Part shown: one piece after another, positions 1 to 37,057 of the stretch
Numbering within the stretch: the first letter of the stretch is position 1
Layout: each line of letters starts with the position of its first letter
NCBI RefSeq assembly: GCF_004337705.1
Contig: NZ_SKBU01000026.1
Span: 1 to 37,057 of the forward strand
Direction of reading: 5' to 3'
DNA from: Rubrobacter taiwanensis
GTDB lineage: Bacteria; Actinomycetota; Rubrobacteria; Rubrobacterales; Rubrobacteraceae
DNA length: 37,057 nucleotides
The notes under the pieces: generated by a model
Seen by the model: the letters and a program-made list of their open reading frames with translations, nothing else
The model's database searches: none
What the model was told of the DNA's origin: nothing
Program-made: the position numbers and the translations under genes

Positions 1-1
1 G

Positions 2-67
2 AGTGGGGAGGCGTTCATTTACGTGGCGATGAGCCGTTTGATGGTGAGGCGGTTGGCTCGCAAATGA
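2..67 (+). CDS. 3' end of an IS5-like transposase (partial)
   Basis: The first 67 bases keep an open frame that ends in TGA and encodes a tail containing AFIYVAMSRLMVRRLAR. This resembles the C-terminus of IS5-family transposases, where a short hydrophobic helix with EAxIYxAMxxLMLRRLA closes the DDE domain. The gene enters from outside the window, so its integrity cannot be judged. Just after the stop, GGCTTTTCGGACGGTTTC (68-85) followed by TAA could be the right terminal repeat and target duplication, but the left end is not visible to confirm it. Identification rests on about 21 residues. Confidence 0.55.
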   Translation, partial: SGEAFIYVAMSRLMVRRLARK

Positions 68-155
68 GGCTTTTCGGACGGTTTCTAAGCCTCCCTTCCG
101 GGCTGTCCGGATACCGGCAAGCATATCCTCCCGGCCGGAGCGGGCGGCTGCTAAC

Positions 156-2189
156 ATGTCCGCCATGGATACCGGAAACTCTTTCACCGTAGACGGTATG
201 TTGGAGCTGCCGCGGCTCTCCGGGCTGGCGCTCTCTCCCGATGGGAAGCGTCTCGTGGCCGTGGCCGCCCGCGCGCGGAAGGACGGCAAGAAGTTCGTCA
301 CCGCCCTGTACGAGCTCGACCCTTCGGGCCAGGCTCCGCCGCGGCGGCTGACCCGCTCGGCTCCCGGTGAGTCCGGCGCGGTCTTCGCGCCCGACGGCTC
401 GCTCCTCTTCACCTCCGCCCGCCCCGACCCCGAGGCGGAAGAAGACGGCCCGCACGAGGACCGGCCCGCGCTCTGGCGGCTGCCGCCCGGCGGGGGAGAG
501 GCGCACCTGCTGGCCGCGCCGCCCGGCGGAGTAGACGCCGTCGCGGTCGCCCGCGCGAGCGGGCACGTCGCGTTCGCGGCGAGCTCGCACCCGGCCACCA
601 GAAGCTGGGAGGAGGACGCCGCGCGGGAGAAGGCCCGCAAAGACGCCGGGGTGCAGGCGCAGCTCTTCGAGGAGTACCCGATCCGGCTCTGGGACCGCTA
701 CCTCGGCCCGCGCGAGCGGCACCTCCACTTCGCCTCCCTCCCGGAGGATGATGCGAAGCTGGAGAACATAAAAGACCTGATCCCGCAGCCGGGGAGGTCG
801 CTGGACCTGGCGGCGTTCGACCTCACGCCCGACGGGAAGACGCTCGTCACGACCCGCTGGAGCGAGACCGACGACCCGCTGCGGCGCGTCTTGAACCTGG
901 TGGCGGTGGACGTGGAGTCCGGCGCGGTGCGCGTGCTCGCGGACGACGACGCCTGGTACGGCTCCCCGGCGTGCAGCCCGGACGGCCGGTACGCCGTCGC
1001 CGTCCGCCAGGGCCGGTCTACCCCCGAGCGCGTCGCGGACGACACCCTCTGGCTCTTCGACCTGCGGAGCGGGGAGGGCCGGGACCTGCTGGAGGGCTTC
1101 GACCGCTGGCCGGAGGAGCCGGTCTGGTCGCCGGACTCCCGGGCCGTCTTCTTCACCGCCGACGAAGAGGGGTACGCCCCGGTCTTCCGGGTGGAGGTGG
1201 GAAGCGGTAAGGTGGCGCGCCTCGCGGGCGACGGGGCTTACTCGTCTCTCTGCCCCTCACCGGATGGCGCGGCAGTCTACGCGCTGCGCTCCACCATCAG
1301 CGAGCCGCCGCACCCGGTGGTGCTCGACGCTGCCGGCGGCGAGCCGCGGCGGTTGCAAAGCTTCGCGGAGCTGGAGAGCCTTGAGCTTCCGGCGCGGGTG
1401 GAGCGGATCTTGGCGAGAGCGGAGGATGGGACCCCGGTGCCGTCGTGGCTCTTGCTGCCGCCCGGAGCCTCGGCGGAGAGCCCCGCACCGCTCGCCGCCT
1501 TCATCCACGGCGGACCGCTCAACTCCTGGAACGCCTGGCACTGGCGCTGGAACCCGCACGTCTTCGTGGACGCCGGGTGGGCGGTGCTGCTGCCCGATCC
1601 CGCCCTCTCCACCGGCTACGGGCTGGACTACATCCGGCGCGGCTGGGGCCGCTGGGGAGACGTGGTCTACGGCGACCTGATGCGCGCGGTGGACGGCGCG
1701 GTCGCCCGCGAGGAGATAGACCCGGAGCAGACGGTGGCGATGGGCGGCTCGTTCGGCGGGTACATGGCGAACTGGATCGCGGGCAACAGCGATCGCTTCG
1801 CCGCCATCGTGACACACGCGAGCCTCTGGGATCTCGAAGCTTTCCACGGCACCACCGACCTTGGCGCGTGGTGGGAGCGGGAGTTCGGCGACCCCTACGA
1901 GAACCCCGAGCGCTACCGCGAGCACAGCCCGCGCCTGCATGTGAAGAACATCAGGACGCCGATGCTCGTGATCCACGGCGAGCTGGACTACCGCGTGCCC
2001 ATCAGCGAGGCGCTCACGCTCTGGACCGACCTGCGGCGGCACGGCGTGGAGGCGAAGTTCCTCTACTTCCCGGACGAGAACCACTGGATCCAGAAGCCCA
2101 ACAACGCCCGCGTCTGGTACCGGACCGTGCTGGGCTTTATCGGGTATTACGCACGCGGCTTGAAGTGGGAGAAACCGGAGCTGCTGTAG
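156..2189 (+). CDS. S9 family prolyl oligopeptidase-like serine peptidase
   Basis: This 677-residue protein has the two-part build of S9 peptidases (acylaminoacyl peptidase or DPP-IV-like). Residues about 15-400 form a beta-propeller of repeated PDGK/SPDGR blades, and residues about 410-677 form an alpha/beta hydrolase. The catalytic triad is visible: Ser532 in GGSFGGYM, Asp611 in GELDYRVP and His643 in DENHW. Such enzymes cleave short peptides or N-blocked residues, usually in the cytosol, and no signal peptide is seen. The ATG at 156 is used; a second in-frame ATG lies at 165, and the upstream GGAGCGG is a rather distant ribosome-binding site. The gene stands alone between the transposase tail and a MOSC gene. 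The substrate cannot be read from the sequence. Confidence 0.93.
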   Translation: MSAMDTGNSFTVDGMLELPRLSGLALSPDGKRLVAVAARARKDGKKFVTALYELDPSGQAPPRRLTRSAPGESGAVFAPDGSLLFTSARPDPEAEEDGPHEDRPALWRLPPGGGEAHLLAAPPGGVDAVAVARASGHVAFAASSHPATRSWEEDAAREKARKDAGVQAQLFEEYPIRLWDRYLGPRERHLHFASLPEDDAKLENIKDLIPQPGRSLDLAAFDLTPDGKTLVTTRWSETDDPLRRVLNLVAVDVESGAVRVLADDDAWYGSPACSPDGRYAVAVRQGRSTPERVADDTLWLFDLRSGEGRDLLEGFDRWPEEPVWSPDSRAVFFTADEEGYAPVFRVEVGSGKVARLAGDGAYSSLCPSPDGAAVYALRSTISEPPHPVVLDAAGGEPRRLQSFAELESLELPARVERILARAEDGTPVPSWLLLPPGASAESPAPLAAFIHGGPLNSWNAWHWRWNPHVFVDAGWAVLLPDPALSTGYGLDYIRRGWGRWGDVVYGDLMRAVDGAVAREEIDPEQTVAMGGSFGGYMANWIAGNSDRFAAIVTHASLWDLEAFHGTTDLGAWWEREFGDPYENPERYREHSPRLHVKNIRTPMLVIHGELDYRVPISEALTLWTDLRRHGVEAKFLYFPDENHWIQKPNNARVWYRTVLGFIGYYARGLKWEKPELL

Positions 2190-2263
2190 TCCTCGTACAG
2201 CCGCCATGTGGCGGGGTAAGATAGGGATCGGGTCATACGACGGTAGAAAGGGTTTTTCAGGGT

Positions 2264-2725
2264 ATGGGCGGAGTGGTGGAGGCGATCTACATAGCACCTG
2301 AGGGCAGCGCGGAGATGCAGCCCGTGGAGGAGGTGAAGGCTATCGAGGGTTGTGGGCTGGACGGCGACCGGTACTGCGAGGGGACAGGGTACTGGACGCC
2401 CTCCGGGGATGTGTGCGAGGTGACCCTGATCTCGGGTGAGGACCTGGACTACATCCAGGACGAGCTCGGCCTGCGGGTCAAAAGCGGCGAGCACCGGCGC
2501 AACATCGTTACCCGCGGCATAGACCACGCCCAACTCGTCGGCAAGCGTTTCCGCATCGGAGAGGCCGTGCTGGAGTACGACCGGCCCCGGCCGCCCTGCG
2601 CCCACGTCCAGGATCTCACCGAACCCGGGATGACGCGGGCACTCGTCGGGCGCGGCGGCCACTGCGCACGGGTGGTGGAGGGCGGCCGCATCCGTCCCGG
2701 AGACGAGATAGTCTTTCTGACTTGA
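2264..2725 (+). CDS. MOSC domain-containing protein
   Basis: This 153-residue single-domain protein has the MOSC (molybdenum cofactor sulfurase C-terminal) pattern: an N-terminal strand VEAIYIAPEG, then GCGLDGDRY, then the conserved cysteine in RPPCAHVQDL, and a C-terminal GDEIVFL strand. Stand-alone MOSC proteins such as YiiM and YuaD bind molybdenum cofactor or carry sulfur for metal-sulfur chemistry and help in resistance to N-hydroxylated compounds. The ATG at 2264 is chosen; GTG codons at 2273 and 2276 would trim only three or four residues. Its stop overlaps a TTG that opens the next reading frame (TTGA at 2722-2725), which suggests coupling to the following small gene. The partner is unknown. 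Confidence 0.88.
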   Translation: MGGVVEAIYIAPEGSAEMQPVEEVKAIEGCGLDGDRYCEGTGYWTPSGDVCEVTLISGEDLDYIQDELGLRVKSGEHRRNIVTRGIDHAQLVGKRFRIGEAVLEYDRPRPPCAHVQDLTEPGMTRALVGRGGHCARVVEGGRIRPGDEIVFLT

Positions 2726-2817
2726 GCCTGCGCCCCCGCAGGGAGCGGCTGCTGCCGTGCGGCCTCCCCCGCTACGTCTGAGCTTACGACCGCGGGGGCG
2801 CCGGTCGGCGCTACACG

Positions 2818-3054
2818 GTGATCTTCACGGGCCGCTACCCGGAGAGGAAGCCCGGAGAGTGGCTCTACCTGCGCGCGAGTGCCGCCGGAGATCGCGAGCT
2901 GCGGGAGGGAAGACCGCCGTACGGGCGGCTCGGGCGCGAGATCCCGTTCGCATGCCTCCCTCAAGAGGTCCAGGCAGCGGCGAGAGAGCTGTACCTGGAG
3001 CTGTGGGGTCTGCGCGTGAGCTCTCCGAATGGACGGACCCGCCGGATAGGTTAG
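2818..3054 (+). CDS. Small conserved-looking protein, possibly 5'-interrupted
   Basis: The 78-residue frame from GTG 2818 reads VIFTGRYPER, later GRLGREIPFACLP and a closing LYLELWGL. This pattern resembles small proteins of unknown function that begin RYTVVFTGKY and end in LPEDCxxLVLxDYxxLWDL; the resemblance is from memory and needs a search. The same frame is open upstream from a TTG at 2722 that overlaps the MOSC stop, but an in-frame TGA at 2779-2781 breaks it. Codons between that TGA and 2818 encode AYDRGGAGRRYT, which continues the expected N-terminal strand although no start codon is available there. The gene may therefore start at GTG with a shortened strand, or be a nonsense-mutated coupled gene. 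No function is assigned. Confidence 0.5.
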   Translation: MIFTGRYPERKPGEWLYLRASAAGDRELREGRPPYGRLGREIPFACLPQEVQAAARELYLELWGLRVSSPNGRTRRIG

Positions 3055-3067
3055 ACTCTCATCTGAG

Positions 3068-3439
3068 ATGAAGACCCGCATCCGAAACGATGCCGGACGG
3101 GCGGCGGCGCTGGCCGTCGTGCTGGCCCTGCTCTTCTGCCACGGGGCTCTGGGCTCCGTGCACGAGTTCATGCACGGTCCGGTACCCGTGGCCCATACCT
3201 CTCACGAGCACACCAATCACATGGACGGCCCGGCCGCAGATCACGCAGCGGGCTGGACCGTGGGCTACTTCGCCGTGCTGCTCGCGGCGGTCGCCGTAGT
3301 TGCCGGCCTGTTCCGGTGCTTCAGGCACCTGCCGGTCAGGATTATCAGGAACCTCTCCGGACCGGGTCCGCTGCGGGCGGCCTGCTATCATCTGCCCCGG
3401 GGACCTGCTCTCCCGCGTCTCCAGGTGTTCCTGCTCTGA
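3068..3439 (+). CDS. His-rich membrane or exported protein of unknown function
   Basis: This 123-residue protein has an N-terminal hydrophobic segment (residues about 12-32, a signal peptide or membrane anchor), a short His/Met-rich stretch (about 35-60, including HEFMHG and HTSHEHTNHMDG), a second membrane segment (about 62-82) and a basic C-terminal tail. The His/Met-rich part would face outside the cytoplasm and is suited to binding copper or a similar soft metal. I do not recognise a named family. It lies 56 bases before a His/Met-rich DUF305 lipoprotein and probably shares its transcript. The ATG at 3068 has only a weak ribosome-binding site. The metal role is inferred from composition. 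Confidence 0.65.
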   Translation: MKTRIRNDAGRAAALAVVLALLFCHGALGSVHEFMHGPVPVAHTSHEHTNHMDGPAADHAAGWTVGYFAVLLAAVAVVAGLFRCFRHLPVRIIRNLSGPGPLRAACYHLPRGPALPRLQVFLL

Positions 3440-3495
3440 GCCTATCCGCGACGCGCAAAAGGGCGGCAGAACACACAAACGAGGAGGGTTTACTC

Positions 3496-4149
3496 TTGAA
3501 GCTCTACCCGAAGCTGGGCCTGCTCGCGCTGTTGCTCGCAGCGGCCCTGGCGCTGGCCGCTTGCGGCAACGGCGCCGGTGAAGGAATGCAGGATGTGGAG
3601 CCCCGCGATGAAACCACCGGCGGCATGCACGAAGGCATGGATCACGGCGAGATGGGCCACGGCGAAATGGAGTCTATGCTCCTGCAGGACGGCGAGTACT
3701 CCGACGAGCGCTTCATAGACCTGATGGTGCCGCACCACCGGGGAGCCGTGGAGATGGCCGAGGTCGCGCTTGAGAACGCAGAGCACGGAGAGATCCGGCA
3801 GCTCTCCCGCAACATAATCTCCAGCCAGCAGGCCGAGATAGAAGAGCTCAAGGATATCAAGGAGCGGGAGTACGGGACGCGGGAGGTCCCGATGGAGATG
3901 AGCGAGGAAGAGATGAGGATGATGGGCATGGAGATGTCCCCGGAGGAGCTCGCCCGACAGGAGCCCTTCGATCTCGCGTTCATAGAGCACATGATCCCCC
4001 ACCACCAGTCCGCGATAGACATGGCCGAGATCGCGCTTAAGAACAGCGAGAACGAGGAGATCCGGACCCTCGCCCGCAATATCATCGAGGAGCAGCAGGC
4101 CGAGATAGAGCAGATGCAACAGTGGCGCGAAGAGTGGTACCGGGAGTAA
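3496..4149 (+). CDS. DUF305 lipoprotein with two DUF305 repeats
   Basis: Starting at TTG 3496, nine bases after a strong GAGGAGGG site, the 217-residue product begins with a classic lipoprotein signal: a basic start, a run of leucines and alanines, and the lipobox LAAC. A His/Met-rich linker follows (HEGMDHGEMGHGEME). Two DUF305 repeats come next, each with the motif M(V/I)PHHxxAxxMA (MVPHHRGAVEMA and MIPHHQSAIDMA), each forming a helical hairpin with conserved His and Met residues. DUF305 proteins such as the cyanobacterial CopM bind copper outside the cytoplasm. Longer in-frame starts exist upstream but would bury the signal peptide. A strong terminator hairpin follows at 4211-4251. Placement just before the complex-I-like operon suggests a shared metal theme. 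Confidence 0.9.
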   Translation: MKLYPKLGLLALLLAAALALAACGNGAGEGMQDVEPRDETTGGMHEGMDHGEMGHGEMESMLLQDGEYSDERFIDLMVPHHRGAVEMAEVALENAEHGEIRQLSRNIISSQQAEIEELKDIKEREYGTREVPMEMSEEEMRMMGMEMSPEELARQEPFDLAFIEHMIPHHQSAIDMAEIALKNSENEEIRTLARNIIEEQQAEIEQMQQWREEWYRE

Positions 4150-4210
4150 CCCCGCCCTAGAGCGCAAGCGGCGCGCTGAGAGGTGTGACCGGTACGGCAG
4201 CCGCCGGCAC

Positions 4211-4251
4211 GTTAGAGGCGCAGGAGGCACCAGCCCGCCTGCGCCTCTAAC
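4211..4251 (+). terminator. Strong hairpin terminator after the DUF305 gene
   Basis: A perfect 14-bp inverted repeat, GTTAGAGGCGCAGG at 4211-4224 and its complement at 4238-4251, encloses a 13-base loop. It lies 61 bases past the DUF305 stop and separates that gene from the next operon. The tail is not U-rich, which is common for hairpin terminators in high-GC actinobacteria. Confidence 0.7.
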
Positions 4252-4379
4252 TCTAACCGTGTGAGGCTTTTCCGGCCGATCGCGCCCCCACCAGAACACT
4301 CAAACACCGAGCGCGGCGATGCCGCTGGTGGAAAGCAGACCACCGCTAATCGCAACCCGCGCCCGACCGGAAATCGTGT

Positions 4380-4407
4380 TTGATATATAGGGGTAGGGGT
4401 ATATGAT
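4380..4407 (+). promoter_or_regulatory. Promoter of the complex-I-like operon, with G-rich repeat in the spacer
   Basis: TTGATA (4380-4385) and TATGAT (4402-4407) are separated by 16 bases and fit a vegetative promoter well. The spacer contains GGGGTAGGGG (4390-4399) flanked by the complementary arms ATATA (4385-4389) and TATAT (4400-4404). A repeat of this kind between the -35 and -10 is a usual site for a metal-sensing repressor. One half (GGGGTAT) resembles a CsoR half-site, but the other half is a direct rather than an inverted copy, so the regulator is not identified. Confidence 0.55.
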
Positions 4408-4459
4408 TGTGGCGAGCGGGCGACACAGGAGCAGGAAGACGCGGAGGAGGTTTTTCGAG

Positions 4460-4525
4460 GTGATCCGGGAGAATCTTTGGCAGGCGAGGCCGGCGGGTGC
4501 CGGTCGAGCGGGGTGTTGGGGGTGA
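4460..4525 (+). CDS. Possible 21-residue leader ORF coupled to nuoA
   Basis: A GTG at 4460 stands nine bases after GGAGGAGG (4443-4450), the best ribosome-binding site in the region. The frame runs 21 codons, includes two Trp codons and one Cys codon, and stops at TGA 4523-4525, overlapping the GTG at 4522 where NuoA most likely begins. The same four-base overlap joins most genes of this operon. This may be a real leader peptide that brings ribosomes to nuoA, or a chance frame; there is no homology evidence. Confidence 0.35.
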
Positions 4526-4884
4526 GTGCTCTGCATCAGTATGCTCTGCTCTTCGGGATGGTCCTGGCGACGGTGGGGTTCGTCCTTTGCCTGGCGGTTA
4601 TCGCGCGGTCGCTGGCCGCTACGAAGGAAGAGGGGGCCAAAGACGTGCCGGCTGCGTCCGGCGAACTCTCTCCGGAGCCGGTTTGGGTGCGGTACCACGT
4701 CCGGTACTACGGCTACGCTCTGCTCTTTCTGGCCTTCGATATGGAGATGGCCTACATGTACCCTTGGGCGGTCGTCTACAGGGAGTTGGGTCTGGTCGCT
4801 CTGCTGGAGATGGGCGTGTTTCTGGCGATCCTCTTCCTGGGGCTCCTCTACGGCTGGAGCCAGGGAGCTCTGAGGCGGCAGTGA
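4522..4884 (+). CDS. nuoA: NuoA-like complex I membrane subunit
   Basis: From GTG 4522 the product is 120 residues, the usual NuoA length, with three membrane helices. The second helix holds the family signature [11 protein letters not shown] with acidic Asp73 and Glu75. The loop after helix 1, which in standard NuoA carries the YECG motif and lines the quinone cavity, has no cysteine and no recognisable YECG here. The gene opens an operon and its stop overlaps the start of the next gene (GTGA, 4881-4884). It is a membrane-arm component, but the lost loop motif fits the loss of quinone-site features in the next protein. GTG 4513 and TTG 4516 are alternative starts. Confidence 0.85.
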
Positions 4885-6536
4885 TCTCCGGCCCCAGAGA
4901 GGCCCGTCCTTCCTGGCTGCGGCGTTTGGTGGCTCGGGCTGCGGCGCGGGAGCTGGCTGCGTTCGTCGTTCCCGGTCCCGAGGTGGCCCGCGCCCGCGGT
5001 ATAGACCCCGGAGCTGCCGGGCTCGCGATCGCGGACACGCCGCGGCACGCGAGCGTGCTGGTGGTGGTCGGCGAGCTGCCGGAGGGGTTGAGGAGGGCCG
5101 CGGCCGTCGCCTACGCCCAGATGCCCCGCCCGCGGGCGGTGTTTGCGGTAGGAGCGGAGAATGTCTCGCCGCTGCCCGGTCCGGACGTTTCGGCAGCTCT
5201 CGGGCAGGAAGACCTTGAGGAAGGCGTTGTCCGGCTGAGGGAGATGTTCGCGGAAGGAGCCTTCCACCCGAATGCTCCTGAGTTTGATGTGCCCGCGATC
5301 CGGAGCCGCACCGGGTACGTCTGCCCGATGCACCCGGAGGTGGTCCGTGAGGAGCCCGGGCAATGCCCCAGGTGCGGCATGGACCTCGTCCCGCGCGAGG
5401 CCGCCGCGGGGGAGCACGGCGAAGGCGATGGTGAACGTGATCACGAAGAAGCACCCTCCGGCGAGCACGGCCACGCGGAGCACGGCGCGCATGATGACAT
5501 GGACCACGGCGGTATGGGATTCATGTCTATGGTCGAGATGACCAGGGACCTGCCGCGCAGCAGCGACGGTCTGCAGATGGAGTGGGTCGAGGTCCCGTTC
5601 GGGCCGCTCTTCCCGGGGCTGCCGGCGGGCCTCGCTCTGACGTTCACCCTCGACGGCGACACGGTCGCCGAAGCGGAGGCGGAGCGGGGCATCGAGGGTT
5701 GGGCGCCTCTGGAGGGCCTGAGCGGGCCGGCGGAGACCTTCGCCGACCGCCTCTCGGGGCTCGATCCGCTCTCCCCGGTCGCCTACCGCCTGCTCGCCTC
5801 GCGGGCTCTGGAGAACGCCGCCGGTGTCGCGCCCGACGAGAGGACCGGGCTGGCGCGGGTGGGCGCTCTGGAGCGCGAGCGGGCGGCGAGCCACCTTAAC
5901 TGGCTGGCGGGCTTCGGCCGCCTGCTCGGTTACTCGTGGCTCGAAGAGCGGGCCGGGGAGTTGCAGCTCGCGCTGCTGTGGTCGGCCGGGCCCGAGGAGG
6001 TCGCGCGGCTCGCGGGCGAGGCCGGGGAGCTGGCGCGCAGGGTGGAGTGGACCCCGCTGCTCCGTCGAAGGTTGGGTGGGATCGGGACCCTGCCCGCCGG
6101 CGCGGAAGCCTCCGGGCCAGTGGCGAGGGCGGGCGGCTCCGCGGCCGACGCCCGCAGGGATGAGGAAGCCTACCGCAGGCTCGGTTTCGAGCCGGTCGTC
6201 CTCCGCGGGAACGACGCGCTCTCCCGCCTCAGGGTCCGGCTCGCCGAGATAGAGCAGAGCCTCGACCTGGTGAGCAGGGCGGGCTCGGTTTCGACTCCGG
6301 TGGTTGCCCCCGGCGGCGGCTCTTCGGGTACGGGCGCGGCGACCGTGGAGACCCCGCGGGGGCTGGCTACGCTGAACCTTATCCTGGAGGGAGGGGCGGT
6401 CGTCGCCTTCGAGATCGGCACTCCCTCGGCGCGACACCTGAAGCTCGTAAAGCCCGTCTCCGAACAGCGGGAGGTGGCCGACGCCCTCGTTGGGATCGCC
6501 TCGCTCGATCTCTCGCCGTGGGAGGTGGTGCGGTGA
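4881..6536 (+). CDS. NuoB-like / heavy-metal-binding / NuoD-like fusion protein
   Basis: This 551-residue protein joins three parts. Residues 1 to about 125 resemble NuoB ([15 protein letters not shown], then [14 protein letters not shown]), but ELAAF stands where LACCA would be, VGAENV replaces MGxCA, and the PGCPPRP segment is missing, so no ligand of the N2 Fe-S cluster remains. Residues about 145-171 form a heavy-metal-binding domain (YVCPMHPEV, then [10 protein letters not shown]), followed by a linker with seven His and several Met (about 174-218). Residues about 228-551 resemble NuoD or hydrogenase large subunits ([55 protein letters not shown]). The HPxxHG quinone-site histidines are absent and no C-terminal CxxC is present. 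The only three cysteines lie in the metal domain. It probably caps the membrane arm as a metal-binding adaptor. Confidence 0.85.
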
Positions 6537-7432
6537 GCTTCCTGCCGGTTGTCCTGGCGCTGCTCGCCGGGGCGTATCTCGTCGCCGTGCTGGAAGGGTG
6601 GGTCTCCACCGGGCGCTTCCGGCCCGCCGGCCCGATCCTCTCCGGGCTTGCGCTCTTGGGGCAGGAGTCTTTGGTCCCGAGGACGCCGGACCGGATCTTC
6701 TTCGAGGCCGGGCCGGTGTTGCTCCTCACCTCCGCGCTGCTGGCTTCCGCCGTACTGCCCCTGGGACCGGGGGTGGTGATCGTCGACCTCGCCACAGGCG
6801 CGCTCTTCGTCAACGCCGCACTCGTCTACGTGATGGTGGCGCTGGTGATGTCCGGCTGGGGACCGGACGCGGCATATGCGATGGTCGGGGGCTTCCGTTT
6901 TCTGGGGCAGCTCGTCGGCTACTCCATGCCCATCGTGATGGTCATCGCGGCGGTCGCCATGCGCGCCGAGTCGCTCGCGACCACCGAGGTCGTCGAGTCG
7001 CAGGCGGCGCTGTGGAACGCCCTCTACCAGCCGGTCGGCTTCGTGGTGTTTATGGCCGCGGCCATGGCGCTCTGCTTCCTGCCCCCGTTCGACCTGCCCA
7101 CGGCACCGGGCGAGCTCGCCGGCGGGGTCGTGGCCGAGTACACCGGGTGGCGCCTCGCGGTCCTGCGCCTCGCCCGCGCCGTGCTCGTGGTGACCGTGGC
7201 CGCCGCGGTAACGGTCTTCTTCCTGGGCGGGTGGCACGGGCCGGTGCTGCCGCCCTGGGCGTGGAGCGCCGTAAAGACGCTCGCCGTTGCGGCCGGGATG
7301 CTGGCAGCCGGCCGGTATGTGCCGAGGGTGCGTGAAGAGCACCTGCTGGCGTGGTGGTGGAAGCTCGGCATCCCGCTGGCACTACTGAACATCTTCGTCG
7401 TAGGGATCATGTTGGTGACGGTGGGAGGATAG
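6533..7432 (+). CDS. nuoH: NuoH-like complex I membrane subunit
   Basis: The GTG at 6533 follows GGAGGTG and overlaps the previous stop (GTGA). The 299-residue product has about eight membrane helices and recognisable NuoH landmarks: [16 protein letters not shown], [14 protein letters not shown] and [20 protein letters not shown]. In canonical NuoH the second landmark reads AAQxxSYE and the third FDLPEAExEL. Here Ser131 and Thr190 stand at or near those conserved glutamates, while the FD, GEL and EYTG parts remain. NuoH links the quinone cavity to the antiporter-like subunits, so loss of these acids suggests changed coupling. The name reflects homology, not proven activity. Confidence 0.88.
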
Positions 7433-7939
7433 ATGCTCCTTCAGGCCCTCTTCGCCGGCTTCTTCGGGATGGCGGCAGTCTGGTTCGGGGTGGTGGTCTT
7501 CCGCACGTCCTCCATGGTGCGCTCGGCGCTGGCGCTGCTCTTCTCGATGACGGCGGTGGGCGCGATGTTTCTGGCGATGGAGGCTGAGTTCCTGGGCGTT
7601 TTGCAGATCATGATGATGGCGACCGAGATGGCGATCATGGCGATCTTCATGGTCATGTACATGATGGACCCGGGGGGCCTCGGGCAGATGGACATGTCCC
7701 ACCAGAAGCGCGCGGCGCAGGCCGCAGGGGTGCTGGGGGCGCTGGTCGCGATCGGTGTGGCCCTGCTCACGAGCTGGGGACCGGCAGCGAACGCTGCGCC
7801 GGGCGCGGCGGAGCAGACGCGGCTTCTGGGTATCGAGCTCATGGAGCGTTCGATGTTGATCTTCGAGACCGCCGGCGTGACCATCCTGACCGCCATGATC
7901 GCAGCCACCGCGGCGGCGATAGAGAGGCGGCGGCGATGA
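7433..7939 (+). CDS. nuoJ: NuoJ-like complex I membrane subunit, Met-rich
   Basis: The ATG directly follows the NuoH stop and has GGGAGG upstream. The 168-residue product has five predicted helices and the NuoJ pattern SALALLF, then MEAEFLGVLQI. Helix 3, which in complex I carries a pi-bulge and usually reads VQVLVYVGAIMVLF, is unusual: residues 60-78 contain nine methionines (60, 61, 62, 66, 69, 73, 75, 77, 78) and a glutamate (65) near the usual GA pair. Two more methionines follow in GQMDMSHQ. Methionine is a typical Cu(I) ligand, and neighbours carry other metal-binding motifs, but a packing role is also possible. Confidence 0.85.
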   Translation: MLLQALFAGFFGMAAVWFGVVVFRTSSMVRSALALLFSMTAVGAMFLAMEAEFLGVLQIMMMATEMAIMAIFMVMYMMDPGGLGQMDMSHQKRAAQAAGVLGALVAIGVALLTSWGPAANAAPGAAEQTRLLGIELMERSMLIFETAGVTILTAMIAATAAAIERRRR

Positions 7940-8244
7940 TAACGCTGCTCGTTGCGCTCATCATCGGCGCGTTGCTCTTCGGGATCGGTCTCTACGGGGC
8001 GCTCAGTCAGACGAATTTGGTCATGATCATGATGGGCGTCGAGCTGATGCTCGGCGGCGCGATGGTCAACCTGGTCGCCTTCTGGCGCTTTTTGCACCCC
8101 GAGGTCTACGCCGGGCAGGTGTTCGTCCTCGTCGTGATGACCGTGATGGCCCTGGAGATGGCGGTCGGCTTCGGTGTTGGGACCGCCCGCTTCCGCGCCA
8201 GGGGCTCGGTAGAGATGGAAGAGGCCCGGGAGCTCAAGGGATGA
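7936..8244 (+). CDS. nuoK: NuoK-like complex I membrane subunit
   Basis: The ATG overlaps the NuoJ stop (ATGA). The 102-residue, three-helix protein matches NuoK in length and sequence. It keeps the two membrane glutamates needed for proton transfer, Glu36 in GVELMLGGAM and Glu74 in MALEMAVGFG, plus the FGIGLYGAL start and GQVFVLVVMTV. Ion-channel residues are therefore intact here, in contrast to the altered redox-side subunits. Start and stop are both coupled to neighbours by four-base overlaps, so the subunits are probably made in fixed ratio. Confidence 0.92.
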   Translation: MITLLVALIIGALLFGIGLYGALSQTNLVMIMMGVELMLGGAMVNLVAFWRFLHPEVYAGQVFVLVVMTVMALEMAVGFGVGTARFRARGSVEMEEARELKG

Positions 8245-10142
8245 CCTGCCTCGCCATCCTCGGGCCGCTGGCGGCCGCCGCGGCGATCCTCATCCTCCGG
8301 CGCGGAGCTGCGGCGCTCGCCCTGCTCGGGGCCGGGGTGGGCCTGGTAGCCGCCCTCGCGACCCTCGCCCGCGTCGCCTCCGGCGAGCGCTACTCGGCGG
8401 TGCTGCCGGGGCTGCCGGAGTTGCCCTTGCGCCTCGTCGCCGAGCCGCTTACCGCGGTGCTCGCCGTGGCCGTCGCCATCGCGAGCGCACTGATCCTCAC
8501 CTATGCGGCGGGCTACATGCGGGGCGAGCGGGGCGGGCCGCGCTTCTTTGCCGGGATGTCGTTCTTCGTCGCGGCGATGCAGGCGCTCGTCTTCGCCGGC
8601 GACTGGGTGCTGCTGCTGGCCTCGTGGGAGCTGATCGGTCTCAGCAGCTACCTTCTCATCGGCTTCTGGTACCGGCGGCCGGGCGTGGGCTCCGCCGCGA
8701 CCCGAGCCTTCCTCTACACCCGCACGGCCGACCTGGGACTCTACGTCGCGGTCTTCGTCCTGATCTGGCAGGCGGGGACGAGCGAGATCTCACGAACGCT
8801 GGAGACCGGTGGGACCGCTGCCGTGGTAGCGGGCCTGCTGCTCCTGGTAGCCGCTGCCGGAAAGTCGGCGCAGGCCCCGCTCTACGGGTGGCTGCAGGAC
8901 GCCATGGTCGGGCCCACCCCGGTCTCGGCGCTCCTGCACTCGGCCACCCTGGTTGCGGCCGGTGCGATCCTCCTGATACGCGCCTTCCCGCTGCTTCCCG
9001 AAGAGGCGCTGCTGGTCGCCGGGCTTCTCGGCGGCATCACAGCTGTTATAACCGGCGTGATCGCCGTAGCGCAGGGAGACCTCAAGCGTCTGCTCGCGGC
9101 CTCGACCTCCAGCCAGTACGGCCTCATGCTGCTGGCGGTGGGGGCGGGCTCGCCGGTCGCCGCCCTGTTCCACCTTGTCGCCCACGCCGCGATGAAGAGC
9201 TCGCTCTTTCTCGGCGCCGGAGTCTTCCAGAGCGCTCGCGGCTCCACCGCCTTCGGGGATCTCGCCGGAGTGGGGCGGGGGCACCGCCTGACCTTCGCCG
9301 GGTTTACGGTAGCGGGGCTCGCCCTGGCCGGCCTCCCGCCCCTGAGCGGGTTCTTCTCTAAGGACGCAGTTCTGGCCGCCGCCTTCGAGTCGGAGCGGGC
9401 CTGGCTGCTCGTCCCTCCGGCCCTCCTGGCGACCGCGCTGACCGGCGTCTACGTCGCCCGCGCCCTGCGGCTTCTGTGGCGCGGCGAGGGAGGCGGTGCA
9501 CCGGTCTCGGGAGCGTGGTGGATGGGGGGCGGCCTCACTCCGTTCGTCGTGCTGGCCGCCTCGCTGGGCCTCGCCGGAGAACCGCTAGCCCGGCTGCTGG
9601 GGGCGGAGATCCCGCAGGATCTGCTCTCCGCCATCCTCGGACTTGCGGCCGCGCTCCTCGGCCTCTCTTTCGGATGGACGCTTTCCGGCGGGAGGATGCC
9701 CGGACCGCTCCTGACCTCCGCGGAGAGAGGGTTCCGCATCGGCAGCGGGTTCTACGGGCTCGTGGCTCGTCCCGCGCTGGCGCTGGCCGCCGCCCTCGAC
9801 TTGCTGGACCGCGGCCTCCACGGCAAGATCACAACCGCCGTTGGCCGCGGAGCTCCCTCCGCGGCGCATCTGGTGGATCTCTCTGATCGCGGCTTGCACC
9901 GGGCCGTGTTCGGCGTGGGGCGCGCCTCCCTGGAGGTGGCGAGGGCCACCAGGGTCTCGGACGAGTCGGGCATCGACGGCGCCATAAGGGCTCTGGTGCG
10001 CGGGACGAGGAGGCTGGGAGGCCAGGCCAGAGAGTTGCAGACGGGCCTCATCCACAGGGAGCTTTTGATCGCCGTGGCCGCCGGGGCTCTCGTCCTCGCG
10101 GCCCTGGCTGTTGGTGCCATCGGAGCGGGGGGAGGTCTCTGA
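8241..10142 (+). CDS. nuoL: NuoL-like antiporter-type subunit
   Basis: This 633-residue protein has many helices and the Mrp/NuoL antiporter fold. Key proton-path residues are present: Glu130 in SWELIGLSSYLLIGF, Lys208 in AAAGKSAQAPLYGWL, His233 in LLHSATLV and Lys374 in SGFFSKDAVL. A C-terminal part after residue about 500 includes amphipathic stretches and a last hydrophobic helix (LLIAVAAGALVLAALAVGA), matching the lateral helix and anchor of NuoL. The ATG overlaps the NuoK stop (ATGA). The protein probably moves protons or sodium; the sequence alone does not settle the ion. The length is typical of the family. Confidence 0.93.
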   Translation: MTCLAILGPLAAAAAILILRRGAAALALLGAGVGLVAALATLARVASGERYSAVLPGLPELPLRLVAEPLTAVLAVAVAIASALILTYAAGYMRGERGGPRFFAGMSFFVAAMQALVFAGDWVLLLASWELIGLSSYLLIGFWYRRPGVGSAATRAFLYTRTADLGLYVAVFVLIWQAGTSEISRTLETGGTAAVVAGLLLLVAAAGKSAQAPLYGWLQDAMVGPTPVSALLHSATLVAAGAILLIRAFPLLPEEALLVAGLLGGITAVITGVIAVAQGDLKRLLAASTSSQYGLMLLAVGAGSPVAALFHLVAHAAMKSSLFLGAGVFQSARGSTAFGDLAGVGRGHRLTFAGFTVAGLALAGLPPLSGFFSKDAVLAAAFESERAWLLVPPALLATALTGVYVARALRLLWRGEGGGAPVSGAWWMGGGLTPFVVLAASLGLAGEPLARLLGAEIPQDLLSAILGLAAALLGLSFGWTLSGGRMPGPLLTSAERGFRIGSGFYGLVARPALALAAALDLLDRGLHGKITTAVGRGAPSAAHLVDLSDRGLHRAVFGVGRASLEVARATRVSDESGIDGAIRALVRGTRRLGGQARELQTGLIHRELLIAVAAGALVLAALAVGAIGAGGGL

Positions 10143-10144
10143 GC

Positions 10145-11611
10145 TTGTTGCCCATCGTGTCCATAACGCTCTTCTTGCCGCTGCTTGGAGCGGCGGTACT
10201 GGTGGCCCTTCCGGGAGTCTCGGCGCGTATTGCGCACGCCATCGGCGTGAGCTTCTCCGGGCTGGCCCTCCTCGGGGCCTTCTGGATGTGGGCTCGCGGG
10301 GCGGGGGAGGGCTTCTCCCAGATCGAGGAGGTGGAGTGGATACCGTCTCTGGGGGCCGCCTACCGCGTCGGGGTAGACGGCATAAGCCTCCCACTCGTCC
10401 TGATGACGGCGATCCTGTTCTTCGTTTCGATGGTCTTCTCCGCCGGCGTCCGGGAGCGGGCTCGCTCCTACGTGGCGCTTTTCCTGCTTTTGGAGACCGC
10501 GAGCATCGGCGTCTTCGTGGCGCTGGACGCGATCCTGTTCTACGTCTTCTTCGAGGTGACGCTCGTCGGGATGTACTTTATCATCGCCGGGTGGGGCTAC
10601 GAGGACCGCCAGAGGGCGGCTCTGACGTTCTTCATCTACACCCTGCTCGGGAGCCTGCCCCTGCTCCTGGCGATCCTGGCGCTCTACCTGGGCAGCGATC
10701 CTAACACCTTCGATATGCGCGAGCTAATCGCCAGCCCGCCGCTCACCGGGCTGGCGGCGACGCTGGCCCTGATCGCCATGCTCGTCACCTTCTTCGTCAA
10801 GATCCCGGTCATACCGGTACACACCTGGCTGCCGGCGGCCCACGTTGAGGCCCCGACCGCCGGGAGCGTCATCCTGGCCGGGGTGCTGCTGAAGCTCGGC
10901 ACCTACGGGCTGGTGCGTTTCGCATTGCAGATGACGCCCGACGCCTTCAGGGCGCTTGCTCCCATAGTTGCCGGCGTCGCCGTCGTGTCTGCGCTCTACG
11001 GCGCGTTCGTCGCCCTGGCGCAGACCGACCTCAAGCGCATGGTGGCTTACACCAGCGTCAACCACATGGGCTACTTGGTCCTCGGGGTTGCGGTAGCCGC
11101 CGCCGCGGCCGACCCGAACGCCGGGGTTCTGGCGCTCGACGGGGCGGTCCTGCAGATGGTGGCCCACGGGTTCGTCACTGGGGCGCTCTTCCTGCTCGTC
11201 GGCATGCTGCAGGACCGGGCTCACACGCGCGAGATGGGCGATTTCAGCGGGCTCTTGCGGATCGTGCCCGCCCTCGGGTGGGCCTTCGTTCTGGCCGCCT
11301 TCGCCTCTTTGGGCCTGCCGGGCCTCGCCCACTTCCCGGCGGAGTTTCAGATCTTTCTCGGCGCCCTCGGGGTGTATCCGGCGGCCGTGATCGCGGTCCT
11401 CGGGATCGCGGTCACGGCCGGGCTGTACCTCAGAGCCATACAGGCTGTTTTTCTGGGTGAAGCCAGGGACGAGTGGACCGGGCTCAAGGATCTGGGCACG
11501 CGCGAGCTGCTCTCGCTCGTGCCCCTCCTCGCGCTCACCGTCTTGCTCGGGGTAGCCCCGTTCCTGGTGCTCGACGTGGTGCACGCGACGACGCAGGGAA
11601 TCCTGCCATGA
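10145..11611 (+). CDS. nuoM: NuoM-like antiporter-type subunit
   Basis: The TTG at 10145 stands eight bases after GGGGGAGG, with a second TTG directly behind it; no ATG fits. The 488-residue product has about 14 helices and complete NuoM motifs: Glu137 in YVFFEVTLVGMYFIIAGWG, Lys219 in FFVKIPVIPVHTWLP, Lys250 in LLKLGTYG, and a C-terminal acidic site in GLAHFPAEFQIF. It is an antiporter-like proton channel of the membrane arm. The gap to nuoL is two bases, and nuoN overlaps the end. Confidence 0.93.
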   Translation: MLPIVSITLFLPLLGAAVLVALPGVSARIAHAIGVSFSGLALLGAFWMWARGAGEGFSQIEEVEWIPSLGAAYRVGVDGISLPLVLMTAILFFVSMVFSAGVRERARSYVALFLLLETASIGVFVALDAILFYVFFEVTLVGMYFIIAGWGYEDRQRAALTFFIYTLLGSLPLLLAILALYLGSDPNTFDMRELIASPPLTGLAATLALIAMLVTFFVKIPVIPVHTWLPAAHVEAPTAGSVILAGVLLKLGTYGLVRFALQMTPDAFRALAPIVAGVAVVSALYGAFVALAQTDLKRMVAYTSVNHMGYLVLGVAVAAAAADPNAGVLALDGAVLQMVAHGFVTGALFLLVGMLQDRAHTREMGDFSGLLRIVPALGWAFVLAAFASLGLPGLAHFPAEFQIFLGALGVYPAAVIAVLGIAVTAGLYLRAIQAVFLGEARDEWTGLKDLGTRELLSLVPLLALTVLLGVAPFLVLDVVHATTQGILP

Positions 11612-12987
11612 ACGGCATGGAGATGGACATGACCCGGGACCTGGCGCTTCTGGCACCTGAGATAGCCGTGCTCCTGACCGCCGTGGGCGCGCTCATCCTG
11701 GAGATGGCGCGCCTGCCCCGCGTGGCGCTCCCCTTCACCGTGATCGGGCTGCTCGTCGCTACGGCTCTTACCTTCCCGCTGCTCGGCACCGAGACAATGG
11801 TCTTCATGGGCACGTTCCGTATCGACTCTTTAAGCGTGTGGGCCAAGCTCGCGCTACTGCCGGCCACGGCCCTCTGCACGGTGCTGGCCTACCCGGAGAT
11901 CAAAGACACAGACCGGGAAGGCACCGTCTACGCCCTCTTCTCGTTCGCCGCCATCGGAGCGCTCGCGCTCGCCGGAGCGGGCGACCTGATGTTCGTGGTG
12001 CTGGGCGTGCTGCTCTCCTCCTTGGGCTCCTTCGCCCTGGTAGCCTACCCCAGAGACGACCGGGCCACCGAGGCGGCGATGAAGTACTTCGTCTTCGGCT
12101 CGGTTACAGGAGCTATCATGGTCTTCGGGCTCACCTACTGGTTCGGAGCGACGGGCTCCACGCTGCTCTCCGGGCTGGGGTCGCTTGAGGGCGCGCTGCT
12201 CGCCGCCGCCTTCGGGTTGGTTGCGGTTCTGGTGGGCCTCGGCTACAAGGCCGCGGTAGCGCCGTTTCACTTCTGGGCGCCGGACGCCTACGACGGCGCG
12301 CCCGTCGCTGTGGCCGCCTACCTCTCGATCGTTCCCAAAGTCGGCGCCATCTTCGCCCTCGTACAGGTCGTGCGCCACCTGCCCGACGGTACCGGCTGGC
12401 CGCTGGCGGTCGCGGCGCTGGCCGTACTCTCCATGACCTACGGCAACCTGGCCGCGCTAGTGCAGGAGAACGTGGTCAGGCTCCTGGCCTACTCCTCGAT
12501 AGCGCAGTCCGGTTACTTCCTGCTCGGGGTCGCGGCCTTCGGCAGGAGCGACTTGGCCGTCCCGGCGCTCGTCGTCTTCGCCGCGGCTTACGCCGCGATG
12601 AACCTGGGAGCATTCGCGGTCGTCGCGCTGGCGGGCAGGCACCTGCGCGACTTCGACGGCCTGGGACGCTCGGCGCCGCTGGCCGGAGCGGCGATGGTAA
12701 TCTTCCTGATCTCGCTCGTCGGCGTGCCGCCGCTCGCCGGGTTCGTGGGCAAGTTCCTGCTCTTCGGGGCCGCAATCGGCGCCGGCTTCGCCTGGCTGGC
12801 CGTGGCCGGGATCCTGAACAGCGTCCTCTCGCTCGGGGTCTACCTGCGGATCGTCGTCCCGATGTACCGGGCACCGAAGGAGGCGCCGGTCTCCGCGCGT
12901 TCGGTCGCGGCGGTCTGGGGGATAGCACTCTTCGCCACGTTTGCCATCGGCGTCGCGGCGCAGGCGCTGCTCGTCTGGGTCCTGTAG
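11608..12987 (+). CDS. nuoN: NuoN-like antiporter-type subunit lacking the helix-5 glutamate
   Basis: The ATG overlaps the NuoM stop (ATGA) and gives 459 residues, near the usual NuoN length. Recognised motifs are GLGYKAAVAPFHFWAPDAY (Lys214), VPKVGA (Lys244), SSIAQSGYFLLG and GVPPLAGFVGKFLLF. On helix 5, standard NuoN reads LGIELLSLSSYVL with an essential glutamate; this protein reads LGVLLSSLGSFALVAY (132-147), so the glutamate is replaced by a hydrophobic residue near 135. NuoL and NuoM of the same operon keep theirs. The gene ends the operon three bases from the convergent decarboxylase gene, and no hairpin separates them. Confidence 0.92.
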   Translation: MNGMEMDMTRDLALLAPEIAVLLTAVGALILEMARLPRVALPFTVIGLLVATALTFPLLGTETMVFMGTFRIDSLSVWAKLALLPATALCTVLAYPEIKDTDREGTVYALFSFAAIGALALAGAGDLMFVVLGVLLSSLGSFALVAYPRDDRATEAAMKYFVFGSVTGAIMVFGLTYWFGATGSTLLSGLGSLEGALLAAAFGLVAVLVGLGYKAAVAPFHFWAPDAYDGAPVAVAAYLSIVPKVGAIFALVQVVRHLPDGTGWPLAVAALAVLSMTYGNLAALVQENVVRLLAYSSIAQSGYFLLGVAAFGRSDLAVPALVVFAAAYAAMNLGAFAVVALAGRHLRDFDGLGRSAPLAGAAMVIFLISLVGVPPLAGFVGKFLLFGAAIGAGFAWLAVAGILNSVLSLGVYLRIVVPMYRAPKEAPVSARSVAAVWGIALFATFAIGVAAQALLVWVL

Positions 12988-12990
12988 GCG

Positions 12991-14571
12991 CTATACCAGC
13001 GGCTCTACTCTCCGGTCCACCATTACGTTGAGCAGGTACGGCCGGTCCGAGCTCAGGGCTCGGTCCAGCTCCGTTCCCAGCTCTTCGGGGCGCTCCGCGG
13101 TCCCGGCCCCGCACCCGAAGCCTTCTGCTATGCGGGGGATGTCCAGGTGCGGCAGATCGAGGCTGGGGATATTCTTGCCGGTCTCTATGAATTCGCTGAA
13201 CGCTTTTAGGATCGCGTACTGCCCGTTGTTGAGCACGACGAAGAGGACCGGGGCCCCGTACCGGGCCGCGCTCCAGAGCGCCTGCGGCGCGTACAGGCTG
13301 GCTCCGTCTCCGACCACGCAGACCACCCGCCGCTCCGGGGAGGCGAGCTGGAGCCCGACCGCCGCCGGCATGGCGAATCCCAGGCCCCCGCTCCCGGTGA
13401 CGTAGTAGCTGCCGGGGCGGCTCGTGCGCAGGTAGCGGCCCGTGATCCCCATGTGCGAGGAGGCCTCGTCGGTCAGGATCGCATCCTCCGGCATCCTGCG
13501 GGCGAGCTCGCAGGCCACGTAGTCCACCGGGAGGGGAGTCCGGGCCTCCGGGACCGGCGGCTCCGGAGACGGATCCGGGAGCTCGCGGTCTATCTCCGGC
13601 AGGAGCTCCAGGAGCCCCCGCGCGGCGAGCGCCACGTCCCCGACGACGCTCGTGCCCGCCGCAGCGTAGGCGGCCTCCTGCGGGTCTTCGGTGATGTGCA
13701 CGAGGGCGGTGCCCGGCTCCAAGACCGGACCGGGGACGTAGGGGTAGTAGAGGAAGACCGGCGCTCCGAGCACGAGCACCGCGTCGTGCCCCGAGAGCCG
13801 CTGCGCTATTGCGGCCTGGGCGGGCGGCAGGTGGCCCCGGAAGAGCGGGTGCGTCTGGGGGAACCCGGCCTGCGGCCAGACCGGGGCGGCCCAGACCGGG
13901 GCCCGCAGCCGCTCGGCCAGCAGCACCGCCTCCTTCCAGGCGCCGCAACGGTCCACGCCGCCGCCGGCCACCATGGCGGGATTCCGGCTCTCCCGCAGCG
14001 TGCGGGCTGCCGCCTCCAGGCTCTCCGGGTCCGGCGCGGTGCGGTGGCTCACCGCCCGGCTTTCGAGCGGTGATGCTTCCTTATCCCAGTCGTCCATCGG
14101 GATCGAGACGAAGACCGGACCGCGCGGGTGCTGCATGGCGGTGTGGTAGGCGCGGGAGAGGGTGCGGGGGACGTCTTGCGCCCGGGCAGGTTCGTTGCTC
14201 CACTTCACGTAGGGCCGGGCCAGCTCCACCAGCCGCCCGGAGAGCATCGGCTCCAGCGCCAGGTGTCGCCGGTCCTGCTGGCCGGCGGTGACCACGAGCG
14301 GTGCCCTGTTGTGGCAGGCGGTGACGATCGCGCCCATCGCGTTGCCTAAGCCCGCGGAGGTGTGCAGGTTCACCAGCGCCGCCTGGCGGGTCCCCTGGGC
14401 GTAGCCGTCGGCCATGCCGACCACGGCCCCCTCGTGCAGGCCCATGACGTAGCGGAAGTCACCGGGCAGTTCCTTCAGCATCGGCAGCTCGGTGGAGCCC
14501 GGGTTGCCGAAGATGGTGGTCATCCCGAGCTCGCGCAGCAACTCTACCGTGACTTCGCGCACCGTCGGCAT
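12991..14571 (-). CDS. ThDP-dependent enzyme of the benzoylformate decarboxylase family
   Basis: This 526-residue protein matches benzoylformate decarboxylase in length and in numbering of key residues: Ser26 in NPGSTELP, Glu47 in GLHEGAVVG (cofactor activation) and His70 in NLHTSAGLG. The thiamine diphosphate motif is GDGASLYAPQALW followed by VLNNGQY. The family reaction is non-oxidative decarboxylation of an aromatic 2-oxo acid to an aldehyde. The segment equivalent to RYHQYDPG, which carries catalytic His281 in the Pseudomonas enzyme, reads LYYPYVPG with Tyr276 in that place, so substrate or chemistry may differ. The ATG at 14571 follows AAGGAGGAGG; a GTG at 14592 would absorb that site. 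The gene is divergent from an acyl-CoA ligase gene. Confidence 0.85.
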   Translation of the reverse strand: MPTVREVTVELLRELGMTTIFGNPGSTELPMLKELPGDFRYVMGLHEGAVVGMADGYAQGTRQAALVNLHTSAGLGNAMGAIVTACHNRAPLVVTAGQQDRRHLALEPMLSGRLVELARPYVKWSNEPARAQDVPRTLSRAYHTAMQHPRGPVFVSIPMDDWDKEASPLESRAVSHRTAPDPESLEAAARTLRESRNPAMVAGGGVDRCGAWKEAVLLAERLRAPVWAAPVWPQAGFPQTHPLFRGHLPPAQAAIAQRLSGHDAVLVLGAPVFLYYPYVPGPVLEPGTALVHITEDPQEAAYAAAGTSVVGDVALAARGLLELLPEIDRELPDPSPEPPVPEARTPLPVDYVACELARRMPEDAILTDEASSHMGITGRYLRTSRPGSYYVTGSGGLGFAMPAAVGLQLASPERRVVCVVGDGASLYAPQALWSAARYGAPVLFVVLNNGQYAILKAFSEFIETGKNIPSLDLPHLDIPRIAEGFGCGAGTAERPEELGTELDRALSSDRPYLLNVMVDRRVEPLV

Positions 14572-14653
14572 CGCGCCTACCTCCTCCTTCACCGCAGCGT
14601 CGATCTCACATCTTAACAGCGGTCGGGTATCATTAGGTGCGAAGGGGAAATAT

Positions 14654-14665
14654 TCCTTGCAAGGA
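14654..14665. repeat. Palindrome overlapping the acyl-CoA ligase ribosome-binding site
   Basis: TCCTTGCAAGGA is a perfect 12-base palindrome in the 101-base gap between two divergent genes. Its right half is part of the AAGGAGGA ribosome-binding site of the downstream ligase. It could be an operator for a TetR- or FadR-like repressor of the pathway, or a small RNA fold masking the site. No clear -35/-10 pair is seen for either gene. Confidence 0.35.
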
Positions 14666-14672
14666 GGAGAGC

Positions 14673-16295
14673 ATGAACGGCCTGATCATGGACTACCAGC
14701 TCGTCCTTCCGGCCATTCTGCGGCGGGCGGAGCAGCTCCACGGTCCGCGCGAGATCGTCACCCGCCGCCCCGACAAGAGCTTCCACCGCTACACCTATGC
14801 CGACTTCGTGCGCCGGGCGAAGCGGCTCTCGGTCGCGCTGAAGCGGCTGGGGGTGGAGTCCGGCGACCGGGTCGCCACCCTGGCCTGGAATCATCACCAG
14901 CACCTCGAAGCGTACTTCGGCATCCCGGCCGCCGGAGCGGTCGTGCACACCATCAACCCGCGCCTGCACCGGGACGATCTGGCCTACATCGTGAACCACG
15001 CCCGGGACAGGATTCTCCTGCTCGACGGGACCCTCCTCAGGGTCTTCGAGCAGTTCCGGGACGACGTGGACCTGGAGCGCGTGGTGGTCATCTCGCACGG
15101 TGAAGACGTGCCGGAGGGGATGCTGGACTACGAGGAGCTGCTGGAGGGGGCGGACGAGTCGGAGTTCGAGTACCCGGAGCTGGACGAGAGGCAGGCGGCG
15201 GCGATGTGCTACACCTCCGGGACGACGGGCCGGCCCAAGGGCGTGCTGTATTCGCACCGGGCGCTCGTGGTCCACTCCCTGGTGACGGCGCTGGCCGAGA
15301 CGCTGGCCATCAAGGAGCCGGACGCGGTGCTGCCGGTCGTCCCGATGTTCCACGTCAACGCCTGGGGCCTGCCGTTCACCTCGACGCTGGCCGGGGCCAA
15401 GCAGGTCTTCCCCGGGCCGCACCTGGACCCCCAGAGCCTGCTGGAGAACTTCGAGCGGGAGCGGGTGACGTTTACCGCCGGGGTGCCGACGGTGTTTCTG
15501 GCCGTGCTGCAGGCTCTGGACCGGGAGCCGGGCGGGTGGGATCTCTCGGCAATGCGCGCGATAGTGGTCGGGGGCTCGGCGGCGCCGGAGGGTATGATCC
15601 GGGCCTACCGCGAGCGTCACAACCTGAACGTCGTCCACGCCTGGGGGATGACGGAGATGAGCCCCATCGGGACAATCTGCCACCTCACGAGCGACCTCCT
15701 GCAGCTCCCGGAGGAGGAGCGGTACCGCTACCGGGCTACCCAGGGACGGCCGGTCCCGTTCGTGGAGATCCGGGCCCGGGGAGCGGAGGGCATCGTGCCC
15801 TGGGATGGTGAGACCTACGGGGAGCTGGAGGTGCGCGGGCCTTCGGTGGCGAGCGCCTACTACGAGGCCCCGGAGGACGACGGCAAGTTCACCCCGGACG
15901 GCTGGTTTAAGACCGGGGACATCGTGACCATAGACGAACGGGGGTACGTCGAGATCCAGGACCGCGCCAAGGACGTTATCAAGAGCGGGGGGGAGTGGAT
16001 CTCCTCGGTCGCGCTGGAGAACGCCCTGATGAGCCACCCCGCCGTGGCCGAGGCCGCGGTTATCGCCATCTCCGACGAGAAGTGGCAGGAGCGGCCGCTG
16101 GCGGTCGTGGTGCTTAAAGATGGCCAGAGCGCCACCGAAGAGGAGCTCATAGACTACCTGCGGCCCAGGTTTGCGAAGTTCTGGCTCCCGGACGCCGTGG
16201 AGTTCGTAGATGAGATCCCGCGCACCGCTACCGGCAAGTTCCTGAAGATGGCGCTGCGCGAGCAATTTAAGGACTACACGCCAGCGAAGAAGTAG
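14673..16295 (+). CDS. Fatty-acid or aryl acyl-CoA ligase (AMP-forming)
   Basis: This 540-residue protein belongs to the ANL adenylate-forming family. It shows the P-loop-like motif YTSGTTGRPKGVLYSH, the A5-type motif HAWGMTEMSP, the hinge region GWFKTGDIV...GYVEIQDRAKD, and the C-terminal TATGKFLKMALR with the catalytic lysine. Overall it resembles medium- and long-chain fatty acyl-CoA ligases (AlkK/FadD-like), with PMFHVNAWGLPF in the acyl pocket. It activates an acid to acyl-CoA using ATP. The ATG at 14673 follows AAGGAGGA. Neighbouring enoyl-CoA hydratase and acyl-CoA dehydrogenase genes suggest entry into beta-oxidation. A terminator follows at 16314. Confidence 0.9.
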   Translation: MNGLIMDYQLVLPAILRRAEQLHGPREIVTRRPDKSFHRYTYADFVRRAKRLSVALKRLGVESGDRVATLAWNHHQHLEAYFGIPAAGAVVHTINPRLHRDDLAYIVNHARDRILLLDGTLLRVFEQFRDDVDLERVVVISHGEDVPEGMLDYEELLEGADESEFEYPELDERQAAAMCYTSGTTGRPKGVLYSHRALVVHSLVTALAETLAIKEPDAVLPVVPMFHVNAWGLPFTSTLAGAKQVFPGPHLDPQSLLENFERERVTFTAGVPTVFLAVLQALDREPGGWDLSAMRAIVVGGSAAPEGMIRAYRERHNLNVVHAWGMTEMSPIGTICHLTSDLLQLPEEERYRYRATQGRPVPFVEIRARGAEGIVPWDGETYGELEVRGPSVASAYYEAPEDDGKFTPDGWFKTGDIVTIDERGYVEIQDRAKDVIKSGGEWISSVALENALMSHPAVAEAAVIAISDEKWQERPLAVVVLKDGQSATEEELIDYLRPRFAKFWLPDAVEFVDEIPRTATGKFLKMALREQFKDYTPAKK

Positions 16296-16313
16296 CCCGG
16301 ATTTCTCTCTTTC

Positions 16314-16339
16314 GCCCCCGGCCGCTTGCGGCCGGGGGC
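16314..16339 (+). terminator. Hairpin terminator after the acyl-CoA ligase gene
   Basis: GCCCCCGGCCG (16314-16324) pairs perfectly with CGGCCGGGGGC (16329-16339) around a CTTG tetraloop, 18 bases past the stop. The tail has only scattered T residues, so termination may rely on the stem. Confidence 0.7.
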
Positions 16340-16341
16340 TG

Positions 16342-16382
16342 TTGACTGGAGCACGGAAAATATGTAACTTTCCGTATACGGA
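16342..16382 (+). promoter_or_regulatory. Promoter and palindromic operator before the MHS transporter
   Basis: TTGACT (16342-16347), a 17-base spacer and TAACTT (16365-16370) form a plausible promoter. Directly after the -10 lies a perfect 12-base palindrome, TCCGTATACGGA (16371-16382). A further pair CGGAAA (16354-16359) and TTTCCG (16369-16374) overlaps the -10. The arrangement fits repression by a dimeric regulator at the transcription start. The leader to the ATG is about 125 bases, and I see no clear element in the rest of it. Confidence 0.5.
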
Positions 16383-16505
16383 GTCGCGTATTTTTGCGGT
16401 TGCAGTTGAGGCAGGAGGTGGGGAATCCTGGTGGAGTTGCGCTAACTGGAGACAGATGGGGTGAGGTTGAGAATTCTCTCGAACGGGGGTGATAGGGAGG
16501 CATGA

Positions 16506-17864
16506 ATGGCTAATGAGGGTATGCCCGGGTTGGATGCCGGGTCGCGGCAGCGGGAGATCCGCAAGGTCGCGATGGCCAGCTTCATCGGCACCACCATAGA
16601 GTGGTACGACTTCTTCATCTACGGGACGGCGGCGGCGCTGGTCTTCGGGGCGCTCTTCTTCCCGGAGTTCGACCCGCTGGCCGGGACGCTGGCGGCGTTC
16701 GCGACCTTTGCGGTTGGGTTCTTCGCCCGGCCGGTGGGTGGCATAATCTTCGGTCACTTCGGGGACCGGATCGGGCGCAAGACGATGCTCATCATCTCGC
16801 TGATGATCATGGGCATCGCCACGGTCCTCATCGGGCTCCTGCCGGGCTACGCCGCCATCGGGGTGGCGGCCCCGATCCTGCTCGTCATTCTGCGCTTCAT
16901 CCAGGGGCTCGCCGTCGGCGGGGAGTGGGGCGGCGCGGTTCTGATGGCCGTTGAGCACTCGCCGCCCGGCAAGCGGGGGTTCTACGGCAGCTGGCCGCAG
17001 ATGGGCGTTCCGGCGGGGCTCATCCTCTCGAACCTGATGTTCCTCTCCGTCGCCAGTCTGCCGGAGGAGGCCTTCATGGCCTGGGGCTGGCGCGTGCCGT
17101 TTTTGGCGAGCATCGTGCTCGTTGGGGTCGGGCTCTTTATCCGGTTCAGGATCATGGAGAGTCCCGGCTTCGCCCGCGTCAAGGAGACGGGAACCGAGGC
17201 CCGGATGCCGATAGTCGAGGCGCTCCGCAACTTCCCGAAGCAGATAGCTCTGGCGGCGGGCGCGTTTATCATTATCAACGCGTACTTCTACATCTTGGTC
17301 TCCTACATCATCAACTACGCGACCATGTCGGCCGCGCAGCCGATATCCCGGAGCGCCATAATCGCGATCGTGCTGGTCTCCAGCGTCATCCTGACGTTCA
17401 CCATCCCGGCGGCGGGCGCGCTCTCGGACAGGGTCGGCCGCCGGAGGCTGTACCTGATCGGCACCGTGGGCATGGGGCTCACGGCGTTCCCGCTGTTCTG
17501 GTTCACGGATATGGGGAACGTTGCCCTGATCCTCATAATCCACGCCCTGGCGCTCAACTTCCTGGGCCTGGCCTACGGGCCGCAGGCCGCTCTGTACGCC
17601 GAGACGTTCACCACGCGGCTGCGCTACAGCGGCATCTCTTTGGGGTATCAGGGCGGCTCGATCTTCGGCGGCGCTCTGGCTCCGCTCATCGCCACGGCGC
17701 TGCTGGCCGCCACCGGCACCTCTACCGCGATAGCCGTCTATATAGCGGTGCTGGCGGTGCTCTCGTTCATCTGTATGTGGCTGATGACCGAGACCTACCG
17801 GAAGGACATAGACGAGGACGTGCCCCTCAGAGAGAAGGTGGGAGCGGAGGGGGCCGCCACCTGA
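16506..17864 (+). CDS. MFS transporter of the metabolite:H+ symporter (MHS) type
   Basis: This 452-residue protein has 12 predicted membrane helices. The N-terminal IGTTIEWYDFFIYG and the loop 2-3 motif GHFGDRIGRKTMLI are typical of the MHS branch of the major facilitator superfamily, which includes proline/betaine, citrate, alpha-ketoglutarate and shikimate carriers. RFIQGLAVGGEWGGA on helix 4 and the loop 8-9 SDRVGRRRLY also fit. It should import an organic acid or zwitterion with protons. The ATG at 16506 is placed five bases after AGGGAGG; another ATG at 16502 runs into a stop. Its neighbours process acyl-CoA, so an acid taken up by this carrier may feed them. A textbook terminator follows. 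Confidence 0.92.
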   Translation: MANEGMPGLDAGSRQREIRKVAMASFIGTTIEWYDFFIYGTAAALVFGALFFPEFDPLAGTLAAFATFAVGFFARPVGGIIFGHFGDRIGRKTMLIISLMIMGIATVLIGLLPGYAAIGVAAPILLVILRFIQGLAVGGEWGGAVLMAVEHSPPGKRGFYGSWPQMGVPAGLILSNLMFLSVASLPEEAFMAWGWRVPFLASIVLVGVGLFIRFRIMESPGFARVKETGTEARMPIVEALRNFPKQIALAAGAFIIINAYFYILVSYIINYATMSAAQPISRSAIIAIVLVSSVILTFTIPAAGALSDRVGRRRLYLIGTVGMGLTAFPLFWFTDMGNVALILIIHALALNFLGLAYGPQAALYAETFTTRLRYSGISLGYQGGSIFGGALAPLIATALLAATGTSTAIAVYIAVLAVLSFICMWLMTETYRKDIDEDVPLREKVGAEGAAT

Positions 17865-17885
17865 GATCTCTTCGGCTTCCGCGCG

Positions 17886-17927
17886 AGGCCTCCCGCAGCC
17901 TTATCATGGGGCTGCGGGAGGCTTTTT
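17886..17927 (+). terminator. Rho-independent terminator after the MHS transporter
   Basis: GCCTCCCGCAGCC (17888-17900) pairs perfectly with GGCTGCGGGAGGC (17910-17922) around a nine-base loop and is followed by TTTTT (17923-17927). The next gene's AAGGAGG starts only seven bases later, so enoyl-CoA hydratase expression may depend on read-through. Confidence 0.88.
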
Positions 17928-17949
17928 GGCGCAGAAGGAGGCATAAACC

Positions 17950-18732
17950 GTGTACGAGACCGTGCTCTTCGACCGCGACGGCGGGGTGGCCACGATAACG
18001 CTGAACCGGCCGGAGGCTCTCAACTCGTTCAACCGGAAGCTGCACGAGGAGTTCTACGTGGCTCTGGACCGGGCTGCGGAAGACGAGGGGGTACGCTGCG
18101 TAGTGTTGCGGGGCAGCGGCCGGGCGTTCTCTACCGGAGCGGACCTGAGGAGCGTAACCGAGGTCGAGGAGAGCCCGGACCTCGGATCGTACCTGCGCGA
18201 GACCTACAGCCGGCTGGTGGCGCGGATGGCCGCAATACGGAAGCCGGTCGTCGGGGCGCTGCACGGCCCGGTCTACGGGGCGGGGCTCGGGATCGCGCTC
18301 GCCTGCGACCTGCGCGTGGCCGCCGAAAGCGCGCGCTTCAGCATGGCCTTCGTCAGGATCGGCCTCATGCCCGACGCCGGCTCCTCGTTCTTCCTGCCGC
18401 GCCTCGTGGGGCTGGGCCGGGCGATGGAGCTCGCCATGCTCGGCGAGGAGCTGGACGCCGGGGAGGCCCGCCGCATCGGGCTCGTGAACCGGGTCGTGCC
18501 GGACGGGGAGCTGGAGGCCACGGTGCAGGAACTGGCGGCCCGTCTCGCCGGCGGACCCACCGTCGCTCTGGGCTGGATCAAGGAGAGCCTGTATCGCAGC
18601 TTCGAGAGCGATCTGTCCACCGCCCTGGAGACCGAGGCCGCCGGTCAGACGGTCTGCGGCCGCACCGAAGACTTCAGGGAAGGTGTCGCAGCGTTCCTGG
18701 AGAAGCGCAGGCCCCGGTACGCCGGCCGGTAG
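17950..18732 (+). CDS. Enoyl-CoA hydratase/isomerase family protein (PaaG-like)
   Basis: The GTG at 17950 stands eight bases after AAGGAGG. The 260-residue product has the crotonase fold: the oxyanion-hole strands GRAFSTGADLRS and GALHGPVYGAGLGIALACDL, followed by FVRIGLMPDAGSSFFLPRLVG. This last pattern, with an Asp in place of the second hydratase glutamate, is typical of PaaG-type isomerases and related unsaturated acyl-CoA isomerases. The enzyme hydrates or isomerises unsaturated acyl-CoA in the cytosol. It follows the transporter gene and meets the acyl-CoA dehydrogenase gene tail to tail with a two-base gap. The exact substrate is not readable. Confidence 0.9.
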   Translation: MYETVLFDRDGGVATITLNRPEALNSFNRKLHEEFYVALDRAAEDEGVRCVVLRGSGRAFSTGADLRSVTEVEESPDLGSYLRETYSRLVARMAAIRKPVVGALHGPVYGAGLGIALACDLRVAAESARFSMAFVRIGLMPDAGSSFFLPRLVGLGRAMELAMLGEELDAGEARRIGLVNRVVPDGELEATVQELAARLAGGPTVALGWIKESLYRSFESDLSTALETEAAGQTVCGRTEDFREGVAAFLEKRRPRYAGR

Positions 18733-18734
18733 GG

Positions 18735-19955
<1,221 letters not shown>

Positions 19956-20025
19956 AGGCTCTCCTTCCCGCCGCCGGCAAGATCTATTCTGGCACGGATC
20001 GCAGAGGCGGTGCCACTCCCTGCTC

Positions 20026-21177
20026 TCAGCCGTTCAGCGCCGCCTCTGCCAGCCGCGTGCCCTCGACCATGTTCCTGAGCTTCTGGAAGGAGACCTCCCA
20101 GGTGCGGGTCCTGAGACCGCAGTCGGTGTTCACCTCGATGCGCTCCGGGCCCAGCACCCCGGCGGCGTAGAGGATGCGGTCGCGCACCAGCTCGGGCGGC
20201 TCGATGAAGTCCGTGTGGATGTCTATGACGCCGAGGCCCAGCTTGCCGTCCCACGCGCTGCGGGCGAACTTCCCGAGCACGCCGTAGCCGGGCCGGTCTT
20301 CGGCCCTCGTCCCCGGCTCGCGCGCGTCCCGGTTGGCGAACTCCAGCTGCAGCTCGTAGCAGCGGTCTAGCTCCTCGATGTGGGGGAAGAGGCAGTCGTA
20401 GTCCGAGAAGCAGATGTGCATGCTGGCCCGGGCCTCTATCCCCTCGCGGGTGGCGTTGAAGGTCTCCACCACGAGCGGGACCTCCTCCGGACGGGTCGTC
20501 GCCGCCGGTTCGTCTATCTGTACCCAGTCCGCCCCGGCTTCGACCAGCCCGGCGACGTTCGGGCGCACCACGTCGCGCGCCACATCCACCCCGAAGCGCC
20601 GCCGCGCCTCGGTCCGCTCCCGGGCCGAGGCTCCCAGCAGGCCGCCGTTTCCGGCGTAGTGCTCATCGTAGGACCAGTCCATGATCGTGTACGCTCCGGT
20701 GAAAGGCACCTTGACCCGGCGGCCGGTGTGCGACCGGACGAACCTGAACTCCTCCAGGTCGTAGGCCCCCTCGACTCGCGGCCTCTCGACCACGGCGGCC
20801 TTCGTGTAGTACTTGTTGTCGAAGGAGCGCACGGTGCCGCGCGGCTCGAAGCCGCGGGCGTGCTTGACGGCGTGGTCGTACATCTCGCTCCGGCGCTGCT
20901 CGCCGTCGTAGACCACGTCCAGCCCGGCCTTCTCCAGCAGCCGGATGGCGTACAGGGCGGCGAAGTCCTGTATCTTCGCCTTCTCCACGTCCGTGAAGCC
21001 GCTCCCTTTCCGGAGTATCTCCAGCAGTTCGGCGTGCTCTACCTCCAGCTTCTCGCCCCAACGGCGCGCCTCCTCGACATCGGCTTCTTCGACCGGCCGG
21101 CCGGCCACGGCCTTCACGCGCCAGCCGGGCTTGGCGAGGCTGCCGATCTCGCGCGTCACGAACCGCACTCCGCTCAT
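20026..21177 (-). CDS. MetE-like cobalamin-independent methionine synthase domain protein
   Basis: This 383-residue protein corresponds to the catalytic C-terminal half of MetE. The zinc and homocysteine site is complete: His254 and Cys256 in MHICFSDYD, Glu279 in LQLEFANRD and Cys353 in [16 protein letters not shown] and the N-terminal REIGSLAKP are also typical. It lacks the N-terminal half of full-length MetE (about 750 residues), like the short methionine synthases of archaea and some bacteria, which may use a methyl donor other than polyglutamyl folate. It overlaps the gene upstream (ATGA, 21174-21177) and is the third gene after the SAM riboswitch. Confidence 0.88.
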
Positions 21178-22106
21178 GCTTCCTCCTTCAGTATCCGGGC
21201 CGCCTCCCCGAGGCGCAGCACTTTCTGACGGGCGATCTTCTCCGGCACGAACTGCAGATCCCCGTTCGGGACCAGATGCAGCTCGCCCTCCAGCTCTTCG
21301 AGCAGCCTCCGCGCGAACCGCGCTACCTCCTCCGGTTCCTCCAGCAGCGAGTTGCGTGCGTCCAGCACGCCCGCCAGGAGCGTCTTGGGGAAAGGCCGCG
21401 GGAGGGCCCTGACGTCCGTGGAGTAGAAGTCCACCCCGATGGCGTCCACCGGTAGCTCCAATAGCTCACCCAGCAACTCCCCGGCGTCGCCGAACGGGAG
21501 CTGCAGCGCGAGCGGGAGCGGGCCAGATAGGACCTCCAGCGCGGCGGCGAGGCCGTAGAGGTCGCGCTCTTTCTCGAAGAGCGCCGGCTCCTGCAGCACC
21601 ACCAGCGCGCAGCCGTGCTCTACGAGCCAGGTTAGCTGCGGCTTGAGCACGCCTTCCGCGACCGCCCGCACGTCTAGCTCTCCCTGTGCCCATTTCGCCA
21701 GGGCGTGCGGCGAGGGCAGCGTGGCGACCCAGCTCCCCGCGGGGAGCCCCTGAGCGAACCGGAAGTGCGGTTCGCTCAGGGGCTCCCGCAACCGGGGGGG
21801 CTCGGCGGTCGCGACCGGGGCGCGGTAGAAGGTGTTGGTGTTCAGGAAGCGGGTGAGCGGTCCGAAAGACAAACCTTCGGCCGCCTCGGCGAACGGGCGG
21901 AAGATGTCCTGCCAGTTGAGCAGGCCGTCCGAGAGATAGTCCAGACCGGCCGCCCGCTGTGCCTCCAGGAAGTACTCCAGATCCTCCCGCTGCCGTCTGG
22001 CGACCGCCTCCTCGGTGGTGCGGCCGCGGTCCAGGTCGCGTGTCGCCTGCACCAGCTCCTCGGAGCGGGCGTAGATACCGGGCGCGTAGGCTCTTACCGT
22101 GGTCAA
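21174..22106 (-). CDS. Second MetE-like protein, without the zinc cysteine
   Basis: The 310-residue product starts with TTG directly after AAAGGAGG and overlaps the stop of the upstream gene (TTGA). It has the TIM-barrel pattern of UROD/MetE-like proteins: GLDYLSDGLLNWQDIFRP near residue 55, LVVLQEPALF and a C-terminal LVPNGDLQFVPEKIARQKV. In catalytic relatives that last segment contains a conserved Cys (xxxCGL); here it reads NGDL, and no HxC pair is evident. It may be a partner or regulatory subunit of the MetE-like protein encoded next to it. A 20-bp perfect inverted repeat lies inside the gene, encoding residues about 107-122. Confidence 0.8.
   Translation of the reverse strand: MTTVRAYAPGIYARSEELVQATRDLDRGRTTEEAVARRQREDLEYFLEAQRAAGLDYLSDGLLNWQDIFRPFAEAAEGLSFGPLTRFLNTNTFYRAPVATAEPPRLREPLSEPHFRFAQGLPAGSWVATLPSPHALAKWAQGELDVRAVAEGVLKPQLTWLVEHGCALVVLQEPALFEKERDLYGLAAALEVLSGPLPLALQLPFGDAGELLGELLELPVDAIGVDFYSTDVRALPRPFPKTLLAGVLDARNSLLEEPEEVARFARRLLEELEGELHLVPNGDLQFVPEKIARQKVLRLGEAARILKEEA
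21732..21787. repeat. Perfect inverted repeat inside a MetE-like gene
   Basis: Twenty bases at 21742-21761 (starting GGGAGCCCCTGAG) are exactly complementary to 21768-21787, with a six-base loop GAAGTG. A 16-base palindrome, GCTCCCCGCGGGGAGC (21732-21747), overlaps the left arm, so GGGAGC or its complement occurs three times. On the mRNA (minus strand) this would be a very stable hairpin within coding sequence. It preserves the reading frame. Confidence 0.95.
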
Positions 22107-23971
22107 CCGTCCTCCTTTGTCTGGCCTTCGGGTGCCGGGGAGGGGCTTCTCTCCCCGAGCGCCTCCATGACATCGGCGGCGAGCTCCGGCATCGAGGCCG
22201 GGGGCATGATGTACGCTCCCTGCACCAGCGGCCGGGCTTTGAGCAGGACGCTCTGCGCCGCCTCCACTCCGTACCTCGGGGCGTCTTCTGCGGGGAGCCG
22301 GGCCAGCTTCTCCCTTATGCGGGCCGGGATCTCTATGCCGGGGACCTCGTGGTGCAGGAACTCCGCCTGCCGGGCGCTGCGCAGCGGCATGAGGCCGAGC
22401 ATGATGGGGAGCTTGAGATCTTCTATCTTCTCCAGCGCGCGCTCCAGCGCCCCGACCTCGAAGACCGGCTGCGTCCAGGCGGCGTGCGCCCCGGCCTCCG
22501 CCTTGCGCCGCAGCCGCTCGGCCTCACCGTCCAGATCCTCGGCCGTCGGGTTGAACGCCACCCCGATCAGGAACCCCGGCGGCTCGCCGATGGGGTTCCC
22601 CGACAGGTCCTCGCCCCGGTTGAAGCGGCTGATGATGTGCACCAGCCCGATCGAGTCGGTGTCGAAGACGGAGGTGGCCTCCGGGTAGTCCCCGATCTGG
22701 GCCGGGTCTCCGGTTACCGGGAGCAGGTTCTTCACCCCCAGCGCCGCGGCGCTCAGCAGCTCGGCCTGCAGGCCGAGCAGGTTCTGGTCCCGGCAGGAGA
22801 TATGCGCCACGACCTCTATCCCGGCCGCTTCCTGCACGATCTTCGCGACCGCTACCGGCTTCATGCGCAGGCGCGCCCGGGCCCCGTCGGAGATGTCTAT
22901 GGCGTCCGCGCCGCGCTGCCGGAGGCTGCGCGAGACCTCCACCACCCCGGATATGTCGTGCCCGCGCGGCAGATCTACCTCCACGGCCACCGCAAAGGCT
23001 CCGCTCTTTATCTTCTGCCAGAGCTCCGAGCGCGGCTCGGCGGCCGGGCGCTCCTCGACCTCCCGGAGGCTTACGCCGCCGCGCGGCCGCTTCTCCTGTA
23101 CCTCAAAGTCCCGCAGGGCTTCGGCGAGCGCCCGGACGTGCTCCGGCGTGGTGCCGCAGCAGCCGCCGACGAGCCGGGCTCCGGCGGCCGCTATCTCGCG
23201 CCCGTAGGCAGCGAAGTGGTCCACATCCTGCCGGTAGCGCACCACGCCCCCGATGAGCTGCGGCAGCCCCGGGTTCGGGAAGGCCGCCACCGGCCCCAAT
23301 TCGGCGGACATCTGCTCCACGATCCCGAGCATCCGCTGCGGTCCGACGGTGCAGTTGCTCCCGACGAGCACAGCTCCCCAGCCCGCCAGCTCGCGCGCCA
23401 CGCGTGCCGGCAGGCCCTCGGCCAGTGTCTCGCCGTCCTCCACGAAGGTGCGGTAGATGAGCACCGGCACACCCGGCTTCTCCGCCTCCTCGAACGCCAG
23501 GCGCAGCTCGTCCAGGTCGGTGAAGGTCTCCAGCACCAGCGCGTCCACGCCGCCCTCGACCAGCGCCCCGGCCTGCTCGCGGAAGATGGCGCGGGCCTCC
23601 TCGCGGGCGATGGGGCCGACGGGGGCCAGCGGCCGGCCCAGGGGGCCGATCGCACCGAACACCAGAGCTCCGTCCGCGGCCTCGCGGGCGAGCCGGGCTC
23701 CGGCGACGTTGATCTCGCGTACCCGGTCCTCCAGGTCGTAGGCGGCCAGCTTGACCGCGTTGGCCGCAAAGGTGTTGGTCTCCAGGATCTCGGCCCCGGC
23801 CCGGGCGTAGTCCTCGTGCACCCGGCGCACCACGTCGGGATGGGTGAGGTTGGCGCGGGCGTAGGGGTGGTCGTAGCGGATGCCGCGCTCCTGCAGGAGC
23901 GTCCCGACCGCGCCGTCTCCGATCAAGACCCGCTCCGCCATCCGCTCTCTCAGATTCAGACTGTCGGCCAA
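22103..23971 (-). CDS. yitJ: Bifunctional homocysteine S-methyltransferase / methylenetetrahydrofolate reductase
   Basis: This 622-residue protein has two domains, like Bacillus YitJ. Residues about 10-295 are a homocysteine S-methyltransferase barrel (VLIGDGAVGTLLQERG, with zinc ligands in GSNCTVGP and the CC of GGCCGTTPEHVRAL). Residues about 315-610 are a MetF-type reductase that makes 5-methyltetrahydrofolate (VEVDLPRGHD, HISCRDQN, LPVTGDPAQIGDYP, GVAFNPTAED). Together they can make the methyl donor and methylate homocysteine. The TTG at 23971 follows GAGAGG by eight bases and fits family length; an ATG 30 bases downstream is the alternative. The gene heads a three-gene operon controlled by the SAM riboswitch just upstream. 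Confidence 0.93.
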   Translation of the reverse strand: MADSLNLRERMAERVLIGDGAVGTLLQERGIRYDHPYARANLTHPDVVRRVHEDYARAGAEILETNTFAANAVKLAAYDLEDRVREINVAGARLAREAADGALVFGAIGPLGRPLAPVGPIAREEARAIFREQAGALVEGGVDALVLETFTDLDELRLAFEEAEKPGVPVLIYRTFVEDGETLAEGLPARVARELAGWGAVLVGSNCTVGPQRMLGIVEQMSAELGPVAAFPNPGLPQLIGGVVRYRQDVDHFAAYGREIAAAGARLVGGCCGTTPEHVRALAEALRDFEVQEKRPRGGVSLREVEERPAAEPRSELWQKIKSGAFAVAVEVDLPRGHDISGVVEVSRSLRQRGADAIDISDGARARLRMKPVAVAKIVQEAAGIEVVAHISCRDQNLLGLQAELLSAAALGVKNLLPVTGDPAQIGDYPEATSVFDTDSIGLVHIISRFNRGEDLSGNPIGEPPGFLIGVAFNPTAEDLDGEAERLRRKAEAGAHAAWTQPVFEVGALERALEKIEDLKLPIMLGLMPLRSARQAEFLHHEVPGIEIPARIREKLARLPAEDAPRYGVEAAQSVLLKARPLVQGAYIMPPASMPELAADVMEALGERSPSPAPEGQTKEDG

Positions 23972-23978
23972 AGATTAT

Positions 23979-24014
23979 CCTCTCTTCCCGAGAGCGGATT
24001 CCAGAGAAGAGAGG
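23979..24014 (-). promoter_or_regulatory. Hairpin masking the ribosome-binding site of the yitJ-like gene
   Basis: On the minus strand CCTCTCTTC (24014-24006) is perfectly complementary to GAAGAGAGG (23987-23979), which contains the GAGAGG ribosome-binding site. A loop of 18 bases lies between. It lies between the SAM aptamer and the start codon, so it is the likely expression platform, working on translation. No U-run follows, which argues against a classic terminator. Confidence 0.65.
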
Positions 24015-24036
24015 CCTGCCGGAGAGATTCTGACGC

Positions 24037-24145
24037 GCTCATCTCTCGGAGTCTCCTCCGCGGGAATTGGCACCTGCCGCAGACTCCGTGGTCCGCCGGT
24101 TGCCGCGGCTTCGCAGGGCCCGTCCCTCCACCGCTCTCGATGAAC
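24037..24145 (-). promoter_or_regulatory. SAM-I (S-box) riboswitch
   Basis: The minus strand carries the SAM-I core in order: GAGAGCGGTGGAGGGAC, GGCCC, then GAAGCC and CGGCAACC, a P3 hairpin (GCGGAC/GTCTGC), GGTGCCAATTCC, a P4 hairpin (GGAG-gaga-CTCC) and a closing GAGATGAG. Helix P1 is GTTCATC (24145-24139) with GATGAGC (24043-24037), including one G-U pair. SAM-I aptamers bind S-adenosylmethionine and switch off methionine genes. The aptamer begins 21 bases past the crtB stop, so its promoter must lie inside crtB or transcription reads through from crtI. Confidence 0.94.
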
Positions 24146-24166
24146 ACCGCTTTTAGCTTCCGGGGA

Positions 24167-25072
24167 TTACACCACGCCGGGCCGCCCGATGCAACCGGTC
24201 CTGCGGGTCAGGATCTCGTTCGGGGAGCGCGCGGCGCAGACCGCCGCCACGCCCAGCTTCTCGAAGATCGAGGTTCCGGCCCGGTGGTTGAAGACGTCGT
24301 AGTTTAGGCGCTCGATGTGATCCAGGATCGCGGCGTACAGGTGCCGGGCCACCGCGATCGGGTACCGGCGGCCCCGGGGGATGTGGTCGAGCCCCCGGTC
24401 GGCGAACGCGTAGAGCCTCCGGGCGCGCTCTATCTCGAAGTCCATCAGGTTCGCGAAGGGCTCGTTGATGCGCTCTTGGGCCAGATCCTCTTCCGTATAG
24501 CCGAAGCGCTTCATATCCTCCAGCGGAAGGTACACCCGGCCGCGCTCCCAGTCCTCCCGGATGTCCCGCAGGAAGTTGGTGAGCTGCATGGCCACCCCGA
24601 GCGCCTCGGCGTGCGGCAGCGCCGCCTCGCTCTTTACGCCCATCACCCGGCACATCATCAGTCCCACCACCGCCGCGCTGCCGTACATGTACTCTTCCAA
24701 ATCTTCGTAGGTCTCGTAGCGGCTGATGCGGGTGTCCATCTTCATGCTCGCCATGAAGGACCGGATGTGGCCGGCCGGTATCTCGTTCCGGAGCGCCGTG
24801 TCGGCGAAGGCCCGCAGGACCGGGTTCTCGGTCGCCTCCCCACGGATGGCGGCCAGGGTCTCCTCCTCGAAGCTCTGCAGGGCCCGGAGCTGCCGCTCCG
24901 GCGGGTGGTCTTCGGGGCCGTCAACGATCTCGTCCGCCACCCGCATGAAGGCGTAGAGGGCGTAGACTTGCGGCCGGACCTCCGGCGGGAAGAGCAGCGT
25001 TGAGAAGTAGTAGGTCTTGCCGTGCCGCTGGTGAATCCTGCGGCAGTGCTCATAGCACTCCTTTAGCCTCAT
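24167..25072 (-). CDS. crtB: Phytoene/squalene synthase family protein
   Basis: This 301-residue prenyltransferase condenses two geranylgeranyl diphosphate molecules to phytoene, the first step of C40 carotenoid synthesis. Both aspartate-rich motifs for magnesium-diphosphate binding are present: DEIVD near residue 47 and NFLRDIREDW near residue 166. The early YYFSTLLFPPEVR and YGSAAVVGLMM segments also match. The ATG overlaps the crtI stop (ATGA, 25069-25072), so the two enzymes are translationally coupled. Squalene or dehydrosqualene synthesis is possible on motifs alone, but the neighbouring CrtI-type desaturase favours phytoene. Confidence 0.93.
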   Translation of the reverse strand: MRLKECYEHCRRIHQRHGKTYYFSTLLFPPEVRPQVYALYAFMRVADEIVDGPEDHPPERQLRALQSFEEETLAAIRGEATENPVLRAFADTALRNEIPAGHIRSFMASMKMDTRISRYETYEDLEEYMYGSAAVVGLMMCRVMGVKSEAALPHAEALGVAMQLTNFLRDIREDWERGRVYLPLEDMKRFGYTEEDLAQERINEPFANLMDFEIERARRLYAFADRGLDHIPRGRRYPIAVARHLYAAILDHIERLNYDVFNHRAGTSIFEKLGVAAVCAARSPNEILTRRTGCIGRPGVV

Positions 25073-26562
25073 CCCGCCACCTCGCGCCGGATGCGCTCCG
25101 CAGCCAACCGCGCTCCGATGGTCACCAGCGGCACCCCGGTCCCCGGCCGCGTGCTGGCCCCCGCGAAGTACAGGCGCTCTATGTGCCGGGAGGCGATGGC
25201 CGGGCGGAAGTATCCCACCTGCAGTATGCCGTGTCCCAGCCCGAAGGCCGCGCCCTTCTCCAGGTTGTACTCCCGGCGCCAGTCCTCGGGCGTGCGCACC
25301 ACCTCGAAGACTATCCGCCGCCGGAGGTTCTCTATGCCCGCGCGGCCTTCCAGCAGCGCGAGCACCTTCTCCCGGAACCCGTCTCGCTCGCGGTTCCAGT
25401 CTACGCCGGAGTCCAGGTGCGGCACCGGCACGAGCACGTACAGGGCGTCCCGGCCCTCCGGAGCCGCCTCCGGGTCGGTGCGCGCCGGCACGCAGGTGTA
25501 GAGGGATGGATCTTCGGGCAACGTCCGGTCCCGGAAGATGGCCTCGAAGTTCCGGCGGTAGTCCCGGGAGAGGTAGACGTTGTGGTGGGAGAGGTGGTCC
25601 AACCTCCCCTCCAGACCCAGATAGAGCATGAAGGCCGAGGCCGTGTAGGTCAGGCGCTCCGGCGGCCGCACGGTGAAGTCCCGCAGCGCCCGCTCCGGCA
25701 GCAGGTTGCGGTACACGTACGGCAGGTCGGCGTTCGCCAGCACCGCGTCCGCCCCGAACTCCCCGCCGTTGACGCGCACCCCCGCCGCCCGGCCCTTGAC
25801 CACGGTTATCTTCTCCACGGGGCTCTCAAGGTGCATCCCGACCCCCAGCTCCTCTGCGAGCGCGCACATGGCCTCCACCAGCCGGTACATCCCCCCGCGT
25901 GGGTACCAGAGGCCGTCCTCGGCCAGCTCGGTGTAGGGCAGCAGGGCGTAGACCGCCGGAGCATCGAAGGGGGAGAGACCCAGGTACATGGTCTGGAAGC
26001 TGAAGGCCTGGCGCAGCTTCTCCGAGCGGAAGAAGCGGGAGACGGAGCGGTAGTAGTTGTTGACCGCCTGCGTCTCCTTCAGCAGCCGCAGGTTGCGCGG
26101 GCTGAAGAAGTCCCGCGCCCGTTCGAAGTCCCGCTCCACGAATTCCCGCCGCCCGACCCGGTACTTGCGGCAGGCGTCCTCCAGGAAACGGTAGTATCCG
26201 GGGGCGGAGCCGGGCTCGATGCGCTCCAGCTCCGCTACCATCTGGGGCAGCGAGCGCGAGACGAGCATCGAGTCTCCGTCGCCGAAGTGTACCCGGTAGT
26301 TGGGTTCGAGCGGAACCAGCTCCACATAGTCCTCAAGACGGCGTCCGGCGGACCGGAAGAGCTCCCGGTAGACATCCGTCATGAGGAGCAGCGTGGGGCC
26401 GGTGTCGAAGGTGAAGCCCCCGCCCCGCAGCACGCCCATTCTCCCCCCGGGCTCCGGGTTCTTCTCGAAGACCTCGACCTCGAAGCCGGCGGCCCGGAGC
26501 CGGATCGCCGCAGCCAGCCCGCCTACCCCCGCTCCGACCACCGCAACCCGCCCGCCGCTCAC
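25069..26562 (-). CDS. crtI: Phytoene desaturase (CrtI-type)
   Basis: This 497-residue FAD-dependent enzyme has the N-terminal dinucleotide fold VAVVGAGVGGLAAAIRLR, PGGRMGV, the signature FDTGPTLLLM and the C-terminal FAD motif YFAGASTRPGTGVPLVTIGARLAAE. CrtI enzymes introduce double bonds into phytoene to yield neurosporene or lycopene; the number of steps cannot be read. The GTG at 26562 has GAGGGAG five bases upstream. It is the first gene of the crtI-crtB pair and is divergent from an rRNA methyltransferase gene. Red or pink pigmentation is usual in Rubrobacter, which agrees with this pair. Confidence 0.94.
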   Translation of the reverse strand: MSGGRVAVVGAGVGGLAAAIRLRAAGFEVEVFEKNPEPGGRMGVLRGGGFTFDTGPTLLLMTDVYRELFRSAGRRLEDYVELVPLEPNYRVHFGDGDSMLVSRSLPQMVAELERIEPGSAPGYYRFLEDACRKYRVGRREFVERDFERARDFFSPRNLRLLKETQAVNNYYRSVSRFFRSEKLRQAFSFQTMYLGLSPFDAPAVYALLPYTELAEDGLWYPRGGMYRLVEAMCALAEELGVGMHLESPVEKITVVKGRAAGVRVNGGEFGADAVLANADLPYVYRNLLPERALRDFTVRPPERLTYTASAFMLYLGLEGRLDHLSHHNVYLSRDYRRNFEAIFRDRTLPEDPSLYTCVPARTDPEAAPEGRDALYVLVPVPHLDSGVDWNRERDGFREKVLALLEGRAGIENLRRRIVFEVVRTPEDWRREYNLEKGAAFGLGHGILQVGYFRPAIASRHIERLYFAGASTRPGTGVPLVTIGARLAAERIRREVAG

Positions 26563-26596
26563 GCTGCTCCCTCTTCTCTGCAGAACCTGTATAAAT

Positions 26597-26635
26597 GAAC
26601 CGGTAACATCCTAGTGTATACGCGAACGGTTTAAC
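26597..26635. promoter_or_regulatory. Divergent control region of crtI and the rRNA methyltransferase
   Basis: The 89-base gap between divergent starts is AT-richer than its surroundings and has two imperfect direct repeats, GAACCGGTAAC (26597-26607) and GAACGGTTTAAC (26624-26635), on either side of GTGTATAC. They could bind a regulator of carotenoid genes. No consensus -35 is clear on either strand, so the exact promoters are not assigned. Confidence 0.35.
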
Positions 26636-26651
26636 AGCGGATCTGCGGACC

Positions 26652-27830
26652 GTGGGTAAGAGGGTTTACTGCGAGAGAACGGCGGTCGTGAGCCGGCGGG
26701 GAGCCTCCCGCGTCCGGTCGGGACACCCCTGGGTCTACCGCTCCGACATCCTCGAGGCCGCCGGAGAGCCGGGGGACATCGTGCGGGTCGCCGACCGCCG
26801 GGGCCGGTTCCTCGGCCGCGCCTTCTACAACCCGCGGAGCGAGATCTCGCTCCGCATCGCCACCCGCAGCGACGTGCCGGTGGACGAGGGCTGGTTCTAC
26901 AGCCGTATAGCAAGGGCCGCCGCCTACAGAGACTCCCTGAGCATGGACGCCGACGCCTACCGCCTGCTCCACGCCGAGGCCGACGGCGTCCCCGGGCTGG
27001 TCGTGGACCGCTACGGGCCGTACCTGGTGGTCCAGGCGGGGTCCGCCGCGGTCGAGCGGCGGCTGGAGTGGGTGGCGAAAGCTCTCCAAAAGCTCTGCGC
27101 GCCCGAGGGGATCCTGGCCCGGGGAGACTTCGCCGCCCGGCGTCTGGAGGGCCTGCCGCGGCGCGTGGAGGTGCTCTCCGGTGCGGTGCCCGACTCCGTT
27201 ACCGTGCGGCAGAGCGGGGTGCTCTTCCGGGTCTCCCTCCGGAAGGGGCAGAAGACCGGACTCTTTCTGGACCAGCGTGAGAACCACCGGGTCGCGGGGA
27301 GCCTCGCGCGCGGCCGGATGCTGGACGTCTTCTCCTACGCCGGGGGATTCGGACTGCACGCCGCCCGGCGGGCGGACTCCGTCGAACTGGTGGACTCCAG
27401 CGAACCGGCCCTGCGGGCGGCACGGGAGAACGCCCGGCTCAACGGCCTTGAGAACGTGAGCTTCACCCGCGCGAACGCCTTCGATCTTCTGCGGGAGCGC
27501 GCCGCGGCCGGGGAGGGGTACGACATGATCGCCCTGGACCCGCCCGCCTTCGCCCGGGAGAGGCGGGATCTCGACGCCGCGCTCCGGGCCTACAAGGAGA
27601 TAAACCTGCGCGCCATGAAGCTGCTGCGGAGCGGGGGCCTCCTCTTCAGCTGCTCCTGCTCCTACCACGTCCGGGAGTGGGACTTCAAGCAGATCCTGCG
27701 GGACGCCGCCGCCGACGCCGGCCGGCGGGTGAGGCTCCGGGAGTGGCGCGGACAGGCCCCGGATCACCCCGAGATCCTCACAATCCCCGAGACTCGCTAC
27801 CTCAAGTGCGCCGCCCTGGAGATCCTCTGA
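26652..27830 (+). CDS. rlmI: Class I rRNA large-subunit methyltransferase (RlmI-like)
   Basis: This 392-residue protein has an N-terminal PUA domain (RRGASRVRSGHPWVYRSDI, residues about 15-90), a linking domain with GLVVDRYGPYLVVQ and a SAM-dependent methyltransferase domain. The latter shows KTGLFLDQRENH, motif I DVFSYAGGFGLHAARR, and ALDPPAFA followed by SCSCSYH, as in RlmI, which makes 5-methylcytosine in 23S rRNA. The target base is inferred from the family. GTG 26652 gives the usual PUA start but lacks a good ribosome-binding site; a GTG near 26687 is the alternative. A terminator shared with the convergent gene follows. Confidence 0.88.
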   Translation: MGKRVYCERTAVVSRRGASRVRSGHPWVYRSDILEAAGEPGDIVRVADRRGRFLGRAFYNPRSEISLRIATRSDVPVDEGWFYSRIARAAAYRDSLSMDADAYRLLHAEADGVPGLVVDRYGPYLVVQAGSAAVERRLEWVAKALQKLCAPEGILARGDFAARRLEGLPRRVEVLSGAVPDSVTVRQSGVLFRVSLRKGQKTGLFLDQRENHRVAGSLARGRMLDVFSYAGGFGLHAARRADSVELVDSSEPALRAARENARLNGLENVSFTRANAFDLLRERAAAGEGYDMIALDPPAFARERRDLDAALRAYKEINLRAMKLLRSGGLLFSCSCSYHVREWDFKQILRDAAADAGRRVRLREWRGQAPDHPEILTIPETRYLKCAALEIL

Positions 27831-27837
27831 GAGAATT

Positions 27838-27869
27838 AGAGGGCCGGGATCGGAACCCCGGCCCCCTCT
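27838..27869. terminator. Bidirectional terminator between convergent genes
   Basis: AGAGGGCCGGG (27838-27848) pairs with CCCGGCCC...TCT (27857-27869) in an 11-bp stem with a two-base bulge and an eight-base loop. It lies between the convergent rlmI-like gene and the sortase-substrate-like gene and can serve both. Confidence 0.7.
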
Positions 27870-27889
27870 TCGCACTCCTCCGGGCGCGC

Positions 27890-28342
27890 TCAGCGGGAGA
27901 TGCGGCGGGCGAGCAGACCGCCCGCGATCAGCAGCGCTCCCGCGCCCAGCGCCAGCAGAGAGATGCCGCCCGTGTCCGGCAGCACCAGCGTCTCCTCGGC
28001 GGGTACGAACGCACCGGCGGCCTCGTCAAAGACCACCACTATCTCAGTCCCCTCAACCACGTACTGCTGGGCGTGCGGAACGAAGACCACCTCGCCCGGC
28101 TGGAAGACCACCTCGCCCCCGGCGGTGATGTTCTGGATGATCTGCTGGCAGTACTGGATCTGAGCCTGGGTCAGATCCTGTACGGAGTACTGCGTGCCGG
28201 CCTGATACTGAACGGCGGTCTGGTCGCCGAAGTAAGCCAGACAGGTCTGGAGGTTGACCGTGGTGGCACCCTGCGCGAACGCCGGTGAAGCCGCAGCCAG
28301 CATCATCGCCACCGTCGCCCCGATTAGCATCAACTTTCTCAA
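27890..28342 (-). CDS. Small exported protein with LPXTG-like cell-wall anchor signal
   Basis: The TTG at 28342 follows AAAGGAG and gives 150 residues; a start 18 bases earlier would absorb that site. The N-terminus is a signal peptide (KLMLIGATVAMM...ASPAFA, cleaved after AFA). A mature part of about 95 residues rich in Gln and Val follows, with two cysteines (TCLAYFGD and QYCQQI). The C-terminus has LPDTG, a hydrophobic helix and RRISR, the classic sortase sorting signal. The protein is therefore probably fixed to the cell wall or held in the membrane. No known domain is recognised. A good promoter lies at 28381-28410. Confidence 0.85.
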   Translation of the reverse strand: MRKLMLIGATVAMMLAAASPAFAQGATTVNLQTCLAYFGDQTAVQYQAGTQYSVQDLTQAQIQYCQQIIQNITAGGEVVFQPGEVVFVPHAQQYVVEGTEIVVVFDEAAGAFVPAEETLVLPDTGGISLLALGAGALLIAGGLLARRISR

Positions 28343-28380
28343 ACTTCGCTCCTTTCCCAAAAAATCACTGATGTTACATA

Positions 28381-28410
28381 ATTATCGCGAACGTTTCGGG
28401 TTCCTGTCAA
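28381..28410 (-). promoter_or_regulatory. Promoter of the LPXTG-like gene
   Basis: On the minus strand a perfect -35 TTGACA (28410-28405), an 18-base spacer and -10 GATAAT (28386-28381) precede the TTG start by 38 bases. This is the closest match to the vegetative consensus in the window, suggesting strong expression. Confidence 0.75.
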
Positions 28411-28557
28411 GGGATTGCTTGAAAAGTTTTGTGGAATCTGCCGGTTTGTTTGGCGTGTGTTAACGAGTCTTCGAAGCCGGCGCGGTCTTGGAAATCTCTG
28501 TTTTCTGTAATAGAACATACTGATGAGATGATCCGGCCGTGATCTCGGAACGGTCTT

Positions 28558-28580
28558 CAAGAATCTCCGGCGGAGACTTG
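28558..28580 (+). other. Hairpin in the leader of thiI
   Basis: CAAG-aa-TCTCCG pairs with CGGAGA-CTTG around a single G, 28 bases before the thiI start. The rest of the gap 28411-28608 holds weak promoter-like words (TTGGAA at about 28489, then TAGAAC) but nothing I can assign. It may be a leader structure or chance. Confidence 0.3.
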
Positions 28581-28608
28581 CAGGCGAGTATTCTGGCGAG
28601 GTTTTGCG

Positions 28609-30105
28609 ATGAGGACTGGCGAGAAGATGCGGACGTATGAGGAGGGGCGGTTTCGGGGGGATGGTGGCCGGCGGTTGCTGGTAAGGCTCTCCGGCGAGGT
28701 GGGCACCAAGTCCCGGCGGACCCGCCGCCGTTTCCTCGGGATACTGGTACGCAACATGTACCGGGCGCTAAGGGCTGCCGGCATACGCGCCGACATCAGG
28801 CCGGAGTGGAGCCGCGTGTTCGTGAGTACCGGGGATCCTGCCCGGGCCCGGGAGGCTCTGGTGCGGGTGTTCGGCATCCGGTCTGTAGCCGAGGTAGTCG
28901 AGGTGCCGTATACCTCGCTGGAGGGGCTTGTGGAGGAGCTCGTTCCGCTCTTCGGCGGTCGGGTATCCGGGCGGACCTTTGCGGTGCGTCCCCGCGCCGA
29001 GCGGGCTCCGGTATCTTCCCGGGATGTGGCCTACGAGCTGGGGGCTGCGCTTCTGCCCTTCTCTGCCGGGGTAGATCTGGACCGTCCGGAGGTCGAGGTT
29101 CCGGTGGAGCTTACGGGCGAGCGGGCCTTCGCTGTGATGGAGAGCACGCCGGGGCCGGAAGGTCTGCCGCTCGGCACGGGCGGGAGGGCTGTGGCTCTCT
29201 TCTCCGGCGGGTTCGACTCTCCCGTGGCGGCCTGGCGGACCATGCGCCGGGGTGTTCGGCTCGATCTGCTCATCTGTGATCTGGGCGGGTGCGGTCAGAT
29301 CGAGCAGGCCCTGGCCGTGGCGCGGGAGCTGGCCGTCCGGTGGGCTCCGGGGCACGGGGTCCGGGCGCACGTGGTGGATCTGGCCCCGGTTGTGGCGGCT
29401 CTCGTGCGCCGGGTTAATCCGCGGCTGCGGCAGCTTCTGCTCAAGCGGGCCATGTACCGGGCCGGGAGCCTGCTGGCCGGGGAGGTCGGGGCCGAGGCTC
29501 TGGTCACGGGAGAGTCGATCGGTCAGGTCTCAACGCAGACGCTGCGCAATCTCTCCGTGGCCGAGCGCGCCGCCGGGCTGCCCGTCCTGCGGCCCCTCGT
29601 CGGGACGGAGAAGAACGAGATCATAGACACGGCCCGGCGCATCGGGACCCACGGCGCGTCGGCCGCCGTCAAGGAGCACTGCTCCATCGCTACGGGCCCG
29701 GTGGAGACCTGGGCCGAGCCGGAGGAGGTTCTCGGCGCGGAGGGCGAGCTGGGCCGGGATGTGGATGAGGGATGGATGCGGCGGGCCGTGGAGAACCGCC
29801 GGGTGATAGACCTCAGGCACTGGGAGCCGGAGGAGACGCCCTCCTACGTGGTGGATCGCGTGCCCGAGGGGGCCGTGGTGGTTGATGTCCGCGAGCCCGG
29901 GGAGGGACCTCAGGTGGGAGAGATACGGCTGCCCTTCTCCCGGGCTCCGGAGCTGCTGGGCGGACTCGATCGCTCCCGGGAGTACCTGCTCGTGTGCGCC
30001 AGCGGCCGGCGCTCCGAGATTCTGGCCCGCGAGCTTCTGGAGCGCGGCTATAAAGCCTCCAGCCTGGAGGGCGGCGTGGAGCGCCTGGCCGCCGCGCAGG
30101 GGTAG
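28609..30105 (+). CDS. thiI: tRNA 4-thiouridine synthase ThiI with rhodanese domain
   Basis: This 498-residue protein matches the long form of ThiI. It has an N-terminal ferredoxin-like and THUMP region (residues about 20-190), a PP-loop ATPase domain with FSGGFDSPVAAW (about 205-400) and a C-terminal rhodanese domain with VVDVRE and the persulfide cysteine in VCASGRRSE. A second cysteine in KEHCSIATGP fits the resolving cysteine of E. coli ThiI. The enzyme adenylates U8 of tRNA and transfers sulfur, and the rhodanese domain can also serve thiazole synthesis. ATG 28609 is used; ATG 28627 is an alternative with little effect. Confidence 0.93.
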   Translation: MRTGEKMRTYEEGRFRGDGGRRLLVRLSGEVGTKSRRTRRRFLGILVRNMYRALRAAGIRADIRPEWSRVFVSTGDPARAREALVRVFGIRSVAEVVEVPYTSLEGLVEELVPLFGGRVSGRTFAVRPRAERAPVSSRDVAYELGAALLPFSAGVDLDRPEVEVPVELTGERAFAVMESTPGPEGLPLGTGGRAVALFSGGFDSPVAAWRTMRRGVRLDLLICDLGGCGQIEQALAVARELAVRWAPGHGVRAHVVDLAPVVAALVRRVNPRLRQLLLKRAMYRAGSLLAGEVGAEALVTGESIGQVSTQTLRNLSVAERAAGLPVLRPLVGTEKNEIIDTARRIGTHGASAAVKEHCSIATGPVETWAEPEEVLGAEGELGRDVDEGWMRRAVENRRVIDLRHWEPEETPSYVVDRVPEGAVVVDVREPGEGPQVGEIRLPFSRAPELLGGLDRSREYLLVCASGRRSEILARELLERGYKASSLEGGVERLAAAQG

Positions 30106-30127
30106 GGGTGCCGGCGGGGGAGATAGA

Positions 30128-30136
30128 TGGTACAAT
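30128..30136 (+). promoter_or_regulatory. Extended -10 promoter of the rpsF operon
   Basis: TGGTACAAT (30128-30136) is an extended -10 element. No clear -35 is found at 17 bases. It gives a leader of about 67 bases before rpsF. Confidence 0.45.
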
Positions 30137-30163
30137 CTCTCGCCGGTAATCCGCAGGACTCCT

Positions 30164-30183
30164 GCTTCTTCCGGAGAAGAAGC
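30164..30183 (+). promoter_or_regulatory. Leader hairpin before rpsF, possible S6:S18 site
   Basis: GCTTCTTC (30164-30171) pairs perfectly with GAAGAAGC (30176-30183) around loop CGGA, so CCG lies at the stem-loop junction. In many bacteria an rpsF leader hairpin exposing CCG binds the S6:S18 complex for feedback control. The match is suggestive only. Confidence 0.4.
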
Positions 30184-30195
30184 CGCTTTAGACCG

Positions 30196-30203
30196 AAGGA
30201 GGT
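30196..30203 (+). promoter_or_regulatory. Ribosome-binding site that sets the rpsF start
   Basis: AAGGAGGT is a full match to the anti-Shine-Dalgarno. It stands six bases before ATT 30210 and 24 bases before the first in-frame ATG, so it points to ATT as the start. Confidence 0.85.
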
Positions 30204-30209
30204 ACGAAG

Positions 30210-30551
30210 ATTCAGCTCTACGAAGTCATGCTCATAGTCATCCCCGAGCTGGATGAGGAGCAGGTCGAGAACACCCTCTCCCGGGCGCGGACCGTGATCG
30301 AGCGCACCGGGGGCGAGGTGAAGAACGTCAACCAGTGGGGTAAGCGCAAGCTGGCCTACGAGATCGAGCACCGGACCGAGGGCTTCTACGCTGTCATGGA
30401 GTTCACCGCCGGCGAGCGGACGCTCCCGGAGCTCAAGCGCATCCTGCGCGTCTCGGACGACGTACTGCGGCACATGATCGTCAGGCTCCCCGAGGGCTAC
30501 GCCCGCACCGGCGGCGAGGAGGAGGCCACCGAGCCGGTGGCGGCCGAGTAG
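30210..30551 (+). CDS. rpsF: 30S ribosomal protein S6, probable AUU start
   Basis: The protein is S6, with GGEVKNVNQWGKRKLAYEI and GFYAVMEFTA as in the family, 113 residues when read from ATT 30210. S6 normally begins MRxYEVMLIV; here the frame reads QLYEVMLIVIPEL right after ATT. An in-frame TAG at 30189 excludes earlier starts, and no ATG, GTG or TTG occurs before ATG 30228. Starting at 30228 would delete most of the first beta strand. AUU starts are known for infC, where IF3 controls them, so S6 output may respond to IF3. S6 binds 16S rRNA together with S18, encoded next. Confidence 0.93.
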   Translation: MQLYEVMLIVIPELDEEQVENTLSRARTVIERTGGEVKNVNQWGKRKLAYEIEHRTEGFYAVMEFTAGERTLPELKRILRVSDDVLRHMIVRLPEGYARTGGEEEATEPVAAE

Positions 30552-30579
30552 CGTTCGGGAAGAGTAGGAGGAAGAAGGT

Positions 30580-30828
30580 TTGGGTAGAAAGAAAGGCACA
30601 GCCGCCGGGTTCCGCCCGGGCAAGAGGAAGGTCTGCCTCTACTGCAAAGAGGGCATAGAGTACGTAGACTACAAAGACTACAACACGCTCCGCGGTTTCA
30701 TGTCCGACCGGGGCAAGATCCGGGCCCGCCGCGTGACCGGGCTCTGCCCTCAGCACCAGCGCGAGGCCGCCGTGGCGATCAAGCGCGCCCGGGAGATGGC
30801 GCTGCTGCCCTACGTGATCGGCCGCTAG
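30580..30828 (+). CDS. rpsR: 30S ribosomal protein S18
   Basis: This 82-residue protein matches S18: [58 protein letters not shown]. Three cysteines and a histidine (CxxC and CPQH) can form the zinc site of the C+ type of S18. The TTG at 30580 is eight bases after AGGAGG. In most bacteria ssb lies between rpsF and rpsR; here the gap is only 28 bases and ssb is absent. Confidence 0.96.
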
Positions 30829-30841
30829 AGGGGAGGCTGCG

Positions 30842-31291
30842 TTGCAGGTAATACTCAAGCAGGACGTCGAGAAACTCGGCCGCCGGGGCGAGGTCGTCGA
30901 GGCCAGCGCCGGGTACGTGAGGAACTACCTGATCCCGCGCAACCTCGCCGAGGTCGCCACCCCGGCCCGGCTGGAGGAGGTCCGGCGTCAGATGGAGGAG
31001 GCCGCCGAACGCGAACGCCGCATGGCCGAGCGCGCCGAGGAGATCGCCGAGACGCTCAACAAGAGCGTCATCACCATCGAAGCCCGCACCGGAGAGGACG
31101 ACCGGCTCTTCGGCTCCGTTACCGCAGCCAATATAGCCGAGGCCATCGAGAAGGCTCGCGATATCCACATCGACCGGCGCAAGATCCTGCTGGAAGAGCC
31201 GCTCAGAGTCCTCGGTACCTACCAGATCCCCGTCCAGGTACACGGCGATGTCCAGGCCACGGTCAAGGTCATCGTGGTCCCCAAGCTGTAA
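30842..31291 (+). CDS. rplI: 50S ribosomal protein L9
   Basis: The TTG at 30842 follows GGGGAGG. The 149-residue product has the L9 layout: an N-terminal domain (QVILKQDVEKLGRRGEVVEASAGYVRNYLIP), a long charged helix (about 42-75) and the C-terminal domain (LFGSVTAANIAEAI, ending VKVIVVPKL). L9 bridges neighbouring ribosomes and helps maintain frame. It ends the ribosomal gene set and is followed by a terminator hairpin before dnaB. Confidence 0.96.
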   Translation: MQVILKQDVEKLGRRGEVVEASAGYVRNYLIPRNLAEVATPARLEEVRRQMEEAAERERRMAERAEEIAETLNKSVITIEARTGEDDRLFGSVTAANIAEAIEKARDIHIDRRKILLEEPLRVLGTYQIPVQVHGDVQATVKVIVVPKL

Positions 31292-31326
31292 CGGATGATA
31301 TAAACTTTGACTACAGGGTAAGGTAG

Positions 31327-31358
31327 AAGAGGCTTCACCTTGTGTTGAGGCCTCTTTT
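31327..31358 (+). terminator. Rho-independent terminator between rplI and dnaB
   Basis: AAGAGGCTTCA (31327-31337) pairs with TGAGGCCTCTT (31346-31356) in an 11-bp stem with one G-U pair and an eight-base loop. TTTT covers 31355-31358. It lies only 18 bases before the dnaB ATG, so it may act as an attenuator. Confidence 0.78.
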
Positions 31359-31375
31359 GCTTCATTCTAGGAGGC

Positions 31376-33850
31376 ATGGAGCGCCGGGGGAGGATCAGAG
31401 GCTTACCGGGTGGGTCTGAGGCGTCCCGGGTACCGCCGCACGACCTGGATGCGGAGCGGGCGGTGATCGGGGCGATGCTGGTTTCGGAGGCTGCCGTTTC
31501 GGTGGTTGGGGAGGTGCTTGAGGAGGAGGACTTCTACTCCGAGACCAACCGCCTCATCTACCGGGCTATGACGCGGCTGTACTCGCGGGGCGAGCCCATA
31601 GACCAGCTCACGCTGGCCGAGGAGCTGCGCGGGATGGGGGAGCTCGACCGCATCGGGGGGCGCGGCTACATCTTTCAGATCGTCGAGAGCGTGCCCACGG
31701 CGGCGAACGTGGGGCGTTATGCGGAGATCGTCCGCAGCAAGGCGCTGCTGCGGGCCGTCATAGACGCTGCCACCCGGATAACCGAGGACGCCTACCGGGA
31801 GCCGGAGGACGTGAGCGAGGCGCTGGACGCTGCCGAGCAGCTCATATACGGCGTCTCCAACCGCACCCTCAGCAAGCATCTCTCGCCGGTTTCCGAGCTG
31901 GCGCCGAACGTGTTGGATCAGATCCAGCATCTCTATGACCTTGGGGGACCGGTCACCGGGGTGGAGACCGGCTTTGAGGACCTGGACCGGCTGACGACCG
32001 GGTTTCACAGGAGCGATCTGATCATTCTCGCCGCGCGGCCGGCGATGGGGAAGTGTCTGAAGTGGGACAGCCTTGTCGTTGACCCCGAGAGCGGGGAGAG
32101 ATTGACCATTGAGGAATGTGTAAAGCGGCGGCTGCCGCGCGTACTGAACGTGTCTAACGCGGGGGAGCTGCAGACAGCTTCTGTCTCAGGCTGGATAGAC
32201 AGCGGTGTCAAGCCGTGCTTTCGGGTTACGACGCGCACGGGGCGCAAGGTCGAGGTCACCGGCCATCATCCGTTCTTGACGGCGGAAGGATGGAAGCCGC
32301 TGCATGATCTGGGCATCGGGTCTCGCATCGCTGTGCCGCGAAGCCTGCCGGTGTTCGGAGGGGACGAGTCCTTGCCCATGGACCGGGTGCGTTTGCTCGC
32401 CTACTTCGTAGCCGAGGGCGGGTTAACCCGGCCGTGTCCTGAGTGGGCGAAGCCAGACCCGGCTCTCATCGAAGATTTTAAGGCGGCGATCTCCCGCCAG
32501 TTCCCCGAGGTCGTAGTAAGATGGGGTATTCGCGGGGACTGCGAGATTGTGGGATATCGTCGTGAAGGTGAGGACGCCGTCACCGCCTGGCTGCGCGAGA
32601 TCGGGCTGACGGGCAAATGCGCGGAAGGAGAGTCTTTCCCCCGCTGCGTTTGGAGGTGGAGCCGCCGCTACCTGGCCGAGTTCTTGCGGGTGCTGTTCAG
32701 CTGCGGCGGTACGATCTACCGGTCGGGCAATCGTCCCCGTATCGGGTTTAGCGCCGGTTCTGAGGGGCTTGCGCGCGACGTGCATCACGCTCTCGTACGC
32801 TTCGGCATAGTCTCCGAGCTGTGGCGCGAGAAGGAGGGGTGCTGGCGGGTCGAGATCACGGCCCCGGACGCCGTGCTGCGCTACCAGGCCGAGATCGGCT
32901 GGATGGGAGAGAAGGCGCTCCGCTTCGCGGAGCCGGGATGTTACGGCCCGCGTGCCGGTCGCGACCTGCCGGCCGCCCGGCTCGGAGAGTGCCCCGGTAC
33001 TCTGGATGACGAGGCGCTGGAAAGGAGCGCCAGCCCGGATATTTTGTGGGATGAGATCGTCGCCATCGAGCCCACAGGAGAGCACCGGGTCTACGACCTG
33101 ACCGTGCCGGATGGTTCCAACTTCATTGCCCAGGACATTTGCGTCCACAACACGGCCATGGCGCTGAATATCATTCAGCACGTGGCCGAACGGCAGCGGC
33201 TGCCGGTGGCGATCTTCTCGCTGGAGATGAGCAAGCAGCAGCTCGTGCAGCGGCTCATCGCGCAGAAAACACGCATAAAGACCCAGGATCTGCGCAACGG
33301 CAACGTGGAGGCCGGGGACTGGCCGAAGCTGATGCGCGGGGTGGCCGAGATCAGCGAAGCCCCCATCTGGATAGACGACACTGCCGGCGTGACGCTGATG
33401 GAGATCCGGGCCAAAGTCCGACGGCTGGCCAGCCAGCTGAACAGCCGGGGCGCTCAACTAGGGCTCGTGGTCGTGGACTACCTGCAGCTCATGGTCGGCC
33501 AGAACCGGGAGAACCGCCAGCAGGAGATCGCCGAGATCAGCCGCGGCCTGAAGGTCCTCGCCCGCGACCTGGACGTGCCGGTGCTCGCGATAGCCCAGCT
33601 CTCCCGCGCCGTCGAGCAGCGTCACGACAAACGCCCGATGCTCTCGGACCTGAGGGACAGCGGCAGCATCGAGCAGGACGCGGACATGGTGATCTTCCTC
33701 TACCGCGACGAGTACTACAACCCCGACTCCGACGACAAAGGCATCGCCGAGGTCATCGTCGGCAAGCACCGTAACGGTCCGACCGGCAAGGTACAGCTCG
33801 CCTGGCTGGAGCAGTACACCAAGTTCGCCTCGCTGGCGCGCGGCGAGTAG
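31376..33850 (+). CDS. dnaB: Replicative DNA helicase DnaB with intein
   Basis: The 824-residue precursor contains DnaB interrupted by a 366-residue intein. The N-terminal helicase domain starts RVPPHDLDAERAVIGAML. The RecA-like domain has the Walker A motif RPAMGK, which is completed to GKT only after splicing, Walker B (LGLVVVDYLQLM), SLEMSK and a C-terminal DADMVIFLYRDEYY. Without the intein it is 458 residues, normal for DnaB. It unwinds DNA ahead of the replication fork and cannot bind ATP until spliced. ATG 31376 is the only usable start, yet the AGGAGG at 31369-31374 ends one base before it, an unusually tight spacing. Confidence 0.97.
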   Translation: MERRGRIRGLPGGSEASRVPPHDLDAERAVIGAMLVSEAAVSVVGEVLEEEDFYSETNRLIYRAMTRLYSRGEPIDQLTLAEELRGMGELDRIGGRGYIFQIVESVPTAANVGRYAEIVRSKALLRAVIDAATRITEDAYREPEDVSEALDAAEQLIYGVSNRTLSKHLSPVSELAPNVLDQIQHLYDLGGPVTGVETGFEDLDRLTTGFHRSDLIILAARPAMGKCLKWDSLVVDPESGERLTIEECVKRRLPRVLNVSNAGELQTASVSGWIDSGVKPCFRVTTRTGRKVEVTGHHPFLTAEGWKPLHDLGIGSRIAVPRSLPVFGGDESLPMDRVRLLAYFVAEGGLTRPCPEWAKPDPALIEDFKAAISRQFPEVVVRWGIRGDCEIVGYRREGEDAVTAWLREIGLTGKCAEGESFPRCVWRWSRRYLAEFLRVLFSCGGTIYRSGNRPRIGFSAGSEGLARDVHHALVRFGIVSELWREKEGCWRVEITAPDAVLRYQAEIGWMGEKALRFAEPGCYGPRAGRDLPAARLGECPGTLDDEALERSASPDILWDEIVAIEPTGEHRVYDLTVPDGSNFIAQDICVHNTAMALNIIQHVAERQRLPVAIFSLEMSKQQLVQRLIAQKTRIKTQDLRNGNVEAGDWPKLMRGVAEISEAPIWIDDTAGVTLMEIRAKVRRLASQLNSRGAQLGLVVVDYLQLMVGQNRENRQQEIAEISRGLKVLARDLDVPVLAIAQLSRAVEQRHDKRPMLSDLRDSGSIEQDADMVIFLYRDEYYNPDSDDKGIAEVIVGKHRNGPTGKVQLAWLEQYTKFASLARGE
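32054..33151 (+). mobile_element. DnaB intein with decayed LAGLIDADG endonuclease
   Basis: The intein runs from Cys227 (CLKWDSLVVD) to Asn592 (ICVHN) of the precursor and splits Walker A between Lys and Thr, so Thr is the +1 nucleophile. Splicing motifs are intact: block B VTGHHPFLT, block F RVYDLTVPDGSNFIA, and terminal His-Asn. The first LAGLIDADG helix is LLAYFVAEGG (about 340-349). The second, FLRVLFSCGGT (about 436-446), has Gly where a catalytic Asp is expected (LFSCDGS in active relatives). Splicing should work while homing is probably lost or weak. Parts of the intein use more AT-rich codons than the host gene. Confidence 0.96.
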
Positions 33851-33856
33851 CGCGGC

Positions 33857-34636
33857 CTACTTTATCGGCGCTCCCATCGCGTGGTAGCCGCCGTCTACGT
33901 GGATGAGCTCGCCGGTCGTCGCCGGCCACCAGTCGCTCATGAGGCTCACAACAGCTCTTCCCACCGGCTCGGTGTCGCGGGCGTCCCAGCCGAGCGGGGC
34001 CTGCCGGTCCCACTCGCCCCCGATCTCCTCGAAGCCCTCGATCCCCTTGGCGGCCAGCGTGTGCAGCGGACCGGCGGAGATGAGGTTAACCCGGATGCCC
34101 TGACCGCCCAGATCCCGGGCCAGATAGCGCGCCGTGGACTCCAGCGCGGCCTTGGCGACCCCCATCCAATCGTAGGCCGGCCAGGCGTACCGGGCGTCGA
34201 AGTCCAGCGCTACGACCGACGAACCGGAAACCAGCAGGTCCCTCAGCCCCAGCGTGAGCGCCGCCAGCGAGTAGGCCGAGGTCCGGAGCGCGGTGGCGAC
34301 CGAATCCCACCCGGTCTTCGTGAAGTTGCCGCCCAGAGCGTCCGGCGGGGCGAAGGCGATCGCGTGCAGAATGCCGTGCAGCTCGCCCCAACGCTCCTTG
34401 AGGTCCTGCGCTACGGCCTCAATGTGCTCCGGCCGGTTCACGTCTAGCTCCAGGACCGGCGGCTCGGGATCGAGCTTCTGCGCCGTGCGGCGGGTCAGCC
34501 GGATTCCCTTGTCGAAGCCGGTAAGCGCTATCTCCGCACCCTGCTCCTGCGCCAGCCGCGCCGCCGCGTACGCTATGGAGCGCCGGTCCAGCACGCCCGT
34601 GATCAAGACCTTCTTGCCTTCGAGCAGCCCGCTCAT
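33857..34636 (-). CDS. fabI: Enoyl-ACP reductase, InhA/FabI type
   Basis: From ATG 34636, with GGAGG about seven bases upstream, the product is 259 residues; longer in-frame starts add a non-conserved tail. It begins LLEGKKVLITGVLDRRSIAYAAA (read in parts), the unusual NADH-binding turn of FabI/InhA. DFDARYAWPAYDWMGVAKAALES holds Tyr-x6-Lys, as in mycobacterial InhA. IRVNLISAGPLHTLAAKGI matches the substrate loop. It reduces trans-2-enoyl-ACP with NADH in fatty-acid elongation. The actinobacterial InhA-like form supports the taxonomic call. It is convergent with dnaB and divergent from the TPR-like gene. Confidence 0.93.
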   Translation of the reverse strand: MSGLLEGKKVLITGVLDRRSIAYAAARLAQEQGAEIALTGFDKGIRLTRRTAQKLDPEPPVLELDVNRPEHIEAVAQDLKERWGELHGILHAIAFAPPDALGGNFTKTGWDSVATALRTSAYSLAALTLGLRDLLVSGSSVVALDFDARYAWPAYDWMGVAKAALESTARYLARDLGGQGIRVNLISAGPLHTLAAKGIEGFEEIGGEWDRQAPLGWDARDTEPVGRAVVSLMSDWWPATTGELIHVDGGYHAMGAPIK

Positions 34637-34760
34637 CTCATCCCTCCTCGCGGTCTTGTTAGCCCCCGATAACCCGGACAGTCTATGAGATGGAGGGGCC
34701 AGCCGCCAGCACCGGAGGACAGGTTGTGAGAGCGATCCCGCCCGGTTAAGGTGAGACATT

Positions 34761-35306
34761 ATGAGCAGCTGGAGCGAGCTGTCAGAGTTCATCGCGGCGC
34801 TGGACGCCGAAGACAGAGCAAAGGTCGGACGCTACGCCTTCCTGGAACTGCCGGAGAACACCGGGGAGATAGAGCTCCTCCTGAGCGCCCCCGAAAACCC
34901 GGCGGCCACCCCGGCGCAGTTCGTCTCAAACGTAATCTCCCAGGCCGCCTCCGCCCGCGACCTGGATCTCGCCCGCAAACTGGGGCCGGTGGCCCTGGAC
35001 GCCGCCGAGACCCCCGGAGACCTCCAGCTCGCCCACGCCTCCCTCGCTCAGGCCTACTTCCAGAACCGCCGCGATCCCGAATCCGCGAAGAGCTTCGAGA
35101 AACACTGCCGGGCCGCAATAGAGGCCGGACACGCCGGCACGTTCTGCTACGAACGCCTCGCCGCCCTTTACGAGTATCGCGGAGATCTGGAAGAAGCGCT
35201 CCGCATCTCCCATCGCGCCGCAGAGGTGCTGCGCGCCGCCGGCGATGAACGCTCCGCCGCCAGATTCGAGAAACGGGCCGAACGCCTCTCTCGTAAAAGC
35301 CGATAA
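34761..35306 (+). CDS. TPR-like helical protein of unknown function
   Basis: This 181-residue cytosolic protein is predicted to be all helix. Residues about 75-175 contain at least two TPR-like helix pairs (LQLAHASLAQAYFQNRRDPE and FCYERLAALYEYRGDLEEAL), which usually bind other proteins. The N-terminal 60 residues (ELSEFIAALDAEDRAKVGRY) are not recognised. ATG 34761 follows AAGGTGAG. It stands alone, divergent from the enoyl-ACP reductase gene; no partner can be inferred. Confidence 0.75.
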   Translation: MSSWSELSEFIAALDAEDRAKVGRYAFLELPENTGEIELLLSAPENPAATPAQFVSNVISQAASARDLDLARKLGPVALDAAETPGDLQLAHASLAQAYFQNRRDPESAKSFEKHCRAAIEAGHAGTFCYERLAALYEYRGDLEEALRISHRAAEVLRAAGDERSAARFEKRAERLSRKSR

Positions 35307-35317
35307 CCGGTCTCTGG

Positions 35318-35344
35318 TTAGACATTGTCTAATGTGGGTATAAT
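35318..35344 (+). promoter_or_regulatory. Promoter and PerR/Fur-like operator of the manganese catalase gene
   Basis: TTAGACA-T-TGTCTAA (35318-35332) is a perfect palindrome with a single central base. A consensus -10 TATAAT follows at 35339-35344, so the palindrome covers the -35 position. This layout fits repression by a Fur-family dimer, and a PerR-like gene lies just downstream of the catalase. The leader to the ATG is about 110 bases. Confidence 0.75.
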
Positions 35345-35462
35345 GTCCGCCGTGGATCGGGGCGTCGAGATCCGGATATTGGAGGGAGGTGGTAAGCCGG
35401 GATACGGAAGGTCTTCGAGGACCGGGTATCGCTGAGAAGAGAACCTTAAGGGAAGGAGTGGG

Positions 35463-36356
35463 ATGTACCTACGCGTAGACAAGCTGCAGGTCGAGCTGCC
35501 GATGCCGAGCGAGCCGGACCCGGACGCTGCGGCCAACGTACAGGAGCTTCTGGGCGGGCGTTTCGGCGAGATGTCCACCCTCATGAACTACACCTACCAG
35601 TCTTTCAATTTCCGGGGGCGCAAGAAGGTCAAGCCGTTCTACGACTTGATCGCCAACATCGCCACCGAGGAGCTCGGCCACATCGAGCTGGTAGCGGCCA
35701 CCATCAACGGTCTGTTGACCGGCGCTTCGGAAGGCGAGGACGTAAAGGACGCGCCGCTCAAGGGCGTCAAGGGCAAGGGCATCCCGCACCACTACATCAA
35801 TACCGGGTTCGGGGCTCTGGCGACCAACTCGCTCGGGCAGGGTTGGAACGGCGAGTACGTCTTCAACTCCGGGGATTTGGTGTTGGATCTCCTGCACAAC
35901 TTCTTCCTGGAGAACGGGGCCCGGATGGCCAAGATAAGGGTCTATGAGTCCACCGACCATCCCGTAGCGCGCCAGATGCTCGGCTATCTGTTCGTGCGCG
36001 GCGGGGTGCATGCGCTGGCCTACGCCAAGGCGCTGGAAGAGCTAACCGGGGTGGACGTCAAGAAGATGCTCCCGATCCCCAAGATCCCGGACGCGGACTT
36101 CAAGGAGGCCAGGCAGTTCACCGACAGGGGGATGCACGGCAAGCTCTACCGTTTCAGCCCCGACGACTTCAAGGACATAGCTGCTCTGTGGAAGGGCGAG
36201 CACCCCATAGACGGCACGCCGCTTGAGGTTGTCGACGGGCTCCCGGAGAGCGCCGGCGGCCCGGCCGACCCGCCGGAGGACAAGGCGGTCTCTTCGCCGG
36301 GGTTGCATCCGGAGGAGCTGGCCGAGATCGCGCAGCGCCTCATGAGGAACATGTAG
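35463..36356 (+). CDS. Manganese catalase
   Basis: This 297-residue protein belongs to the non-haem, dimanganese catalase family, which splits hydrogen peroxide to water and oxygen. The four-helix ferritin-like core shows the metal ligands: Glu in FGEMSTLMNYTYQSF, Glu and His in ATEELGHIELV, Glu in FFLENGARMAK and His in RGGVHALAYAKALE. The length matches KatN-type catalases. ATG 35463 follows AAGGAG. It is preceded by an operator-like palindrome and followed by a strong terminator and a PerR-like gene, which points to peroxide control. Confidence 0.96.
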   Translation: MYLRVDKLQVELPMPSEPDPDAAANVQELLGGRFGEMSTLMNYTYQSFNFRGRKKVKPFYDLIANIATEELGHIELVAATINGLLTGASEGEDVKDAPLKGVKGKGIPHHYINTGFGALATNSLGQGWNGEYVFNSGDLVLDLLHNFFLENGARMAKIRVYESTDHPVARQMLGYLFVRGGVHALAYAKALEELTGVDVKKMLPIPKIPDADFKEARQFTDRGMHGKLYRFSPDDFKDIAALWKGEHPIDGTPLEVVDGLPESAGGPADPPEDKAVSSPGLHPEELAEIAQRLMRNM

Positions 36357-36381
36357 CGCTCTCTGCGCGCCTCGCGATCCG

Positions 36382-36415
36382 CGAGGGCCGGCCCGGGTGT
36401 CCGGGCCGGCCCTCG
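36382..36415 (+). terminator. Very stable hairpin after the manganese catalase gene
   Basis: CGAGGGCCGGCCCGG (36382-36396) pairs perfectly over 15 bp with 36401-36415 around loop GTGT, 25 bases past the stop. No U-run follows; stem-only terminators of this type are common in actinobacteria. Confidence 0.8.
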
Positions 36416-36454
36416 GCGCATATACTTATACGGGTTAGAATCATATGTTGCCGG

Positions 36455-36883
36455 ATGCCGCAGGATTCGAAGCACATAGTAAGTGAGCGTCTCAAAAGCG
36501 CCGGGCTGCGGGTCACCCCGCAGCGCCGGGCGGTCCTCGGGGCCTTCCGCGGGGGTGAGAGCGGGCACCTGACCGCCGATGAGGTCTTCGAGGTGGCCCG
36601 GCGCGAGCTGCCCGAGCTCGCCCGGGCGACCGTGTACAACTCGCTCGCCGAGCTGGTGCGCGTGGGGCTGCTCCGGACCGTCGAGGGGCTGGGGGCCGTA
36701 CGCTACGACCCCAATCTGGACCCCGAGCATCACCACTTCCGCTGCCTCAACTGCGGCAGGCTGTACGACGTTCGGCCCGAGGGTATGGAGGGCCTGCGGC
36801 TGCCGGACGCGGGGTTCGGCGTGAAGCGCACCGTGGTGCTCTTCGAGGGTATCTGCGGGCGGTGCTCAGAGCGAAACCTTTAG
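36455..36883 (+). CDS. Fur-family transcriptional regulator, PerR-like
   Basis: This 142-residue repressor has the Fur winged helix (LKSAGLRVTPQRRAVL, then LARATVYNSLAELV as recognition helix) and a dimerisation domain. Structural zinc is bound by two CxxC pairs, CLNC and CGRC. The regulatory site includes DPNLDPEHHHF and YDV, with aspartates in places that favour PerR-type peroxide sensing over iron sensing. It probably represses the adjacent manganese catalase gene. The ATG has no ribosome-binding site and lies 14 bases after a TAGAAT -10-like box (36436-36441), so the leader is very short. GGTTAGA (36433-36439) also occurs in the catalase operator, suggesting self-control. Confidence 0.9.
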   Translation: MPQDSKHIVSERLKSAGLRVTPQRRAVLGAFRGGESGHLTADEVFEVARRELPELARATVYNSLAELVRVGLLRTVEGLGAVRYDPNLDPEHHHFRCLNCGRLYDVRPEGMEGLRLPDAGFGVKRTVVLFEGICGRCSERNL

Positions 36884-36947
36884 CGTTCCGGGCCGTATCC
36901 GTATAGTAGAATATCTCTCTGCAGAGGGCAGTTTCAGAGGAGGACAC

Positions 36948-37057
36948 GTGTTCGGTTACATACTCATAATGATCGTGGGTGCCATAATCTCCGGCATCGC
37001 GGCGCTCTGGGTGCGCAGCGCGTACTCCAAGTACTCCAAGGTTGCGAGCGCCAGCGG
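36948..37057 (+). CDS. Start of a YugP-like zinc metallopeptidase (partial)
   Basis: From GTG 36948, after AGAGGAGG, the 37 residues in view form one membrane helix (ILIMIVGAIISGIAALWV) followed by RSAYSKYSKVASASG. The YSKVxSxSG pattern after a first helix is typical of YugP-family membrane zinc proteases. The gene runs past the window end, so the HExxH site is not visible. The short gap upstream holds a TATAGTAGAAT patch that may include its promoter. Confidence 0.65.
   Translation, partial: MFGYILIMIVGAIISGIAALWVRSAYSKYSKVASAS

Follow-up and report, generated by a model that had tools for sequence, protein, structure and literature searches.

The rpsF locus of Rubrobacter taiwanensis

The window analysed here is a 37,057-nucleotide stretch of the Rubrobacter taiwanensis genome containing the operon rpsF-rpsR-rplI, followed by dnaB; the three operon genes and the leader features described below lie on the forward strand. 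The gene rpsF (30210..30551) encodes the 113-residue ribosomal protein S6, as identified by Pfam (PF01250, E = 1.3e-31) and by alignment to PDB entries. Ribosomal proteins S18 (rpsR, 30580..30828) and L9 (rplI, 30842..31291) were assigned by Pfam, and comparison of starts gives both genes a TTG start codon. Directly 5' of the rpsF leader lies the coding region of a ThiI-like protein that has a rhodanese domain fused at its C-terminus (28609-30105), and the DnaB helicase (31376-33850) carries an intein with Intein_splicing and LAGLIDADG domains at the P-loop, after AARPAMGK.

The start codon of R. taiwanensis rpsF is almost certainly AUU (ATT, 30210..30212). Of the codons that follow the Shine-Dalgarno (SD) sequence AAGGAGGT (30196..30203), it alone resembles a start, six bases separate it from the SD, and an in-frame TAG at 30189..30191 bars any start further upstream, the S6 frame after this stop reading T-E-G-G-T-K-I-Q-L-Y-E-V-M. 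A phmmer comparison of the product with PDB entries pairs its residue 3 with residue 3 of the solved Bacillus subtilis S6, which places ATT at the Met1 position of solved S6 proteins. The 16S rRNA 3' end GGATCACCTCCTTTCT, which contains the anti-SD, was found in the genome together with an ordinary initiator tRNA containing GGGCTCATAACCC. An altered initiator tRNA was thus rejected as the cause of AUU decoding, and with an ordinary anti-SD as well, relaxed decoding through such a tRNA is unlikely. Across the genome, AAGGAGG followed by ATH (H = A, C or T) at 4-8 nt occurs 107 times versus 39 for the reversed pattern, a raw count that cannot tell real starts because the motif also occurs within genes. 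The SD-ATH motif by itself is weak evidence in one genome; it is the comparison with relatives that raises the rpsF case above chance.

The rpsF leader

The SD of rpsF is predicted to be sequestered in a structured leader. Folding of the leader itself and the family consensus both give a helix P1, in which CUCCU (30159..30163) pairs with AGGAG of the SD (30197-30201), and a hairpin P2 (30164..30183); the consensus fold of 47 leaders backs P1 and P2, and in several P2 pairs both partners are substituted. The stretch between P2 and the SD holds two conserved elements, a CCG beside P2 (30183..30185) and AGACC (30190..30194). The CCG belongs to an AAGCCG (30180-30185) that the alignment shows to be kept in nearly all relatives, and it is the probable S6:S18 contact by analogy with E. 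coli, in which binding of S6:S18 to the rpsF_leader represses translation and changing two conserved cytosines abolishes the regulation (PMC4647458). Fold and conservation together indicate that the R. taiwanensis leader matches an S6:S18-type, SD-sequestering element, which the first-pass annotation had overlooked and which is probably the main regulator of rpsF. The leader structure 5' of rpsF is common to other phyla too. An Rfam scan of the leader gave no relevant match up to E = 5, only chance microRNA matches; the motif is possibly absent from Rfam 15.

rpsF start codons in Rubrobacteraceae

Relatives were collected by an S6 search, which matched in 57 of 60 related genomes, and by a contig search that added named Rubrobacter and Rubrobacteraceae records. 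The start regions of the resulting 35 distinct Rubrobacteraceae rpsF sequences were aligned on an invariant Tyr-Glu. The start codon is ATA in 18, ATC in 10, ATT in three, TTG in three and GTG in one, and ATG is found in none of the 35. AUA, AUC or AUU (AUH) in an SD-AUH-Tyr-Glu layout is therefore the arrangement of 31 of these sequences, and GGAGG stands 5-9 nt 5' of the start in the set. No canonical start lies between the SD and Tyr-Glu in any of the 31 AUH-type sequences. Most relatives, like R. taiwanensis, have none in the whole interval from the upstream stop to Tyr-Glu, and the few upstream ATG, GTG or TTG codons in AUH genomes are at least 14 codons before Tyr-Glu, 5' of the SD. Two species of genus g9 have a longer S6 N-terminus, still with ATA behind the SD (ATA ACC GAG GAC AGA). 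In two of the loci with TTG (L004 and L005), an ATT is immediately 5' of the TTG, and both rpsF genes could also start there.

These results bear out part of what the first-pass annotation had claimed. Its AUU start is strongly backed by SD, frame, alignment to Met1 and AUH conservation in the family; the full SD six bases from ATT and the stop at 30189 that bars longer frames are as it described, and the comparison of start codons among relatives that it had proposed gave AUH without a single AUG. Its statement that AUU starts are very rare holds across bacteria but not for rpsF of Rubrobacteraceae, where AUH is the rule.

Background on start codons was taken from the operon neighbours and from the S10-spc region. 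All 86 S18, L9 and DnaB genes compared in the rpsF loci have ATG, GTG or TTG where the alignment places the start or within a few codons 5' of it, and the three codons interchange freely. In the S10-spc region of 20 family genomes (about 360 starts, 21 genes), all but four starts had an in-frame canonical codon near the conserved N-terminus; this tally was made by hand with a loose criterion and serves as a loose control only, since the wrong frame was chosen for several genes (L23, L22, L5, RpoA and L17 regions). Among the other families of the phylum, most rpsF genes start with ATG, TTG or GTG. A pattern search of 396 phylum genomes, in which a leader AGNCC plus GGAGG was tied to ATH and Tyr-Glu (degenerate leaders would escape it), matched rpsF in 29 Rubrobacteraceae genomes and in no other family; two matches outside the family (G160 and G282) proved on inspection not to be rpsF. 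Two further genes seem to have unusual starts: rpsF of genome G042 (L100, family f8) likely starts with CTG, and the IF1 gene of G018 (L183) has no ATG, GTG or TTG near its N-terminus, so that CTG may be its start, while its relatives have TTG.

Evolution of the rpsF start codon

Codon changes were reconstructed by Fitch parsimony on a midpoint-rooted tree of S6, S18, L9 and DnaB (33 sequences). The AUH class is ancestral for rpsF in Rubrobacteraceae, and the tree carries nine start-codon changes, two of which are between AUH and canonical codons, one in the lineage of L006 plus genus g2 and one in L008. That at least two lineages of the family moved to UUG or GUG means, as read from the sequences, that AUH is dispensable for rpsF. 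Although a single transition would turn AUA into AUG, no rpsF start seen in the family is AUG; on its own, the record of roughly six or seven exchanges between AUA, AUC and AUU with none to AUG is only mildly improbable, about (2/3)^6 = 0.09 if bases are equally likely. So few independent events give a moderate, not an overwhelming, statistical argument for selection.

The infC start codon

Since IF3 rejects non-canonical starts, its gene was examined in Rubrobacteraceae. The known infC starts include ATT in E. coli and ATC in Streptomyces (PMC5472188), and AUA in Staphylococcus aureus (PMC13009471). In all 29 complete loci of the Rubrobacteraceae infC set (L063-L092), infC appears to start with GTA, behind GAGGAG or AAGGAG and followed by GCN. 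Six of the loci have a stop three codons 5' and no ATG, GTG or TTG from that stop to the conserved Arg-Ile-Asn. In R. taiwanensis itself (L074) there is an in-frame GTG 5' of the GTA, without a clear SD, so the GUA start of this infC rests on the family comparison. We found no report of GUA for infC in Rubrobacter in the open-licence literature. Outgroup infC genes start with ATC, ATA or ATT in most cases and with GTC in one family, f8 (L114 and L128), where this start is an apparent one. The family-wide GUA codon was unexpected and is noteworthy in its own right, and it supports a working IF3-type discrimination in Rubrobacteraceae.

Alternative explanations

The main rival to selective retention of a weak start as a brake is that the AUH codon is real and has no regulatory role, being a mutation that was fixed in the family ancestor, tolerated through a strong SD and left to drift among AUA, AUC and AUU. 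The SD is indeed strong throughout the family, the third base is free among A, C and U, and the switch to UUG or GUG in some lineages had no evident effect. Against such a tolerated accident stand the absence from all 35 sequences of an AUG that is one base away, while the starts of the neighbouring genes interchange among ATG, GTG and TTG, and the fact that infC of Rubrobacteraceae also keeps a non-canonical start; we regard it as a serious explanation of clearly lower probability.

Far less probable is a shorter S6 beginning at the ATG at 30228, with the AUU region untranslated. This ATG, codon 7 (Met7), is the earliest in frame and the first canonical start, and it is invariant in Rubrobacteraceae. 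However, it has no SD near it, the strong one being 25 nt off, and the shorter protein would lack the first strand's Tyr-Glu, a pair conserved in the family, in outgroups and in solved S6 proteins. Within Rubrobacteraceae these two residues never vary although the codons for them do, which shows that the region is translated and argues against a Met7 start. A sequencing or assembly error masking an ATG or GTG at 30210 found no support and is in practice refuted, AUH occurring at the same place in genomes sequenced independently by many laboratories, including two single-contig assemblies.

Proposed role of the weak start

We lean towards the view that the weak rpsF start is kept by selection and throttles S6 initiation on top of the S6:S18 feedback, probably in an IF3-sensitive manner. 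In S. aureus reporters, expression from AUA and AUU starts is about 10-30% of that from AUG (PMC13009471), and in Streptomyces translation from one non-canonical start is reduced by IF3 (PMC5472188); on these grounds it is proposed that the weak codon caps S6 and that IF3 is a second input. The non-canonical infC start in the same family makes IF3 control of rpsF plausible. The family ancestor would already have possessed an AUH start and its descendants retained it. The ordinary initiator tRNA would read AUU at 30210 as fMet, but 30S complexes formed on the strong SD would commit to elongation slowly on such a codon and would normally be rejected there by IF3, which would cap S6 output. The delay would allow extra time for the leader hairpin, which excess S6:S18 would stabilise, to close over the SD, and the weak codon would in this way broaden the range of this hairpin-based feedback, to which IF3 would add its own signal. 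Reduced initiation, IF3 sensitivity and interplay with the S6:S18 feedback are thus all features that we infer for rpsF. The requirement for S6 in ribosome-stoichiometric amounts fits awkwardly with a weak start.

A wider scheme may be envisaged, although we consider it doubtful, in which IF3 (GUA start) governs both its own abundance and the abundance of S6 (AUH start), so that IF3 relative to free 30S subunits would tune S6 synthesis and, together with the S6:S18 feedback, 30S assembly. Coupling of S18 and L9 to the AUU start of rpsF would be a further conjecture; the link of their synthesis to the IF3 level suggested by the first-pass annotation finds no support here, both genes having their own ordinary start codons.

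Comparison with known systems

Neither non-canonical starts nor the S6:S18 leader is new. In the open-licence literature searched, neither an AUH start for Rubrobacter rpsF nor any ribosomal protein gene with a family-wide AUA, AUC or AUU start was found. Few bacterial starts of this type are known, and the literature searched gives IF3 itself and some other individual genes. That a ribosomal protein gene has AUH throughout a family, beside neighbours with ordinary starts, suggests that start-codon discrimination serves the control of ribosome biogenesis, and the succession of AUA, AUC and AUU with reversions to UUG or GUG offers a natural evolutionary series useful for studying weak starts. 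In practice, gene finders limited to ATG, GTG and TTG will truncate S6 of this family to Met7 or extend it, and will misplace the infC start.

The leader resembles the rpsF_leader, or S6:S18 mRNA motif, in its position 5' of rpsF, the SD within P1, the P2 hairpin and the conserved CC(G), but here it is joined to an AUH start, whereas most outgroup species examined have the motif before AUG, GUG or UUG. The closest parallel for the start codon is infC (AUU in E. coli, AUC in Streptomyces, AUA in S. aureus, with IF3 autoregulation), which shares a non-canonical start behind an SD, a role in the translation machinery and clade-wide conservation; rpsF differs in encoding a ribosomal protein rather than IF3, in that its IF3 dependence is only proposed, and in a third base that varies among A, C and U. 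In pcnB (AUU), ccpN (AUA), cvfC1 (AUU) and sigR (GUC), too, initiation of a single gene is limited by an atypical start, and those of ccpN, cvfC1 and sigR are conserved in their clades. The products of these four genes are regulators, processing enzymes or small proteins, whereas S6 is an abundant structural protein of the ribosome.
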